A DNA stretch of 64,000 bases from Nitrospirota bacterium (GTDB lineage Bacteria > Nitrospirota > Nitrospiria > Nitrospirales > Nitrospiraceae). Shown here one piece after another: positions 1-64,000 of this stretch. The DNA lies in contig JBFMAX010000004.1 of assembly GCA_040755395.1 (NCBI GenBank), positions 62,001 through 126,000 of the forward strand, given 5' to 3'. A program made the position numbers and the translations under genes. The notes under the pieces are model-generated. The model was not told where the DNA came from, did no database searches, and saw nothing but the letters and a program-made list of their open reading frames with translations. Positions within the stretch are counted from its first letter, which is position 1. Every line of letters begins with the position of its first letter.

Positions 1-54
1 GCTTACCCATCGCCCCTAGTTCGCACCTCTCGCGGCCTTTAAGGGAGACTCGTA

Positions 55-738
55 ATGAAAAGCGAAATCTTATATCCGGGCGCGTTTCCGATGGTACGGG
101 TGTATCTGGCGGCGGGGGAAAGTGTGAAGGCGGAGTCCGGGGCAATGGTGGCGGCGTCCCCGACGATTGATGTCGAGAGCAAGATGGAAGGCGGGTTTCT
201 CGGCGCACTGTCCCGCAAGCTCCTCACCGGCGAAAAATTCTTCTTTCAGACGCTCCGGGCGACCCGCGGAGCAGGAGAGGTGTTGTTGGCACCTACGGTA
301 CCCGGTGACATCGTCGTTCTCGAACTGGATGGAGTGAACGAGTACCTCGTGCAGAAGGACGGGTTTCTGGCCGGGGCCGAGGATGTCAGGATCGAAAGTC
401 AGATGCAGAGTCTCAGCCGGGGCTTGCTCGGGGGCGAAGGGTTCTTCATCCTGAGAATCGGCGGAACCGGGCAATTGATTCTGAACAGCTTCGGCGCCAT
501 CCACAAAGTCGAGCTTAAGCCGGACGAAGAATATATCGTGGACAACAGCCATCTCGTGGCGTGGACGGCTACCACGACCTACAGCATTGAAAAGGCGGCG
601 GCGGGCTGGATCGCCAGTTTCACCTCCGGCGAAGGGTTCGTCTGCCGGTTCCGCGGTCCCGGCCTGGTCTACATTCAAAGTCGCAACCCCAGCGGGTTCG
701 GGGCCTGGATCAGGCAGTTCATCCCCGTCTCCGAATAG
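55..738 (+). CDS. AIM24 / TIGR00266 family protein
   Basis: A 227-residue soluble protein of the AIM24 (DUF124, TIGR00266) family, a beta-sandwich fold with no settled biochemical role in bacteria. The glycine-rich signature is visible twice: ESGAMVAASP followed by GGFLGALSRKLLTGEKFF near residues 28-65, and a second GLLGGEGFF block near residue 130. Length is normal for the family. There is no signal peptide or membrane segment, so it is probably cytoplasmic. GGGAG lies about 8 bases before the ATG and supports this start. The next gene follows after a 118-base gap and need not be co-transcribed. Confidence 0.85.
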   Translation: MKSEILYPGAFPMVRVYLAAGESVKAESGAMVAASPTIDVESKMEGGFLGALSRKLLTGEKFFFQTLRATRGAGEVLLAPTVPGDIVVLELDGVNEYLVQKDGFLAGAEDVRIESQMQSLSRGLLGGEGFFILRIGGTGQLILNSFGAIHKVELKPDEEYIVDNSHLVAWTATTTYSIEKAAAGWIASFTSGEGFVCRFRGPGLVYIQSRNPSGFGAWIRQFIPVSE

Positions 739-856
739 AGGGGCGAGGGGTAACGGGAGAGAAGGATACCGGGATGGATAGGCAAGCAATCCTTCATGCT
801 GGTATCTGCGCACGCGCTAGACACGCTATCCCTGTGCACCGCTACCCCGCTCTCAC

Positions 857-1996
857 ATGACTCGCACGCCCAACGCCCTCTGTTTCGGCCATGACCTGCC
901 GGGCGCGGGAGTGCCTTGCCGTGTCACTGTCGGTCCTGATGGACTGTCGATCGAGTTCACCGACCAGGCCAACCGACTCGCGAGGGAGATCGTCCCGTTC
1001 TCTGCTCTGTCGATCGGAGCGGGCGGGTTCGATCACGATCACCTCGTCTTGCAATGGACCGCGAACGGGGCAGGCCGAACGGTCTATCTGAAGGATCCAA
1101 CGGCCATCGTCGCCTTTCGGCAATCCGCTCCGCAGGGGCTGACGGACCATCTGGAGCGGACCGCGGAGCGTGTACGGCGCTCGCGACGGAGCCGGCGCAC
1201 TGTCATCGCGGTGTCCGCCGCTTCCCTGCTGGGGTTGCTGCTTGCCCTGTGGTTTGGCTTCGACGCCATCGTGTCGATGGCCGTGAGTCGCATTCCTGTA
1301 GCATGGGAGGAGAAGATCGGGGAAACGGTGCAGCGCGACTTCCTGGCCGGACAGACGATGCTTCCCGGCGGGCCGGCGGTCGAGGCGGTCCAGGAGATCA
1401 CCAAACGGCTCACATCTCACCTTCCCGACAATCCCTACACGTTTCACGTCACGGTAGTCCGGAGCGATGTTGTGAACGCCTTCGCCTTGCCGGGCGGGTA
1501 TGTCGTCGTGTTCACCGGGTTACTCCAGAAGGCGGAGAATCCGGAAGAAGTGGCGGGCGTCCTGAGCCATGAGCTCAATCACGTGCTCCAGCGGCATGGG
1601 CTGGAGCGGATCGTCAAAACATTGGGGGTTGTGGCGGTGGTCACCATCCTGGTCGGCGATCAGCAGGGCCTGATCGGGCTGGCCAAGCAATTGGGCGTGG
1701 AACTGCTCACGTTGAAGTTCAGCCGCGAGCAAGAGACAGAGGCGGACGTGACGGGGCTGAAGCTGCTCCACCGGGCCAAGATTGCGCCGGATGGCATGAT
1801 CCGGTTCTTCGAGCGGCTCTCCGAGTCGGAGAGCGGGCGCGTCGAACTGCTCTCGACTCACCCGATGAGCGCCGCGCGGGCGGAGCGACTGAAGGCGGAA
1901 GCGGCGTCGCTCCCGCGCCAGGTGCCGGAGCCGTTCGGTTTCGAGTGGAGCAGAGTTCAGGAGTCTCTGGGGCGGGGCCAGAAAGGCTCGCCATGA
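857..1996 (+). CDS. M48-family membrane metalloprotease
   Basis: A 379-residue zinc metalloprotease of the M48 (Oma1/HtpX-like) class. The N-terminal ~110 residues resemble the beta-rich domain found before some M48 proteases. A transmembrane helix follows at about residues 115-137, just after an arginine-rich stretch that should stay cytoplasmic. The catalytic motif HELNH (within SHELNHVLQRHG) lies near residue 238 and the third zinc ligand is expected in QETEAD near residue 294. It probably degrades misfolded envelope proteins on the periplasmic side; the substrate is unknown. No clear ribosome-binding site precedes the ATG. Its stop overlaps the next start (ATGA), so the two genes are translationally coupled. 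Confidence 0.85.
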   Translation: MTRTPNALCFGHDLPGAGVPCRVTVGPDGLSIEFTDQANRLAREIVPFSALSIGAGGFDHDHLVLQWTANGAGRTVYLKDPTAIVAFRQSAPQGLTDHLERTAERVRRSRRSRRTVIAVSAASLLGLLLALWFGFDAIVSMAVSRIPVAWEEKIGETVQRDFLAGQTMLPGGPAVEAVQEITKRLTSHLPDNPYTFHVTVVRSDVVNAFALPGGYVVVFTGLLQKAENPEEVAGVLSHELNHVLQRHGLERIVKTLGVVAVVTILVGDQQGLIGLAKQLGVELLTLKFSREQETEADVTGLKLLHRAKIAPDGMIRFFERLSESESGRVELLSTHPMSAARAERLKAEAASLPRQVPEPFGFEWSRVQESLGRGQKGSP

Positions 1997-2496
1997 GTCC
2001 GGGGTGGGGGATCCTTCGCGTCGGCGTGATTGCGGACACCCACGGGCTCTTCGATCGGGCCGTCCTGCGGCATTTTCAGGACGTCGATCACATCCTCCAC
2101 GCGGGGGATATCGGCGGCAAGTCCGTCATCGAACAACTGGAACAACTCGCGCCCGTCACCGCCGTGTCCGGCAATGTGGATGGATATGGGCGCAGCGGAT
2201 TTCCCCCGGAGACCGTGATCGAGCTGGGCGGCCGACGGATCGCCCTCCGGCATATCCTCTTCGAAGGCGGGAGGTTGACCAAAGAGGGGCGTGCCTTCCT
2301 GGAGCGAGTGCGCCCCGACGTTTGCGTGTTCGGCCACACCCATCAACCCACGGCAGAATGGGTCGGCGCGACGCTGCTGTTCAACCCCGGCTCCGCCGGC
2401 CCGAAACGCTTCACGCTTCCGCGGGGACTCGGTCTTCTGACGATCGACGACGGCATCACCACGGCTCACCTTGTCTTGCCGGATCGGGCCGAGTAA
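1993..2496 (+). CDS. YfcE-type metallophosphoesterase
   Basis: A 167-residue metallophosphoesterase of the YfcE/MJ0936 group (phosphodiesterase with two bound metals). The motif series is complete: ADTHG near the N-terminus, HAGDIGG, SGNVDG, and GHTHQP near residue 115. The ATG at 1993 overlaps the TGA of the M48 protease by 4 bases. An upstream in-frame ATG exists but would place the start well inside the protease gene and add sequence foreign to the family, so 1993 is preferred. Its natural substrate cannot be read from the sequence. Confidence 0.88.
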   Translation: MSPGWGILRVGVIADTHGLFDRAVLRHFQDVDHILHAGDIGGKSVIEQLEQLAPVTAVSGNVDGYGRSGFPPETVIELGGRRIALRHILFEGGRLTKEGRAFLERVRPDVCVFGHTHQPTAEWVGATLLFNPGSAGPKRFTLPRGLGLLTIDDGITTAHLVLPDRAE

Positions 2497-2590
2497 CGTC
2501 GGGTCAGCCGCGCGATTCTCTTGATTCGACTCTTCATCGACCCGCATCTTGGATGCCGGCTCTTGACTTTGTGCGTCGACACAATTGTGG

Positions 2591-2596
2591 TATAAC
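2591..2596 (+). promoter_or_regulatory. Candidate -10 box upstream of first DUF3015 gene
   Basis: TATAAC at 2591-2596 lies 60 bases before the ATG of the DUF3015 gene. The nearest -35-like hexamer, TTGACT at 2563-2568, is 22 bases away, which is too far for a normal sigma70 promoter, so only the -10 element is offered. Confidence 0.3.
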
Positions 2597-2655
2597 CGCT
2601 CTGACACCCGCGGCTGTACGTAATCGCCGCGGACCACAACGACAGGAGGAAAATC

Positions 2656-3174
2656 ATGATAAACAAATTCTTGCTGCTGCTCTTCGCGCTCGCGCTGGTC
2701 AGTGTTCAAGCCCTCGACGCTTTCGCGGCCGGGAATCCTGACACCGGTCCTGGTTGCGGGCTGGGAAAACTGGCCTGGCAAGACTACAAGGGGCAGAAGC
2801 AGATTGCCCCGCAGGTAATGATGGCCACGACGAACGGTACCTTCGGCAGCCAGACGTTCGGGATCAGTTTCGGGACATCGGGGTGCACGAACGACGGCGT
2901 GATCATGAGAACAGAGCGGACCAACGTCTTCGTCTTCGCTATGTTCGACAACCTCTCCCAGGAGCTGGCAAAGGGTCAGGGCGAACACCTCGCGTCGCTT
3001 GCCACTTTGATGGGTGTGCCGCCTGAGCATCAAGCCGAGTTTTTCGCTATGACCCAGGAGAAATACAAAGCATTGGTAGAAGCGGGGGAGGCGTCGCCGG
3101 TGGCGGTGATTAAGGCCATCGAGGACGCTATGGCCGAGCACCCGGTTTTGGCCAAAGTCGCCGCGCCGCGCTAA
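2656..3174 (+). CDS. DUF3015 family exported protein (copy 1)
   Basis: A 172-residue protein of the DUF3015 family. A Sec signal peptide occupies about residues 1-24, with cleavage expected after AFA. The family core NPDTGPGCGLGKLAW is followed by APQVMMATTNGTFGSQTFGI and a conserved SGCTNDG. The mature protein should be periplasmic and contains two conserved cysteines (PGCG and SGCT) that could form a disulfide. A strong ribosome-binding site (AGGAGG) precedes the ATG. A near-duplicate follows 150 bases downstream and a DUF4105 gene follows that one. Function of the family is unknown. Confidence 0.88.
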   Translation: MINKFLLLLFALALVSVQALDAFAAGNPDTGPGCGLGKLAWQDYKGQKQIAPQVMMATTNGTFGSQTFGISFGTSGCTNDGVIMRTERTNVFVFAMFDNLSQELAKGQGEHLASLATLMGVPPEHQAEFFAMTQEKYKALVEAGEASPVAVIKAIEDAMAEHPVLAKVAAPR

Positions 3175-3265
3175 GCGAGGTCGTGCGAGATCGTCGCTCG
3201 TTGAGCGCGACCGAACCAAGCGAGCGCGCAGACGGTTTTTTCTCACTCCTCGCTCGGTATTGGGC

Positions 3266-3271
3266 TATAAT
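3266..3271 (+). promoter_or_regulatory. Candidate -10 box upstream of second DUF3015 gene
   Basis: A perfect TATAAT at 3266-3271 lies 56 bases before the second DUF3015 start. No convincing -35 hexamer is present at the right spacing, so this promoter is only possible. Confidence 0.35.
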
Positions 3272-3327
3272 CGCCTGTGGTGTCGCCACACGGGCGGCAG
3301 GATCTCTAACCATAAGGAGGAGGACTT

Positions 3328-3840
3328 ATGTTGAGAAAACTGCTCATGCTGTCGGTCTCGCTGGTCTTTATCGGTGCGCAGGCCAGTCTCTCGCTCGCCG
3401 CCCACCCCGACACGGGTCCGGGCTGCGGGCTGGGGAAGCTGGCCTGGTCGGACTATAAGAACCAAAAGAACATCGCTCCGCAGGTTCTGATGGCCACGAC
3501 CAACGGGACGTTTGGCAGCCAGACGTTCGGCATCAGCACAGGCACTTCCGGATGCACGAACGACGGACAGATCATGAGCGAACATAGGGTGACAATGTTC
3601 GCCGCCATCAACTTCGACAATCTCTCGCAGGAGATGGCGCAGGGGCAAGGCGAGCATTTGGCGTCGCTGGCGACGCTGTTGGGCGTGCCGGCGGAGCATC
3701 AGGGCGAGTTCTTCGCCCTGACCCAGGAGCGATACACGTCTCTGATGCAGTCCGGCGAGACCTCGCCGGTGGCGCTGGTCAAGGCGTTGAACGATGCTAT
3801 AGCCGCGCACCCGGTTCTCGCCAAAGCGTCAACCCGCTGA
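3328..3840 (+). CDS. DUF3015 family exported protein (copy 2)
   Basis: A 170-residue paralogue of the preceding gene. The two mature proteins match at most positions through the core, both carrying HPDTGPGCGLGKLAW / NPDTGPGCGLGKLAW, TTNGTFGSQTFGI and SGCTNDG. A signal peptide covers about residues 1-24. AAGGAGGAGG lies just before the ATG and is a near-ideal ribosome-binding site. The gene is closed by a strong hairpin terminator at 3850-3884. Tandem duplication followed by divergence is the simplest reading. Confidence 0.88.
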   Translation: MLRKLLMLSVSLVFIGAQASLSLAAHPDTGPGCGLGKLAWSDYKNQKNIAPQVLMATTNGTFGSQTFGISTGTSGCTNDGQIMSEHRVTMFAAINFDNLSQEMAQGQGEHLASLATLLGVPAEHQGEFFALTQERYTSLMQSGETSPVALVKALNDAIAAHPVLAKASTR

Positions 3841-3849
3841 TCGGTTCGA

Positions 3850-3884
3850 GGGGCTCCGGCCGCCAGGCCGGAGCCCCGTTCTTT
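3850..3884 (+). terminator. Rho-independent-like terminator after DUF3015 pair
   Basis: A perfect 12-bp GC-rich stem (GGGGCTCCGGCC at 3850-3861, GGCCGGAGCCCC at 3866-3877) with a 4-base loop is followed by GTTCTTT. The T tract is short, but the stem is very stable and sits right after the second DUF3015 stop codon. Confidence 0.75.
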
Positions 3885-3911
3885 CCCCTGTCTTCTTGTA
3901 TTCTGCCGCCG

Positions 3912-5822
3912 TTGCGTATCTTCTTCATTGCAGGCCTCTTCAGTTCCTACCTCCTCACAACGTTTGCTCTTGCGGGCGCACCGGCGGATAACCCCTATCT
4001 CGTCGAGCTGGTCAGTCGAGCGCGGGCCATGAAACTGGCCGACGAACGGGAATGGCATCTCCTCCTACACTATCGGAAGAACCTCTTCGGCGGCTATACC
4101 AGCGAACAGGATGATCCGGGCTTTTTCCTGTCGCCGAAGGGAAAGACTGACCCGCAGGCCGAGTTGGAAGCCACGCTGGCCCAATTCTTCTCCGATGAGC
4201 TGGTCGGACGCTCCCGTCAGCCGGCGCAGTGTGCCTTTGTCGCGCGCTACCACTGGCTGAAAGAGAAACTGCAGTTTGATGACGCGCGGTTGGCGCCTAT
4301 CCGATGCGACCGGTTCGAACGATGGTTGGCCGAATTCAACGCGGAATCGATCACGCTCATCTTTCCGTCGGCCTTCATGAACAATCCGGCGTCAATGTTC
4401 GGCCATACGCTGCTGCGGATCGATCAACAAGGTCAGACCGAGCAGACGCGCATCCTGGCGTATACCATCAACTACGCGGCGGACGTGCCGCCGGACGCGG
4501 GCTTGGCCTATCCAATCCGGGGGATCTTCGGGGGATATCGCGGCTATTTCTCGACTATTCCATACTATCTGAAAGTGCAGGAGTACCGGGATATCGAAAA
4601 CCGGGATATCTGGGAATACAAGCTCAACTTCAGCCAACCGCAGATCCGCCGGCTGCTCATGCATGCGTGGGAGTTGGGCAACGCCTATTTCGATTACTTC
4701 TTCTTCAAGGAGAATTGTTCGTATCACCTGCTCTCCCTCCTGGAATACGCCGATCCGACCCTGCAACTCACCGACCAATTTCTCTTCTGGACGGTGCCGG
4801 CCGACACCGTCCGGCTGGTCGCGGCCCAGCCTGGGTTGGTCGGCGGCATCGCCTACCGCCCGTCTCGCAGCACGCTCATCAAACGGAAGCGGGAAACCCT
4901 CTCGGAGGCCGAACGCAGACTCGCCAATCGACTCATCGGAGACGTGTCCCTGATTCAATCGGAGACATTCACCCAGCTCCCGCCGAAGCGGCAGGCCTTT
5001 CTTCTAGACCTGGCTTCGGATTATCTCCGCTACAAGATCGATGCGGGGGACTCCGACGCCGCGGTCTACAAAGAGCGGAATCGTGCGATCCTCACGGCGA
5101 GAAGCGGACTGCGAGTCCAGCCCGACGACCTGAAGATCGCTCCGTTCGCCAAGCAACCGGAACTGGGGCACAAGACCTCCCGGGTGAGCGTCGGCGGAGG
5201 GTGGCGGAACAATGACACATTCGAAGAAGTGACGGTCCGGGCGGGCTACCATGATTTGCTCGATCCCGAAGTCGGCTACACACCGGATGCGCAAATCGAG
5301 CTCGCGTCGCTCAGCGTGCGCCACTACAATCGGGCCGAGCAGACCAGGCTGGAGCGGGCGACGTTGGCCAACGTGCTCTCCCTCTCGCCGATGGATGCGC
5401 TGTTTAAGGCCCCGTCGTGGAAAATCAGCGCCGGCTACCAAACGATCCGGCATCGAGCATGCCGGTTATGCGGGAACGGCAATGTGAACGGCGGGATCGG
5501 CGCGGCGGTGGAAACCCAATGGCTCAACCGAGAGGTCTATTTCGCCTTTGCGGAAGCGGACGCCAACTACAGCCACGCCTATGAGGAGCGGCACAGCGTC
5601 GGCGGAGGGGGAACAGCGGGCATGCTGGCGGACCTGAGCGATCGTTGGAAACTGATGCTCTCAGCGACCTATCTGCGGTATCCACTCGGCGACAAGTCCG
5701 ACGATGTCAGGTGGTTCGTCGGCCAACGGTATACGCTCGGACAGAATCTCGCGGTCCGGCTGGAGTACACGCACCGCGATCGGGACAACGACGTGCTGTT
5801 CACGGTGCAGGCGTTCTTTTAG
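3912..5822 (+). CDS. DUF4105 (Lnb N-terminal domain) exported protein
   Basis: A 636-residue protein with the DUF4105 domain, also called the Lnb N-terminal periplasmic domain, at roughly residues 110-290 (AFMNNPASMFGHTLLRID, then FFKENCSYHLLSLLEYA). The domain contains conserved His, Asn and Cys residues typical of a papain-like fold. The C-terminal half is rich in alternating beta strands and ends in ...TVQAFF, which could be an outer-membrane barrel, but that is inference. The TTG start at 3912 is chosen because it yields a signal peptide (MRIFFIAGLFSSYLLTTFALA); later ATGs would remove it. DUF3015 and DUF4105 genes are, from memory, recurrent neighbours in proteobacteria, which supports a shared envelope role. 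Confidence 0.82.
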   Translation: MRIFFIAGLFSSYLLTTFALAGAPADNPYLVELVSRARAMKLADEREWHLLLHYRKNLFGGYTSEQDDPGFFLSPKGKTDPQAELEATLAQFFSDELVGRSRQPAQCAFVARYHWLKEKLQFDDARLAPIRCDRFERWLAEFNAESITLIFPSAFMNNPASMFGHTLLRIDQQGQTEQTRILAYTINYAADVPPDAGLAYPIRGIFGGYRGYFSTIPYYLKVQEYRDIENRDIWEYKLNFSQPQIRRLLMHAWELGNAYFDYFFFKENCSYHLLSLLEYADPTLQLTDQFLFWTVPADTVRLVAAQPGLVGGIAYRPSRSTLIKRKRETLSEAERRLANRLIGDVSLIQSETFTQLPPKRQAFLLDLASDYLRYKIDAGDSDAAVYKERNRAILTARSGLRVQPDDLKIAPFAKQPELGHKTSRVSVGGGWRNNDTFEEVTVRAGYHDLLDPEVGYTPDAQIELASLSVRHYNRAEQTRLERATLANVLSLSPMDALFKAPSWKISAGYQTIRHRACRLCGNGNVNGGIGAAVETQWLNREVYFAFAEADANYSHAYEERHSVGGGGTAGMLADLSDRWKLMLSATYLRYPLGDKSDDVRWFVGQRYTLGQNLAVRLEYTHRDRDNDVLFTVQAFF

Positions 5823-5904
5823 GCGAACTTTGTGAGCGATTGGCCGATGGGTTCGCGCGGCGAGCGGTAGAGAAGAAGGTCAGGCCGCATCCGAAGCGGC
5901 GACA

Positions 5905-6897
5905 TTATGGCAACATTCGTTCCACTGTGGCGCGCGGGAGTGCAATAGCACCGACGCCGATGATCTCGCCGGTTTCAACGCGAACGACCTTGGCATTGAC
6001 CTCGACGCCGGGCGGTCCCAGATCGGCGAAGAGCGTGGTTACGACCGCGTCGACACCCAGGAGTCTGCCGATTCGCGTTGCGGAGTCCTCATCGAAGCCG
6101 CCTGTGTGGGTTAACGCCAGTTCTTGGGTCACTTTGGACAACTGAGATCGCTCCACCACCGTTGCCGTTCCTTCCTCATGCAATTTGGCGGTCAATTTCT
6201 CGGTCACATAATTGCAGAAAGGTTTATTTTCTTTCCCGGTGACATCTTGAGCGGGTAAGACGGCTATGCGAAGGACCCCGTGACCTTTCAGGTTCCCCGA
6301 AAGGCGGTGCGCCAACTCTCCAAACTTGGCGTCGACGGCCTTCTGTGTCGCCTCAGGGTTTTGAGGAGACGCCGAGTCGTTCCCAGTCGCTCGAGAAGGA
6401 GGCGGGGCTTTGACGAACTTTCTCTGACCTTCCTCGGCGGCTTGCAGCGCCGGTGACGGCGGCGGAGGCTGATAGCCGGAGGTTGCCAGAACCCTGTCGT
6501 CCTGGCTATAAACGACTTTCGTCTCTTCATCGTGGCCTTGGAGCAGTTCAATGAGGCTGTAAATCGGTTCTCCAAGAATTCCGATAATCGTCAGATAGGC
6601 ATATCCATAGACGGCGGCTCGTCCCGGGTTCGAGGTATTGCCCATTTCGTACCGATAGGTGTCTTCGTGCTTCCCGTCGCCGAGATCTTTGGTGGTAACC
6701 GGCTTGCCGAACTCCCGCTCCACGTCCTCGCGGGTGGCTCCAACCTGGAGCGTATCGAAGTTCGGTTCCGGGTGTCCATGCAAAGCCATCGCGATCGAAC
6801 AACCGGACAGCGTAAGCGTCCAGCAAAAACCAATCACAATCGAGAGCAGTTGCCAGCAAGGAGGCCCTTTCATGGTGCGCGGAAGCAAGGAGAGCAT
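5905..6897 (-). CDS. Lipoprotein with BamE-like and FlgO-like parts
   Basis: A 330-residue predicted lipoprotein. The signal peptide ends in a lipobox (LSGC near residue 32). After it comes a short region resembling SmpA/BamE (VGATREDVEREFGKP), then a proline-rich linker around residues 155-190. The C-terminal ~115 residues (RIAVLPAQDVTGKEN ... LGVDAVVTTLFADLG) resemble the FlgO/CsgG/TolB-N-like fold found in envelope lipoproteins. The start at 6897 is supported by GGGAAG about 10 bases upstream; an internal ATG at 6873 is an alternative. It converges with the DUF4105 gene. Role unknown beyond an outer-membrane or periplasmic location. Confidence 0.7.
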   Translation of the reverse strand: MLSLLPRTMKGPPCWQLLSIVIGFCWTLTLSGCSIAMALHGHPEPNFDTLQVGATREDVEREFGKPVTTKDLGDGKHEDTYRYEMGNTSNPGRAAVYGYAYLTIIGILGEPIYSLIELLQGHDEETKVVYSQDDRVLATSGYQPPPPSPALQAAEEGQRKFVKAPPPSRATGNDSASPQNPEATQKAVDAKFGELAHRLSGNLKGHGVLRIAVLPAQDVTGKENKPFCNYVTEKLTAKLHEEGTATVVERSQLSKVTQELALTHTGGFDEDSATRIGRLLGVDAVVTTLFADLGPPGVEVNAKVVRVETGEIIGVGAIALPRATVERMLP

Positions 6898-6932
6898 GGC
6901 TTTCTTCCCAACAGATGAAAATCAGGCAAGCA

Positions 6933-6962
6933 TTTATACGAAATCATGGCTAGGCTAAGCAA
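6933..6962 (-). promoter_or_regulatory. sigma70-like promoter for the FlgO-like lipoprotein gene
   Basis: Read on the minus strand, TTGCTT (6957-6962) and TATAAA (6933-6938) are separated by 18 bases. The predicted start site lies about 30 bases before the ATG at 6897. Confidence 0.45.
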
Positions 6963-7028
6963 TCACCTAAAAGAGGGGCCAGGAATCGATGATGGTCGAG
7001 CGAAGTCAATGAATCTACGACGGCACGC

Positions 7029-7790
7029 ATGAGCCTCCTTGACCGTCTCTTCGTCTATCACCCCGATCCCTGGCAGGACCGGGACTGGGCCAGGGCCAGC
7101 AGGCTCCCGCTGGAGGATGTCTGGTTCCCGGCCGCCGACGGGACCAAGTTATTCGGCTGGTATGTCGAGTCCTCGGAGACACCGGCGGTCTTGCTCTGGT
7201 GCCACGGCAACGCGGGCAACATCATCAACCGGCTGGACAATCTGCGGGAGCTCTACCGCCTCGGGCTGTCTGTCTTCCTGTTCGACTATCGGGGGTACGG
7301 CCGCAGCGAAGGCCGCCCGTCGGAAGAAGGGCTCTATCAGGACGGATTCGGCGCTTACGAGTATGTGACCCGCGCCCGCCGTGTCAGACCCGAACGTCTG
7401 ATCCTCTTCGGCCGCTCGCTCGGCGCGGCCGTAGCCGGCGAACTGGCCGCCCGGAAGCCGGCCGCCGGGTTGATCCTGGAATCGTGCTTCCCCTCCGTCG
7501 AGGCGCTCGCCAAGTTCCATTACCTCGGCCTGCCTGTTCACTGGCTCATTGGCGCGAAGTTTCGACTCATCGACCGGTTGTCGCACATCTCCCTCCCGCT
7601 GCTCGTCGTCCATGGGGATCGCGATGACTTGGTGCCGCTGCAACTTGGCCAACAGGTGTTCGAGGCGGCGAAGGAACCGAAAGCCTTCTATGTCGTCCGA
7701 GGCGCCGATCACAACGATGTCCCGTTCGTCGGCGGCCCAGCCTACTTCGCCCGGCTCAAAGCCTTCATTCAAAGTGGCTTGGGGAGGTGA
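7029..7790 (+). CDS. Alpha/beta hydrolase (BAAT/DUF1749-like, serine hydrolase)
   Basis: A 253-residue alpha/beta hydrolase. The oxyanion segment WCHGNAGN near residue 58, nucleophile elbow FGRSLGAA near residue 128 (Ser), an acidic residue in HGDRDDLVP near residue 198 and a late His in GADHNDVPF form a complete catalytic triad. The closest family I recognise is the ABHD12/13-like group (YqkD/Bem46), usually esterase-like. There is no signal peptide. No strong ribosome-binding site is visible before the ATG. Substrate unknown. Confidence 0.85.
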   Translation: MSLLDRLFVYHPDPWQDRDWARASRLPLEDVWFPAADGTKLFGWYVESSETPAVLLWCHGNAGNIINRLDNLRELYRLGLSVFLFDYRGYGRSEGRPSEEGLYQDGFGAYEYVTRARRVRPERLILFGRSLGAAVAGELAARKPAAGLILESCFPSVEALAKFHYLGLPVHWLIGAKFRLIDRLSHISLPLLVVHGDRDDLVPLQLGQQVFEAAKEPKAFYVVRGADHNDVPFVGGPAYFARLKAFIQSGLGR

Positions 7791-7942
7791 GGTGCGTAGG
7801 GCGTGACGGGAACTTCTTGTTTTTCAAAGCCGTCGAAAAGGAGGGCGACCGACCTGAGGCTTCGGACGGCGGCGTGCTATCTTTTGTAGGAGATTCCCGC
7901 GACATCTGGCCGTTCACGTCGATCAACAGGGAGGGACGGGGT

Positions 7943-8344
7943 ATGAAACACGTGGTGCTTTCAATCGGGGTCGCCCTCGGATTGGCGGCCGGAATTGCCG
8001 CCTGTGACTCGGGTAGTCTTCCCGGAGACCCCAAAAAAGAGACCACGGCCCCGCTCGGGGACGCGGCGCTCCTCGCTGCTTCCTCATCACCGGGGCAGGC
8101 CGACAACGACGCCGGCGTCGAGCACTACAAGGAGCGACGCTGGGACCTGGCTGAACAGCAGTTCCGCAAAGCCGTTCAAGCCGACGAGAAGCTGGCCGAG
8201 GCGCATTACAACCTCGGGTTGACGCTGGACAAGTTGGGCGATCACGAAGGCGCCGCGGCGGCCTTCAAGAAAGTCACGGAACTCTCACCGAAAAACTCGC
8301 CGTTGAGGGAGTCGGTAATCCTCAAAGAGCACGTCGGGCTGTAG
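7943..8344 (+). CDS. Small TPR-repeat lipoprotein
   Basis: A 133-residue lipoprotein. The signal peptide MKHVVLSIGVALGLAAGIAAC ends in a Cys suited to lipidation. The C-terminal half contains one full and one partial tetratricopeptide repeat (DAGVEHYKERRWDLAEQQF, then AHYNLGLTLDKLGDHEGAA). The reading frame is open further upstream, but GGGAGGGACGGG immediately before the ATG at 7943 and the signal peptide fix this start. TPR proteins mediate protein contacts; the partner is not evident from neighbours. Confidence 0.8.
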   Translation: MKHVVLSIGVALGLAAGIAACDSGSLPGDPKKETTAPLGDAALLAASSSPGQADNDAGVEHYKERRWDLAEQQFRKAVQADEKLAEAHYNLGLTLDKLGDHEGAAAAFKKVTELSPKNSPLRESVILKEHVGL

Positions 8345-8445
8345 CTTTTCCCTCCTTGTCCGGGAGTCGCCCAGTCTCGCAGGCGCCACCCGATGCTGTC
8401 TTGGCTTCCCGCCGGCCGGGCGCTACGAGAAACGTACGTAATTAT

Positions 8446-8475
8446 TTGGCGCTTTCGCCGACATTCTGGTACAGT
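8446..8475 (+). promoter_or_regulatory. sigma70-like promoter for mlaA
   Basis: TTGGCG (8446-8451) and TACAGT (8470-8475) are 18 bases apart, placing a start site about 95 bases before the GTG at 8578. Confidence 0.4.
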
Positions 8476-8577
8476 GCGCGGGATTGGTCCTTCGGCAGCT
8501 ACCGAAGGCATATCAGGGCACCGCCATGGGTCTGACCACTCGTCCTGATGGCGAACGGAAGCAGAAAGGAGGAATTC

Positions 8578-9546
8578 GTGCGGCGACAGTGCGAAGGACT
8601 GCTGCGGATGTGCCTGCCGGTTACCGTGATCGGACTAGGAGGATGCGCCAACTGGTTCGACCACCGGGGCGACTTCCCCTTCGCCGCTCCGTCATCCCCT
8701 TCCGGCATCGTGCTGAGCCTGCCATCGTCGCTGGAGCAGACAAACGAGCAACCCGTCGTGTCTGTGGCGATCACCACGGATCAGCCTGGGCCGGTCCTTG
8801 CTCAAGCCGCTCCCGAGCCGCAGACGGCCCAGGACGAATTCTATGATCCTTTTGCCAAACCCGGCGAAGCCCTCTCCGAACAGGAAGAGTACGATCCCTG
8901 GGAACGGTTCAACAGCGTCATGTTCGAGTTCAATCGCAGAGTCGACCGGTATGTGGTGAAACCGGTTGCGCAGGTCTACAACTTCATTCTGCCTGATCGG
9001 GTACAGGTCAGCGTGAGCAACTTCTTTCATAACGTTCGGTTCGTGCCTCGGTTCGTGAACAACCTCTTTCAGGGAAAAGTCAAAGGGGCCGGATTGGAAC
9101 TGGGACGTTTTGTCGTGAACACAACCTTGGGCGTCGCGGGATTCTTCGACGTCGCGAAGGACGGGTTCAATTGGCAGACGCCCGATGAAGATTCGGGCCA
9201 GACGCTCGGTGTGTATGGGGTCGGCCCCGGTCCATATTTGGTGTTGCCCCTGCTTCCGCCGTTGACGGTCCGGGATGCCGTCGGGTATGTGGTCGACCTC
9301 GCGCTCGACCCGATCAACTGGCTGGTGTTCCCAATAGTGGAAGCCGAAGGTGTTCCGTCGCTGGTCGCCCACAAGAATCGCACCACGTCAACGTTTGCCC
9401 AGCTCGGCACCCGTGCCGGCCAGATTGTCAACGAACGGTCGCTGAACCTGGAAACGTTTGAGGGAGTGGAAGAAGCGACGCTCGATCTCTACACCGCGGT
9501 CCGCAACGCTTATCTCCAGAAGCGGGCGAAAGCGATCCGGGAATGA
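8578..9546 (+). CDS. mlaA: MlaA (VacJ) outer-membrane lipoprotein
   Basis: A 322-residue MlaA/VacJ family lipoprotein, the outer-membrane component that removes phospholipids from the outer leaflet and hands them to the Mla pathway. The lipobox GLGGC lies near residue 22. The MlaA domain starts at DPWERFNSVMFEFNRRVD and continues through NFFHNVRFVPRFVNNLFQGK, GFFDVAKD and the family-typical LGVYGVGPGPYLVLPLLPP. The GTG start is chosen because AAAGGAGG sits 7 bases upstream; an ATG 30 bases earlier lacks one. No other mla genes are in the window. The gene ends just before an inverted-repeat element shared with the convergent kbl gene. Confidence 0.9.
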   Translation: MRRQCEGLLRMCLPVTVIGLGGCANWFDHRGDFPFAAPSSPSGIVLSLPSSLEQTNEQPVVSVAITTDQPGPVLAQAAPEPQTAQDEFYDPFAKPGEALSEQEEYDPWERFNSVMFEFNRRVDRYVVKPVAQVYNFILPDRVQVSVSNFFHNVRFVPRFVNNLFQGKVKGAGLELGRFVVNTTLGVAGFFDVAKDGFNWQTPDEDSGQTLGVYGVGPGPYLVLPLLPPLTVRDAVGYVVDLALDPINWLVFPIVEAEGVPSLVAHKNRTTSTFAQLGTRAGQIVNERSLNLETFEGVEEATLDLYTAVRNAYLQKRAKAIRE

Positions 9547-9547
9547 C

Positions 9548-9647
9548 GTGAGGCGTGAAACGTGAGGCGTAAGGCGTGACCTACTGACGGGTATGGGGGC
9601 GGCATCAGTCGATCCTGGTTTCTTACGCCTGACGCTTTACGCCTCAC
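9548..9647. repeat. Intergenic imperfect inverted repeat, GTGAGGCGT-word type
   Basis: Between the convergent mlaA and kbl genes. Left arm 9548-9573 and right arm 9622-9647 match as an inverted repeat at 23 of 26 positions. Each arm is itself made of near-repeats of a GTGAGGCGTRA word. It could act as a bidirectional terminator. Confidence 0.7.
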
Positions 9648-9657
9648 GCCTAACGAG

Positions 9658-10848
9658 TTACGTGATGACGCCCAGTTCGCGTCCGACCGTCGCGAAGGCC
9701 TGCACCGCGCGTTCGAGTTGCGCGCGTGTGTGGGCGGCCGAGATCTGCACGCGAATCCGCGCCTGCCCCTTCGGCACCACCGGATAGCTGAATCCCACCA
9801 CATAGATCCCTTCCCGGAGCAGCCGGTCCGCCATCTGCGTCGCCAGTTTGGCCTCGCCGAGCATAATCGGAATGATCGGATGGTCGCCGGAGATGAGGTT
9901 GAAGCCGAGCGCGGTGAGCTGCGACCGGAAGAACGCCGTGTTCTCGCGGAGCGCGGTTCGTAACGCATCCCCTTGCGCCACAAGCTTCAGCGCCTGGAGC
10001 GCGGCGGACGTGATCACCGGCGGCAGGGCGTTCGAAAACAGATACGGCCGCGAACGCTGTCGGAGCAACTCGATGATCTCCGCCCGTCCCGAGGTGAAGC
10101 CGCCCGCCGCGCCGCCCAGCGCCTTACCCAGCGTGCTGGTGACGAGGTCGATCCGGTCCGCGACCCCGAAGTGGTCAGGGGTCCCGCGTCCGCCCTTGCC
10201 GAGCACGCCGGTCGCGTGGCTGTCGTCCACGACGATCGCCGCGTCATAGCGCTCCGCCAGTGCCACGATCTCGTCGAGCTTCGCCGGATCACCGTCCATG
10301 GAAAACACGCCGTCGGTGGCGATCAGCCGCAGCCGGCAGGAGGAAGCCTCACGCAGCCGCGCTTCCAGATCGTGCATGTCGGAGTGGGCATAGCGGAACC
10401 GCTTGGCCTTGCACAATCGGATTCCGTCGATCAGGCTGGCGTGATTCAACGCATCGCTGATGACAGCGTCCCGTTCGTCCAGCAGGGTTTCGAACAGACC
10501 GGTGTTAGCGTCAAAGCAGGAGCTGTACAGGATCGTATCGCCGGTCCCCAGGAAGGTGCTGATCGCTTGCTCGAGGCGCTTGTGCAGATCCTGCGTCCCG
10601 CAGATGAAGCGGACGGACGCCATTCCGTACCCATGTTGCTTGAGTCCGTCGATTGCCGCCTGGCGGACATCGGGGTGATTCGCCAATCCCAGATAGTTGT
10701 TCGCGCAGAGATTGAGGACCTCGCCCTGAGCCACCCGGATTTCGGCGCCCTGCGGACCCAGGATCTGGCGTTCGGCTTTGTACAGACCGGCCGAGCGAAT
10801 CTCAGCCAACTGTTCAGTGACAGCTTTTTTGAACGAATGGTACGCCAT
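9658..10848 (-). CDS. kbl: Glycine C-acetyltransferase (2-amino-3-ketobutyrate CoA ligase)
   Basis: A 396-residue PLP-dependent alpha-oxoamine synthase that cleaves 2-amino-3-ketobutyrate with CoA to glycine and acetyl-CoA. Length matches the Escherichia coli enzyme. Visible landmarks are [10 protein letters not shown] near residue 50, [10 protein letters not shown] and the PLP-lysine motif [13 protein letters not shown]. The start [14 protein letters not shown] is chosen because upstream in-frame sequence is low-complexity and outside the family. It follows tdh on the same strand after 125 bases, giving the threonine dehydrogenase to glycine pathway. Confidence 0.93.
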
Positions 10849-10879
10849 GGATCTTCGCGCGAGACGTGCGAGATAGGCG

Positions 10880-10911
10880 GGCACCCATTGCTTCCAGATA
10901 CAATGGGTGCC
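10880..10911. repeat. Perfect hairpin between tdh and kbl
   Basis: GGCACCCATTG (10880-10890) and CAATGGGTGCC (10901-10911) form an 11-bp perfect stem with a 10-base loop. It has no T tract on the minus strand. The hairpin sits inside a larger region of GCGAGAC-type words (about 10852-10970) that also tends to pair with itself. It may stabilise one part of the transcript or attenuate it. Confidence 0.6.
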
Positions 10912-10973
10912 GGCGCGAAGCGAAGGATTTACTCGTCGCGCTTTTCTCGCATGTCCCGCCTGTCGCGCGTTCC

Positions 10974-12008
10974 CTACGGAACCAACACCACCTTCCCACA
11001 CTGCCCCGATTTGATCAATTCGAAGCCGCGCGTGAACTCGGCCATGGGCAAGGTGTGGGTGACAGCCGGTCTGACATTGAGCCCGGCCTTGAAGAGCCCG
11101 GCCAGGCGGTACCAGGTGCCGAACAGCCGCCGTCCGGTGACGCCGTACACGCGGATGCCCTTGAAGATGATCTCATTGGGGAGATCGAAACAGACTTGCC
11201 CGGTCGGAATGCCGAAGAGGGTCACCCGCCCGCCGTTCTTCACCGAACGGAACGTCTGGTGCAGCGCGGCGGGATCGCCGGACATTTCCAACGCCGTGTC
11301 CACGCCCTCGCCGCCGGTCATTTCGAGAATCGCCGCCGCGATCTGCTCCGGCGAATCCGTCTTGGCGTTGATCGTGTGGTGGACCCCGAGCTGCTTGGCC
11401 AGCCCCAACCGGTAGTCGCTCACGTCGGAGGCGATGATGACGGAAGCGCCGGCGACCTTGGCGACGGCGGCGGCGAAGAGCCCGGTGGGTCCGCAGCCGG
11501 TGATCAGCAGCGTCCGCCCGGCCAGGTCCTCCGCCAGGGCGGCGTCCACCGCGTTCCCCAACGGTTCTTGGATGCAGGCCAGCTCCGGCGGGATCTCCGG
11601 CGAAGTTTTCCAGAGCACTCGCTCGGGCAGGGCGACATATTCGGCGTAGGAGCCGTCCCGGTCGACACCGAGAATGCGGTAATCCCGGCAGACATGGGCT
11701 TGGCCGGTCCGGCATTGGAAACAGCGTCCGCAGGTGATGTGCGACTCCGCCGCGACATAATCCCCGACGGACACCAGCGTGACATCCGGCCCCACCTCCA
11801 CGACCTCGCCGCACATCTCGTGACCGATGATGCGGGGCGGGTGAATCCGGCTCTGAGCCCACTCATCCCAATTGTAGATATGCGCATCGGTCCCGCAAAT
11901 GGATGTCGCTTTCACCCGGACGATCGCTTCCCCAGGGCCCGGCGTCGGGTCCGGCCAATTCGTCAGCGTCATGCCGGATTGGGACGTGACTTTGACGAGG
12001 GCTCTCAT
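10974..12008 (-). CDS. tdh: L-threonine 3-dehydrogenase
   Basis: A 344-residue zinc-dependent medium-chain dehydrogenase that oxidises L-threonine with NAD to 2-amino-3-ketobutyrate. The catalytic-zinc region is [15 protein letters not shown] near residue 38, the Tdh-specific form. Structural-zinc cysteines are [15 protein letters not shown], and the Rossmann motif is [18 protein letters not shown] is preferred as start because GGAG lies 6 bases upstream and it matches the family N-terminus. Its product feeds kbl downstream. It is divergent from the TonB-C-like gene. Confidence 0.93.
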
Positions 12009-12113
12009 TCCATCTCCGTTCATCTCCATTATACACAAGGCGCATGGATCCCTAGGCCGATTATGCGAAAAAAGAGGGTTGATCGGCGCGCAGAGTCTCG
12101 CTAGGATTCGCCC

Positions 12114-13106
12114 ATGACCCTGTGGGCACCGCGATTCCTGTGGACCGCCTCGTTCTTGGTCGCAGCAAGTGTTCTGGCTTCTCTTTCCGGCGCCTCGGCC
12201 GCTCCATCGCAACCCAACTCGCCCGGCACACTGAAACGATGGGTTCAGTTCGAGCTAGTCGGCGCTGATCCCGACGGGGTGGTCTCGGTCGACAAGAGCT
12301 TCGAATTGGCGGTGATGCTTGGCGGAGTGCCTCTCGGGAATGATCCCGTGGTCGCGGTGTTCGACACCCCCTGGTTCAAGCGACGGATCGTTCCGATGGC
12401 GCCGGACTCGATCCCTATGACCCTGCGCGGGTCGGTGGTGTTGGAGCCGCACCCGCTGAGCGCGACGTCGGTTCCGCCGAAGGCCGCCAGGATTCAAGTG
12501 ACATTCGCGCGGTTTCGGAACATGAAGCTGGACCGAATCATGACCCGGGTTGTCTATGTGACACTGGGCCGGCCCGAAGCGGCTGCACAAGGGGACACGA
12601 TGGCGGCGACGGCGGAAGAAGAGAAAGACGCGGGCGACGCGTCGCAAGATGAAGCCCAGTTGGAGGTGCAGCCGGATGTGAAGCCGATGGTCAACGCGCT
12701 GATTTCCGAGGAGGACCTGCTGCCTCTGCCGGCGCCCGACGAGGGCAACGCGTATTGGCACGAGGTGAGCCGGTTGATCAGCCGCAGTTGGAGTCACCGG
12801 ATGCGCCACCAGCGGCAGATTCCCGCGAGGGAGACCGTGCGGGTCCGCTTTCGGATGTACGCGAGCGGTCATGCCCAGTTGATCGAGATCGAACGGGGGT
12901 CCGGGGTGCGCGACATCGACGAGGCCGGCATTCAGGCCATCATCCAAGCCGAACCGTTCCCGCCGTTTCCGCGGGAGTTGGGAACGGAGGCCGTCGATGT
13001 GCACATCCGGATGCGGACCGGTTTGCACTCCGTGGTCAAGAACGTCCAATCTCCGAAAAGCCGGCGCAACGGCGCCGCGACGGTGACCCCGCAGCCCAAA
13101 CCCTGA
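12114..13106 (+). CDS. Exported protein with TonB C-terminal-like domain
   Basis: A 330-residue protein with a signal peptide (residues 1-31, ending ...ASAAPS). The middle has an acidic stretch near residue 165. The C-terminal ~95 residues (ISRSWSHRMRHQRQIPARETVR ... GIQAIIQAEPFPPFPREL) look like a TonB C-terminal domain, as in TonB or TolA-like periplasmic proteins. There is no N-terminal membrane anchor other than the signal sequence and no exbB/exbD nearby, so it is unlikely to be a standard energy transducer. The first half matches nothing I recognise. Confidence 0.6.
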   Translation: MTLWAPRFLWTASFLVAASVLASLSGASAAPSQPNSPGTLKRWVQFELVGADPDGVVSVDKSFELAVMLGGVPLGNDPVVAVFDTPWFKRRIVPMAPDSIPMTLRGSVVLEPHPLSATSVPPKAARIQVTFARFRNMKLDRIMTRVVYVTLGRPEAAAQGDTMAATAEEEKDAGDASQDEAQLEVQPDVKPMVNALISEEDLLPLPAPDEGNAYWHEVSRLISRSWSHRMRHQRQIPARETVRVRFRMYASGHAQLIEIERGSGVRDIDEAGIQAIIQAEPFPPFPRELGTEAVDVHIRMRTGLHSVVKNVQSPKSRRNGAATVTPQPKP

Positions 13107-13151
13107 CCGGTCTACGTCGAGCCTTACCCCCAGGAACAGGCGAAGCCGATC

Positions 13152-14150
13152 ATGAGAGCCATGGTCTTGGAGAAACCCGGCAAGGTGGTGGCCAAGCCGC
13201 TCGCCCTGCGCGACGTGCCCGTCCCGGAGGCGGGAAGAGACCAGGTGCGCATCCGAGTCCGCGCCTGCGGCGTCTGTCGAACCGACTTGCACATTGTGGA
13301 AGGAGAGCTGCCACCGGGCAAACAGCCGGTAATTCCCGGCCATCAGGTTGTCGGGATCGTGGATCAGGTCGGCAAGGATGTCGCCGACGTGAAGGAGGGC
13401 GACCGTGTCGGCATCGCCTGGCTCCAGGAGACCTGCGGCCGGTGCGAGTTCTGCGCAAGCGGGCGTGAGAACCTCTGCCTCTCGGCGAAATTCACCGGGT
13501 ATCACGTGGACGGCGGCTATGCCGAATGGGCGGTCGTGCCCGCCCGCTTCGCCTATCCGGTCCCGCCGATTTTCAACGACGACGAAACGGCGCCGCTGCT
13601 CTGCGCCGGCATCATCGGTTATCGGGCGCTGCGGCTCAGCGGCGTCAGGCCTGGACAACGGCTGGGGCTCTACGGGTTCGGCGCCTCGGCCCATATCGCC
13701 ATCCAAGTGGCGCGGCATCGGGGCTGCTCGGTCTATGTGTGTTCCTTGAAGGAAGAACATCGTGCGCTCGCCCGTGAACTGGGCGCGGTCTGGGTCGGCG
13801 GGGCGGCCGACCTGCCGCCCGACAAATTGCACGGCGCCATCATCTTCGCGCCAGCCGGCGAACTGGTGCCGCCGGCGCTGCGGGCATTGGAGCGGGGCGG
13901 CACCCTGGCTCTGGCGGGCATCCATATGACGACGATTCCACCGTTGGACTACGACGCCGATCTGTTCGGCGAACGAGTCATCCGCAGCGTGACGGCGAAC
14001 ACGAAGCAGGACGGGCTCGACCTGCTGCGGGAAGCGGCGGCCATTCCGATTCGTCCCCGCACGCAGCGGTTCCGGTTGGAAGAGGCGAATCAGGCCCTCC
14101 AGGCGCTCAAGGCCGGGACGATCAAGGGCGCCGGTGTGCTCGTGCTGTGA
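13152..14150 (+). CDS. Zinc-dependent alcohol dehydrogenase (AdhA-like)
   Basis: A 332-residue medium-chain alcohol dehydrogenase. Catalytic zinc residues are in ACGVCRTDLHIVEG near residue 37 and GHQVVG. The structural zinc site is CGRCEFCASGRENLC near residue 95, and the nucleotide-binding stretch is GLYGFGASAHIAIQVA. It resembles the single-domain AdhA group that oxidises short alcohols or reduces aldehydes with NAD(P). It lies 45 bases after the TonB-C-like gene. Substrate cannot be specified. Confidence 0.85.
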   Translation: MRAMVLEKPGKVVAKPLALRDVPVPEAGRDQVRIRVRACGVCRTDLHIVEGELPPGKQPVIPGHQVVGIVDQVGKDVADVKEGDRVGIAWLQETCGRCEFCASGRENLCLSAKFTGYHVDGGYAEWAVVPARFAYPVPPIFNDDETAPLLCAGIIGYRALRLSGVRPGQRLGLYGFGASAHIAIQVARHRGCSVYVCSLKEEHRALARELGAVWVGGAADLPPDKLHGAIIFAPAGELVPPALRALERGGTLALAGIHMTTIPPLDYDADLFGERVIRSVTANTKQDGLDLLREAAAIPIRPRTQRFRLEEANQALQALKAGTIKGAGVLVL

Positions 14151-14157
14151 ACATGAA

Positions 14158-14228
14158 GCCGTCAGCCGTCAGCTTACTTTCCTTACTGAAGACTGATCGC
14201 TGACAACTGACGGCTGAAAACTGACCGC
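14158..14228. repeat. Intergenic inverted repeat, CAGCCGTCAGC-word type
   Basis: TCAGCCGTCAG (14162-14172) pairs perfectly with CTGACGGCTGA (14207-14217). Surrounding bases carry further near-copies of the same word (CCGTCAGC, CTGACAACTGAC). It sits in a 150-base gap between tandem genes. Confidence 0.65.
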
Positions 14229-14300
14229 TCCTCCCGCGCCTCGTTGAGCGCGACAAGCGGGCCTGGAAAACCAAGCGCGGTCCTGTGTAGGATGGGCGCA

Positions 14301-14891
14301 ATGACGCGCGCGATGACAACTCTCTTCCTGACGATTCTAGGCCTGCTCCCGGTCTCCGGCGTCTGGGCGCTGGAATTCACCGCCGACCAGATCACCAAAA
14401 TCGACGGCCGCGTCCGTAAGGCCAATATCTATTACCGGGACGACATGTGGCGCATCGAGCATCACAACCTCGGCCCGGTCAACGTCACGATCGTCCGCAA
14501 GGACAAGCAGGTGATGTGGCTGCTGCTCTCGCGGATGAAACACTTCAAGACGGTTCCGTACGATCCCGAGCAGGCGCCCAAAGTCAGCGAGCATCTCAAC
14601 GGCGAGGTTTCGCGCGAAGAGATCGGGACCGAGGTGCGGGAGGGCCATCCCACGATCCTGTACGAAGTCACCGTCAAGCAAGGCGACCGGACCGACGTCT
14701 ATTATCAATGGTTCGCCACCGATATCCGGTTCCCGATGAAACTCGCGCGCAAGGACGGCAGTTGGATCGTGGAATACCAGCATGTGAAGCTCCGGTCCGT
14801 CTCGGATTTTCTCTTTCAGTTGCCGGTGAACTTTCGGCCCCTCGAAGAATTCGACGGGCTCCCGCAGGAAAAGAAAGACAAAGGCATGTAG
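14301..14891 (+). CDS. LolA-like / DUF4412 exported protein
   Basis: A 196-residue exported protein with signal peptide MTRAMTTLFLTILGLLPVSGVWA and a beta-rich mature part (FTADQITKIDGRVRKANIYY, then KQVMWLLLSRMKHFKTVPY). The pattern resembles DUF4412 and the LolA-type lipoprotein-binding fold. The ATG at 14301 has a weak AGGATGG upstream; 14292 and 14313 are alternatives. It precedes the SUMF1-like gene by 19 bases, so the two are probably one operon. Function unknown. Confidence 0.65.
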   Translation: MTRAMTTLFLTILGLLPVSGVWALEFTADQITKIDGRVRKANIYYRDDMWRIEHHNLGPVNVTIVRKDKQVMWLLLSRMKHFKTVPYDPEQAPKVSEHLNGEVSREEIGTEVREGHPTILYEVTVKQGDRTDVYYQWFATDIRFPMKLARKDGSWIVEYQHVKLRSVSDFLFQLPVNFRPLEEFDGLPQEKKDKGM

Positions 14892-14910
14892 GCAAGGGGG
14901 GAAAACGACG

Positions 14911-15843
14911 GTGCGGGCGCGAAATGCGATGTTGGCCGGAGTGCTGTTTGCGGTGGCCATGGGCGGTGTCGGTTGGGCGCTGGATGTGGCGGATGTGACG
15001 CCGGAATGGACCCCGGAAGGGAAGAAGATCGCCGCGGAGCGGGCCAAGCTGCCGGCGAAGGATGAGATGGTGCGGATCCCCGCGGGCTGGTTCCTGATGG
15101 GCAGCGACAAGAAGGTGGACAGGAACGCCTATCCGCCGGAGTTGCCGCAGCGGAAAGTCTATCTGGACGCCTATGACATCGACCAATATGAAGTGACGAC
15201 CGTGCAGTTTCTGAGGTTCGTCCTGGCGACGGACCGGCCCCCGCTGGTGGATTGGAAATACGACGGCGGCAATTTCCAAGAAGCGATGGCGTCCCATCCG
15301 GTGATGCATGTGTCCTGGTACGACGCGGAAGCCTATTGCAAGTGGGCCGGGAAGCGGTTGCCGACCGAAGCCGAATGGGAAAAGGCGGCGCGGGGCGAAG
15401 ACGGCCGCATCTATCCTTGGGGGAACCAGCCGGCCGGGTTGTCCCGCGCGAATTTCGGCCGAACGGGATTGTCGGGGCCGGTCCGCGATCGACCGGAGCG
15501 GCTGCTGCTGTATCCGCCGATCATCTCCGTGGACAAGTATGAGAACGCGGTCAGCCCGTACGGGGTGTTTCAAATGGCGGGCAATGTCGCGGAGTGGGTG
15601 GCGGACTGGTACGACCCCGCTTATTACAAGACGGCTCCGGACAAGAATCCGAAAGGACCGGAGAGCGGCACTCAGAAGGCCTTCCGCGGAGGCGGCTGGA
15701 TCGACAGCACGCCTGTCGTGCGGGCCGCCCAGCGCAATGGAACCGATCCGAACACGAAAATGAACTGGCTGGGCTTCCGCTGCGCGCGTGACGCGAAGGA
15801 TGGCGGGGACCAGGCCGAAGCGAAACCGCGGCAGACCGGCTGA
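14911..15843 (+). CDS. SUMF1/formylglycine-generating-enzyme-like protein
   Basis: A 310-residue exported protein with a C-type-lectin-like SUMF1 (EgtB/PvdO/FGE-sulfatase) domain from about residue 45: MVRIPAGWFLMGSD, SWYDAEAYCKWAGKRLPTEA, YPWGN, VFQMAGNVAEWVADWYDP and GFRCARD. A signal-like segment (GVLFAVAMGGVGWALDV) precedes it. The GTG start is preceded by a G-rich site (AAGGGGGG). Cysteine pairs needed for true formylglycine generation are not obvious, so a non-FGE role is likely. A paralogue lies at 17230-18090. Confidence 0.82.
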   Translation: MRARNAMLAGVLFAVAMGGVGWALDVADVTPEWTPEGKKIAAERAKLPAKDEMVRIPAGWFLMGSDKKVDRNAYPPELPQRKVYLDAYDIDQYEVTTVQFLRFVLATDRPPLVDWKYDGGNFQEAMASHPVMHVSWYDAEAYCKWAGKRLPTEAEWEKAARGEDGRIYPWGNQPAGLSRANFGRTGLSGPVRDRPERLLLYPPIISVDKYENAVSPYGVFQMAGNVAEWVADWYDPAYYKTAPDKNPKGPESGTQKAFRGGGWIDSTPVVRAAQRNGTDPNTKMNWLGFRCARDAKDGGDQAEAKPRQTG

Positions 15844-15915
15844 CACTGAATGAGAGGAACGCGTGAGCGTGGCGCGGACTGCCTTCACCGTGTCCCATTC
15901 CTCGCCCCTTACCAT

Positions 15916-16797
15916 TCACCTCTGATCCCCTGACGCACTCCGTCGTTTGTCATCGAGGAGGGGACGCGCCCGCTCGCTGGCTTCCTTGACCAGGACGCCC
16001 ATCTTGGGGTGGGAAGGTTCCAGGTCCACGGGCAGACCGTAGCGGCGGAGGCGCTCGCTGGCCGTCGGGCCGATCGATGCCGTCACGACTCGCTGCACGG
16101 CTTGCCGAAACCGGTCCGTCTTCTTGTCCTGCTCCAGCAGTTGCATCAGATGGTCCACTTGCGCCGCGTTGGTGATCAACACCACGTCCACCTGGCCGGC
16201 TAGGATCGCGTTCAGCGCCTGCTTGAGCGGGCCTGTATCCTCCGGCAACGCCCACCGATAGACGGGCACCCGTGTCACGCGCGCGCCGCGCGCGGCCAAC
16301 GCCTCCAGGAATTCCGCATTCGAGACGCCGTATTCCTGGACCGCGACCCGCAAGCTGGCGACCGGCTTGTGCACATCGAGCGCCTGAAGGATGTCGCGCC
16401 AGGTGTTGGGCTCCGGGACGGTCAGCTCGGGAGTCAGACCGAGGTCTTTGAGAACCGCCACCGGCTTCGGCCCCCGCGCGACGAGGCACGTGCGGGAGAG
16501 CGCCGCCTTGACGGCCTCCAACGGATAGCGGGTCTGCAGCACGTCTACCAGCGCGCGTGTCCCTACGCCGGTCAGCAGGATGATCACATCCACCTGACCG
16601 GCCAGCAGTTGCTCGCCGAACCGGAGCGCCTCCGCGTTGTTGTCCAGCGGGACCTCGCGCAACGCGGGGGCGACGAGCGGTCGGCCGCCATGCCGCGCGA
16701 TCAACCGCGCCATCTCGGTTCCCATGCGGCTTTCGAAGGCGGCGACCGTCAGTCCTTCGAAGTTTGATTGAGCGATCCGGCGATCTGGTGAAGTCAT
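15916..16797 (-). CDS. hemD: Uroporphyrinogen-III synthase
   Basis: A 293-residue HemD-family protein, which closes hydroxymethylbilane to uroporphyrinogen III in heme and siroheme synthesis. The two-lobed pattern is present: GLTVAAFESRMGTEMARLIARHGGRP at the start, LLTGVGTRAL near residue 80, and ITNAAQVDHLMQLL followed by ASIGPTASERLRRYGLPVDLEPSHPKMGVLV at the end. No other heme genes are adjacent. It converges with the SUMF1-like gene. Some HemD-like proteins serve as domains of regulators, but no DNA-binding domain is fused here. Confidence 0.87.
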   Translation of the reverse strand: MTSPDRRIAQSNFEGLTVAAFESRMGTEMARLIARHGGRPLVAPALREVPLDNNAEALRFGEQLLAGQVDVIILLTGVGTRALVDVLQTRYPLEAVKAALSRTCLVARGPKPVAVLKDLGLTPELTVPEPNTWRDILQALDVHKPVASLRVAVQEYGVSNAEFLEALAARGARVTRVPVYRWALPEDTGPLKQALNAILAGQVDVVLITNAAQVDHLMQLLEQDKKTDRFRQAVQRVVTASIGPTASERLRRYGLPVDLEPSHPKMGVLVKEASERARPLLDDKRRSASGDQR

Positions 16798-16840
16798 CGA
16801 GTCTTGCGGTAGCGGCTTAGAAGCCTATTGAGACGGATAG

Positions 16841-17226
16841 TTAGGTGCTTCGCGCTTTGGCCGTCTTGCGAGCGGTCGAGAATATTGCCAGAAGCTCTTT
16901 TGCCTCTTTCGTGATCGCCTGGATTTCCTCGGGAGTGACAATCCCGGCTTCTTCTAGAAGTTCACACCAGAGTAGCGTCTCATCCGCTTCTTCAACGACA
17001 GTGCCGAGCTTCGCAACGAATTCAGCTTTCGATCGTCCCCGGCAAGCTGCTCGATAATTTGCGGCGACGGCCGTTCCCGCCCGAAGCAACTGATCACCCT
17101 CGCTTCTCTTCCGTTCGTGAGTCGTTGAGACAGTTTCACGATGAGAAGGGCGAAGCGCTTTGTTCGTTTTCTCAGATCTTCTGCTTGAGTGCTCCCCAAC
17201 ACTTCACCAAATCGCCAGATCGCCAA
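16841..17226 (-). pseudogene. Four-helix-bundle (TIGR02436/S23-like) protein, frameshifted
   Basis: Two overlapping minus-strand frames together make one four-helix-bundle protein. Frame one (from 17226) gives DLRKRTKRFALLIVKLSQRL, the usual first helix. Frame two (to 16841) gives QLLRAGTAVAANYRAACRGR and EEADETLLWCELLEEAGIV, the usual second half. The switch needed is near 17085-17100, consistent with a single-base indel. Either the gene is broken or there is a sequencing error. The family includes 23S intervening-sequence proteins and genomic copies of unknown role. The local sequence is slightly AT-richer than its neighbours. Confidence 0.7.
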
Positions 17227-17229
17227 ATC

Positions 17230-18090
17230 CTACTTGACCACTGCGTCCTTCGCGCAGCGGAATCCGGTCGACTCGTTCCGGATCGTCGGGTCGCTTTTGA
17301 CCCGGGTGAAGATCCGGACCAGCGGCGTCTCGACCTGCCAGCCCGAACTGCGGATCACCTTGTGCGTGCCGGTGTCGGGGCCTTTGGGGTTCTTGGCCGG
17401 GCTTTTCTCGTAGTATGAGGGGTCGTACCAGTCCGCCACCCATTCCCAGACGTTGCCCGCCATGTCGTAGGCGCCATAGGGGCTCTTGCCCGCTTCGTAA
17501 CTGCCGACCGGCATGAGCGTTTTCTCGCCGATCCATTGTTGGTTGAAGTTGAGGTGCTTGGCCGTCGGTTCGACGTTGCCCCAGGGGAAGCGCCGGTCCT
17601 CCGTCCCCTTGGCGGCTTTTTCCCATTCGGCTTCGGTCGGCAGTCGCTTGCCGGCCCACTTGCAGTAGGCCTCCGCGTCGTACCAATCGACGTTGATGAC
17701 GGGCCGGTCGATCAAGGACTCGGAAATGGCGACCCCTTGCCACAGGTTGCGGGTGGGATTCTTGGGGTTTTGCGGCACGCGATGGCCGGTGGCTTTAACG
17801 AACGCCAGGTACCGACCGTTGGTGACTTCGTATTTATCGATGTAGAAGGCATCCAAGTAGACCTCATGGCGGGGATACTCATCGCGACCGCCGTCCCGGT
17901 CGCCGGCCGGCACGCCCATGGGGAAAGGCCCAGCGGGTACCAGGACCATCGGCGCGCCGTCTTGGCCGGTGATCTCGGTCGGAAGTGTCTTCGGATCCGA
18001 CGACGAGGCGGCCGGGGTTGGGACGGGCTGGATCTCAAGAGCGACCAACAGAGACAGGACGACGAACGAGAGAAAGGTTCGAACGCACAT
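17230..18090 (-). CDS. SUMF1/formylglycine-generating-enzyme-like protein (paralogue)
   Basis: A 286-residue exported protein with signal peptide MCVRTFLSFVVLSLLVALE and a SUMF1-type domain: MVLVPAGPFPMGVP, VDWYDAEAYCKWAGKRLPTEA, FPWGNVEP, GAYDMAGNVWEWVADWYDPSYY and GFRCAKDAVVK. Close in sequence to the gene at 14911, with the same WYDAEAYCKWAGKRLPTEAE block. The start at 18090 is supported by AAGGAG about 8 bases upstream; upstream in-frame codons lack this. Role unknown; such proteins often act in envelope processes or as lectin-like modules. Confidence 0.83.
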   Translation of the reverse strand: MCVRTFLSFVVLSLLVALEIQPVPTPAASSSDPKTLPTEITGQDGAPMVLVPAGPFPMGVPAGDRDGGRDEYPRHEVYLDAFYIDKYEVTNGRYLAFVKATGHRVPQNPKNPTRNLWQGVAISESLIDRPVINVDWYDAEAYCKWAGKRLPTEAEWEKAAKGTEDRRFPWGNVEPTAKHLNFNQQWIGEKTLMPVGSYEAGKSPYGAYDMAGNVWEWVADWYDPSYYEKSPAKNPKGPDTGTHKVIRSSGWQVETPLVRIFTRVKSDPTIRNESTGFRCAKDAVVK

Positions 18091-18255
18091 GGTGCTGAAC
18101 TCCTTGGTTTCGTATGGGGTCATCGAGCGGCATCGTACCACAGGCGATCGGCGAACCGACAGGCGCGGGGAATCCTCAAGGTCGGTGCGAACGCACCTGT
18201 CGGCCGGAATTTCCGTTGACGGGATGACGGCATCTCCCTACTATAACCGCCAAGA

Positions 18256-18405
18256 AAGCAGCGAATAGCCAATAGCCAAAGTGAATAGCAAGAATTCATT
18301 TGTGAGCTTGAAGCTTGCGCGGCCGGATGAAAATCGAAGCGACAAGTGACAGCGGATTGCCTAAAGCTGTTTGCTGTTCGCTACCGGCTACTCGCTATTT
18401 TTAGC
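18256..18405. repeat. Intergenic inverted repeat, AATAGCCAATAGC-word type
   Basis: In the 317-base gap between the divergent SUMF1-like and VOC genes. Left arm 18260-18276 and right arm 18380-18396 match inverted at 14 of 17 positions; extra TAGC words flank both. The right arm ends within 12 bases of the VOC start codon. No promoter was recognised in the rest of the gap. Confidence 0.6.
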
Positions 18406-18407
18406 AG

Positions 18408-18836
18408 ATGTCCATGTCGATACCTTCGCATCGGGGTTTGCGCCATGTGGCGTTGCGAGTGACCGATCTCAAGCGATCACGGTTGTTCTACGAACGCCTG
18501 CTCGCCATGCAGGTCGTCTGGGAACCGGATCCCGACAACGTCTATCTCAGCTCCGGGACCGACAATCTGGCCTTGCATCAGATTCCACAGACGGAATTGG
18601 CGGAGTACCGGTCGTTGCGCGGCCAATTGCTGGATCACTTCGGCGTCATCATGGACAGTCCGGAATCGGTGGATCGGATGTTCCAGGAGGTGAACCGGGA
18701 ACTCGACGCGTTGGGCGGGAAGCTCGTGAAGCCGCCCAAACGCCACCGCGACGGGAGCTATTCGTTCTATTTCGCTGATCCGGACGGCAATGTCATTCAA
18801 GCGCTGTATGAACCCTCAATCAGCAGGAAAACGTAA
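18408..18836 (+). CDS. VOC (glyoxalase/dioxygenase superfamily) protein
   Basis: A 142-residue vicinal-oxygen-chelate fold protein. Paired beta-alpha-beta motifs are visible: GLRHVALRVTDLKRSRLFYERLLAM at residues 8-32 and SYSFYFADPDGNVIQALYEP at 120-139. Candidate metal ligands are His14 and the late Glu/Gln region. It resembles methylglyoxal-type or fosfomycin-resistance-type proteins but no substrate is assignable. An alternative ATG lies 6 bases downstream. Its stop codon lies inside the left arm of the next inverted repeat. Confidence 0.75.
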   Translation: MSMSIPSHRGLRHVALRVTDLKRSRLFYERLLAMQVVWEPDPDNVYLSSGTDNLALHQIPQTELAEYRSLRGQLLDHFGVIMDSPESVDRMFQEVNRELDALGGKLVKPPKRHRDGSYSFYFADPDGNVIQALYEPSISRKT

Positions 18837-18903
18837 TGCGTGACGCGTCATGCGTGAAGCGCGAGGATCATATCGTTCCGCATAACGGATTACGCATCAC
18901 GTT
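18830..18903. repeat. Inverted repeat, AACGTRATGCGT-word type
   Basis: Arms 18830-18854 and 18879-18903 match inverted at 20 of 25 positions. The left arm contains the TAA of the VOC gene and the right arm ends 13 bases before the next ATG, so the element fills the whole intergenic gap. Confidence 0.65.
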
Positions 18904-18915
18904 TCACGGTATTGC

Positions 18916-20538
18916 ATGAGCCGAATCTGGGACAGTTTTCCGCGCGATCAGTATCTCGGTCTCGCTCCCTGGACGTGGGTCCAGTTGGAGAGCGCCGAGC
19001 CGCCAGGCCCGTTTCCCTTTATCGGCGGCGTCGCGCCGGAGGTCGTCGCCAGCCTGCACGAGGCGCACAGCCTCCTCTTGAGCTGCGTCGAAACGGCGAT
19101 CAGTGATATCTTCTCGCGCCGCGCCCCGCTCGACGATCCCTCGCTGCGGACCCGTCTCGAGGACGCCTACGCCGAATTGGTCCAGTCGCGCCCGCACCTG
19201 AGCCGGCACATCCGCTGCGGCCGCAAGCCGGACGGGACCTTCTACTGGGAGTTTTCGCTGGATCCGACCAAGTCCGCCACCGTCACCAACGCGGGACTGC
19301 GCGTCTTTCAAGCGGTCAAGCGACAGGCGATCCCGTTGGGCTTCGAGCGTCCGATGGGCCCGGCCGTGGGCAAGCTCCTCGGGTTCTTGGACGGGACGCA
19401 TCGGGTGGAGGAAATCCGGACGGTGGTCACGTCATCCGGGAGGGATGTTGAGCGTACGTTGACGCGATTGATGGAGCTGCTGCTCCAACATGAGTGCTTG
19501 GTCCGGTCCGCTCAAGCGACGGTGCGAACCCGCTGGCTGGAGGCGACCCGGGATCGAGACACGGTTCATCTTGGCCACGCCGCGCTGCTCTACCGGCAGC
19601 GGGAGCAGTTCTTTCTCTTCGATCCCTGGCTCATACCCTGGTTCGCCGAGGCCCCGGTGCCGTCGCTCTGGGTCTCGCTCCTGCCCCGTCCGTCGGCCAT
19701 CTTCCTGACACACGACCATGACGACCACGTGGACCCGCGGACGCTGCTTCACATGCCCAAGGACGTGCCGGTGTTCGTGCCGAGCCGGAGGAATCGGCGC
19801 AAGCTGTACTACGACTATCTTCCGCTCCTGCGAGAGTTGGGTTTTGGCCAGATCGTCGAGCTCGCGCACGGCGAGACCTGGGCGTTCGACGGCGGGGCGG
19901 TGGTGTCGGTGCCCTTCTTCGGCGAAGACCCCTGCGACTTGGAAATGCCGCGGAACTGCTACCTCATCACCGATCGCGGCCATAATACCCTGGTGCACGC
20001 GGACAGCGGGCCGACGAACTCGGGCCGGTCGGCGATCAAGGAGGGAATCATCCAGGACCTCGTCAAGCGCTATGGGCCGATCGCCACGGTCTTCGCGTCG
20101 CAGCAACAACTCTTGGAAGTGCGGACCTACGCCGCCCATGCGTGCCTCTCGCATCCCGGCCGCTGGCTGGATGTCGGCGAGAACGGGTATCTGACCAACT
20201 CCTATCTGGCCGAGTTGTGCGCGACCGCGCAGGCCAAGCTCTTCGTATCCTATGCGACCGGCGGCGCCGATTGGTACCCGGACCATCTGTCGTTCATGTT
20301 CAGCCGGCGCAATCCGGCCCGGACCGCGCTCCTCACCGCCAATTGGGAGCCGCCGGAAAAATTAAAAGAGCTTCTGGAACCACAGGGCTGCGGGTATCAT
20401 TACAGCCGCGCTTTGGATCTCTTTCGACCTCGATCCGACGGCCGCGTCGACGTGCTCTCCATCGCTGATCATGTGTCCCCCCTGAATCTGTATCGGCTGG
20501 ATCACGGCGATCCTCCCTTCGCGCGTCAGGGCGGATGA
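18916..20538 (+). CDS. Metallo-beta-lactamase-fold hydrolase with N-terminal domain
   Basis: A 540-residue protein. Residues 1-215 form an N-terminal helical region ending in a winged-helix or PqqD-like segment (GFLDGTHRVEEIRTVVTSSGRDVERTL). The metallo-beta-lactamase domain follows, with the metal motif LTHDHDDHVDP near residue 265 (HxHxDH) and later conserved His and Asp residues (VHADSGPTNSG, HLSF). It resembles the UlaG/RomA class of MBL hydrolases that act on phosphate esters or lactones. No signal peptide. Substrate unknown. Confidence 0.78.
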   Translation: MSRIWDSFPRDQYLGLAPWTWVQLESAEPPGPFPFIGGVAPEVVASLHEAHSLLLSCVETAISDIFSRRAPLDDPSLRTRLEDAYAELVQSRPHLSRHIRCGRKPDGTFYWEFSLDPTKSATVTNAGLRVFQAVKRQAIPLGFERPMGPAVGKLLGFLDGTHRVEEIRTVVTSSGRDVERTLTRLMELLLQHECLVRSAQATVRTRWLEATRDRDTVHLGHAALLYRQREQFFLFDPWLIPWFAEAPVPSLWVSLLPRPSAIFLTHDHDDHVDPRTLLHMPKDVPVFVPSRRNRRKLYYDYLPLLRELGFGQIVELAHGETWAFDGGAVVSVPFFGEDPCDLEMPRNCYLITDRGHNTLVHADSGPTNSGRSAIKEGIIQDLVKRYGPIATVFASQQQLLEVRTYAAHACLSHPGRWLDVGENGYLTNSYLAELCATAQAKLFVSYATGGADWYPDHLSFMFSRRNPARTALLTANWEPPEKLKELLEPQGCGYHYSRALDLFRPRSDGRVDVLSIADHVSPLNLYRLDHGDPPFARQGG

Positions 20539-20572
20539 GCATAACTTTCTACAGGAGTGAAATGGGACGACG

Positions 20573-22180
20573 ATGACCGGCGCAGAGGCTTCTCACAGTC
20601 CCTCCACGCCCCGTGTGGCGGTGATTGGATCCGGCTATTGGGGCAAGAACCTCGTCCGCAACTTCCATGAGCTGGGCGCGCTCGCGGCGATCTGCGACAG
20701 TAACGAGGACACGCTGCGGCAGTTCGCCGGTCAGTATCCGGGGTGCCGGACCTATCGGGCCTTCGGCGAAGTGCTGCGGGATGAGTCCATTGCCGGCGTC
20801 GCCATCGCCACGCCGGCTGAGACCCACGCCAACCTGGTGCGAGAAGCCTTGCTGGCCGGCAAGGACGTGTGCGTGGAGAAACCCCTCTGTCTCTCCGTGC
20901 AGACGGGAGAAGGGCTAGTCGCGTTGGCCCAGGAGAGGGAGCGCATCCTCATGGTCGGCCACTTGCTTTGGTACCATCCAGCGGTCCTGCGGTTGAAGGA
21001 GCTGGTCGAAGGCGGGGAGCTTGGGCGCATCCAATACATTTATTCCAATCGGCTCAACCTGGGGAAGATTCGGCGTGAAGAGAACATCCTCTGGTCCTTT
21101 GCGCCCCACGATATTTCGGTCATCCTGGGCCTGCTCGGCGAGATGCCCGATACGGTGCATGCGCAAGGCGGCAACTATCTCCACCAGCGGATCGCGGACG
21201 TGACGGTAAGTTTGCTGTCTTTCCCCAGCGGCGTGAAGGCGCACGTGTTCGTGTCCTGGCTGCACCCGTACAAAGAGCAGAAGCTCATCGTGGTCGGCGA
21301 CCGGAAGATGGCGGTGTTCGACGACCTGGAAAAGAAAGACAAGCTGCTGCTGTACCCGCATTCCATCGAATGGAAGCATCACGTGCCGGTGCCCAACAAG
21401 GCGGAAGCGCAGATCGTCGCGATCGAGCCGGTCGAGCCGCTGCGGGCCGAGTGCCAACACTTTCTGGACTGCATCAGCACCCGTCGCCAGCCGAGGACGG
21501 ACGGACATGAAGGGCTGCGGGTCCTGCGCGTGCTGCAACAGTGCCAGGAGGCGCTGGAAGTGCGGCCGTTTCTGTCCAGCGCCCCGTCGCCCAAGCCGGC
21601 ACAACCGGCGCGTCCCTATTTCGCCCACGAGTCGGCCTTCATCGACGAGGGGGTCGAGATCGGGGAAGGGACGAGCATCTGGCATGTGTCGCACGTGCTC
21701 AAGGGCTCCCACATCGGGAAGAACTGCAAGATCGGGCAAAATGTGGTGATCGGTCCCAACGTGGTAATCGGCAATGGGGTCAAGATCCAAAACAACGTCT
21801 CGGTCTACGAGGGGGTGACGTTGGAGGACGACGTCTTCTGCGGCCCTTCCATGGTCTTTACCAACGTCTTCAACCCGCGCAGCGAAATTCCGCGCATGAA
21901 GGAGCTCAAGCCGACGCTGGTTCGCCGGGGAGCGACGCTGGGCGCCAACTGCACGATCGTCTGCGGCATCACGATCGGCCGTTATGCCTTCGTCGGAGCC
22001 GGGGCGGTCGTGACGAAAGACGTGCCGGACTATGCATTGGTCGTCGGCATTCCGGCGAAGCTTACCGGCTGGATATGCGAGTGCGGCGTGAAGCTGAATG
22101 TGAAGGGCGCGAAGGCCGCTTGTCCGACCTGCGGGAAACGTTATAGAAAAGAGCGCGAGCGGATGACGCCCGCCTCGTAG
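20573..22180 (+). CDS. Gfo/Idh/MocA oxidoreductase fused to hexapeptide acetyltransferase
   Basis: A 535-residue bifunctional fusion. Residues ~12-330 are a Gfo/Idh/MocA dehydrogenase ([21 protein letters not shown], then [10 protein letters not shown]), like WbpB, which oxidises C3 of UDP-GlcNAc uronate. Residues ~345-500 are a left-handed beta-helix acyltransferase ([20 protein letters not shown]), like WbpD, which N-acetylates the 3-amino product. The last ~35 residues add a small four-cysteine knuckle (CECG...CPTCG). Together they suggest diacetamido-sugar synthesis for LPS or capsule; the aminotransferase (WbpE) and WbpA are not in the window. The downstream epimerase fits a surface-polysaccharide role. 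Confidence 0.85.
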
Positions 22181-22223
22181 CAGTAGGCGCGCGAGGCGGA
22201 AACGCGAGCGATAGGCACGAATC

Positions 22224-23255
22224 ATGAGTCAATCGAACACATCTGGTCCGGTGATTCTGGTGACCGGGGTGGCCGGCTTCATCGGCTACCACGTCGCCCG
22301 GCGGCTGCTCGAGCGAGGCGACCGGGTGCTGGGGCTGGACAATGTCAACCCGTACTACGACGTCCGGCTGAAAGAAGCGCGCTTGGCCCATTTGTCGCCG
22401 TTCGAGCGTTTCGGGTTCGTGAAACGGGACCTGGCGGATCGCAACGCCATGCGGGCGCTTTTCACGGAGCATCCGATCCGCCGCGTCGTACACCTGGCGG
22501 CCCAGGCGGGCGTCCGCTACTCCCTCGTCAACCCGCACGCCTACACCGACAGCAACATCGAAGGATTCATGAACATCCTGGAGGGGTGCCGGCACGCGCG
22601 GGTGGAGCATCTGGTGTACGCCTCCTCCAGTTCGGTGTACGGCGGCAACATGCATATGCCTTTCTCTGTCCACGACAATGTGGACCATCCGGTGTCGCTC
22701 TACGCCGCGAGCAAGAAGGCCAACGAGCTGATGGCCCATTGCTACGCCCACCTGTACAAGATTCCCTGCACGGGCTTGCGGTTCTTCACCGTGTACGGGC
22801 CGTGGGGCAGGCCGGACATGGCGCTCTTCATCTTCACCAAGGCGATCCTGGAAGGCCGGCCGATCGAGGTCTTCAACTACGGCCGGATGCAGCGCGACTT
22901 CACCTACATCGACGACATCGTCGAGGGGGTGGTCCGGGCCCTCGATCGCCCGGCGCAGCCCGATCCTGCCTGGTCCGGCGAGCGGCCGGACCCCGGTACC
23001 AGCTCCGCGCCCTATCGCCTCTACAACATCGGGAACCACCAGCCGGTCGATCTGCTTCGCTTCATCGAGGTGCTCGAGCAGGCGCTCGGCAAAAAGGCCG
23101 AGAAGAAGCTCCTTCCCATGCAGCCCGGCGACGTGCCCGCCACCTACGCCGACATCGACGACCTCACGCGCGACGTCGGCTTCAAACCCGCCACGCCGAT
23201 CGAAGTCGGCATCCCGCGCTTCGTGCAGTGGTATCGCGAATTTTATAAGGTGTGA
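22224..23255 (+). CDS. NAD-dependent UDP-sugar epimerase (UDP-glucuronate 4-epimerase-like)
   Basis: A 343-residue extended short-chain dehydrogenase. [18 protein letters not shown] is the NAD motif, SSSSVYG the catalytic Ser/Thr region, and YAASKKANE carries the Tyr-x3-Lys pair near residue 165. [19 protein letters not shown] is the pattern of UDP-glucuronate/galacturonate 4-epimerases. It should make UDP-galacturonate or a related sugar for surface polysaccharide. It follows the sugar-oxidoreductase fusion after 43 bases. Exact substrate is not certain. Confidence 0.85.
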
Positions 23256-23286
23256 TGGACAGCATCCCGGCAGACGAACAGGAGGG

Positions 23287-23585
23287 GCCGGGCTGTGCTG
23301 CTTCCGCTCGCACCCATTTGCACGAAGCCAAACTGCGCAACGGGTTCCCGTCCGTTGGGGTCCGCCGTAAGCCTCATCACCCGTTGCACTCGGCCCGTTG
23401 CAACAAAAAGCAACGGGCGCCCCGGCAACGGGTACCCGGCTCGGCTGCTCAACTTGTCCCGTCCGGAGCTTCGCTCGAACGGGACTTCGAACAGTGCTCG
23501 CCGCCCGCTTCCAGCGGGCCGCTTCAGCTCGGCAACGGCGAAGCGCCAACCGGCTCTGATGCCCGCTCCAGCAGTACAGCCCGGC
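23287..23585 (+). repeat. Long hairpin element L (left flank of foreign cassette)
   Basis: A ~299-base non-coding, strongly self-complementary element. Terminal arms GCCGGGCTGTGCTGCT (23287-23302) and AGCAGTACAGCCCGGC (23570-23585) pair fully if one G-U pair is allowed. Inside are further hairpins, such as GCCCGTTGC / GCAACGGGC at 23393-23419 and a GTCCCGT / ACGGGAC hairpin at about 23457-23484. The loop next to the stem has TCCGCTC on the left and CTGATGCCCGCTCC on the right. Both are also found in the element at 25797-26110 in opposite orientation. The 407-base gap after the epimerase gene holds only this element and ~75 bases of cassette sequence. Confidence 0.7.
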
Positions 23586-23776
23586 TGAATAAAGGAGGCC
23601 GACTCCGTAAGTCACTTTCGAGATGGTGCCCCCTTTGTTCTTTGCATGTATGACTGCAAGACTTGACCCTCCATGCTTATGAAACGTTTGGGTATATTTC
23701 TGATAGGCAGTACGTTAGACTTAACAAAGTTATTTACAAGCAGCGTAGTCCACCTCGGGCAGTGGGGCATTTGTCA

Positions 23777-24448
23777 ATGTTAAAGCTGGAAGTGAGCAAG
23801 GCAGACCTTGGATTTGAAGCTGGATATTCTCAACCGGAGTTCGGCCTCTTTCGGGAGGGTGCTTCTCTCCTACACTATGTGTTCAAGCGTCTGGAACCTT
23901 ATGGGCTGCGGCTAGCTGACCTGAGAATTGAGCGTAGCAGCGCAAGCGTGGCCGAACACCATGTTCTTTGCTACCTGTTCAACTACTGGATGGTGATCAG
24001 AATCCGGGTTGATCGCATCGAGGTATTGTGCTCCGAGTTGCCACGGGATTATGTGGGTAAGACGAAGGGAGCACTTGTGGACATTTGCGGGGCCGTCAAG
24101 GACCACAGCCCTGGCCTGGGCTTCCGGACCTTTGCTGTAAGCGTGGGACTACACGCGAAGCTTGAGGGTCAACCGGTAAGGAGTTATTTAAGTCGATTTG
24201 TCATTAAGCCCCCGCAGAACCTTGGTGAGCCTACTGGGAATGGAGCTGTTTTTTATTTCGGCCCCGACAGGGATCGACTTTTGTCTTCTATCACAGCCGA
24301 TCTCTCGGCCATGGTGCCAGACGCCATGTATCTGCGGATCTACAGTGTATGGGACGCGCAGAAGGTGAAACCTGATTCCTTGCCAGCAATCGCAGAAGCA
24401 TTTGTCGCTCAAGCCCTGGAAACGCTGGGGTTACAATTACCGGTCTAA
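23777..24448 (+). CDS. Hypothetical protein of the cassette (223-261 aa)
   Basis: An unrecognised protein. The first ATG in frame is 23777 (223 residues); the frame is open back to a TTG at 23663 (261 residues), and neither has a clear ribosome-binding site. Composition is mixed alpha/beta with a C-terminal segment FYFGPDRDRLLSSITADLSAM, without membrane spans or signal peptide. Base composition is visibly lower in GC (roughly 50%) than neighbours, suggesting transfer. It is followed in the same frame, after a single TAA, by the next cassette ORF. Confidence 0.55.
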   Translation: MLKLEVSKADLGFEAGYSQPEFGLFREGASLLHYVFKRLEPYGLRLADLRIERSSASVAEHHVLCYLFNYWMVIRIRVDRIEVLCSELPRDYVGKTKGALVDICGAVKDHSPGLGFRTFAVSVGLHAKLEGQPVRSYLSRFVIKPPQNLGEPTGNGAVFYFGPDRDRLLSSITADLSAMVPDAMYLRIYSVWDAQKVKPDSLPAIAEAFVAQALETLGLQLPV

Positions 24449-24610
24449 ACAATATTTGCCACGACGCTCAATCCTTCATTTCGGCAATCTCCGATCCAAA
24501 GTCTGGCTAAGGTCCAAGCCGCATCTCTGTCAAGGCCTTTCTCTGCGCGGTACGGACTCCTGGCCAAGTCGCAGTTCGAATACCAGATTGAGCATGAACC
24601 GACTCTCCCT

Positions 24611-25150
24611 TTGATCGAGGCTTGGAGTAGACTCACATCCCCGCTTGGTGGGGTGACTTCCGTTGACTTGGCGTTTTTCGACGAATCCCTTACTAAGTCT
24701 CTGGCTCTCGAAAAGCTCATGTCGCCATCGAGCCTTCGTGAGCAATCTTCCCTCGTTTCGCGAGCCTCAACAACTATAGAGGAATCAGCGTTTCCTGAGC
24801 CTGATGTTCTTCCCTTTCTAAGCGCCATTCGTAGGTCCATTGAGACCGAGCAGTTGTCACCCGCACGCTCCCTTCTTGATGCGGCCCCCATTCGCATTCT
24901 CAGTGATCCAGTCGTGACACAGCTTCGTGCTGTCCTCGCTCCGCCCGTCGTTACGCGGGTCCAAAGGCGCGACATTGACCGGAGGACGGAATACGAATGG
25001 CTACGCACAGAGGGCTCGAAATACCGCGGGCGATGGGTGGCGCTGAATGGCGACCATCTGGTGGCAACGGCCGAGACACTCCGTGAGTTACGCCAGCAAT
25101 TGCTGGCTATGCGTCTGGCACAGCCACCACTCATCCATCGTGTTGAGTGA
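24611..25150 (+). CDS. DUF5678-like small protein of the cassette
   Basis: A 179-residue ORF from a TTG. The C-terminal ~45 residues (RTEYEWLRTEGSKYRGRWVALNGDHLVATAETLREL) resemble DUF5678, a short domain of unknown function. The rest is Ser/Leu-rich and unrecognised. No ATG exists in frame; the frame is open from the TAA at 24446-24448, so the true start may lie anywhere between 24449 and 24611, including a non-standard codon, or the gene may be damaged. A retropepsin-like gene follows 12 bases later. Confidence 0.5.
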   Translation: MIEAWSRLTSPLGGVTSVDLAFFDESLTKSLALEKLMSPSSLREQSSLVSRASTTIEESAFPEPDVLPFLSAIRRSIETEQLSPARSLLDAAPIRILSDPVVTQLRAVLAPPVVTRVQRRDIDRRTEYEWLRTEGSKYRGRWVALNGDHLVATAETLRELRQQLLAMRLAQPPLIHRVE

Positions 25151-25162
25151 CCGAACGTTTCG

Positions 25163-25606
25163 ATGCTTGTCAGACGCGACGGCACTCAATTTTCAATTGG
25201 GCGATCCCGGTTTCGAGACCAACCGCAGGATACAAGTCGACCGACCGCCAAGATTTTTGTCAAGATCGTGCCAGGATCGCTAGGAATGCCGATCTTGGCT
25301 CAGCTTGATACGGGTTCGGCATGGTCGATCCTTAACCAGGAAGTGGGAGGGGAACTCTCTCTGCTGAATGGCGGAGGGGAGTCAGCACAAATGTCCACTC
25401 GAATGGGACCAGTGAGAGGTCGTCTTGAGAGGACCCAAATCGAACTTGTTGCGGACGAAGGAGATGGGTTGAGTATCGATGCGACTGTGTTCGTTTCACC
25501 GGATTGGTCAGGCGATAATTTCATTGGATACTCCGGCTTCTTAGAGCGAATTCGCTTCGGCGTGGACCCAAGTGACAATTACTTCTACTTCGGGCCCATC
25601 TCATAA
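25163..25606 (+). CDS. Retropepsin-like aspartic protease domain protein
   Basis: A 147-residue protein whose motif LAQLDTGSAWSIL near residue 50 is the DTGS active-site pattern of retroviral-type aspartic proteases, with the hydrophobic lead-in they require. The downstream region SIDATVFVSPDWSGDNFIGYSGFLERIRFGVDP fits the second half of the fold, including the late glycine-containing strand. Like other bacterial members it should act as a homodimer. It follows the DUF5678-like gene by 12 bases. Substrate unknown; a partner in the cassette is plausible but unproven. Confidence 0.7.
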   Translation: MLVRRDGTQFSIGRSRFRDQPQDTSRPTAKIFVKIVPGSLGMPILAQLDTGSAWSILNQEVGGELSLLNGGGESAQMSTRMGPVRGRLERTQIELVADEGDGLSIDATVFVSPDWSGDNFIGYSGFLERIRFGVDPSDNYFYFGPIS

Positions 25607-25796
25607 TCCCATCAGCAATCTATCTGCGTGGGTAAAACAGTCTCAGGTCTTATGATGCGACCGCGATATAATAAGTGCGCTCGCTGCTCTATCCGGAATG
25701 CGAAAATGGCCAACTCTTTCCGGAGAACAAGAGGAGACTACTTTTGAAGTGTTTCGGGGTCAACTGTTTGGCAGGTGAATTCCCACGCTCGCCACA

Positions 25797-26110
25797 GGCC
25801 GGGCTCATTGCTGGAGCGGGCATCAGGGCCGTTTGGTGCTCCAACTCTTTTACCCGAGGGCGGGCTGGAGTTCTTGCCGCATATCGCCGAAGGGGGCGGG
25901 ACACAACTTGCCGCGGCGCGCGGCCCTTGCTCATGAGACGCAAGGGCGCAGCCTGTACTGTTTGAGGCCGCTGCGGCCGAGTTTACAGGATGCGAGCGGG
26001 CAAGGCTTAGTTGGGTGCCCCCGGAGGTGTCTTCAGCGGCAGAACTCCAGCCCGCCCTCGTCTCCCCTCCCAAACGGCCCCGGCCTTGAGCGGAAGCAAT
26101 GGGCCCGGCC
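25797..26110 (-). repeat. Long hairpin element R (right flank of foreign cassette)
   Basis: A ~314-base non-coding near-palindrome. Terminal arms GGCCGGGCTCATTGCT (25797-25812) and AGCAATGGGCCCGGCC (26095-26110) pair fully with one G-U. A second perfect stem, GGGCCGTTTGG (25826-25836) with CCAAACGGCCC (26070-26080), and a third of ~24 bp (25856-25880 with 26037-26060, one bulged base) follow. Its ends match those of element L at the stem-flanking loop, but inverted. The 518-base gap after the retropepsin gene holds ~190 bases of cassette tail without a recognised gene and then this element. Confidence 0.7.
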
Positions 26111-26124
26111 ATCTCCGTTCTTCG

Positions 26125-26844
26125 TCAGCCGAGCGGAGCGCTTCCTCTGTGCTGGGCCAGTCGGTGCTCGAGTTTATCCGGCGTGATTCCTTCCAGGCTC
26201 GGCAGGACCAGGTGCGCCTCCGTCAACTGGTCGGCCGGGTAGGTGGTGGCGAGGGCGACGACCTTCATGCCGGCGGTCAGTGCCGCGCGGATGCCGGCGC
26301 GGGAATCTTCGAGGACCAGGCATTCCTCTGCCCTGATCAGCGGCGGCTGTGGCGCTAGCCCGTTCAACCGCTTCAAGGTCAGTTCATAGATCTCCGGGTC
26401 CGGCTTGCCGGTCGTCGTGTCTTCGGCCGAGACAATCACCGGGAAATCCCGCTCGATCGGCGTGTCGTGCAGCGCGTAGAGGATCTGCTCGCGCCGTCCG
26501 CCGGAGGCGATGGCCAGCCGACAGGTTTGGGCGGCCGACTTCACGAACTCCACGACGCCGGGAAACAGCTCCGGCTTGTGGGTCGCGGTATAGTCTCGAA
26601 AGAGGACGGCCTTCCGTTCCATGATCGACCGCAACCTGGCCAGGTCGCAGGAGCCAGTCGCCGCCGTCAGCAACGCCGTCGCGCAGTTCCGTTCGTCCAT
26701 CCCGAGGTAGGGACCATAATAGTCGTCCTTGGTCAGCGAGAGTCCGTGCTCGCTCAGCGCCTGCTGGAAGGTAAGGAGATGGGGCGTCTCGTCGTCGGCG
26801 ATGACGCCGTTGAAGTCGAAGATGATCGCTCTGATCCTGGCCAT
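26125..26844 (-). CDS. HAD-superfamily phosphatase (beta-PGM-like)
   Basis: A 239-residue haloacid-dehalogenase-type hydrolase with a helical cap. The first motif reads IIFDFNGVIADDE, so the usual second Asp of DxD is Asn, a known minor variant that may affect activity. Later motifs ASGGRREQI (Thr/Ser motif), and EDSRAGIRAALTAGM (acid motif) are intact. The start MARIRAIIFDFNG is chosen because upstream codons lie outside the family. It resembles phosphatases or beta-phosphoglucomutases acting on sugar phosphates. It abuts hairpin element R. Confidence 0.83.
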   Translation of the reverse strand: MARIRAIIFDFNGVIADDETPHLLTFQQALSEHGLSLTKDDYYGPYLGMDERNCATALLTAATGSCDLARLRSIMERKAVLFRDYTATHKPELFPGVVEFVKSAAQTCRLAIASGGRREQILYALHDTPIERDFPVIVSAEDTTTGKPDPEIYELTLKRLNGLAPQPPLIRAEECLVLEDSRAGIRAALTAGMKVVALATTYPADQLTEAHLVLPSLEGITPDKLEHRLAQHRGSAPLG

Positions 26845-27007
26845 GGCGCGCCTCACTCTACCCGACGAGAGGCTGCGCAACAAGACACACTCGCTTGCCC
26901 GCCCGCGCGCCCTCCTGTATGCTCCGGCCTGTTCCTGGTTTTCCAATGAAAAACCGATTTGATGCTGGCGCTGGCGGCAGGACGCCGCTGACCGAAATAA
27001 GACTCAT

Positions 27008-29014
27008 ATGACCGATCACACCGTCCTCCGAGAACTGCTGCTGATCTTTGTCGTCTCGATCGGCGTTGTGTTTCTGTTTCATCAGTTCCGGTTGCCATCG
27101 ATCGCGGGGTTTTTGGCGGCCGGCGCGTTGATCGGCCCGCAGGGGCTGAATCTGGTGTCCGATCTGACGCAGGTCGAGGTGCTCGCCGAGATCGGCATCG
27201 TCCTGCTGCTGTTCACGATCGGCATCGAGTTTTCCTTGGCGAATCTGAAGGCCGCCCGGCACGTCCTGTTGCTGGCCGCGCCGATCCAGGTCGGCGGGGT
27301 GCTCGTCCTGGCGTTGATGGCCGGATGGTTGGCGGGAATTCCTACACACCAGGGCATGTTCTGGGGTTGCCTCTTCTCGCTCAGCAGCACGGCGATCGTG
27401 CTCAAGGCGCTCGCCGACCGCGGAGAGACCGATTCGATGCACGGGCGCATGACGGTCGGCATCCTGATCTTCCAGGATCTCGCGGTCGTGCCGATGATGT
27501 TGCTGACCCCGATCCTGGCGAGCCCCGCGGAGGACGCGGCGAAGACCGTGTTGCTCGCGCTGGCCAAATCGGCGGTGCTCGTCGCCGTCATCATGGCGGC
27601 GGCTTGGTATCTCGTGCCCAAGCTGCTGGAGCACATCGTCAGGAGCCGCAGCCGGGAGCTGTTCCTGCTGACGATCATCGCGCTGTGTCTCGGCATCGCC
27701 TGGCTGACGTCCTTGAGCGGCTTGTCCCTGGCCCTAGGCGCCTTCATCGCGGGACTGGTCATTTCCGAATCGGAGTACAGCCATCAGGCGATGGCCGAAG
27801 TGCTCCCTTTTCGCGATAGCTTCAGCAGTCTGTTCTTTGTCTCGCTCGGCATCCTGATGGATGTGCGCGTGGTGCTCGCGCATCCCGGCTTGGTCGCCGG
27901 AGTGATCGCGGCCGTTCTGATCGGGAAATTTCTCGCGGGCGCGGGCGCGGTGCTGGCGGCGGGCCAACCCCCGCGCTCCGCGGTGCTGACCGGCGTCGCC
28001 TTGGCACAGGTCGGAGAGTTCAGTTTCATCCTGGCGCAGGAAGGCGAGAAAACCGGGCTGATGACCGGGGAGCCGTATCAACTGTTCCTGGCCGTCTCCG
28101 TCCTGACCATGGTGATCACGCCGTTTCTGATCCAGTGGTCGCCGCACTTGGCCAGACGGACCGAAGCGCTGCAGCGGCTGCACCACCTGCTGCCGGGGCG
28201 GACGATGGCCCATGTCGCGTTGGCCGAGGGACAACAGCTCAAAATCAGGGATCACGTGATCATTGTGGGTTACGGGCTCAACGGCCGGAACCTCGCCCGG
28301 GTGCTTGCAGAGACCGAGATTCCCTATGTCGCCCTCGATCTCGACGGCGATACCGTCAGGCGGGAATCGCGCCACGGCGTGCCCATTTTCTATGGAGATG
28401 GGACGAACCCCCACGTGCTGCGGCACATGAAGATCGAAGAAGCCAGGGTCCTGGTGCTGGCCCTTTCCGATCCCTTTACGACCCGCCGGGCGGTGCAGGT
28501 GGCGCGGGCGCTGAACCCCAAGCTGCACATCGTCGTCCGGACCCGGTATCTCCGCGAACTCGAGGAGTTGCATCAATTGGGGGCGGACGACGTGGTGCCG
28601 GAGGAGTTCGAGACATCCATTGAAATCTTCGCGCTCGTGCTCCGCACCTACAACATGCCGCAGGACTTCATCGTGCAGAAGGCGGAGCAGATCCGGCGCG
28701 AAGGCTATGCCTTGCTCCGGCGGAGCGAGTTACCGGAACTGGCGCACCACTTGAGAGGCGGGACGCTGACGGACGTGGAAGTGGAGACGTGTCGGATCGA
28801 CGAGGACTCGCCGGCGATCGGGAAGTCGCTGGCCGAACTGTCCATCCGGCCGAGGAGCGGCGCGTCGGTGATTGCCTGGACGCGAAACGGGATCACGGAG
28901 TCCAATCCGTCGGAGAAGGTGCGGTTGAAACCCGGAGATGTGGTGGTCCTGCTGGGGTCGCGGGATCAGATCCGGCGGGCCATAAGTCTTCTGGCCGAAT
29001 CCAGGATGGAATGA
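27008..29014 (+). CDS. CPA2 cation:proton antiporter with TrkA domains (KefB-like)
   Basis: A 668-residue inner-membrane transporter. Residues ~8-385 form about 12 membrane helices of the Na+/H+ exchanger fold, including GPQGLNLVSDLTQVEVLAEIGIV-type sequence and LSSTAIVLKALADRGE. Residues ~418-535 are a TrkA-N (RCK) nucleotide-binding domain (VIIVGYGLNGRNLARVL) and ~580-665 a TrkA-C domain. This is the layout of KefB/KefC potassium:proton antiporters and YbaL. No KefF/KefG partner is adjacent. It most likely exports K+ or Na+ in exchange for protons. Confidence 0.9.
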   Translation: MTDHTVLRELLLIFVVSIGVVFLFHQFRLPSIAGFLAAGALIGPQGLNLVSDLTQVEVLAEIGIVLLLFTIGIEFSLANLKAARHVLLLAAPIQVGGVLVLALMAGWLAGIPTHQGMFWGCLFSLSSTAIVLKALADRGETDSMHGRMTVGILIFQDLAVVPMMLLTPILASPAEDAAKTVLLALAKSAVLVAVIMAAAWYLVPKLLEHIVRSRSRELFLLTIIALCLGIAWLTSLSGLSLALGAFIAGLVISESEYSHQAMAEVLPFRDSFSSLFFVSLGILMDVRVVLAHPGLVAGVIAAVLIGKFLAGAGAVLAAGQPPRSAVLTGVALAQVGEFSFILAQEGEKTGLMTGEPYQLFLAVSVLTMVITPFLIQWSPHLARRTEALQRLHHLLPGRTMAHVALAEGQQLKIRDHVIIVGYGLNGRNLARVLAETEIPYVALDLDGDTVRRESRHGVPIFYGDGTNPHVLRHMKIEEARVLVLALSDPFTTRRAVQVARALNPKLHIVVRTRYLRELEELHQLGADDVVPEEFETSIEIFALVLRTYNMPQDFIVQKAEQIRREGYALLRRSELPELAHHLRGGTLTDVEVETCRIDEDSPAIGKSLAELSIRPRSGASVIAWTRNGITESNPSEKVRLKPGDVVVLLGSRDQIRRAISLLAESRME

Positions 29015-29020
29015 CGGCGT

Positions 29021-29710
29021 TCAGGGGTGGGCGCCGGTCATCAGCTCGTAGGCCTCCAGAAGTGTGCCCACCTCGATCACCGTGATCTGCCGCCGGGCGG
29101 CCAAGTCATACAGATCCCTCTCAGGTGTGCGGGCCTGACTGCGCGGGACCAGCACGGTCTTGAAGTGCGCATTGGCCGCGCCGGTGACCTTTTCCAGAAG
29201 GTCGCCGACCTCCAGAATCCGGCCGTCTCCCGTGATGGCTCCAGTGAGTGCGACATCGGACCGTACAGAGTCGCCTCGCCACGCGGCCATCACGCCCACG
29301 GCCACGGCGCTGCCGGCGCTTTCGCCGTCGATCACCGTGTTGGGAGCATGGTTCTTGATGACGACCGTCCACCCGCGCGGGTCCCGCCCGAGCGCGTTCG
29401 CCGCAGCGATCACGGCCAGTCGCGCGGCGTCTTTCCATTCCTGACCGACGACCGACCCCCCGCGAAACGACGATTCGTCGAACAGGACGGTGGGACCGTT
29501 GAGTCCGGCATTCTGGTCGACCTGGATGACCACGTAATGGACGCCGCCGTCCCCCTCTTGAGTCGAACTCACGGCCAGCGCCGGCACGGTCACCAAGCGA
29601 TGCGATGACGCGGCGTCAGCCGCGCCCTGCTCGGCGCACACCGCCCAGGCAGCCGCAACAATGACCAATCCAGCCCGCCGTCGGTGCTCGCTCCAGAATC
29701 GCTCGCGCAT
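29021..29710 (-). CDS. Exported Lon-type (S16) protease domain protein
   Basis: A 229-residue protein with a signal peptide (to about residue 34) followed by a stand-alone Lon proteolytic domain. The catalytic serine motif is IDGESAGSAVAVG and the lysine motif is EVGDLLEKVTGAA, the correct Ser-Lys dyad context; TGAITGDGRI lies between. No AAA+ ATPase or PDZ domain is attached, so it would work outside the cytoplasm without ATP. It converges with the antiporter gene (6 bases apart) and follows the Rieske gene by 23 bases on the same strand. Confidence 0.75.
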   Translation of the reverse strand: MRERFWSEHRRRAGLVIVAAAWAVCAEQGAADAASSHRLVTVPALAVSSTQEGDGGVHYVVIQVDQNAGLNGPTVLFDESSFRGGSVVGQEWKDAARLAVIAAANALGRDPRGWTVVIKNHAPNTVIDGESAGSAVAVGVMAAWRGDSVRSDVALTGAITGDGRILEVGDLLEKVTGAANAHFKTVLVPRSQARTPERDLYDLAARRQITVIEVGTLLEAYELMTGAHP

Positions 29711-29733
29711 CTCCCGCCCCCGGCTCTTGACGT

Positions 29734-30873
29734 TCAGCTTCTCCAGCGGAGCGTGACCGGCTGTTTAAGAGGGTGGTCAAGGGGCTGCCCGGTCTGGACG
29801 GCGGTCAGGTGGGCGGCTTTCAGCTTGTAGTACCACTTGGCGGGCGTGTCGGCGTCGTCCAGCAACATGAGGGCGGGCTTATACCGCAGGCCGACGGCTT
29901 GGCGTTCCATCGCGCGCTTGTCCTGGTTCAAGAAGACCGTGGCGAACAACCGGAACAGCGTCTTGGCGAACGGGACCCAGCGGAAACAGTTCCAGGCGGC
30001 GCAGAAGTCGATCCGGCATTCGTGCTCGGTGATGGGTGTGACGGTCGCCCGGGTGGACACCCACCACCTGCCGCACTGCACGAATTCATGCCGCAGGTTC
30101 GGAAGCACGAAGTCGATGGTCGTGGTGAGCGGGCCCCCGCCGGTGAGGCCGAGCAGTTTATAGGGACCGCTGTTGCGCGAGGGCGCATGCGCGACCATCC
30201 GGAACCCGCCGGGAATCGGCTCGAAGGTCTTGACCTTTTCGTGGATGCTTTTCCGTGTCCGCCACCAGGCGCTTTGATGCACGAACGGGCCGTGGGCCGG
30301 GTCCATCAGTCCGACGATGCCGTCGTCGATGGTGCAAGTCAAGATGGTCGAGATGTGAAAAAGGGTGTAGGGCTCGGAAGGAACCGGCAGGCGCGGCACG
30401 TCGGGCTGCGGACGGTTCGGCTCGCGGGCATCCGCCATGTAGACCCAGATGTAGCCGTCCTGTTCCTGGCACGGGTAAGCCGTGACGCCGATTTTCTCGG
30501 TGTCGAGCGCCCCGTTCACGAGGGACGGAATCTGCTTGCAGCGCCCGTTCAGATCGAACTGCCAGCCGTGGTAGGCGCATTCGACACGGTCCCCATCGAA
30601 ACGTCCGAACGAGAGAGGCATGCCTCGGTGCGGACAGATGTCCCGGAGCGCGGCGACCCGGCCCTGCAGTGTCCTGCAGAGAACGAGCGGTTGTCCGAGC
30701 AACACCTGCGCTGTCATCTTGCCGGCGCGCACCTGAGAACTCAGGGCGGCCGGATACCAAAAACCGAAAAGTGGACCCGTGCGTGACGGCCTGAAGCCGA
30801 TCTCGGCCTCGGGGTTCATGGGTTGGGAGGATCGCTGCACGGGAGACGGGTCCGTGTGAATGTGGCGAGACAC
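29734..30873 (-). CDS. Rieske 2Fe-2S aromatic-ring-hydroxylating-type oxygenase
   Basis: A 379-residue Rieske oxygenase alpha subunit. The 2Fe-2S motifs CPHRG and CAYHGWQF lie near residues 83-110 (CxH...CxxH). The C-terminal part carries the mononuclear-iron region (LMDPAHGPFVHQSAW gives a plausible Asp/His set). It resembles Pao/cholesterol-7-desaturase/VanA-like enzymes that act on ring or sterol-like substrates with a separate reductase. The GTG at 30873 follows a promoter whose -10 box is 9 bases away; an internal ATG at 30819 is the alternative start. Confidence 0.85.
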   Translation of the reverse strand: MSRHIHTDPSPVQRSSQPMNPEAEIGFRPSRTGPLFGFWYPAALSSQVRAGKMTAQVLLGQPLVLCRTLQGRVAALRDICPHRGMPLSFGRFDGDRVECAYHGWQFDLNGRCKQIPSLVNGALDTEKIGVTAYPCQEQDGYIWVYMADAREPNRPQPDVPRLPVPSEPYTLFHISTILTCTIDDGIVGLMDPAHGPFVHQSAWWRTRKSIHEKVKTFEPIPGGFRMVAHAPSRNSGPYKLLGLTGGGPLTTTIDFVLPNLRHEFVQCGRWWVSTRATVTPITEHECRIDFCAAWNCFRWVPFAKTLFRLFATVFLNQDKRAMERQAVGLRYKPALMLLDDADTPAKWYYKLKAAHLTAVQTGQPLDHPLKQPVTLRWRS

Positions 30874-30882
30874 TTATGACGG

Positions 30883-30911
30883 ACTATAGCGGTCCATGTG
30901 TTCATGGTCAA
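30883..30911 (-). promoter_or_regulatory. Strong sigma70 promoter for the Rieske gene
   Basis: On the minus strand, TTGACC (30906-30911) and TATAGT (30883-30888) are 17 bases apart. Only 9 bases separate the -10 box from the GTG at 30873, so the transcript would be leaderless or nearly so. Confidence 0.65.
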
Positions 30912-30972
30912 GCCCGACGGCGTTCGCGCCCGAAGCGAAAACCGTTGTCTGGCGCGTCGTTCGCGCGGCGGT

Positions 30973-31006
30973 CGCCTTGACAAGGCGAAGAATCGGAGAA
31001 TATAGT
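30973..31006 (+). promoter_or_regulatory. Strong sigma70 promoter with palindrome for dsrE-tusA
   Basis: TTGACA (30977-30982) and TATAGT (31001-31006) are 18 bases apart. A perfect palindrome CGCCTTG-A-CAAGGCG (30973-30987) is centred on the -35 box and could be an operator. Confidence 0.7.
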
Positions 31007-31080
31007 CAATCGTGCGCTTTTTCGCATGCGTTGTGCGCGGAACGCGCGTTGGTCGATCCAGAGAATGCCGAGGTGACGCC

Positions 31081-31611
31081 ATGAGTACCACACAGGTCGA
31101 ACCGGCCGCCGCATTGGCGGAGTTGGAACGCACGAAGCCCGACAAGGTGACGATTGTCTTGCTCAGCGGGGATATGGATCGCGCCATGGCCGCCTTCATC
31201 ATTGCCACGGGCGCGGCTGCGATGGGCATGGAAGTCACGATGTTTTTTACGTTCTGGGGGCTCAACGTCATCCGTAAAGAAGGCGCGAGCACGACAGCGA
31301 GAGATTGGCTCCGTCGCATGTTCGGATGGCTGAACAAGGGCGGAGCACATCGGTTGCCACTTTCCCGGTTTCATTTCTGGGGCTTGGGCACCAAAATGAT
31401 GCATAAGGTGATGCGGGACCATCGCATGCCCGGCATCCCCGAACTCATGCAGACCGCGCAAGACCTCGGCGTCCGCTTCATCGCCTGCACGACCACGATG
31501 GGGCTGATGGGGATCTCCAAAGAGACGTTGATCGACGGCGTGGATCAGTTGGCGGGCGTGACTACGTATCTGGCGGAAGCGAAACAGGGAAGCGTCAATT
31601 TGTTTATTTGA
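31081..31611 (+). CDS. DsrE/DsrF/DrsH-like family protein
   Basis: A 176-residue member of the DsrE-like fold (VTIVLLSGDMDRAMAAFIIATGAAAMGMEVTMFFTFWG). The family handles sulfur transfer or binds to redox partners. Conserved cysteine positions can be compared: one Cys lies in RFIACTTTMGLMG near residue 140, the usual active-site position. The start at 31081 is chosen because the extended frame lies upstream of the promoter. The downstream TusA-like gene and a shared terminator make a two-gene sulfur-relay unit. Confidence 0.85.
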   Translation: MSTTQVEPAAALAELERTKPDKVTIVLLSGDMDRAMAAFIIATGAAAMGMEVTMFFTFWGLNVIRKEGASTTARDWLRRMFGWLNKGGAHRLPLSRFHFWGLGTKMMHKVMRDHRMPGIPELMQTAQDLGVRFIACTTTMGLMGISKETLIDGVDQLAGVTTYLAEAKQGSVNLFI

Positions 31612-31690
31612 CAAGCGAGACATGCGGGACTGGCGAGAAAGGCCAGAATCGAGGTATGGCTCGTCTCCCGTTTCGCGCACATCTCGCTTG
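31612..31690. repeat. Inverted repeat, CAAGCGAGA-word type, inside dsrE-tusA unit
   Basis: Arms 31612-31629 and 31673-31690 match inverted at 15 of 18 positions. It sits between two genes of one operon, so it is more likely a processing or partial-termination element than a full stop. Confidence 0.65.
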
Positions 31691-31707
31691 CCGCGCGGAG
31701 CTTGAGC

Positions 31708-31953
31708 ATGATGCAGGCTGATGTGAAACTCGACACGCTCGGGTATTTCTGCCCGATGCCGATCATCATGACCTCGAAGAAGATCAAGGAACTGCTGCCG
31801 GGCCAGGTATTGGAGGTCGTCTCCGATGATGAAGGCATCAAGAAAGATATGCCGGCCTGGTGCCAAACGACAGGACACGAGATGTTGGGTCTTGAGGAAG
31901 AGCAGAATCAATCCAAGCGGATTTACAAAGCGTTCGTCAAGAAAACAAAGTAG
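31708..31953 (+). CDS. tusA: TusA-family sulfurtransferase
   Basis: An 81-residue TusA/SirA-type sulfur carrier. The catalytic Cys is in the CPMP motif (DTLGYFCPMPIIMTSKKIKEL) near residue 15, and the second half VLEVVSDDEGIKKDMPAWCQTTGHEMLG is family-typical. It passes persulfide sulfur to partners, here plausibly the DsrE-like protein upstream. ATGs at 31708 and 31711 are both possible. The symbol is by family only; a specific tRNA role is not shown. Confidence 0.88.
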   Translation: MMQADVKLDTLGYFCPMPIIMTSKKIKELLPGQVLEVVSDDEGIKKDMPAWCQTTGHEMLGLEEEQNQSKRIYKAFVKKTK

Positions 31954-31977
31954 CTGGGTGTGAATCGGATGAACGTG

Positions 31978-32015
31978 GAGCCGGCGACCTCCGGAAAGGT
32001 CGCCGGCTCTTTTTT
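31978..32015 (+). terminator. Rho-independent terminator of the dsrE-tusA unit
   Basis: GAGCCGGCGACCT (31978-31990) and AGGTCGCCGGCTC (31997-32009) form a perfect 13-bp stem with a 6-base loop followed by TTTTTT. Confidence 0.92.
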
Positions 32016-32116
32016 ATCGACAAGAAACCCACAGCTTCGAAACAGCTTGCCTCCAACATATTCACAAGATATTGTTGTTCAATAAATGAAATCCCACCTT
32101 ATATAGTAGTTTTTCA

Positions 32117-32145
32117 TTGACAGGCCGGATTCACTTTGCTACAAC
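32117..32145 (+). promoter_or_regulatory. sigma70 promoter with long leader
   Basis: TTGACA (32117-32122) and TACAAC (32140-32145) are 17 bases apart, inside a strikingly AT-rich 100-base stretch. The predicted transcript would carry a leader of about 245 bases before the ATG at 32399. No known riboswitch was recognised there; the 445-base gap holds the dsrE-tusA terminator, this promoter and the leader. Confidence 0.6.
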
Positions 32146-32398
32146 GCAGCTCGATCATTCTTCTTGCCGAACCGGCGACAAGCTGCCCAGCTAAGTCCTG
32201 AAAGGCCACCCGCTTGGGAGGCAGTCAAGGATGGCGAGCCTGAGTCGGCAACAGCGTGCTTTCTTGTTGCTTCTTCTCAACGCGACGGTCCCGGCCGGAT
32301 TTCTCCAGGTACCGCCCCCGCCTCTCCGCAGTCGACGCAACCAGCGGCATCAATTGGCGGCATCACGGAACGGATGGGCTCAACCAAGGAGGTTTGCA

Positions 32399-32752
32399 AT
32401 GGCGACGTCTGCACCTGTCGTGGACGAACAACTCGAAAGGATTTCCAGCGAGATTGCCGCCAAACTGGACGGAGGACAAACCGGCGCGCTCCTCGATCCG
32501 GACACCGGGAAGCGGGAGGGAATCCTCGTGAGTTCCTTTCTGGAGAACATCGCGGTCTTCGGACACACCGGCGACGCACTGTCGCTTGCCGACGTGCGCC
32601 ACTTGCACCGCACGGCGGTGCAAGCCCACGCGCGTCGCGCCCTCCTTTGTGTGCCGGCTTCGACCATGATTCCCAACTCGGTCCTGTTGCTGGCAACGCT
32701 TTCGAAGATCCGCATCGTGCGTCTGGAGGAATCTGAGCCGGTGCTGTGGTAG
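32399..32752 (+). CDS. Hypothetical 117-aa protein
   Basis: An unrecognised soluble protein. The ATG is fixed by AAGGAGG 6 bases upstream, although the frame is open for a further 168 bases. Composition alternates charged and hydrophobic residues; LLCVPASTMIPNSVLLLATLSKIRIVRLEE near the end suggests a Rossmann-like beta-alpha-beta. It is followed by another small gene after 63 bases, probably co-transcribed from the promoter at 32117. Confidence 0.6.
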   Translation: MATSAPVVDEQLERISSEIAAKLDGGQTGALLDPDTGKREGILVSSFLENIAVFGHTGDALSLADVRHLHRTAVQAHARRALLCVPASTMIPNSVLLLATLSKIRIVRLEESEPVLW

Positions 32753-32815
32753 GGCCGGGGGGCGACAGTCTCTGGAGGCACGTCACCTCGCCGTCCCTCC
32801 GCCGAGGAGGACATC

Positions 32816-33157
32816 ATGTCCGGACCATATCGTTTGCGGCTCCTTCATCTGTTTGTGCATCGTCGATCGGCCGGCGCCTTTATCTTGTCAAGAAACGGGA
32901 GGCTGGCGGATTTCGTCGGGTTGAGCACCGACGACCTGGCCGGCGCGCTGGCTCGATTTCGAAACGGATCCGGTTATCGGTACTTCTGGTACGCCTATGC
33001 GAGGTCGCCTGCCGAGGCGGCCCATCTCGCCGGCTACTGGTATCACCGGTATCGGCCGACCGATAATCCCGCTCCTCCGGAAGGGATTGGTCATTCCGAT
33101 TGGCGATGCTCCATAGCCGGCTGTTCCGCCTGTGCGCTCACGCATTCGGGCCGCTAA
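32816..33157 (+). CDS. Hypothetical 113-aa protein with Cys-rich tail
   Basis: An unrecognised 113-residue protein. A good ribosome-binding site (GAGGAGG) lies 5 bases before the ATG. Tyr/Trp-rich middle (YRYFWYAYARSPAEAAHLAGYWYHRYRP) is followed by DNPAPPEG and WRCSIAGCSACAL, which has three cysteines that could bind a metal. No homologous family is recalled. It lies directly downstream of the preceding small gene. Confidence 0.6.
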   Translation: MSGPYRLRLLHLFVHRRSAGAFILSRNGRLADFVGLSTDDLAGALARFRNGSGYRYFWYAYARSPAEAAHLAGYWYHRYRPTDNPAPPEGIGHSDWRCSIAGCSACALTHSGR

Positions 33158-33203
33158 GCGGACTCTCCAATCAGCCAGCAACGTCCTCGCGCCTCGCCTC
33201 GCC

Positions 33204-33232
33204 TTGACTTGGCTCCGGAACATCTTTACGGT
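33204..33232 (+). promoter_or_regulatory. sigma70 promoter for hutI-ftcD
   Basis: TTGACT (33204-33209) and TACGGT (33227-33232) are 17 bases apart. The expected start is near 33239, about 43 bases before the preferred hutI start. Confidence 0.55.
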
Positions 33233-33281
33233 AGCGTCTCCCTGACGATTGACGTGGTTCAGCCTGCCGAAGAGACGCGTC

Positions 33282-34553
33282 TTGCAATCGGTCGGAACGA
33301 GACCGCTCCTATTGATCAATTGCCGCCAGCTCCTGACGCTTCGGGGACCCGTTGGTCCCCGAAGCGGCGGGCACATGAACGAGCCGGGGTTGATTCGAAA
33401 CGGCGCCGTGCTGATCCGCGGGAGCACGCTCGAACTGGCGGGTCCGCAAGACCGTGTCGCGCGATCCCGGGCGGCTCGCGCGGCCGAGTGCATCGACCTG
33501 CGCGGCCGTATCGTTCTTCCGGGCTTTGTCGATTCCCATACCCATGCGCTGTTCGCCGCGTCCCGCGTGGATGAATACGAGGCTAGAATCCGCGGGGCCA
33601 CGTACAGCGAAATCGCCGAAGCGGGCGGCGGCATCCAGGCCAGCGCCAGGCAGATCCGATCGATCAGCGAACGGAAATTGGTCCGGCGGCTTACCGAGGT
33701 GGTCGGCCGGTTTGTCGAGCATGGCACGACGACCCTCGAGATCAAGAGCGGATACGGGCTCGATCCGGCGCAGGAACTGAAAATGTTGCGGGCGATCAAA
33801 AAGACTGCCCGGCGCACCGAGTCCGAGCTGATCCCGACGTTGCTCATCCATGATGTGCCGGCGCGACTCAAAGCCAGACGGGCGGCGTATCTGCGTCTCG
33901 TCGTCCGGCGCTTGATCCCTGAAGTCGCGCGCAGAAGGCTGGCGGAATGTTTCGACGTGTTTTGCGATCGCGGATATTTTTCGGTGGCGGAGGCAAAGAC
34001 CCTGTTGGTGGCCGCCGCTCAGGCAGGCCTGAAGCTGAAGCTGCACGCCGAGCAGCTCGCGCATACCAGGGCGGCCCGTATGGCGGCCGGATTGGGGGCC
34101 ATCTCCGTGGATCACCTCGATCGGGTGAGCGACGCCGATATCCGGTGGTTGCAGAAACACGGCACGATCGCGACGCTCCTGCCGGGCAGCGTCCTGCACC
34201 TGAACTCCGGTCCCTATCCCCCGGCACGCCGGCTGATCGATGCCGGCGTGCCGGTCGCGCTTGCTTCCAATTTCAATCCGGGCAGCTCGCCGACCCTCAA
34301 CATGCAGATGATCCTGACACTGGCCTGCTCCCAGATGCGGATGACGCCGGCGGAGGCGATCGCGGCCGCCACGATCAACGGCGCCTATGCCGTCGGCCGC
34401 GGCGATTGTACGGGGTCGTTGGAATCGGGAAAGCAGGCCGACCTAGCGGTGATGGACGTGGACGACTACCGGGAGATTCCATATTACTTCGGCATGAATC
34501 ACTGCGTCATGGCGATCAAGAACGGGAAGGTCGTCTTTTCGAGAGACGCGTAG
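33282..34553 (+). CDS. hutI: Imidazolonepropionase
   Basis: A ~423-residue amidohydrolase that opens 4-imidazolone-5-propionate to N-formimino-L-glutamate, third step of histidine degradation. Metal and substrate motifs are DSHTHALFAASR near residue 85, EIKSGYGLDP, LHAEQLAHTRAA, SVDHLDRVSD and ASNFNPGSSPTLNMQ. The family N-terminus LLINCRQLLTLRGP lies just after the start. A TTG at 33282 with GAAGAGAC upstream is preferred; TTG at 33249 is possible. It leads the two-gene unit with ftcD. Confidence 0.93.
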   Translation: MQSVGTRPLLLINCRQLLTLRGPVGPRSGGHMNEPGLIRNGAVLIRGSTLELAGPQDRVARSRAARAAECIDLRGRIVLPGFVDSHTHALFAASRVDEYEARIRGATYSEIAEAGGGIQASARQIRSISERKLVRRLTEVVGRFVEHGTTTLEIKSGYGLDPAQELKMLRAIKKTARRTESELIPTLLIHDVPARLKARRAAYLRLVVRRLIPEVARRRLAECFDVFCDRGYFSVAEAKTLLVAAAQAGLKLKLHAEQLAHTRAARMAAGLGAISVDHLDRVSDADIRWLQKHGTIATLLPGSVLHLNSGPYPPARRLIDAGVPVALASNFNPGSSPTLNMQMILTLACSQMRMTPAEAIAAATINGAYAVGRGDCTGSLESGKQADLAVMDVDDYREIPYYFGMNHCVMAIKNGKVVFSRDA

Positions 34554-34557
34554 CGAT

Positions 34558-34610
34558 CAGCCCTCAGCGGTCAGCTCATGTCATAGCTGATGGCTGGACG
34601 CTGAAAGCTG
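34558..34610. repeat. Inverted repeat between hutI and ftcD
   Basis: Arms 34558-34575 and 34593-34610 match inverted at 14 of 18 positions and are made of CAGC/TCAGC words, like the elements at 14158 and 54452. It fills the 66-base gap before ftcD. Confidence 0.6.
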
Positions 34611-34619
34611 TTCGAGGCT

Positions 34620-36185
34620 ATGTCCATGGACCAAATCATTGAGTGTATCCCAAACTTCAGTGAAGGCCGGAACCCGGAGACGATTGCGGCGCTGGTCGCG
34701 GCGATCCGGTCGATCAAGGACGTGTTCCTGCTGGATCAGGAGATGGATCACGACCATCATCGGGCGGTCTTGACCTTTGCCGGTTCGCCGCGGGGTGTTG
34801 CGGAAGCGGCCTTTCAGGTTACTCGCGTCTCCACCGGTTTGATCGACCTGCGCCGGCATCAGGGGGGGCATCCGCGTGTCGGCGCCACGGATGTCGTCCC
34901 GTTCGTGCCGATTCGCGGTGTCACGATGGACGACTGTGTCGTTCTCGCGCGCGAAGTCGGGCATCGCATCGGGATCGAGCTCGGCATTCCGGTGTTTCTC
35001 TATGAACAGGCGGCCAGCGCGCCGCATCGCATGAACCTGGAAGCCATCCGGAAGGGAGGGCTGGAGGGGCTGACCGAACGGATGCATAACGATCCAGCCT
35101 GGCAACCCGATTTCGGGCCTCCGATGCCCCATCCAACCGCCGGAGCGACCGTTGTCGGCGCGCGCGCCCCGCTCATCGCGTTCAACGTCAATTTGAACAC
35201 CGGCGACCTGGAAACCGCCAAAGCGATCGCCAAGAAAGTGCGGTTCTCCAGCGGCGGGCTGCCGTATGTGAAGGCGATCGGGGTGAAACTTGCGAGCCGC
35301 CGGATCGTGCAGGTCTCGATGAACCTGACCAACTTCGAGGAGACGCCGATCCACGTCGCATTCGAATCGGTGAAACAGGAGGCCGAGATGCGCGGCATCC
35401 AGGTAGCCGGCAGCGAGATCGTCGGGTTGGTGCCGCAACAGGCGCTGATCCACACAGCCCAGCGGTTTCTTGCATTGGAGCAGTTCGATCGGAGCCAGGT
35501 ACTGGAAACACGGCTGGCGAACGCGATGGCGCAAACCGGGTCGTCTGTAGAACGGGCCGCGCCGACGCCTTCCGGCGACTGGGCCGCCTCAGTGACCGGT
35601 TTCTTGGCCGCCGTATCCGCCGGTACGCCGACGCCTGGGGGCGGAAGCGTGGCGGCCCTGGCAGGCGCCCTGGCGGCGGCGCTCGGCGTCATGGGGTGCC
35701 GGATCGGACCGCCGCGGAGCAGCCGCACTGTCGAGGAGCAGTCGTCGCCGGTTTCGAACCATGACATCGATCTCGCTCGAATCGAGCGCCGCCTCGTGGA
35801 ACTGGGCGAGAAGTTGCGACGGTTGATGCAGGCCGACGCCGACGCCTATGAAGACGTGCTGCGCGCCTACCGGTTGCCGAAGACCGATCAAACCAGAGCC
35901 GATGCCATTTCGGCGGCCTTGCGGAAGGCGACGGAGGTGCCGTTGGAGACGGCGGTCTTGGCGGCGGAAACAGGAGCGCTCTTGCGCGCCTTGCTGTCTC
36001 GCGTCAAGTCGTCGGTCGCCACGGACGTCAAGGTCGGGCTGAGGATGGCGGTCGCGGCGATCGAGGGCGCGAGAGAGAATGTGACGGTAAATATAAAAAC
36101 ACAAACAAATCAAGAAGTTGTTAGCCTGATCTCGACGAAGCTCCAGGCCGTCGAAAGGAGCCTTGAGGAACTGAAACGCTTGTGA
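34620..36185 (+). CDS. ftcD: Glutamate formimidoyltransferase / formimidoyl-THF cyclodeaminase (fused)
   Basis: A 521-residue bifunctional enzyme. Residues ~4-300 are the formimidoyltransferase (ECIPNFSEGRNPETI, RGVTMDDCVVLARE, GLPYVKAIGVKL) moving the formimino group to tetrahydrofolate. Residues ~320-515 are the cyclodeaminase (TPTPGGGSVAALAGALAAALG), which forms methenyl-THF and ammonia. It therefore replaces HutG and completes histidine degradation to glutamate. Eukaryotic-type fusion order. It follows hutI, with an inverted repeat in the gap. Confidence 0.93.
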   Translation: MSMDQIIECIPNFSEGRNPETIAALVAAIRSIKDVFLLDQEMDHDHHRAVLTFAGSPRGVAEAAFQVTRVSTGLIDLRRHQGGHPRVGATDVVPFVPIRGVTMDDCVVLAREVGHRIGIELGIPVFLYEQAASAPHRMNLEAIRKGGLEGLTERMHNDPAWQPDFGPPMPHPTAGATVVGARAPLIAFNVNLNTGDLETAKAIAKKVRFSSGGLPYVKAIGVKLASRRIVQVSMNLTNFEETPIHVAFESVKQEAEMRGIQVAGSEIVGLVPQQALIHTAQRFLALEQFDRSQVLETRLANAMAQTGSSVERAAPTPSGDWAASVTGFLAAVSAGTPTPGGGSVAALAGALAAALGVMGCRIGPPRSSRTVEEQSSPVSNHDIDLARIERRLVELGEKLRRLMQADADAYEDVLRAYRLPKTDQTRADAISAALRKATEVPLETAVLAAETGALLRALLSRVKSSVATDVKVGLRMAVAAIEGARENVTVNIKTQTNQEVVSLISTKLQAVERSLEELKRL

Positions 36186-36266
36186 TACATTCGATCCCTC
36201 GCAGTTCGACGCAAACAGCGAAAGTGACGGGTCGTTTTTCCCAGGAAGGATGCAGACAGTCTCATC

Positions 36267-36461
36267 ATGGAAATCAAGGTCTTCAACAATAACGTCGAAA
36301 AGGCGCTGAAGGTCGCCAAGAAAAAGCTGGCCGGGGAAGGGCTCTTCCGCGAGCTCAAGCGGCGCCGGTTCTACGAGAAACCCAGCGTACGCAAGAAGGC
36401 CAAGCAACGCGAAGCTCAACGGCGTCGGCAGAAGTGGCTCGCCAAGCGTCGGATGGACTGA
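36267..36461 (+). CDS. rpsU: 30S ribosomal protein S21
   Basis: A 64-residue S21 with the family signature EKALKVAKKKLAGEGLFRELKRRRFYEKPS and basic tail (QREAQRRRQKWLAKR). It sits between the two hut clusters with no other ribosomal genes. Ribosome-binding site is weak. Confidence 0.95.
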   Translation: MEIKVFNNNVEKALKVAKKKLAGEGLFRELKRRRFYEKPSVRKKAKQREAQRRRQKWLAKRRMD

Positions 36462-36530
36462 GTCCCCGCAGCCTTTTCCCTCCGCGTCGGTTTTTGCCTG
36501 TCGGGTTGTTCGCGACTCCCGCGCTTGAGA

Positions 36531-37190
36531 ATGCGTGAGAAGGAGATCCATGCTGCGCTGCGCATCCTGCGGAAGGAAGTGCGGCGGTGGCAGGACCCCG
36601 TCGTGGGCGTCGTGGCCAAGGAATCCGGTCGCGACCCGTTCCGCATTTTGATTTCCTGCCTGCTCAGCCTCCGGACCAAGGATCGCACGACCGCCGAAGC
36701 CAGCGAGCGGCTTTTTAGCCTGGCCGCCGATCCGGCTTCCATGCTGAAGCTGCCCAGGTCGCGCCTCGCGCGGACCATCTATCCGGTCGGGTTCTATCGC
36801 ACCAAGGCCAAGCAGATTCACGAGATGTGCCGGCGCTTGTTGGACATCTACGGTGGTCGTGTGCCCGACTCGATCGACGAACTGCTCACCCTGCCGGGGG
36901 TCGGTAGGAAGACGGCCAATCTTGTCGTGACGGTCGGCTATCGAAAGCCCGGCATTTGCGTGGATGTCCATGTTCACCGGATCAGCAACCGCTGGGGTTA
37001 CGTGAGAACGAACACGCCGGAGCAGACGGAGGAGGCCCTGCGCAAGAAGCTGCCGCGGCGATACTGGATCACCTACAACGACTTGCTCGTGCCGTTCGGG
37101 CAGAACATCTGCCTGCCGGTCTCTCCCTATTGCAGCCGGTGCAAGCTCACCCGATATTGCGAGCGGGTGGGAGTGACGCGCTCGCGTTGA
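36531..37190 (+). CDS. nth: Endonuclease III-type DNA glycosylase
   Basis: A 219-residue helix-hairpin-helix glycosylase/AP lyase that removes oxidised pyrimidines. The hairpin LPGVGRKTANLVV carries the catalytic lysine near residue 123, and the Asp is in VDVHVHRISNRWG. The iron-sulfur loop CLPVSPYCSRCKLTRYC has the required spacing C-x6-C-x2-C-x5-C. Start ATG at 36531 is chosen over an in-frame TTG 6 bases earlier. It converges with a DsrE-like gene; a repeat element lies between them. Confidence 0.93.
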   Translation: MREKEIHAALRILRKEVRRWQDPVVGVVAKESGRDPFRILISCLLSLRTKDRTTAEASERLFSLAADPASMLKLPRSRLARTIYPVGFYRTKAKQIHEMCRRLLDIYGGRVPDSIDELLTLPGVGRKTANLVVTVGYRKPGICVDVHVHRISNRWGYVRTNTPEQTEEALRKKLPRRYWITYNDLLVPFGQNICLPVSPYCSRCKLTRYCERVGVTRSR

Positions 37191-37200
37191 GCGAGCGCAC

Positions 37201-37264
37201 GCGCGAAAGGCGGGACGTGCGAGAAATGTGAGAAATTGTTTCCCGCGAGTCTCGCTTTTCGCGC
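37201..37264. repeat. Inverted repeat between nth and the convergent dsrE-like gene
   Basis: GCGCGAAAGGCGGGAC (37201-37216) and GTCTCGCTTTTCGCGC (37249-37264) pair at 14 of 16 positions. It contains GCGAGA words like the element at 31612. It probably ends both transcripts. Confidence 0.65.
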
Positions 37265-37274
37265 AAGTCTCGCG

Positions 37275-37694
37275 CTAGATGAACAGTTTCGTTTCCGCGT
37301 CGGCGGTGAGGCTGAGAATGGCGGGGAGGCCGAGGACTTCGTCTACGTTCTTGGCCACGGCGGCGGGATCGACCCCCATGTATTCGAGGCCGGCGCTGCA
37401 GGCGATCAAGCGAAAACGTCCCACCAGGCGCGCCTCCTGAAACATCTCAGAAATTTTCGGAACTTTTTTCTCCTTCAGCAGCCGGCGGACCTCATCGGCC
37501 GAGCGCGTGTACTCCGGCGGGAAATCGATCTCGTCGATGTGCCCCTGAGCCAATTTCTTGATCGTCCAGAACAGCAGGATGACGATCACATCCTTGCCCA
37601 TCGCGGCGGCGGTCAGCCCCAAGGTGGCGACCTGATGGAGTTTGTCGTAGGTCGCATTATGGGCGAAGATGACGAATTTCGGTTTCTGTTGCAC
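37275..37694 (-). CDS. DsrE-family protein
   Basis: A 139-residue DsrE-like sulfur-relay-fold protein (FVIFAHNATYDKLHQVATLGLTAAAMGKDVIVILLFW) with a single conserved Cys in RLIACSAGLEYMG near residue 100. The GTG at 37694 is preferred because AGGAAG lies about 5 bases upstream; an in-frame TTG at 37709 is the alternative. A good promoter lies just upstream. A second DsrE-like gene of the window (31081) is related in fold but distinct. Confidence 0.83.
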   Translation of the reverse strand: MQQKPKFVIFAHNATYDKLHQVATLGLTAAAMGKDVIVILLFWTIKKLAQGHIDEIDFPPEYTRSADEVRRLLKEKKVPKISEMFQEARLVGRFRLIACSAGLEYMGVDPAAVAKNVDEVLGLPAILSLTADAETKLFI

Positions 37695-37720
37695 GGGTCT
37701 TCCTGTCAAGAGGAGAGCGG

Positions 37721-37750
37721 ATTATACCGTCGGCGCTCAAACGTACTCAA
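37721..37750 (-). promoter_or_regulatory. sigma70 promoter for the dsrE-like gene
   Basis: Minus strand: TTGAGT (37745-37750) and perfect TATAAT (37721-37726), 18 bases apart; leader of about 20 bases. Confidence 0.65.
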
Positions 37751-37766
37751 GCTGTCGTCGTGCCGG

Positions 37767-39413
37767 TCACGGGTCCGATACCGTCGGAATGCGCAAACCA
37801 TGACGGTGGGCAGCCGAACTTGCTTCCGGATAACCGGCGTCGGCGTGTCGTAGAATGGCAAGGGCCGGGTCGTTCGTGAGCACCCGCTCGATCTTTCGTT
37901 CGGCTTCCGGCGTGCCCTCTGCCACTGTCGCCTGGCCTGCATGCAGGGAGTAGCCGATCCCGACGCCGCCGCCGTGGTGGAATGAAACCCAACTGGCGCC
38001 GGAGGCGGTGTTCAAGAGCGCGTTGAGAATCGGCCAGTCGGCGACGGCGTCGCTGCCATCGCGCATGGCTTCCGTTTCCCGATAAGGGGAGGCCACCGAG
38101 CCTCCGTCCAGATGATCGCGGCCGATGACGACCGGCGCCTTGAGCCTGCCGGCTCGAACCAGCTCGTTGATGCGTACACCCATCGCCGCCCGTTCACCGT
38201 AACCCAGCCAGCAGATCCGCGCCGGCAACCCCTGGAACTGGACCCGCTCGCGCGCCAATCTGATCCAGCGTTGCAACGAAGCGTTGTTCGGGAAGAGCTC
38301 CAGCGCCGCCTCGTCGGTGACCGCGATATCCGAAGCTTCACCCGACAACGCGATCCAGCGAAACGGCCCCTTGCCCTCGCAGAACAGCGGCCTGATATAG
38401 GCGGGCACGAAGCCGGGAAACGCATAGGCGTCTGTGACCCCCCGCTGAAACGCCATGGTCCGGATGTTGTTGCCGTAGTCGAAGACGATCGCGCCGGCCT
38501 TTTGCATCGCCAACATGGCTTGGACGTGCGTCGCGATCGAATCCAACGCCCGCTCCGCATACTCGGACGGCTTGGTCTGCCGCAACTGAGCCGCCGCAGC
38601 CAGAGAGAGACCGGCCGGGATGTACCCGTTGAGCGGATCGTGGGCCGAGGTCTGATCCGTGACGAGATCCGGGACCACGCCGCGACGCACGAGATCGGGC
38701 AGGACCTCCGCGCAGTTGCCGACCAACCCGACCGACAACGGCTCCCGGTTCGCCTTGGCCGTTGTGACCCACGCGAGCGCCTCGTCCACCGAAGCGGTCA
38801 TCCGGTCGCAGTAGCGGGTCGTGATCCGGCGTTCGATCCGGAGCGGGTCCACTTCGACGCACAGGATGGCGGCGCCGTTCATCGCGGCGGCCAACGGCTG
38901 GGCGCCCCCCATGCCCCCCATGCCGCCGGTCAGGACGAATCGCCCGGCAAGATCTCCGCCGAAGTGCTTCGTCGCCGCCGCGGCGAAGGTTTCGTACGTA
39001 CCCTGTACGATGCCTTGCGTGCCGATGTACATCCACGATCCGGCCGTCATCTGGCCGAACATGATCAGCCCCAACGCCTCCAGCCGGCGGAATTCTTCCC
39101 AGGTGGCCCATCGGCCGACCAGGTTGGAATTGGCGATCAACACCCGCGGCGCCCATTCATGCGTGCGGAGAACGCCCGCCGGTTTGCCCGATTGAATGAG
39201 CAGGGTCTGATCGTGTTCCAGGGTGTGCAGCTCGCGGACGATGGCGTGGTAGGCTTCCCAGTTGCGCGCGGCCTTGCCGGTCCCGCCGTAGACGACGAGA
39301 TCCCGCGGGTTCTCCGCGACCTCGTCGTCCAGGTTATTCATCAGCATACGGAGCGCGGCCTCCTGCGGCCAGCCTTGGCAGGACAGCGTCGGGCCGCGCG
39401 GCGCCCGGATCAT
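37767..39413 (-). CDS. hutU: Urocanate hydratase
   Basis: A 548-residue urocanase, which hydrates urocanate to imidazolonepropionate using bound NAD. Family blocks [75 protein letters not shown] and the late [14 protein letters not shown] are present at normal positions. Its ATG overlaps the stop of the 138-aa exported protein (ATGA), which itself overlaps hutH, so all three are translationally coupled. Confidence 0.95.
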
Positions 39414-39826
39414 TTCTGTTTCTCCGTCTTGACCTGGGCTTTCACCCCGTTGATGAAGGCGTCGATGGCGGCGTCCACTTCCCCCGCCGTCATGGCGCGG
39501 TCGTGGTTCTCGCTCTCGTCCACGATGTAGGTCTCGCTGTCTTTTTCCTGGCGGACCACCACCGTGTTCTCAGGGGTGACTTCGATCATCATGAACCATT
39601 CCCTGGCGCCTTTCCGAATGGAGACTTCTTTGGCGAAGGTGCCCGAGCTGATCGCCCCTCTCTTGCTCACTTCGACCTGCAGGTCGTCGCTCTCGGCGGC
39701 GACGGACTGGGCTGTGACCATGGGGACCGAACAGGCCGCTCCGGTAAGGATGACCGACAGGAGAGCCTGCAAGCCGGTCGCGAGCGTCTGTCGCAGTGTG
39801 TGGAAGATCGGGCTCCGGTCGTTCAT
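39410..39826 (-). CDS. Exported 138-aa protein embedded between hutH and hutU
   Basis: An unrecognised 138-residue protein. The N-terminal ~45 residues form a signal peptide ([21 protein letters not shown]); a Cys is in it but the lipobox is weak. The mature part is charged ([40 protein letters not shown]). Its ATG overlaps the hutH stop by 4 bases and its stop overlaps the hutU ATG by 4 bases. The coupling is striking because the two flanking products are cytoplasmic enzymes of one pathway. Confidence 0.8.
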
Positions 39827-41361
39827 GATGGTCTCCTTCGCGCACGCATCGAGTCGGAGAGGACGGCGGTCAGCGCGCCGCTCGCCACCACGCCTCGAAC
39901 CTGTTCGATGTCGGGCGCCAGAACCCGGTCCTGCGTGAGTCGCGGGACCCGCTGTCTGATGAGCTGCAGGGTCCGGCGGTTTCCCACGCCGGCTTGCAGG
40001 GGCCGATGGAAGTCCACTCCCTGAGCCGCGCACAACAGCTCGATCGCCAGGATGTGCTCCGTATTGGACAGGATCTGTTTCAATTTCAACGCCGACCCCA
40101 TGCCCATGCTGACGTGATCTTCCTGGTTCCCGGAGGTGGGGATCGAATCGACCGAGGCCGGATGCGAGAGTACCTTGTTCTCCGAGGCCAATGCCGCGGC
40201 CGTGACCTGCGCCAGCATGAAGCCGGAGTGCAACCCGGGTTCCGGGCTGAGGAATGGCGGCAGGTCGCCGTACTCGGGATTGATCAGGCGCTCGATGCGT
40301 CGCTCGGAGATGCTGGCCAGTTCGGTCATGGCGATGGCCAGATGATCGAGCGCCAGGCCGAGCGGCTGCCCGTGGAAATTTCCGCCGGACAACACCTCCT
40401 CCCGGTCGGCGAAGACCAGGGGATTGTCCGTGACGCTGTTCATTTCGACGCACAATATTCCGCGGACGTAGTCGAGCGCGTCCCGCACCGCGCCGTGCAC
40501 CTGCGGCATGCAGCGGAGACTGTAGGCATCCTGCACGCGGGGGCAGTGCAGGTGCGAGACGCGAATCTCGCTTCGAGCCACGAGAGCCCGCAGGTTCGCC
40601 GCGACCGTGTTCTGGCCCCGATAGGGACGCAGCCGATGGATCCGCGGATCGAACGCCACCGGCGTCCCTTTCAAGGCTTCCAGCGACAGGGCGCCGGCCG
40701 CGTCGGCGGCGTCGACCAGTAACTCGCAGCGGCGCAAGGCCAGCAGCCCGACCGCGAGCATCGCCTGGGTGCCGTTGAGGAGCGAGAGCCCTTCTTTCGC
40801 TTCCAAGTGTAGAGGCTTCAAACCGACGTGCGCAAGCGCGGTCCGACCGGTCACGCGGCGCGAACCGACGAAGGCCTCGCCTTCCCCGAGCAGAATCAGC
40901 GCGAGGTGCGCAAGCGGGGCAAGATCGCCACTCGCGCCGACCGACCCCCGGGAAGGGATCACCGGCAAGACATCGCGGTTGAGCAGGGTCAACAGATACT
41001 CCGCGATGACGGGTCTGACGCCGCTGTGCCCCCGCGACAGCACGTTCGCGCGGAGAACCAGCATGCCGCGGGTCTCCTCGCGGCTGAGGGGTGGGCCGAC
41101 GCCGGCGGCATGGCTGCGGACCAGATTCAGTTGGAGCTGACGGATGTCGGACGGCGAGATGCGCTGATCGGCCAGCTTGCCGAACCCGGTCGTGACGCCA
41201 TAGACGGGTTCGGGTCGTGCCGCCACGCGCTTGACCACACGGTAGGCCGCCGCCATGCGGCGTTTCGCCTGGGGAGCCAGCCGGACCGGGCGGCGATCCA
41301 ACACGACCTCGTAGAACGACGCGAGGGTCAGGTCTTCGCCGGTCAGCAGCAGCGGCTTCAC
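39823..41361 (-). CDS. hutH: Histidine ammonia-lyase
   Basis: A 512-residue histidase converting L-histidine to urocanate and ammonia. The Ala-Ser-Gly triad that forms the MIO cofactor is at residues 143-145 (GSVGASGDLAPLAH). Other family blocks: YGVTTGFGKLAD, LLNGTQAMLAVGLLAL, QDAYSLRCMPQVHGA, FHGQPLGLALDHL and GNQEDHVSMGMGSAL. Start GTG at 41361 lies 8 bases after a TATAAT box, so the message may be leaderless. Confidence 0.95.
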   Translation of the reverse strand: MKPLLLTGEDLTLASFYEVVLDRRPVRLAPQAKRRMAAAYRVVKRVAARPEPVYGVTTGFGKLADQRISPSDIRQLQLNLVRSHAAGVGPPLSREETRGMLVLRANVLSRGHSGVRPVIAEYLLTLLNRDVLPVIPSRGSVGASGDLAPLAHLALILLGEGEAFVGSRRVTGRTALAHVGLKPLHLEAKEGLSLLNGTQAMLAVGLLALRRCELLVDAADAAGALSLEALKGTPVAFDPRIHRLRPYRGQNTVAANLRALVARSEIRVSHLHCPRVQDAYSLRCMPQVHGAVRDALDYVRGILCVEMNSVTDNPLVFADREEVLSGGNFHGQPLGLALDHLAIAMTELASISERRIERLINPEYGDLPPFLSPEPGLHSGFMLAQVTAAALASENKVLSHPASVDSIPTSGNQEDHVSMGMGSALKLKQILSNTEHILAIELLCAAQGVDFHRPLQAGVGNRRTLQLIRQRVPRLTQDRVLAPDIEQVRGVVASGALTAVLSDSMRARRRPS

Positions 41362-41369
41362 GGCTGCGG

Positions 41370-41375
41370 ATTATA
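41370..41375 (-). promoter_or_regulatory. -10 box next to hutH start
   Basis: Perfect TATAAT on the minus strand (41370-41375) ends 8 bases before the GTG. The -35 region is only T-rich (TTTTTC at 17-base spacing), so the promoter may rely on extended contacts or an activator. Confidence 0.4.
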
Positions 41376-41452
41376 GCCCGCCGGAGGAGAAGGAAAAAGT
41401 TCAAAGTATACCCATGACTTTTTCTTGGAGCCTTTGTTAGGATGCGCGCCCG

Positions 41453-41863
41453 ATGGAAGCGCTGCCGTGGGACACCATCCTGGCCTGGCTGGCCGTTCTG
41501 TCGGTGGTCGGATTTATCGGGACCCTCATCGCCATTCCTTATGTGTTGGTCAGGCTCCCGTCCGACTACTTCGACATCCGCGTTCCGAGGACGTGGATGA
41601 AAGACCACCACCCGGTTCTGCGGATGATCGGGCTGATTGCCAAGAACGCCATCGGCGCGGTCTTTTTCCTGGCCGGCTTCGCCATGCTGTTTCTGCCTGG
41701 GCAGGGGATTCTGACCATGCTGATCGGCATCTCGTTGATGGATTTTCCGGGTAAGCGCCGTTTGGAAGCGAAGCTGGTCGGACAACCGACCGTGCTGCAG
41801 GCCATCAACAAGATGCGAGAGAAATTCGGCAAGCCGCCGCTGACGGTGAAGGACGATCCCTAA
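41453..41863 (+). CDS. PGPGW-family membrane protein
   Basis: A 136-residue inner-membrane protein with three hydrophobic segments (residues ~9-30, 60-80, 83-100). It matches the PGPGW transmembrane family (FLPGQGILTMLIGISLMDFPGKRRLE). Function unknown. Divergent from hutH; the 90-base gap carries the hutH promoter region. Confidence 0.8.
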   Translation: MEALPWDTILAWLAVLSVVGFIGTLIAIPYVLVRLPSDYFDIRVPRTWMKDHHPVLRMIGLIAKNAIGAVFFLAGFAMLFLPGQGILTMLIGISLMDFPGKRRLEAKLVGQPTVLQAINKMREKFGKPPLTVKDDP

Positions 41864-41876
41864 CCATCGTCGCTGG

Positions 41877-42001
41877 GTCTATCTGGTCTGTCTGGTCTAT
41901 CTCGTCTTTCTGGTTGATCTGATCGACGCAGTCGGCCGTGCTCGAAGAAGCCGAACCGGACAGACCGAACAGACCAGACGGACGAGACAGACCAGATAGA
42001 C
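41877..42001. repeat. Inverted repeat, GTCTGTCTGGTCT-word type, upstream of polA
   Basis: Perfect 17-base arms at 41877-41893 and 41985-42001, with further near-repeats of a GTCTGTCTGGTCT word inside each half. The right arm ends 9 bases before the polA ATG. Confidence 0.75.
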
Positions 42002-42010
42002 AAAATTGAC

Positions 42011-44734
42011 ATGCCCACCCTCTACCTCATCGACGGCAGCGCCTATGTCTATCGCGCCTTCTTCGCGCTCCCGCCGCTGTCGAACTCCAAGGGGTTCCAG
42101 ACCAACGCGGTCTATGGCTTCACCACGATGCTGATGAAGATTCTCCGCGAGCACCGGCCGGACGGCTTGGCGGTCGCGTTCGACGAGAAAGGGCCGACCT
42201 TGCGTCACGATGAGTTCAAGGACTACAAGGCCCAGCGGCCGCCGATGCCGGAAGGGATGAGCGCGCAGATCCCGTACATCCATCGCGTGGTGGAGGCGTT
42301 CGGGCTCCCCGCCGTGCGACTGGCCGGCTACGAGGCGGACGATCTGATCGGCACCCTCTCGCGGAAGGCGGAGGCGGCGGGATTCGACGTCGTCATCGTC
42401 ACCGGCGACAAGGATATGTTCCAACTGCTGACGCCGCATGTCCGCATTTACGATCCGGTCAAGGACAAGTGGTACGGCGAAGACGACTGCCGCGAACGGT
42501 TCGGCGTCGAGCCGGCCCGGGTCGTGGAGGTGATGGGGCTGATGGGCGACGCCACCGATAACATTCCCGGGGTCAAGGGGATCGGCGAGAAGACGGCGAT
42601 CAAGCTGATCACGCGGTTCGGCAGCATCGAGGACCTGTTGCGACATGTGGACGAAGTGACCCCGCCGAGGATCAGAGCCTTGCTGATCGAACAGGCGGAC
42701 AACGCCCGCTTGAGTCGGCGGCTCGCGACGATTCAGACGGACGTGCCAGTCGAATTCAATCCCGAACAATTCGCCGTCCGGCCCGCCCACGGGGAAGAAT
42801 TGATCGCCCTGCTGCGGGAGCTTGAGTTCACCAGCCTGCTCAAAACGCTTCAACCGGCCGAGTCCGCCGGCGCGCCGCTCGGCTCGGAGGTCCGCAGGAT
42901 CAAGGATTCGGCCGACGCGCGACGTTTCGCCGATGAAGTCGGTAGCGTGAACCTGGTGGCGCTGCAGTGCGTCTGCGGCGGCACGGAGGGAGCGGCGGCT
43001 CCGTCGGGAGTGCGGGCGATCCTCCAGGGCGTCGCCTTGAGCGCGCCCAACGGCATGACGGTGTTTGCCGCGCAACCCGACCCGGAGTCGCATCGCGCCG
43101 GTTGGCCCAGGCCGCAGCATCCTCTTTTGCAGCCGCTGGCCGATCTGCTCCAGAGTCCGACACGGGTCAAGGCGGTGCACGATCTGAAGTCGGCCCTGCT
43201 CGCCCTGGGACGGGCCGGATTGGATCTGCGTCCGCCCTGGTTCGATACGATGATCGCCGACTATCTGTTGAATCCCAATCGCCGGTCCCATTCGTTGGAG
43301 ACGGTGGCGATGGACCTGCTCGGCTATCGTCTCGGAGCCGAGCGGCCGGCTGCCTCCCCCGGAGAGGAGGCGTCGCGACAGTTGTTCGACGAGCCCGGCG
43401 GGGGCGAAGCCGAACAGCGGACGGCCGAGCTGGCGGCCGAATCGGCGTCTGTGATCCTCCGGCTCGTGCCGATGCAGAAAGAACGGCTGCAGGAACAAGG
43501 AAGTTGGCGGCTCTTCGAAGACGTGGAAATGCCGCTCGTGCCGGTGCTGGCCGAGATCGAGCGCAACGGGTTCCTGCTCGACGTGCGGGCGCTGGAGCAG
43601 CTCAGCAAAGAGCTGGAACGGGAGCTCGATCGGATGATGGAGACGATCGCGCATCTCGCGGGAGGGGAATTCAACATCAATTCGCCCAAACAGCTCGCGG
43701 CCGTGCTCTTCGACAAGCTGGGCCTCGCGCCGATCCGCAAGACCAAGACGGGCTATTCGACCGACGAAGACACGCTGACGCAGTTGGCGACCCAGCACGA
43801 GTTGCCGGCGCAGATTCTCAACTACCGCAGCCTCAGCAAGCTCAAATCCACCTATGTGGATGCGCTCCCGCAACTCGTCAATCCCGAGACAGGCCGGCTC
43901 CACACCTCGTTGAACCAGACCGTGGCCGCGACCGGGCGCTTGTCCTCGACCGAGCCCAATCTGCAGAACATTCCCGTCAAGGGCGACTATGGACTCCGGA
44001 TTCGCGAAGCCTTCATCGCACCGCCCGGGCACCTGCTCCTCTGCGCCGACTACAGCCAGATCGAGCCGCGCATTCTCGCCCATCTCTCCCAGGACGAGCG
44101 GTTGTTGCGGGTGTTTGAGCGGGGCGAGGATATTCACATGGCGACGGCGGTGGAGATTTTCCGGTTGCCGCCGGAGCAGATCACCCGAGAGATGCGGCGG
44201 GCGGCCAAGACCGTGGTCTTCGGGATCGTGTACGGGATCAGCCCGTTCGGTCTGGCGCAGAACATCGGCGTCTCACAGTCCGAGGCGAAGAAATACATCG
44301 ACACGTACTTCGAGCGGTACGCGGGCGTAAAAGCCCTGCTGGATCGCACCATCGCCGAGGCCAAAGAGAAAGGGTACACCACGACGATCCTCGGTCGCCG
44401 ACGGCCGATCCCCGAACTGCAGAGCGCCGATCCGACTCAGCGCAGCTTCGGCGAGCGCATGGCGGTGAACAGCCCGATTCAAGGCTCGGCGGCCGATCTG
44501 ATCAAGGTCGCCATGATCAGCGTTCACAAACGGCTTCACGCCGAATTGCCCGGCACCAAGATGATCCTCCAGGTCCACGATGAGCTGATCTTCGAGACGC
44601 CGGAGAAAGATCTGGAGCAAGCGAAGCAGCTTGTGAAGTCCGAGATGGAGGCCGTGGGGAAGAAGCTGGGGCTCTCGGTGCCGCTCAAGGTGGATGTGGG
44701 AGTGGGCCGCAACTGGCGGGCGGCGCATCCCTGA
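42011..44734 (+). CDS. polA: DNA polymerase I
   Basis: A 907-residue family A DNA polymerase for repair and Okazaki-fragment processing. Residues 1-290 are the 5'-3' exonuclease (LIDGSAYVYRAFFALP, GYEADDLIGTL, VTGDKDMFQL). The 3'-5' exonuclease region (about 300-520) is decayed: the DTE motif position reads LVALQCVC and later acids are lost. The polymerase domain (about 530-907) is intact: TGRLSSTEPNLQNIPV, ADYSQIEPRILAHLS, RRAAKTVVFGIVYG, LQVHDELIFE. Confidence 0.95.
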   Translation: MPTLYLIDGSAYVYRAFFALPPLSNSKGFQTNAVYGFTTMLMKILREHRPDGLAVAFDEKGPTLRHDEFKDYKAQRPPMPEGMSAQIPYIHRVVEAFGLPAVRLAGYEADDLIGTLSRKAEAAGFDVVIVTGDKDMFQLLTPHVRIYDPVKDKWYGEDDCRERFGVEPARVVEVMGLMGDATDNIPGVKGIGEKTAIKLITRFGSIEDLLRHVDEVTPPRIRALLIEQADNARLSRRLATIQTDVPVEFNPEQFAVRPAHGEELIALLRELEFTSLLKTLQPAESAGAPLGSEVRRIKDSADARRFADEVGSVNLVALQCVCGGTEGAAAPSGVRAILQGVALSAPNGMTVFAAQPDPESHRAGWPRPQHPLLQPLADLLQSPTRVKAVHDLKSALLALGRAGLDLRPPWFDTMIADYLLNPNRRSHSLETVAMDLLGYRLGAERPAASPGEEASRQLFDEPGGGEAEQRTAELAAESASVILRLVPMQKERLQEQGSWRLFEDVEMPLVPVLAEIERNGFLLDVRALEQLSKELERELDRMMETIAHLAGGEFNINSPKQLAAVLFDKLGLAPIRKTKTGYSTDEDTLTQLATQHELPAQILNYRSLSKLKSTYVDALPQLVNPETGRLHTSLNQTVAATGRLSSTEPNLQNIPVKGDYGLRIREAFIAPPGHLLLCADYSQIEPRILAHLSQDERLLRVFERGEDIHMATAVEIFRLPPEQITREMRRAAKTVVFGIVYGISPFGLAQNIGVSQSEAKKYIDTYFERYAGVKALLDRTIAEAKEKGYTTTILGRRRPIPELQSADPTQRSFGERMAVNSPIQGSAADLIKVAMISVHKRLHAELPGTKMILQVHDELIFETPEKDLEQAKQLVKSEMEAVGKKLGLSVPLKVDVGVGRNWRAAHP

Positions 44735-44833
44735 CACCGTGCCCCCTTGTGGAGAGGTCATCTCGGGCTTGCCGGGCCGAGACTTCAGTCACTTTCGCCC
44801 CATCCTTGCGCCATCCTCATTGTGACAAATTCC

Positions 44834-44861
44834 TTGTCAGCCCTGGCGGATTTGCTACAAC
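44834..44861 (+). promoter_or_regulatory. Candidate promoter for the membrane glycosyltransferase gene
   Basis: TTGTCA (44834-44839) and TACAAC (44856-44861) are 16 bases apart. The TTTGCTACAAC core is shared exactly with the promoter at 32117. Confidence 0.45.
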
Positions 44862-44912
44862 CATAATCCATCCGCACCTCGCCTCATCACCCGGTGCTGA
44901 CGACTTGGTCTG

Positions 44913-46913
44913 ATGGAAGACGCGGTCTCGCCAGCGTATCGTTCACAGGTTGCGTGGGTCCTTGTCGTCGCTTCAGGCGTGTTGGCGATCGGAACGGCTT
45001 CCATCGACGCTCCGCGGGTGCCGCTGCTGCTGGTGCCGCTGTCGTTTCTGCTGGCTGCGTACGGCGCCGGTACATGCCTCGCGCGGGTCTACGGAGAGAT
45101 CGACCGCCCAGCGCTTTGCCCGGCATCCAGGCTCGCCACCCGGTTGGGCGTCGGCATCGCCGGGCTTTCGTTCGTCGTGACCGTGACGGCCATGGGGGGA
45201 GGGCTCTGGTTCGCTTCCGTTCTCATTCTTCCGTGCGTTGCGGTCGGCGCGTGGAGTCTCGTTCGGGCCATCCGCAACCCGGGACAAGTTCCCCGCTTGA
45301 TGGAGCCGGCCCTGGCCGGGCTCGTCCTGGGCGCCGCATGGCTCGTCGCCTGGCTGTGGGCGACGATTCCTCCGACCTTCTTTGACGAGCTGGTCTATCA
45401 TCTGGTGATTCCCCAACGAGCGCTGGCGACCGGCCGTCTGGAGGGCGCCCCGTGGGTGTTCTACACCCTGATGCCGCACGCCTCGGATGTCCTGCTGGCC
45501 TGGGGAATGGCGTTCGCGGGAGATCTCGGCGCGCGCGCCACTCATTTCTCGATGTGGATCGTCTGCTCGCTGGCCGCGTGGGCGCTGGCCCACGCCCTTG
45601 CGGACTCTTGTGCGTCGGCTCGAGGCGCGGTTCTTGCGGTCTGCGCCTTGGCGGCGTCGCCGACCGTGTGGTTTCTGGCGACCTTGCCGTTCGCGGAACT
45701 CTGGCTCGCGACCGCCGTACTGATCGGCGGCGTCATCCTCGTCAAACCGGACCCGTACACGCGACCTTGGCTCGCCCTGGGCTTGCTCCTCGGATTGGCC
45801 GCGTCGCTCAAACTCACCGGCGTGGTTTGGGTCGCCGCCGCGCTGGCCGCGGCTTTGGCGATGCGGTGGACCTGGACGGAGGCGCTGAAAGCGGGACTGG
45901 CGGCATGGGTCGCCGTTCTCCCTTGGTGGCTTCACGCCTTCCGGTCTACCGGGAATCCGGTCTATCCCTTAGCCTATCGGTGGCTGGGAGGAACCGGTTG
46001 GAGCGACGACAACCAGGCCCGATTGCTCGCCGACTTGCCTTATGGATCGGGAAGCTTGGGACCGGAGGGCATCCTGCGCCTTCCCGTCGAGATGCTTCAG
46101 CACCCGGAGCGATTCGGGTCCGCAGGCGACGCGGGCGCGCTGGCGGTTCTTTCGACCGGTTTCCTCCTCGCCATGCCCGTTTTGTCGAGACTCGCTCGCT
46201 GGGATAGCCGTTACCGACACTGGGGCGATGCGGGAGCCGTCTTTGTGGTGGTCGCCGGGACGTGCTGGGTGCTCACCACCCCGACCGTCCGATTTTTCGC
46301 TCCCGCGCTTGCCCTCGGCCTCGCCTCGCTCGCAGCCCTCGGCCTACGCCTTCGAGGGTATGCCCAGGCGCTCATGATGGCGCTCCTCGGAGTCGCCGGC
46401 GTTCTGGGCACCCAGAGTTTTCTCAGCCAACACATGCAGGTCTTCTCCTCGGATCGGATCGCGCTGGGACAGGAAACACGCCACAGCTTCTTGAGCAGAA
46501 ATCTGGAGCACTTTCACGCCGCGGAATTTGTCCGAGCCGCGTTGCCTCCGGATGCCCGCGTGTTGTTCATCGGGGAAACCCGGGCCTACCATTTCGCCCG
46601 TGCCGGGATTGCGCCTTCGGCGATGGATTCCCATCCCCTCTCGCGATGGGTCGCGGAAGCGTCCTCCCCGGAAGCCCTTGCGGCCAGACTGGCGAGAGAA
46701 GGGATCACCCACGTGGTCCTCAATGTTCGTGAGTTCCATCGCCTCCATAAGTCTTACGGGTATCTCGCGTTTCGCGGGCAAGAAGCGGAAGAGCGGGACC
46801 GGCGGCTGAAGGCGTTGCCGCGGGCGCTGAAGCCCCTGTTCCAGCGCAACGGAGTGTATGTCTTTGAAGTGCCGCGCCTGCAAGATGAGAAATCGACCGC
46901 AGACGCTTCATGA
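44913..46913 (+). CDS. Multispanning membrane protein, glycosyltransferase-39-like
   Basis: A 666-residue inner-membrane protein with about 12 hydrophobic spans over residues 10-520 and a soluble C-terminal domain (about residues 540-655). The acidic residues after the first spans (TFFDELVYHLVIPQRALATG) recall the DE-containing loop of GT39/ArnT-like lipid-linked sugar transferases. The downstream GT2 enzyme fits a lipid-linked sugar route. Sequence similarity is too remote to name a substrate. Confidence 0.65.
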   Translation: MEDAVSPAYRSQVAWVLVVASGVLAIGTASIDAPRVPLLLVPLSFLLAAYGAGTCLARVYGEIDRPALCPASRLATRLGVGIAGLSFVVTVTAMGGGLWFASVLILPCVAVGAWSLVRAIRNPGQVPRLMEPALAGLVLGAAWLVAWLWATIPPTFFDELVYHLVIPQRALATGRLEGAPWVFYTLMPHASDVLLAWGMAFAGDLGARATHFSMWIVCSLAAWALAHALADSCASARGAVLAVCALAASPTVWFLATLPFAELWLATAVLIGGVILVKPDPYTRPWLALGLLLGLAASLKLTGVVWVAAALAAALAMRWTWTEALKAGLAAWVAVLPWWLHAFRSTGNPVYPLAYRWLGGTGWSDDNQARLLADLPYGSGSLGPEGILRLPVEMLQHPERFGSAGDAGALAVLSTGFLLAMPVLSRLARWDSRYRHWGDAGAVFVVVAGTCWVLTTPTVRFFAPALALGLASLAALGLRLRGYAQALMMALLGVAGVLGTQSFLSQHMQVFSSDRIALGQETRHSFLSRNLEHFHAAEFVRAALPPDARVLFIGETRAYHFARAGIAPSAMDSHPLSRWVAEASSPEALAARLAREGITHVVLNVREFHRLHKSYGYLAFRGQEAEERDRRLKALPRALKPLFQRNGVYVFEVPRLQDEKSTADAS

Positions 46914-46983
46914 CGCGGGGCGCGGGGAGTCGCGGCGACGGATCCCTTCGAAGAGAACAGAGATTGGAAAGGCCCTTTCATCG

Positions 46984-47745
46984 ATGACGACCCCGGAAGC
47001 GCGCAACCGTCCCAAACTGTCGGTGGTCATCCCCGTCTATAACGAACGCGCGACGATCGAGGAGGTGCTGCGGAGAGTGAGCGCGGTTCCGATCAATAAG
47101 GAGATCATCGTCGTCGATGACGGGTCCGACGACGGAACCGCCGAGATCCTTCAGCGCTTCGGCTCGCGGTCTTCGCACTCTCATGCGGAAGCGGCCCGCA
47201 AGACGGATCCCGGTTCCTTCGAGCACGTTCGGATTCTGTTCCAGGAACACAATCGCGGGAAAGGGGCGGCGCTCCGGCGCGGATTCCAAGCGGCGCGCGG
47301 CGAGATCGTGATCGTTCAGGATGCCGACCTCGAATACGATCCCCGAGACTATCTCCAGCTTCTTGATCCCATCGAGCGAGGCGTCGCGGATGTCGTCTAC
47401 GGGTCCCGATTCATGGCCGGCCCGCACCGCGTCCTGCTGTTTTGGCATTACGTCGCGAACAAGACGTTAACGACGCTTTCCAATATGCTGACGAATCTCA
47501 ACCTGTCCGATGTATGGACAGGCTATAAGGCGTTCCGCAAAGAGGTGCTGGATCACGTCGCGCTGAAAGAAGACCGGTTTGGATTTGAACCGGAGGTCAC
47601 CGCCAAAATCGCCAAGGGCAGGTGGCGGATCTACGAAGTGGGCATTTCGTATTACGGGCGCACGTATCAAGAAGGAAAGAAAATCACCTGGAAGGACGGC
47701 GTGAGAGGGATTTGGTGCATTCTTCGCTACAACTGGTTCTCCTGA
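46984..47745 (+). CDS. GT2 glycosyltransferase (dolichyl-phosphate-mannose-synthase-like)
   Basis: A 253-residue family 2 glycosyltransferase. LSVVIPVYNERATIEEVLRRV and IIVVDDGSDDGTAEIL form the nucleotide-sugar site, QDADLEYDPRDY holds the metal DxD-like motif, and VVYGSRFMAGPH and FGFEPEVTAKIAK are DPM1-like. It should load a lipid carrier with sugar in the cytoplasm, a fitting donor for the membrane protein upstream. The frame is open further upstream; the ATG at 46984 matches the family start. Confidence 0.85.
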   Translation: MTTPEARNRPKLSVVIPVYNERATIEEVLRRVSAVPINKEIIVVDDGSDDGTAEILQRFGSRSSHSHAEAARKTDPGSFEHVRILFQEHNRGKGAALRRGFQAARGEIVIVQDADLEYDPRDYLQLLDPIERGVADVVYGSRFMAGPHRVLLFWHYVANKTLTTLSNMLTNLNLSDVWTGYKAFRKEVLDHVALKEDRFGFEPEVTAKIAKGRWRIYEVGISYYGRTYQEGKKITWKDGVRGIWCILRYNWFS

Positions 47746-47835
47746 CGGGGTTGCAGAAGGGCGCCGAACCTGATGAATGGACTGGGAATCTCATGACAGC
47801 GCATCTCGCACCAGCCTTGATCATCGAGTATGAGG

Positions 47836-49110
47836 CTAGCTGCTTCTAGGTACGTACAGCGCGCGCACGATTTCGCTCGTATTAAACAGCATCGCGTTCA
47901 TCCGCGTGTACGCCGCGTAGCCGAAGAGGTGGTCGCGAGGGTTGGTCGAGCCGGTGCAGTCTTTGTAATCGACCAGAAGGCATAGGCCGTCGGTCGGGCA
48001 GCGGACGGCGCGGCGGGCGCATTCCAGCCAGCGTTCGAATCCATCGTAGGGCTCGACCAATTCCCACAGCGCCTTGTTGGCCGCTTTAGCCTCCTCGGTC
48101 GCCGGCACCGCGTCGCTGCCGGCGACGGCCAGTTGCTGCACGTAGTCGCCCCCCCAGGCGACCGGCATTTCCATGGTGATCTGCGGCAGCTCGATCTTGG
48201 CCAGCCAGGTCTTCCCGTCTGTTCTCAACACGCGATGATTCACCACGTGGAGCAGCTTGCCCAAGCCGGACGGGTCCCATCCATAGCGCACCGGGGTCCC
48301 GAACGTGACGACATCGAGCGCCGCGCCGGTCAACGTTCCGGTGGGGAGCGTGCCTTCCAGCCGGTCGAGGACGGCCGACAGGTCGGTCTGTTTCGTATAT
48401 CCCGCGTATCCGCGCAGGATCTCGAACACCCGCTTTCGCCCGACGATCGGGGACGGCGTGACGAGATTCGAGGCGAAGGCCAGCACCTGCCCGGCGTGCC
48501 CGTGCGCCTGGATCAGAATCCTGTCTTCGGCCCCGAGTTGGCGCTCCTGGCACAAGGCGCGCAAGCGATCGAGGAACACGCAGGCCGCGATAGCTCGCCC
48601 GAGGTGGTGGTGCTCGCTCGACCAGAGTTCGCGCACGCAGACAATCGGCTTCGACACCGCCTTGTTGACGGCCTTGCTGAACAAATCGACATAAGCGACA
48701 GTAAAATTGCCGGCGTCGCCGGCCTGGTCGTCGAGCAGCTTCTTGGTCCGCTCGTCGTTCGTAAACGGCGGCTTGAGGCCGGTCTTGCCGCTCGGCAAAC
48801 CGTTGTCGCCTTCGCGCATCAGGGCCAACAGGGCGTCGACTCCGGAAATCCCCCGCGAGTAGCCCCGTTTGAGCCCCCCCGCTTCGTCCAGGCGCTGCAC
48901 GCCGAAGAGATCGCTTCCCAGAAAGGTCCCGTGAAAGAACACCACCACCCGCACTCCTGCTTGAGACAGCTTGGCGCCCAAGGAGGCCATCGCGTCGAGC
49001 CAAGCCGGCGAATCCGGCGAGGCGCCGACAATCAGTTCGCGAAAGCCGACCCGGTCGCCGGGATTCTTGCGTGACATCTCGTCATGTTGAAAATTGTTGT
49101 CGATCGGCAT
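47836..49110 (-). CDS. Unknown alpha/beta-hydrolase-like protein (424 aa)
   Basis: A 424-residue soluble protein. It has an oxyanion-type VVVFFHGTFLGSD near residue 60 and, in the place of a lipase elbow, ILIQAHGHAGQVLAFASN near residue 200. There the usual serine of GHSxG is Gly (AHGHAG), so it may lack hydrolase activity. ALDVVTFGTPVRYG later fits lipase-like proteins. Start at 49110 is uncertain (ATG at 49077 also fits). No recognised domain name. It is downstream of two coupled exported-protein genes on the same strand. Confidence 0.55.
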   Translation of the reverse strand: MPIDNNFQHDEMSRKNPGDRVGFRELIVGASPDSPAWLDAMASLGAKLSQAGVRVVVFFHGTFLGSDLFGVQRLDEAGGLKRGYSRGISGVDALLALMREGDNGLPSGKTGLKPPFTNDERTKKLLDDQAGDAGNFTVAYVDLFSKAVNKAVSKPIVCVRELWSSEHHHLGRAIAACVFLDRLRALCQERQLGAEDRILIQAHGHAGQVLAFASNLVTPSPIVGRKRVFEILRGYAGYTKQTDLSAVLDRLEGTLPTGTLTGAALDVVTFGTPVRYGWDPSGLGKLLHVVNHRVLRTDGKTWLAKIELPQITMEMPVAWGGDYVQQLAVAGSDAVPATEEAKAANKALWELVEPYDGFERWLECARRAVRCPTDGLCLLVDYKDCTGSTNPRDHLFGYAAYTRMNAMLFNTSEIVRALYVPRSS

Positions 49111-49187
49111 GGCGGGATGTACTTACCCGAAACCCGGTTCGGAGTGCAATGGTCGGAATGGTCGGGAAGAGGCTGGGAGCGCGCGGT

Positions 49188-49820
49188 TCAGCGAACGACC
49201 GCAGGCGTCAACTCCGGAGCGTCAGGCGCGGATTGGGGAGCGATCCGGCTTTTCAGCATCACGGCGGTGGCGGTGCACGTGCCGCCCGCTTCATCGATCT
49301 GCCGGTCGACGATCTTCACGCCTTGCAGATATTCCCGCACGATTTCTTCGCGGGTCACTTCAATGTCCTGCTCAGCCTCTCGACCGGTGCGCTCCCGCAC
49401 CCGGTCGACGGCGTGCTCCTTGACCAGCACACGAATCTGTTTAGCCAAATCGGCCCGGGCAGCCAACTCCGACACCCGCTGACAGACAAGGCGCCCTTTG
49501 GACAGGTCCCCTTGGCCCAGGCCGATCAGAAATTGGTCCGAGGAATATTGACTCTGGACTTGCGAGGCATGTCTTTCAGCCGCCGGGTCAGGGCTGGGTC
49601 CACTGGGTCCACCGACCTGCGGCCAGCTCGCCTGCCGCTCCTGCTGCTGGAGCCGGTCGAACGACGTTTCGGCATGTTGGCGGACCGGGGGCGAAGCTTG
49701 TGATGGGTCTGCGGCACGGCTTTCTGCAAGAAAGAGCCAGCCACCCAGCACCGCTGGGCCTGTCGCCATCATTATCAACGAGAAAGCTGGGCGTTGTGCG
49801 GCCAGCCATTCCATCTTCAT
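49188..49820 (-). CDS. Exported LPP20-like protein
   Basis: A 210-residue exported protein with signal peptide to about residue 38 (WLFLAESRAADPS), a Gln/Pro-rich linker and a C-terminal domain (QFLIGLGQGDLSKGRLVCQRVSELAARADLAKQIRV) like LPP20/FlgP-type lipoprotein domains. Its ATG overlaps the stop of the preceding gene by one base (TGATG), so they are coupled. Function unknown; such proteins are often envelope or flagellum-associated in other bacteria. Confidence 0.65.
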   Translation of the reverse strand: MKMEWLAAQRPAFSLIMMATGPAVLGGWLFLAESRAADPSQASPPVRQHAETSFDRLQQQERQASWPQVGGPSGPSPDPAAERHASQVQSQYSSDQFLIGLGQGDLSKGRLVCQRVSELAARADLAKQIRVLVKEHAVDRVRERTGREAEQDIEVTREEIVREYLQGVKIVDRQIDEAGGTCTATAVMLKSRIAPQSAPDAPELTPAVVR

Positions 49821-51235
49821 CACTTGGCTCCCCTGCCTCCATGTCCGCCTTTCCCTCCGCCCAAACCGCGACCCGGCGAGGGCGCCCCTGCGCGCGGGGC
49901 TCCGTGAAGGAGACGTTGACGTGCTCCCGGCGGCGCGAGGAGCCGATCCAGCCCTGAGGGCAAGCGCCGTCCCTGTCGTGGTGTGGCTACGTGCGGATGA
50001 GGGATGGCCTTGGCGGCGGGCAGAGTCCCGCTCACCGTTGGTGGCGAGGGCGGTGCGGCCGGCATCGGCGCCGGAGTCTGCTGGAACATCCGCGAGAGGT
50101 TGCGGGACGGCATTCGCGGTGAACTGGGCGTCGGCTGCGTCTGCCGGAGCGTGGGCGGTACGGGGCCGGGGATCGATCCCGGGGGTGCCAAGAGGAACGG
50201 ATTCAACTGCGTGATGGTCGAGAGCCGCCGTGGTGCGCGTGATGGAGTGCGCGGTGGTGTGACTATCTGCTGATCGGGAGGCGGAGAACTTGGTGCCGGC
50301 TGTCGCGTAAGCACTTGCTGGAGTTGGTTCAGCGTCGGCGGAGATGAGATCGGCGCCGGCTGCTGAGGCACGATCTGGTGGGTCGGCAACGCGGGCGGCG
50401 TCTGCGACGGTGTGGGTGGGGCTGGCGGCTGCGGCGGGGCTGGTGGGACTCGGGCCGTAATCATCTGTTGGACGACATGGACATGAGGGTTCAAAGGATT
50501 CAATTGCCACGCCTGCGCGACGAGCGCGTGGATTGGGGCGGCGTTCTCCCACGGATAGAATCCCAGGAAGGGCGAAATAATCACCCAATCGGTCCAGGCT
50601 TGGGACACGAGCGCATGGGATTGAACCTTGTTGAGGAGTTCCTGACGCTGCTGGCTGATTTCCCGAACCTGCTCCGGCGAGGTCGCTTCGGCCAACGCTC
50701 GAGTCGCGGCGTCCAACTCCTGATGAAGCTGATCCACCTCCGCCTTGAGCGCGACCAACTCCTGCCTGGCATCTTCGTTTTTGCGCAATGCGGTAATGGC
50801 CTGGACGACTTCCTCACTGTCGACCTGCGCCGTGAGATCGACCCGGATCACAACCGTTTCGCCGTCGAGGTCCGTCGTGACCCGCTGATCGAGCACCAAC
50901 ACGACGCCGGCTGTATACGTGCGGATTTCATCCTGCGTGACATCAAGATCGCGTACGACCGTCACGCTTTCGAGATAGGTCGCCACCTGTTCGAGCGCGT
51001 TGCGCTTTGCGGCCTCCGTCGCGAGCTTGATCGCGTCCTCGCGCGTGTCGCGATCGCCCATGCGGTACTCACCGCTGGCCGTCACGATGCGGATTTCAGC
51101 CCGGGCCTGATCGTCGGAAAGGAACCATGGGAGGAGCAGGACGGCTGCGCACAGGAGAGAGAGGGCTGATCGACGAATGAAGAGGGAGCCCCTGGAACCC
51201 GTCGCCGAGGTCCGGCTGAGTGATCGAGTGGGCAT
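49820..51235 (-). CDS. Exported protein with coiled coil and proline-rich tail
   Basis: A 471-residue protein. After a membrane segment (residues ~23-42) comes a conserved region EDAIKLATEAAKRNALEQVATYLESVTVVRD, similar to LPP20/FlgT N-terminal-like domains, then a coiled coil (ALRKNEDARQELVALKAEVDQLHQ near 150-200). The C-terminal ~220 residues are a Pro/Gln/Ser-rich low-complexity tail ending GLGGGKGGHGGRGAK. The tail may span the periplasm or bind the wall; that is inference. Start 51235 is chosen to begin at a signal-like segment. Confidence 0.65.
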   Translation of the reverse strand: MPTRSLSRTSATGSRGSLFIRRSALSLLCAAVLLLPWFLSDDQARAEIRIVTASGEYRMGDRDTREDAIKLATEAAKRNALEQVATYLESVTVVRDLDVTQDEIRTYTAGVVLVLDQRVTTDLDGETVVIRVDLTAQVDSEEVVQAITALRKNEDARQELVALKAEVDQLHQELDAATRALAEATSPEQVREISQQRQELLNKVQSHALVSQAWTDWVIISPFLGFYPWENAAPIHALVAQAWQLNPLNPHVHVVQQMITARVPPAPPQPPAPPTPSQTPPALPTHQIVPQQPAPISSPPTLNQLQQVLTRQPAPSSPPPDQQIVTPPRTPSRAPRRLSTITQLNPFLLAPPGSIPGPVPPTLRQTQPTPSSPRMPSRNLSRMFQQTPAPMPAAPPSPPTVSGTLPAAKAIPHPHVATPRQGRRLPSGLDRLLAPPGARQRLLHGAPRAGAPSPGRGLGGGKGGHGGRGAK

Positions 51236-51482
51236 GATCCGCACCCTTCCGGGGATGGATGACACGCCGGTGCTCTGTCCGTTGACGGCCCCGCCGACTT
51301 TCTCCCGCCCGGGCGGCTCAGCGTTCAGGGCAGCCCCGTGCTTGATCACAGCATAACACCGATCCGATGCCCGTGTCACAAGCCCGCGCCAGGCCCGCTT
51401 GCCTTCGCGGAAATTCGCGTGTTAATTTACGAAGCTCGGGGTGGGCGAACGAAAGACCTCAAAGCGCAAAGGTGATGGCTAT

Positions 51483-52577
51483 ATGGGCTATATGTATATG
51501 ATGGTGGCAGGACTTGCTCGAAGCCGGGCGCTCTTATTGGTTGCGGCGTTGTTGCTGATCGCCGTTTTTTTACCCTGGAATTCCGCAACGGCTACGACAA
51601 TGACGAATGTCCCGGCGGAATCCGGCTCGGTCGGAGTTTCCCATCCTCCGACGGTTCAGACCGAACACGTGATTCTCTTTGTTCTGGAGGGATTGAGCCA
51701 GGACTCGTTGAAGGGCGGGACGATGCCGGTGCTCAGTCGGATGATCAAGGACGGGTCGGTGACCTGGTCGGCGACCGCGGTGAAACCGGCGCTCAGGCTG
51801 CCGACGATGGCCTCGCTGCTGACGGGCTTGCCGGTCGAGAAACACGGCGTGACCTGGAACTCCTTTGAGTTCGTCCGCGGCTATCCGCGCCCCCCGACCG
51901 TGTTCGACTATCTGGACCTGAGCGGCGGGCGGGACAGCGCGATTTTTTTCATGGACGAATCGCTCTATCAACTGGCGAGACCGGAACCCTATACGGATTA
52001 TCAGATGTGTGGACCGTTGAAGCCGGAATGCAGCACGGACACGGTGGTCCGCTATATTCGGGACTATTTCAAGAAAGCGATCAGTGGTCACGGTCACGGC
52101 CATGCGATTCTGGCCCTTCCCCATCTTCTAGTGGTGCATCTGCCCCAAGCGGGCCGGGCCGGCGAGGCGCATGGGTGGACCTCGAAAGAATACCGGGAAG
52201 CGTTGAAGACGGTGGACAAGGCGATGGGATCGGTCCTCGATCTCTATCGCGAACTCAATCTGTTGGACCGGACCACGGTGTTTGTGACTTCGTTGAGCGG
52301 GAACGGAGACCTAAAAATCGGTAAAAACGGCAGCGGCGGTCAGGGAGGCGATCTGCCCGTGGTGCCCTGGATCGCGTCGGGCGTCGGCATCAAGCCCGGA
52401 CATGTGATCCGCCAGCCGGTCTCGATCATCGACACCGGCGCCACGGTTCTCCGGTCGTTGGGTCTGGAGACCCACACCGAGTGGGAGAGCCGTCCCGTGG
52501 AAGAGATTTTCCTGACGGCGTCGGCCGCAGCCTCGGTCAGTGCGGGCTCAACGGGAGCTTCGCCTCAGGGACGGTGA
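51483..52577 (+). CDS. Alkaline-phosphatase-superfamily protein, catalytic residues degraded
   Basis: A 364-residue exported protein of the alkaline phosphatase/nucleotide-pyrophosphatase fold. A signal or anchor segment covers residues ~8-38. Fold landmarks remain: VILFVLEGLSQDSL at the first strand and the nucleophile region LPTMASLLTGLPVEKHGVTWN. Metal ligands look lost: LEGL instead of IDGL, LPQAGR instead of PDxxGH, SLSGNGD instead of SDHG. It is probably not an active phosphatase and may bind or scaffold. The next gene starts 5 bases after its stop. Confidence 0.65.
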   Translation: MGYMYMMVAGLARSRALLLVAALLLIAVFLPWNSATATTMTNVPAESGSVGVSHPPTVQTEHVILFVLEGLSQDSLKGGTMPVLSRMIKDGSVTWSATAVKPALRLPTMASLLTGLPVEKHGVTWNSFEFVRGYPRPPTVFDYLDLSGGRDSAIFFMDESLYQLARPEPYTDYQMCGPLKPECSTDTVVRYIRDYFKKAISGHGHGHAILALPHLLVVHLPQAGRAGEAHGWTSKEYREALKTVDKAMGSVLDLYRELNLLDRTTVFVTSLSGNGDLKIGKNGSGGQGGDLPVVPWIASGVGIKPGHVIRQPVSIIDTGATVLRSLGLETHTEWESRPVEEIFLTASAAASVSAGSTGASPQGR

Positions 52578-52581
52578 GACC

Positions 52582-53037
52582 GTGCGCGTTCGACGGGAAC
52601 CTTCTCTCGATCGACTGAAGTGGTGGGTGCGGGGGGCCTGCTTGGTGTCCGTCTTGCTGATCGGATCGAGTCTCTGGACCGCTTCCGCCGCGCCCCCGGC
52701 GGCCTATTTAAAGGAATATCCAATCATTGTCGATGCGACGGCGCTCGACCCTCCGACCAGATGGCAGGTGCCGGGGGTGACGCCGATGATCATGACGCTG
52801 GATCCCGAGACATCCGACGCCTATCGCACCACCGAACGCAAGGAGTTGAAGTTAAAACCCGGGAAGTATCGTTTCGGTACGTTTACGTTCGATTTCCCGT
52901 TTACCGTGACGCTCGACGGCGTCCTCGAATTTGCCCAGTCGCTCGATCAGTGCGTCGAGGGGCGCGGGACGCAGACGCTGACGGTCCGGTGTACGAGGAC
53001 CGTGCCCTACGGCGGTCAGCGGGACTGGGAATACTGA
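52582..53037 (+). CDS. Exported hypothetical 151-aa protein
   Basis: A small unrecognised exported protein. The GTG at 52582 yields a basic N-terminus and hydrophobic segment ending ...TASAAPP, a plausible signal peptide. The mature part has paired cysteines (DQCVEGRGTQTLTVRCTRT). It sits between the phosphatase-fold gene and the first HEAT gene, 5 and 21 bases away, so it belongs to that unit. An earlier in-frame start at 52540 would overlap the preceding gene. Confidence 0.55.
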   Translation: MRVRREPSLDRLKWWVRGACLVSVLLIGSSLWTASAAPPAAYLKEYPIIVDATALDPPTRWQVPGVTPMIMTLDPETSDAYRTTERKELKLKPGKYRFGTFTFDFPFTVTLDGVLEFAQSLDQCVEGRGTQTLTVRCTRTVPYGGQRDWEY

Positions 53038-53058
53038 GCAAGGGTCGTGAGGTAGGCG

Positions 53059-54426
53059 ATGGCTCAAGCGGTCGAAGATTTGCTGGAAGCGTTGGAGGAC
53101 GTCGATGACGCCACGCGCGAGGAAGCGGCCAAGGCACTGGCCGAACTGGCCGATCCCGGCACGCTGGAGCCCTTGATCCAGGCTTGCGGCGATGACTATT
53201 GGTCGGTCCGCGCGCACGCGGCGTGGGGGATCGCCAAAATCGGAGGGCCCAGGGCGGTCGAGGCCCTCATCGGTCTCTTCAACGATCCGATTACGGAGGT
53301 GCGCAATGAAGCCGTGGCCGCCGTGGCCCAGATGGGGCCGCCGGTCGTGGATCGACTCGTCAAATGCCTCAAGGACGAACGATGGCGGGTTCGGGAACAT
53401 GCGGCCAAAGCCTGCGGCGAGATCAAGGACGCGCGGGCCGTTGATGCGTTGATCATCGCCTGCCGGGACCGGGACGGGGCGGTGAAGAGCGCGGCGGCCG
53501 AAGCTTTGGGGAAAATCGGCGACCCGAAGGCCGTTCCTGCGCTGATCAAACTCTTCCGCGACTCTTCGAAAATCGTCCGAGAGACGGCCGGTACGGCGTG
53601 CGTCGCGATCGGCCAGGTCTCGGTCGAGCCCCTGATCGAGTGCCTCAAGGATAAAGACTTTGTCGTTCGGTGCCACGCGGCCCGTGCCTTGGGCGGCATG
53701 ACGACCGACTATCAGATCGGTCGGCCGTGGGTCCGCGAATCGCGCGTGGTCGAAGCCTTGATCGAAGCGCTCAAGGATCCCGACCGGGCGGTGCGGGAGG
53801 ACGCCACGATCGCGCTGGGCATGATCGGCGATCCGCGCGCGATCGATCCGCTCATCGAGGCGATGAAGGACGGGGCGGTGAAGCGGCATGCGATCGCGTC
53901 CCTGGGCATGATCGGCGATCCGCGCGCGTTGCCTGCGGTGTTGGATGCGCTGCGCGGGAAAGGCATTCGCCAGGACGGGACGCCGACTCCCGGCTGCATC
54001 GTGAGCGAGGAAGCCTTCATCAAGGAAGCCGCCGCGACGGCCCTCGGCCACTTCCGCGATCCGCGCGTGATTCCGGATCTGATCATGTTGCTGAAGGACG
54101 GCATCCTGCGCGAGAAGGCGGCGCAGGCGCTGGTGTTGATCGGCGATACCGCCATCGAACCGCTGGTGGCGTTCCTGCACGATCCGAAGGCGTCGGAGGT
54201 GGAAGGGGAAGGCGAGCGCGTCTTGTCCTTCGCGTCGTCCCGGTTGAGCGCCAAGGATGCCTTGCGCTTGTTGGTGCTGGATACGCTGGAGAAACTGGGC
54301 TGGACGCCGCCGCCCGAGGAAGCGACGGTGGATTCCAGCGTGACCGACAATCTCCGGGTTGAGAAGCCGCTGGGAGAGACCGGGCGGTTCGGGCCTGCCG
54401 GCGACCTCGCCAAGGGGGCGATGTAG
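53059..54426 (+). CDS. HEAT-repeat protein 1
   Basis: A 455-residue protein made of ~12 PBS-lyase-type HEAT repeats of about 31 residues, each following a DxRAVEPLIxALKDxxWxVRxxAAxALGxIGD pattern. No catalytic domain is present. Such repeats form an alpha solenoid for protein or cofactor binding. A GAGGT ribosome-binding site precedes the ATG. First of five HEAT-repeat genes in 7 kb; the C-terminal ~80 residues leave the repeat pattern. Confidence 0.85.
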   Translation: MAQAVEDLLEALEDVDDATREEAAKALAELADPGTLEPLIQACGDDYWSVRAHAAWGIAKIGGPRAVEALIGLFNDPITEVRNEAVAAVAQMGPPVVDRLVKCLKDERWRVREHAAKACGEIKDARAVDALIIACRDRDGAVKSAAAEALGKIGDPKAVPALIKLFRDSSKIVRETAGTACVAIGQVSVEPLIECLKDKDFVVRCHAARALGGMTTDYQIGRPWVRESRVVEALIEALKDPDRAVREDATIALGMIGDPRAIDPLIEAMKDGAVKRHAIASLGMIGDPRALPAVLDALRGKGIRQDGTPTPGCIVSEEAFIKEAAATALGHFRDPRVIPDLIMLLKDGILREKAAQALVLIGDTAIEPLVAFLHDPKASEVEGEGERVLSFASSRLSAKDALRLLVLDTLEKLGWTPPPEEATVDSSVTDNLRVEKPLGETGRFGPAGDLAKGAM

Positions 54427-54451
54427 CGAGCAGCATTCAGCCCTCTGCGAT

Positions 54452-54505
54452 CAGCCGTCAGCTTTTTCACCAAGATTCTATGCTGAAAGCTGAAAGCTGG
54501 CGGCT
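54452..54505. repeat. Inverted repeat between convergent HEAT and propeller genes
   Basis: Arms 54452-54465 and 54492-54505 match inverted at 12 of 14 positions and are made of the same CAGC/AGCC words as 14158 and 34558. Likely bidirectional terminator. Confidence 0.6.
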
Positions 54506-54509
54506 TCTT

Positions 54510-55763
54510 CTACTTTTTTCTCACCGCGACTCCGTGCGTATCGGCGGTTTCCTTGCCGTCCTTCATGTTGGTGATCCGCGCGATCCCCACGAACTCTCCT
54601 CCGCGGCCTCCATTTATCACCTTGATCACGCCGACCCCGGGGGTCGAGCCTTTGGCGTTGTTGACGGTCTTGTCGTTTCCGGTCAGGGGGGCGGGCCCTC
54701 GCGTCCCGACGAACACGTAGGCCTGGTCCGGGGAAACATCCATCAGGTCCGGAGCCGGGTCGTCGCTCACAGCCCCGGACAATTCGATCGTCCCTACGCT
54801 CAGGTTGCTCAACGTGTCGATGACCTCGATGTTGTTCCCCGCCCGGTCTGCGCTCCACAGGTAGCGTCCGACGGCCGCCATTCCGTGCGAATCGGCGAAC
54901 TTGGTGTCGCGCGTGGTGATCAGTTTGGCTGAAACCGACTTCGGAAGGTCGGAAATATTCAAGGCGTAGACGTCGTAAGACAGCGGCGCGACCGGCCATC
55001 CTCCGCCGGAATTGATGTACACGGTGTCGCCGATCTGAATCCCTCCACAACCGGCCGGATGGATCTGGACATTATCCAAGGTGGCGACCACCTTCATCGG
55101 CGTGGCCGATACGTCGATGACGAACAGCCCCCCTCCTCGAAGCGTCACGAACGCGTACTTGCTGGACGCTTCCGTAATCGGACAGATCGGCGCCGTGTCC
55201 GGGCGCTCTCCGCTTTCCAGCGCCCCGAGGTTCAGCACGTCCTTTTCCGGGTCGAAGCTGAACTTATGGCCTGCGTAGTCCGTCCAGATCCTGATGAACT
55301 TCTTTTCCGCGATGTTGGCGGCGATCACCATCTTCTGATCGGGCGTCGGCCAGGCCGCATGGACGTTCTTTCCCATATTCAGACACGCTTCCGGCTTTTT
55401 CGTTGCGGCGTCCATGAAGAGGACCTGACCGCTCAGGAACGACAGGATGGCGTGAGACTGGTCCTGAGTGAAGAACAGCATGTGCGGGCGTCGGACGGCC
55501 TTCTTTGTCGCGTCCTGGCAGAACGTGTTGATGTCGCCGGCCAGATCGATCGTGACCGCCGGTTTGGCCGACGAGGGGTTGGCCGCCAACTGCGCGCCGT
55601 CATAAATATAGAGATAGCCGCCGCTCTCCTTGCCCGTGTCCGATTGGTCCGTGATCCACACCTCATAGGCGTAGGCGGAACTTGAAAGCCCCAGGCAAAG
55701 AACCATGACCGCCATTCCGAACCATCCCCCAGTGCATCGAGCGTTGTGCCTGATCCTGTTCAT
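54510..55763 (-). CDS. Exported beta-propeller-like protein
   Basis: A 417-residue exported protein with a signal peptide cleaved after YAYA (about residue 33). The mature part is a repeating series of beta strands with WxxD/NIxVIDTLS features (YLWSADRAGNNIEVIDTLSNLSVGTIEL), a YncE/surface-antigen-type propeller. It should be periplasmic or outer-surface. AAGGAGG lies 5 bases before the start. Opposite strand to its HEAT neighbours; a strong promoter lies about 100 bases upstream. Confidence 0.7.
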   Translation of the reverse strand: MNRIRHNARCTGGWFGMAVMVLCLGLSSSAYAYEVWITDQSDTGKESGGYLYIYDGAQLAANPSSAKPAVTIDLAGDINTFCQDATKKAVRRPHMLFFTQDQSHAILSFLSGQVLFMDAATKKPEACLNMGKNVHAAWPTPDQKMVIAANIAEKKFIRIWTDYAGHKFSFDPEKDVLNLGALESGERPDTAPICPITEASSKYAFVTLRGGGLFVIDVSATPMKVVATLDNVQIHPAGCGGIQIGDTVYINSGGGWPVAPLSYDVYALNISDLPKSVSAKLITTRDTKFADSHGMAAVGRYLWSADRAGNNIEVIDTLSNLSVGTIELSGAVSDDPAPDLMDVSPDQAYVFVGTRGPAPLTGNDKTVNNAKGSTPGVGVIKVINGGRGGEFVGIARITNMKDGKETADTHGVAVRKK

Positions 55764-55869
55764 TGGAACCTCCTTGTCGGATGAAAAGTCCAGCCTGACG
55801 TGCCCCGCATGCTCAGAGACTACAGTCGTTCAACTTAATTGGAAGCCACGGTGGGAATACGATGGTCTC

Positions 55870-55899
55870 ATAGTAGAAGGCGAGCGGAGCGCATGTCAA
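55870..55899 (-). promoter_or_regulatory. sigma70 promoter for the beta-propeller gene
   Basis: Minus strand: TTGACA (55894-55899) and TACTAT (55870-55875), 18 bases apart, giving a ~100-base leader to 55763. The 337-base gap to the next HEAT gene otherwise holds only the possible inverted repeat at 56043-56077. Confidence 0.6.
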
Positions 55900-56042
55900 T
55901 CTGAGGCCGTGCCGATCGGCGCGTCGCGGCGGAACGTCTTCAGTGGGTCTGTCGCTGCGGGTTCCACAGGAAGCCGACAGGCGCTGCAAGGCGTCTGCCG
56001 CGGCCGTGCGCGCGTCTCAGCAGGCGGAACGGGCCGGCGTCC

Positions 56043-56077
56043 GTTGACCGCGCGAAAAAGCCTGTGTTAAGGTCAAC
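56043..56077. repeat. Short inverted repeat upstream of HEAT gene 2
   Basis: GTTGACC (56043-56049) and GGTCAAC (56071-56077) are perfect 7-base inverted arms, 21 bases apart, 24 bases before the HEAT start. A weak promoter (TTGACC, then TTAAGG at 17 bases) overlaps it, so it could be an operator. Confidence 0.35.
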
Positions 56078-56100
56078 CGCGTCGGTGTGGGAGAAGGAGC

Positions 56101-57183
56101 GTGTCCGACTACGTGGCCGAACAAATTGCCGCGCTGAAAGACGAAGATTGGGCGGTCCGCGAGGAAGCCGCGTCGGCCTTAGGCTCTCTGCGTGATGCGC
56201 GGGCGGTGCTGCCCCTGGTGTCCCTCCTTCGCGATTCCGATCGGGCGGTGCGCGAGGCGGCCATCGGCGCGCTGACAGCGATCGGGGAGCCGTCGGTCAT
56301 GGTGTTGGGATCCTGCCTCTCCGATCCGGAGCTTTCGGTCCAGGAGGCGGCTTCCTCCATCCTCACGGTCATCGGCGACAAGCGGGTCCTCGAGCCGCTG
56401 GTGAAGGCCCTCCAAAGCCCGGATTGGATCGTCCGGATGCATGCCGCCAAGGCGCTGGGGCGAATCGCCGCTGCCGAGGCGGCCGAGCCGCTTCTGCCGC
56501 TGTTGCAGGACAAGGTGAAAGCCGTGCGCGAGGAAGCCGCCCGGGCGTTGGCCTCGATCGGGTCGGCCGCCGTTCCCCTCTTATTGCAGGCTCTGAAGCA
56601 TGAGGATTGGCTGGTCCGGTTGCACGCGGTCGAATCCCTGGGAAAAATGAAATCGCCCGCCGCCGTCGAGCCATTGCTGTATGTGCTGTTCAATGACCGG
56701 GATGCCGCCGTGCGGGAGGACGCCGTCCGCGCGCTCGGCGAAATCGGCGACCCTCGGGCGGTCGAGTTCCTGATCATGGCCATGAAGGAACCCGGTTTGC
56801 GGTTGCTCGCGGTGGAAGCGTTGGGGCGAATCGGCGACGCCCGCGCCGTGCCGGTCTTGATCGAGGTCGTCAACGGGTCGGGCAGGCCGGCCAGCAGCCG
56901 TCCGCTCGACGGGTGCGGCGACCGGTGGGATGAAGAAATGGTCGTGATGGGTGCGGCCGTTCGAGCGCTGGGCCTCATTCGAGACGAACGAGCCATCCCG
57001 ACCCTGGTCGCGGCGCTCCAGAACACGATCACCCGCGCCGAAGCGGCGGCCGCGTTGGTGCGATTCGGTCCGGCCGCCGTACCGCGCCTGCTTCCGTTGC
57101 TTGCGAAGGAACAGGACGACAACATCCGCTACCACGTGAAGGAGGCGCTCACGCAATTGGGATGGAGGCAGGGGCGGATATAG
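56101..57183 (+). CDS. HEAT-repeat protein 2
   Basis: A 360-residue protein of about ten HEAT repeats of the PBS-lyase type (KDEDWAVREEAASALGSLRDARAVLPLVSLL). No other domain. A GTG start at 56101 is preceded by GGGAGAAGGAG. It is in tandem with the next HEAT gene, which follows after 117 bases containing partly self-complementary AGGCGA words. Confidence 0.85.
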   Translation: MSDYVAEQIAALKDEDWAVREEAASALGSLRDARAVLPLVSLLRDSDRAVREAAIGALTAIGEPSVMVLGSCLSDPELSVQEAASSILTVIGDKRVLEPLVKALQSPDWIVRMHAAKALGRIAAAEAAEPLLPLLQDKVKAVREEAARALASIGSAAVPLLLQALKHEDWLVRLHAVESLGKMKSPAAVEPLLYVLFNDRDAAVREDAVRALGEIGDPRAVEFLIMAMKEPGLRLLAVEALGRIGDARAVPVLIEVVNGSGRPASSRPLDGCGDRWDEEMVVMGAAVRALGLIRDERAIPTLVAALQNTITRAEAAAALVRFGPAAVPRLLPLLAKEQDDNIRYHVKEALTQLGWRQGRI

Positions 57184-57300
57184 AACAGGCGAGAGGTGCG
57201 AGGCAATGGGCAATAGGCGAGATGGCGGCAGGAATGAACCTCTGATTGGTCCATAGCCTTTCGCCTCTACCCCCGCCCATCGCCTGTCTCGTGAGCAGCT

Positions 57301-58401
57301 ATGCCCAAGGAAAGTATCGAAACCCTCGTCGCGGAGTTGGTGCACGAGGAAGACTGGCGCCGCATGCGGGCCACGGCGGCCTGCCTATCCGGCGGACCGA
57401 GAGCCGTCCAGGCGTTGATCCATGCCTTGGAAGCGGGCGCCCCTGCGCTGAAGATCGAGGCGGCGGGCATGCTGGCCCGGATCAAGGATCCGCACGCCGG
57501 CGTGGCGCTGGTGCGATTACTCCGGCACGAGGATGAAGCGGTTCGGAGGGCGGGAGCCGCGGCATTAGAGCAGATGGCCGGGGTCGTGGACGCCGAAACA
57601 GCTTCCGCTCTGGTGCGGCAACTCTACGACGTGAAGGACGAGGAGGTGCGTAAGCTGGTGACGCATCTCTTGGGAGTCATTCCCAACGCCATCGCTCCCC
57701 TAGGCGAGATGCTTAAACACCCGGACGAAGAGGCGCAGGTGGCGGCCGCGACGATTTTGGAGCACCTGCTCGATCCGCGCTCGGCGGATGCGCTCATCGA
57801 CGCAATGGGCTCACCCGCGGTCCGCGACATCGCCGTCCGCACGCTCAAAAAGCTGAACGCGATCCGCGAGCGGATCGATCGGGCGTTTGACGCCCTGCGG
57901 GAGGTCGAGGGCGCGAGCGAGCGGGAAGAGGCCCGCATGGCGACCGTGATCAATCTGCTTGCCGTCGGGCGTCCCAGCGTGGAGATCCTGATCGAGTACC
58001 TGCATGACGATGACTGGCTCGTGCGTGAAGCGGCAGCGGATCTGCTGGGCAAGATCGGCGACGTGCGGGCGGTCGAGCCGCTCATGGAACGGTTGCATGT
58101 GGACAAGGATACGGGGGTCAAGGAACTGGCGATCAAAGCGCTGGGACTGATCGGAGACGCGCGGCCGGTCGAACTCTACATCGAGGCAATTCCGATCCGA
58201 CCGTTGCGCGTGTTCGCGATGGAAGCGCTGGCCAAAGTCAAAGATGTGGAAGTGCTGAAGCCCTACCAAGATCTCTTCGAGCGGCTGAAAACGGATCGCG
58301 ACGGGCTGGTCGCTTACAACGCCGGGCTGATTTCGGACAAACTGGCGGCGTTGGCAGGCATGCACGACGTGGAGCACGAAGAGCAGGAACATCATGCATA
58401 A
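57301..58401 (+). CDS. HEAT-repeat protein 3
   Basis: A 366-residue HEAT-repeat protein. Repeats are less regular in the first third and centred on EILIEYLHDDDWLVREAAADLLGKIGDVRAVEPLMERL in the second half. The C-terminus leaves the pattern with a long helix ending HDVEHEEQEHHA. Its stop overlaps the start of HEAT gene 4 by 8 bases, so these two are translationally coupled. Confidence 0.85.
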   Translation: MPKESIETLVAELVHEEDWRRMRATAACLSGGPRAVQALIHALEAGAPALKIEAAGMLARIKDPHAGVALVRLLRHEDEAVRRAGAAALEQMAGVVDAETASALVRQLYDVKDEEVRKLVTHLLGVIPNAIAPLGEMLKHPDEEAQVAAATILEHLLDPRSADALIDAMGSPAVRDIAVRTLKKLNAIRERIDRAFDALREVEGASEREEARMATVINLLAVGRPSVEILIEYLHDDDWLVREAAADLLGKIGDVRAVEPLMERLHVDKDTGVKELAIKALGLIGDARPVELYIEAIPIRPLRVFAMEALAKVKDVEVLKPYQDLFERLKTDRDGLVAYNAGLISDKLAALAGMHDVEHEEQEHHA

Positions 58402-59167
58402 CGAAGAACCACGATCCGATCGGGTAGAGCAGTTGATTTCCGCGCTGCGCGACGACAACGAAGCGCTGCGGGACCACGCCATCGCGAGCCTGGGGCAAAT
58501 GGGGGTGGAGGCCGTGCCCCAACTGATCGGTCTGATGGCCGACGAGGATGCCGTGATCCGGGAAGCGGCGACCAGCGCCATTGTGCGGATCGGCCCGGCC
58601 GTCGTGGATCGACTCATCGAGGCGCTCGATGACGAGGAGTGGTCGGTTCGGGAACAGGCGGCGTCGGCGCTGGGAAAACTCAAGGATCCGAGAGGAGTCG
58701 AGCCGTTGGTCAAGGCGCTGAAGGATAAAGACGGCGCCGTGCGGACGGCGGCCGTCTGGGCGTTGGAGCGGATCGGCGATTCGCGCGCCGTGCCCGGCCT
58801 GATCGAAGCGTTGAGCGACAGCACGGTCCGGGAGGACGTCGCGCGGGTGCTGAAGAAGATCGGCGACGCCCGCGCCGTGGACGCGTTGATCGAGGGGCTG
58901 ATGGGCAACAATTGGATGGTCCGCCGACACGCGGCCGAGGCGCTCGGGAAGATCGGCGATCCCCGCGGCGTTGAGCCCTTGATCGAGTCGTTGAAGGACG
59001 AGGACTGGCTCGTGCGCCGCAACGCGGCCGAGTCCTTGGCCCGGCTGGGGGACAAGCGGGCGATCGAGCCGTTGCTGCCCCTGTTGGAAGACGAGAACAC
59101 GATCGTACAGGAAACCGTCGAAGGCGTGCTGACCAGTCTGGGCTGGAAGCCCGAGCGTACGGCTTAA
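58394..59167 (+). CDS. HEAT-repeat protein 4
   Basis: A 257-residue protein consisting almost wholly of regular HEAT repeats (LIESLKDEDWLVRRNAAESLARLGDKRAIEPLLPLL). The ATG overlaps the stop of the preceding gene by 8 bases. It is followed by the fifth HEAT gene after 23 bases. Probably partner proteins in one complex, since sizes and repeat types match. Confidence 0.85.
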   Translation: MHNEEPRSDRVEQLISALRDDNEALRDHAIASLGQMGVEAVPQLIGLMADEDAVIREAATSAIVRIGPAVVDRLIEALDDEEWSVREQAASALGKLKDPRGVEPLVKALKDKDGAVRTAAVWALERIGDSRAVPGLIEALSDSTVREDVARVLKKIGDARAVDALIEGLMGNNWMVRRHAAEALGKIGDPRGVEPLIESLKDEDWLVRRNAAESLARLGDKRAIEPLLPLLEDENTIVQETVEGVLTSLGWKPERTA

Positions 59168-59190
59168 CCGATTCATAAAGGACGAATACC

Positions 59191-59910
59191 ATGGCAGACG
59201 AAGCTCCCGTGAAGCTCATTCAGATCGGTCCGAAGGGCGGGGCCAAGAAAGACGGATTCAATCTCGTCACCGAGCGGGTGGTGGCGGTGAATCCCGAAGC
59301 CAGGCAGATCGAGGTGGAACTGCTGGCTTATGACGGCAAGACCGTGGTCCTGGATGTGGCGGAAGAGGTTCTGGAAGACCTCAAGAAGATCAAGGTCGGC
59401 GACGGCGCGACCATCCGCGTGGTGGAGGAGGGCGGGAAGCGCGTCGCCCAAAATTTTAAGATTCGAGCCAAGGACCCGAATGCCGCCAAGGCCGACGCGA
59501 TGTTGCTGGATCTGAAAGATTCGCACTGGCTGAACCGCAAGTACGCGGCCGAGGTGTTGGGGGAGCTGAGAGATCCTAGAGCGGTGGGGCCGCTGGTCGA
59601 GGCGCTGACCGATGAGGTCGGGGATGTCCGACAGCGGGCCTACGATTCGCTGATCAAGCTGGGCAGCGTGTCGGTGCCGGCGCTGATTCCTTTGTTGGTG
59701 TCCGAGGAAGACGAGTTGCGGCAGTCGGTGACGGAGATCATTCGCAAGATCGGCAAGCCGGCGGTCGAACCCCTTGCGACGGCTTTGGTCGATGCGGACG
59801 ATCGGCTCAAGAGCCGCATCCTGAAGGTGTTGGATCGGATGGGGTACAAGCCCAAGCCGAAGGAAGAGCCGGTGGCGGACCGGCCGAGGCTGACCAGTTC
59901 CTCCACCTGA
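59191..59910 (+). CDS. HEAT-repeat protein 5 with N-terminal domain
   Basis: A 239-residue protein with an N-terminal ~105-residue beta-rich domain (IGPKGGAKKDGFNLVTERVVAVNPEA ... TVVLDVAEEVLEDLKKIKVGDGATIRVVEEGG), which is reminiscent of an OB-like fold, followed by four HEAT repeats (RDPRAVGPLVEALTDEVGDVRQRAYDSLIK). A good ribosome-binding site precedes the ATG. The added domain distinguishes it from its neighbours and may be the functional module of the set. Confidence 0.75.
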   Translation: MADEAPVKLIQIGPKGGAKKDGFNLVTERVVAVNPEARQIEVELLAYDGKTVVLDVAEEVLEDLKKIKVGDGATIRVVEEGGKRVAQNFKIRAKDPNAAKADAMLLDLKDSHWLNRKYAAEVLGELRDPRAVGPLVEALTDEVGDVRQRAYDSLIKLGSVSVPALIPLLVSEEDELRQSVTEIIRKIGKPAVEPLATALVDADDRLKSRILKVLDRMGYKPKPKEEPVADRPRLTSSST

Positions 59911-59925
59911 ATCGAAGCCGCGGGA

Positions 59926-61251
59926 TCAGGAGGACGAGCTGGGTTCCCGCTTGGGTCGGCCGACGGACACATAGTGAAATCCGAAGCCGGCGATTCGAGC
60001 AGGATCATACACGTTTCGCAGATCGATCAGAGTCGGGCGCCGCAGGGCCGTTTTCAACCGATCGAAATCCAGGTTCCGGAACTGGTTCCATTCCGTCACG
60101 ATGATCAGCGCGTCGGACCCTTCAGCCGCATCGTACGCGTCCTTGCACGGCACGATGCCGGGGAGCAGTTTGCTTCCTTCCTCAAGGGCGGCCGGATCGT
60201 AGGCGCGGATGACGGCCCCTTCCTTCATCAATTGCTGCGCGATCGCCAACGCCGGTGCCTCCCGCAAGTCGTTCGTGTTCGGTTTGAATGACAGCCCGAG
60301 CAGGCCCAATGCCTTGCCTTTCACACCGCCGACCGCGTCCCGAATTTTTTCTACCATGCGTTGACGCTGCTGGGCGTTGACGCGCGCCGCCGCGCTGGCG
60401 ATTTCCAACTGATAGCCCACCCGTTCGCCGGTCTGCACGAGCGCGGCCAAGTCCTTGGGGAAACAGGAACCGCCGAAGCCGGGACCCGCGTGAAGAAACT
60501 TGCTGCCGATACGGTGGTCCAAGCCCATACCCTTGGCGACCACCTGGACATCCGCGCCGACCTGCTCGCACAGGTTGGCGATCTCGTTGATGAACGAGAC
60601 TTTCGTGGCCAGAAATGCGTTGGACGCGTATTTGATCATTTCGGCTGTCGCAATATCCGTGACCACGAACGGCGTCTCGATCAGGTACAGGGGGCGATAG
60701 AGATCCTTCATGATCGCGATGGCGTGATCGCTGTCGGCTCCGATCACCACGCGGTTGGGCCGCAAGAAGTCTTCGATGGCCGAGCCCTCGCGCAGGAATT
60801 CCGGATTCGACACGATGTCGAAGCGATATGAACTGGACAGATTCGCCTTGATGACCTCCCGGAGTTTCTCGCCCGTGCCGACCGGCACGGTGGACTTGGT
60901 CGCGATGACTTTGTAACCGTTCATGTTCTTGGCGATGCCGCGCCCGACTTCTTCGACATAAGAGAGATCGGCTGAGCCGTCCGCGCGGGACGGCGTACCA
61001 ACGGCGATGAACAGCACCAGAGCTTGGTCGACGGCCTTGGCGATGTCGGTGGTAAAAGCTAGACGGTTTTCTCTCAGGCCTTTGGCGACCAATTCGGTGA
61101 TGCCCGGTTCGTAAAAAGGCACCGCGCCCTTTTCCAACATGGCGATCCGTCGAGCGTCGGTGTCCATGCAGGTCACGTTGACTCCGAATTCGGCGAAGCA
61201 CGCCCCGGTCACCAATCCGACATAGCCAGTTCCGATGACGCTGATGTGCAT
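59926..61251 (-). CDS. ugd: UDP-glucose 6-dehydrogenase
   Basis: A 441-residue NAD-dependent enzyme making UDP-glucuronate. NAD motif: VIGTGYVGLVTGACFAEFG; catalytic Cys in GFGGSCFPKDLAAL near residue 260; other blocks STVPVGTG, NPEFLREGSAI and GLSFKPNTNDLREAPAL. GGAGG lies 9 bases before the ATG. Its product would feed the 4-epimerase at 22224 to give UDP-galacturonate for surface polysaccharide. It converges with the HEAT cluster. Confidence 0.95.
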   Translation of the reverse strand: MHISVIGTGYVGLVTGACFAEFGVNVTCMDTDARRIAMLEKGAVPFYEPGITELVAKGLRENRLAFTTDIAKAVDQALVLFIAVGTPSRADGSADLSYVEEVGRGIAKNMNGYKVIATKSTVPVGTGEKLREVIKANLSSSYRFDIVSNPEFLREGSAIEDFLRPNRVVIGADSDHAIAIMKDLYRPLYLIETPFVVTDIATAEMIKYASNAFLATKVSFINEIANLCEQVGADVQVVAKGMGLDHRIGSKFLHAGPGFGGSCFPKDLAALVQTGERVGYQLEIASAAARVNAQQRQRMVEKIRDAVGGVKGKALGLLGLSFKPNTNDLREAPALAIAQQLMKEGAVIRAYDPAALEEGSKLLPGIVPCKDAYDAAEGSDALIIVTEWNQFRNLDFDRLKTALRRPTLIDLRNVYDPARIAGFGFHYVSVGRPKREPSSSS

Positions 61252-61326
61252 AGTGGAAAGCCTCCAGAAGCTGAGCGATCGTATCGCCGGATCGTCCGGC
61301 GGTCATGTCCAGGCCGACGGAGAGCG

Positions 61327-61356
61327 AGTATAGCAAAGCGTCGAAGAGCCAGCCAA
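61327..61356 (-). promoter_or_regulatory. sigma70-like promoter for ugd
   Basis: Minus strand: TTGGCT (61351-61356) and TATACT (61327-61332), 18 bases apart, about 75 bases before the ATG. Confidence 0.5.
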
Positions 61357-61415
61357 CGAATTCGTCTTCTTCAGCGCCCATGTGCGGCCGATTCTACGGG
61401 CGTCAGGTTCCTCGA

Positions 61416-61445
61416 TTGACACCCATCCGAACCGTTCAGTAGAAT
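61416..61445 (+). promoter_or_regulatory. Strong sigma70 promoter for the CBS gene
   Basis: TTGACA (61416-61421) and TAGAAT (61440-61445) with 18-base spacing; leader of ~30 bases before the ATG at 61482. Confidence 0.7.
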
Positions 61446-61481
61446 TTTGGCTTCGCGAGGACACCAGGGAGGATTCGCGTC

Positions 61482-61892
61482 ATGGCACCGCAGACGGGAG
61501 CGATTTTGCGTCCTCTGGCGGTCATGATGAGCCGGGCGCTCAAGACGGTCGGCCCCGACGCGACCCTCCTGGAAGCCGCGAGACAGATGCGCGACGCCAA
61601 GGTCGGTGCGTTGCTGGTGGGCGAACGGGATGTCTACCTAGGCGTCGTCAGTGAGTCCGATCTGGTGCGCAAGGCGATGGCCGAGGGAGTCGATGCTCGC
61701 CAGACCCGCGTCCGCTCGGTGATGAGCAGCCCCCTGATCACGATCGAGATCGATCGCTCCGCGCATGACGCCAGCGACCTCATGGCGGAGAAAGGCATCC
61801 GGCACTTGGTCGTCACCGAAGAAGGCCAAATCGTCGGCATTCTTTCCGTTCGCGATCTGCTCCGGTACTTCAAGAACTGGGGGACGTTGTGA
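61482..61892 (+). CDS. Two-CBS-domain protein
   Basis: A 136-residue protein with a tandem CBS pair (MSRALKTVGPDATLLEAARQMRDAKVGALLVGE and MSSPLITIEIDRSAHDASDLMAEKGIRHLVVTE). It should bind an adenosine nucleotide and act as a stand-alone sensor. GGGAGG precedes the ATG. Followed by a membrane synthase-like gene after 64 bases. Confidence 0.88.
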   Translation: MAPQTGAILRPLAVMMSRALKTVGPDATLLEAARQMRDAKVGALLVGERDVYLGVVSESDLVRKAMAEGVDARQTRVRSVMSSPLITIEIDRSAHDASDLMAEKGIRHLVVTEEGQIVGILSVRDLLRYFKNWGTL

Positions 61893-61956
61893 TCCCTCAT
61901 CCCGCGCCGATATCCGTTCGAACCCGACCAGGCGACTCGATGGGTCCCGCAGCTAC

Positions 61957-63549
61957 ATGACCACGGGACCAGGTTCCCCTCAATCCTCTACGGTACTGTT
62001 GCTGGTGACCGCGCTCATCTCTGGGGCCGTCGTGATGGCGCTGGAGATGCTCGGCAGCCGGTTGCTGGCGCCTGTCTTCGGAAATTCCTTGTACGTGTGG
62101 GGCGCGCTGATCGGCGTGATCCTGGCGGCGATGAGCAGCGGCTATGCCTTCGGCGGGTGGTTGTCGGATCGACGGCCCGGCGAGAAGGTCCTGGCGTGGC
62201 TTCTGCTGTTTTCCGGGGGCTGGACCTTTCTGCTGGCGTGGAGCGGGCATCCCGTCATGTTCAAGGTCGCCGCGCTGACGGACGACCCGCGATGGGGACC
62301 TTGCTTGGCGGCGAGCTTCTTACTGGCCCCTCCGGCGTTTGGTCTCAGCGGGGTGCTCCCAGCTCTTCTCCGCCTCGCCGTGAAGGACATGGGATATTTG
62401 GGGCGACATGCCGGGCGCATGATCGCAGTCTCGACGGTGGGGAGCTTGGTCGGAACCTGGGGCACGGCCTTCTTTCTTTTGTCCTGGCTTGGAACCCTGG
62501 CGCTGATCGGCTGGTTGGGGGGGATTCAGATTGCGCTCGGGTTTCTCTGGTTCGGGCGAGGGGCTGCGTTCCGAACACGGTCCCTTCTCTCCGTTCTCGG
62601 CGGGCTGTTCCTTCTGGGAGGATTGGTGAGCCTGGGCGGCCTGGCGATTTATCGTATCCAACAACTGCCGAAGCCCGTGTATCAGGTGGACAGTCCCTAC
62701 CAGCAGGTCCGCGTGCGGGACGACGACGTGTTTCGCTATCTGATCCTCGATCGGACCTTCCATGCCGTGATGTGGAAGGCCGACCCCGTCACGCTGTTCT
62801 TGCCTTACAGCCAACTGTTTGTCGCGGCTCTTGCGCTCGTGCCTGAGCCCACGCGCGGCTTGATTCTGGGGCACGGCGGCGGATCAATGGCGAAATGGCT
62901 GGCTCGGACCTGGCCGGACCTGGAGCTGGACGTGGTCGAGGTCGATCCTGCCGTCGTGCGTGTCGCAGAGCAGTATTTCGATTATCACCCGCCTCCGTGG
63001 CACCATATCCATGTCAAAGATGCGCGAGCGTTCCTCCGCTCCACGGCAGCGACCTACGATGTGATCTGGATCGACGTCTTCGCCAGGCATATGGTGCCGT
63101 TCCACCTCACGACCAAGGAGTTTTTTTCGGAAGTGCGAGCTCACCTGAAACCCGACGGCGTCGCCGTCGTCAATTTGGCCACATCGGGAGAAGGCGGGGA
63201 TCGCTTGCGGGAGAGCGCCGTCGTGCAAACGTTGCATACGGTGTTCCCAGCCGTCGAATCGTTCGGAGTGAAAGGCCCCTGGCGGACGAAACCCCAGGAC
63301 GCGCAGAATCTGCTCTTCTTTGCCGGATCTCCCTTCGAGCGAATGACCTTCGAGCAATTTGTGAACCGGGTCAGCACCCTTGCGGCGGACGGACGGCTTC
63401 CAATGGAAGCGCTGGCGTTGTTGTCGACGCGCAAGACGGGTACCTGGCCGGCAGGTCTTGCCCTCACGGATGACTATGCTCCCTACGATCTCCTGATCGG
63501 ACGCGCAGTCGATGACGGGGGACCGGGGCCTACAGGCTCATCGCAATGA
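61957..63549 (+). CDS. Membrane-fused spermidine-synthase-like protein
   Basis: A 530-residue protein. Residues ~8-230 form about seven membrane helices (VVMALEMLGSRLLAPVFG, SSGYAFGGWLSDRRPGEK). The C-terminal ~290 residues are a class I methyltransferase/spermidine synthase-like domain with the nucleotide motif LILGHGGGSMAKWLART and EVDPAVVRVAEQYFDYH. This is the fused MFS-SpdSyn architecture that is common in bacteria; whether it makes polyamines is unproven. Start 61957 gives the first membrane helix; upstream codons lie within the CBS-gene gap. Confidence 0.82.
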   Translation: MTTGPGSPQSSTVLLLVTALISGAVVMALEMLGSRLLAPVFGNSLYVWGALIGVILAAMSSGYAFGGWLSDRRPGEKVLAWLLLFSGGWTFLLAWSGHPVMFKVAALTDDPRWGPCLAASFLLAPPAFGLSGVLPALLRLAVKDMGYLGRHAGRMIAVSTVGSLVGTWGTAFFLLSWLGTLALIGWLGGIQIALGFLWFGRGAAFRTRSLLSVLGGLFLLGGLVSLGGLAIYRIQQLPKPVYQVDSPYQQVRVRDDDVFRYLILDRTFHAVMWKADPVTLFLPYSQLFVAALALVPEPTRGLILGHGGGSMAKWLARTWPDLELDVVEVDPAVVRVAEQYFDYHPPPWHHIHVKDARAFLRSTAATYDVIWIDVFARHMVPFHLTTKEFFSEVRAHLKPDGVAVVNLATSGEGGDRLRESAVVQTLHTVFPAVESFGVKGPWRTKPQDAQNLLFFAGSPFERMTFEQFVNRVSTLAADGRLPMEALALLSTRKTGTWPAGLALTDDYAPYDLLIGRAVDDGGPGPTGSSQ

Positions 63550-63812
63550 TATGAAAGCGTTGAAGAAATTGGTGCAGGCTCGCGCGCCGGCTCGCCGGAC
63601 AGCGGGTCGCAGGGCCTCCCGAACTACAAGCTTGCTTCCCTTTTAACCCCTATGTTATAAGGTGTGCCACTCGACGCAGTGAAAATTTCGTGTCTTGACG
63701 GCAAAAGAGAAAGCAGAGGATAGGCTTTTCTGGGCGAGTTTAACAATCCGTGGGCTTGGCGAGAGTTCTTTACTAACCTAATCACTTCTCTTTTTCATTA
63801 AGGAGGTAGGTC

Positions 63813-64000
63813 ATGGGCAAGATGATCTTATCTGTCTTTTTTGGCCTAGTCATGGTTGTGGCCGGCGCCTCGGGAGCCTTCGCTCACCAGGCTGGCGGCG
63901 TCGAAATCGGCGATCTCGAAACAGGATCCGTGGTCGGTCAACCGTTCAAGGAGTTGGTGGTTGACGCCGAATTCCATGCGGTTGAGATCGGAAACGTCAA
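63813..64000 (+). CDS. Exported hypothetical protein (cut by the window edge)
   Basis: At least 62 residues are seen. A signal peptide (MGKMILSVFFGLVMVVAGASGAFA) leads to HQAGGVEIGDLETGSVVGQPFKEL. TAAGGAGG lies just before the ATG. TTGACG at 63695-63700 with a weak GATAGG at 63719 is a possible promoter. The frame continues past 64000. Confidence 0.7.
   Translation, partial: MGKMILSVFFGLVMVVAGASGAFAHQAGGVEIGDLETGSVVGQPFKELVVDAEFHAVEIGNV

Follow-up and report, generated by a model that had tools for sequence, protein, structure and literature searches.

Gene-end palindromes of a Nitrospiraceae repeat family flank a retropepsin-like operon between two convergent genes

Dispersed palindromes of the REP and BIME type, many of which lie just after stop codons, are the natural starting point for a description of the elements considered here. 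The REP hairpin is short (20-40 nt), and REPs located near stop codons are reported to lower translation in E. coli (PMC12306157). Other known systems share further traits with the present locus, namely MITEs, which are non-coding elements with terminal inverted repeats and swappable or nested interiors; integron attC cassettes, in which a foldable site stands behind a gene in fixed orientation; and composite transposons, the end elements of which are expected to be near-identical. As to the origin of such stems, template switching in replication both creates and repairs them, and this process alone can yield covariation of the kind described below (PMC8794818).

The window analysed here is a 64,000-nt stretch from a Nitrospirota bacterium of the family Nitrospiraceae (assembly GCA_040755395.1, contig JBFMAX010000004.1, positions 62,001 to 126,000). 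An earlier note on this DNA had described two related, oppositely oriented hairpin elements, referred to as L and R, around a three-gene cassette of lower GC content (Table 1), and the analysis confirmed a pair of related, inverted and strongly foldable elements bracketing a lower-GC operon. The motif CTGATGCCCGCTCCAGCA is found at 23556-23573 (+) and 25809-25826 (-), the sole two matches in the window even allowing three mismatches, compared with 0.16 expected by chance and two matches reached in 3 of 100 shuffles, and TGCTTCCGCTC occurs exactly in the window only at 23299-23309 (+) and 26088-26098 (-). In L, the outer arms (23287-23302 with 23570-23585) pair at 94%, the 3′ ends of L and R form a 32-nt inverted repeat (91%), and the fold z-scores against shuffles are -5.1 and -6.7 for L and R, respectively. 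GC content is 0.50-0.58 between the elements versus 0.62-0.65 outside. The likeness of L and R is confined to their ends. Their interiors are unrelated, with that of R matching further family B copies by blastn (L029, 80% over 189 nt; also L028, L037, L011, and others), and L (0.76) and R (0.80) each have their nearest relative in some other copy of the repeat family E, to which both belong, and not in one another. L begins 32 nt after the stop codon of the epimerase gene, and R begins 15 nt after that of the HAD-type gene.

Table 1. Coordinates of the features at the locus, numbered from the first nucleotide of the window.
Feature	Position	Strand	Description
Epimerase gene, host of L	22224..23255	+	NAD-dependent epimerase; Pfam Epimerase, E-value 9e-55
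Element L	23287..23585	+	family E; insertion in an inner helix; sense to epimerase gene
ORF1	23777..24448	+	223 aa; two-lobed alpha/beta protein; no Pfam family
ORF2	24449..25150	+	up to 233 aa; C-terminal DUF5678 (PF18929, 24.5 bits, cut-off 23.2)
ORF3	25163..25606	+	147 aa; retropepsin-like aspartic protease; conserved D-T-G-[S/A]
Element R	25797..26110	-	family E ends around family B interior; sense to HAD gene
R interior	25871..26060	-	copy of repeat family B (blastn)
HAD-type hydrolase gene, host of R	26125..26946	-	Pfam HAD_2, E-value 1.9e-25; converges on epimerase gene

Copies of E were reached first via the 3′ motif, in the window genome and in relatives, and nine full copies were aligned for the covariance model R1 (208 positions, 65 pairs). 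The element measures about 200 nt with 14 helices and 65 pairs, which sets it apart from the short hairpins of the REP/RAYT system, and its conserved ends read GCTTCCGCTC and GATGCCCGCTCCAGCA. L matches R1 with 85.4 bits (E-value 1.5e-20, core 23330-23576) and R with 35.5 bits (E-value 1.3e-7). Searching relatives with a covariance model, as the earlier note had proposed, recovered E in 96 of 172 Nitrospiraceae genomes, representing 20 of 22 genera. Elsewhere in the phylum it is nearly absent: a phylum scan returned 43 of 296 genomes with E, all but one in Nitrospiraceae. The genomes are largely MAGs, and at most 14 candidates were scored in each; all 14 scored in the window genome match R1, giving at least 14 copies. 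Density is low, with two matches in 886 kb of arbitrarily chosen sequence. Rfam 15 gave no gathering match in the window and no relevant sub-threshold match to the E copies, and the family appears to be previously uncatalogued. E shares with MITEs the terminal inverted repeats, the non-coding nature, and the swappable or nested interiors (families B and C), but differs in that neither a target duplication nor a matching transposase was found for it and in that its positions are conserved across genera. A link to RAYT was considered and rejected, as the 1.5-kb flanks of the four Y1_Tnp matches in the window genome show no similarity to A, B, C, L, or R.

Placement of E relative to genes is far from random. 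In 37 of 79 copies, an ORF of 150 aa or longer on the same strand ends between -12 and +40 nt relative to the 5′ end of E, versus 1 of 79 at the mirrored position and 3.0% of random positions; these counts, like those of pairing, are not independent events because the copies are related. The position behind a same-strand stop codon is common to E and the REP/BIME palindromes, from which E differs by its sense orientation and its vertical inheritance at core genes. From reading of the translations, the host genes presumably include ahcY, sucC, purC, purQ, tenA, ntrC, trpS, gltX, and ftsK, all core genes. At several of these the nearest relative of an element is the one at the same gene in another genome (ahcY 0.78, tenA 0.75-0.96, ntrC 0.76, purQ 0.79, one purC pair 0.74, and likewise a flavodoxin-like gene), and these positions are thus inherited. 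The remaining 42 of the 79 lack a clear host ORF (150 aa or more) on the same strand, and some 16 copies are found ahead of a divergent gene at a distance of 58-258 nt, one of them further away, a placement that a pure tail model leaves unexplained. TTTT, as expected for an intrinsic terminator, follows within 15 nt in just 2 of 94 copies, and no general shared leader was found upstream of E. The suggestion that such elements might always flank cargo holds for some close pairs around accessory genes and fails for most copies, which stand alone behind core genes. A large palindrome family with vertical inheritance at the ends of core genes in Nitrospira relatives has apparently gone undescribed.

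All three ORFs of the operon are supported as real genes by homology, and PADLOC and NCBIfam provide no name for any of them. The earlier note had recognised a function in the retropepsin-like product only. ORF2 carries DUF5678, a domain named in no paper found in the literature searched. ORF1 is predicted with good confidence by AlphaFold (pLDDT 89.9), and in a structure search the kinase, TBP, and AdoMetDC folds scored middling, with no clear family emerging; the predicted structure of ORF2 is poor. The ORF2 frame directly follows the ORF1 TAA in frame and contains no ATG, GTG, or TTG before the TTG at 24611 (window 24446-24611). Its homologues align upstream of 24611; the gene may use a non-standard start (e.g., ATA 24452) or may be decaying. 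In ORF3 the DTG is invariant among six homologues (alignment A4), and weak profile matches were obtained to the Ddi1 retropepsin domain (E-value 0.025) and gag-asp_proteas (E-value 0.07). ORF3 resembles other bacterial retropepsin-like proteases in its D-T-G-[S/A] motif and its weak profile likeness to the Ddi1 domain, and differs from them in being paired with a DUF5678 protein and, in close relatives, usually with ORF1. One could guess at regulated proteolysis in an accessory module as the function of the operon.

Variable presence of the cassette, about which the earlier note had asked, is evident from the occurrence of ORF3 in 6 of 172 Nitrospiraceae genomes, always behind ORF1 and ORF2, with ORF1 homologues preceding ORF2-ORF3 in the five genomes other than that of the window. 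A scan of 84,980 species located 40 ORF3 loci in other species, including Acidobacteria, Cyanobacteria, Rokubacteria, and Proteobacteria, and no ORF3 relative lies among IMG/VR viral contigs. ORF2 adjoins ORF3 at nearly all 40 loci, and ORF1 is upstream at 10. No convincing E was seen at 37 or more operon loci outside Nitrospiraceae, where a single weak match (E-value 0.005) was returned. Among the five other Nitrospiraceae loci, three have no E at all and two have a single E, which in one case ends the adjacent uracil-DNA-glycosylase-like gene and in the other lies 1.2 kb upstream; the post hoc chance of two in five being near an E is about 7e-5. Judged from these sequence comparisons, the operon evidently spreads horizontally across several phyla independently of E and normally without it.

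The epimerase gene is nearly universal in the family, with matches at E-value ≤1e-80 in 162 of 172 Nitrospiraceae genomes, and the HAD gene is syntenic beside it in relatives. None of 29 relatives checked has an E around the epimerase gene, and L, R, and the operon are absent from the site in all of them, making a joint arrival possible. In 26 of the 29, a small antisense gene follows the epimerase gene; it is missing from the window, and the window genome has therefore lost it and acquired L, the operon, and R. As to the empty sites for which the earlier note had suggested a search, no clean junction is available because the relatives carry a different gene there.

The explanation preferred here, to which a probability of roughly 0.6 is assigned, is that L and R are E-family tails of two convergent host genes, that a horizontally spread operon came between them in place of another gene, and that E is REP-like. 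It builds on the observed family with its placement, orientation, and covariation, on the independence of the operon, and on the replacement of the ancestral gene. E would be a Nitrospiraceae family of long imperfect palindromes set a few bases after stop codons in sense to the upstream gene, with L forming the epimerase gene's tail and R that of the HAD gene; the two would consequently face each other. The inverted bracket arises because these host genes converge, and a composite transposon is not needed. The operon, encoding ORF1, the DUF5678 protein, and the retropepsin-like protease, would have settled in another gene's place between the convergent genes, its entry being either illegitimate or by homologous recombination with E copies. 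E itself probably works like REP-type palindromes, either at the transcript 3′ end, where mRNA stability or translation of the last codons may be affected, or on DNA. By analogy, the translational effect of REPs (PMC12306157) would be its nearest functional parallel.

The strongest of the rival explanations, unlikely though it is, holds that E is a functional noncoding RNA, acting as a 3′UTR or standalone and selected for its RNA fold. The fixed sense orientation behind stop codons and the vertical inheritance at the same genes would suit such a role, as would covariation in nearly every helix and conserved unpaired stretches such as ACAGTCC. In 89 distinct rows, 61 of 65 pairs have changed on both sides, and paired cells amount to 89.9% versus 31-38% with partners slid, in an alignment (A3) that was fitted to R1. 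A structure selected as RNA should, however, tolerate G-U far more than A-C. The mismatches in E comprise 169 G-U versus 162 A-C among 5129 cells, or 73 versus 85 when counted against the nearest relative, and the two are about equal in most helices, unlike in tRNAs of the same loci, where a small control of 11 sequences gave 18 G-U and no A-C. Covariation could moreover be obtained from template switching alone (PMC8794818), and E has no Rfam family. The missing preference for G-U over A-C is read as arms kept complementary as DNA and points to their maintenance as DNA rather than RNA, although the transcript may also fold and act. Within the preferred reading of E as a REP-like gene tail, template switching at DNA replication would be what mainly keeps the arms complementary, as suggested by the absence of G-U preference among mismatches. 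E displays textbook covariation without the G-U signature of RNA; it thereby calls for caution in RNA discovery and provides a natural test case for template switching.

A composite mobile unit, which the earlier note had suggested, is rather improbable. Here, L and R would be the ends that moved the operon, or the operon would have been captured by recombination between E copies. The 29 relatives without L and R at the site, which have another gene or nothing there, agree with this idea, as do the E copies near two of the five remaining operon loci and the close pairs of E (starts within 4 kb): nine versus 1.25 expected (P about 7e-6), a count open to selection because the pairs were picked visually from coordinate lists. 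Four of them, not counting the window, surround what we take, by reading, to be accessory genes, namely HigBA (L281), RelE/Xre (L282), a Fic gene (L283), and a TIR protein gene (L288). The other close pairs, however, consist of tandem copies or have a core operon, or nothing, between them, and clustering at permissive, gene-poor sites could give the same pattern. Moreover, composite transposons should have near-identical ends, whereas L and R differ in their interiors and are not each other's nearest relatives, no transposase or recombinase was noted among the intervening ORFs, elsewhere the operon almost always lacks E, and their orientation is accounted for by the host genes. What remains of the original proposal is a possible joint arrival and the recurring pairs; E copies standing mostly alone, L and R not being closest to each other, and an operon found elsewhere without E speak against the rest. 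At L281:6858-8008, an IS3-type transposase pair adjoins three E copies and a HigBA module.

A more speculative and still less probable extension is that E copies serve as DNA docking sites at core-gene ends, through which accessory cargo enters by recombination between E copies, the folded DNA, kept by template switching, being recognised. If true, the cargo would comprise toxin-antitoxin, Fic, TIR, and retropepsin operons, and the process would amount to cassette-like exchange without a dedicated integrase. The locus in any case lets one ask whether gene-end palindromes attract horizontally acquired cargo. A reading of E as an integron-type recombination site, with the operon as a gene cassette, is already largely refuted and very improbable, for the sense orientation of a foldable site behind genes and the same-orientation E pairs around toxin-antitoxin cargo are outweighed by hosts that are vertically inherited core genes, by IntI above cut-off in 18 of 172 genomes, with no match in the window genome and no regular adjacency to E, and by E ends whose sequence lacks the RYYYAAC/GTTRRRY attC consensus. 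At one locus (L010, G026:C442:2402-2418), an E-like 3′ end lies behind a glutaredoxin gene about 340 nt from an IntI gene (G026:C442:2761-3564), an adjacency seen in no other genome.

Several further repeats were encountered alongside E. Family C, a nested hairpin repeat (L014:1125-1411 (-), query positions 114-181), is separate from E and more abundant, occurring alone in many Nitrospiraceae genomes and also inserted inside some E copies. Two elements of one MAG (G031, contigs C88 and C175; L016 and L017) have both flanks in common behind trpS and unrelated interiors, as if interiors were exchanged while the ends stay. At five loci (L133, L135, L140, L161, and L164), E forms a subfamily that is 0.88-0.96 identical between species of a single genus and includes tandem copies, which suggests a recent spread. 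Upstream of position 1501 in L011, a different hairpin repeat, with CGCGCAGT at its ends, is arrayed in series and apparently represents a further palindrome family.
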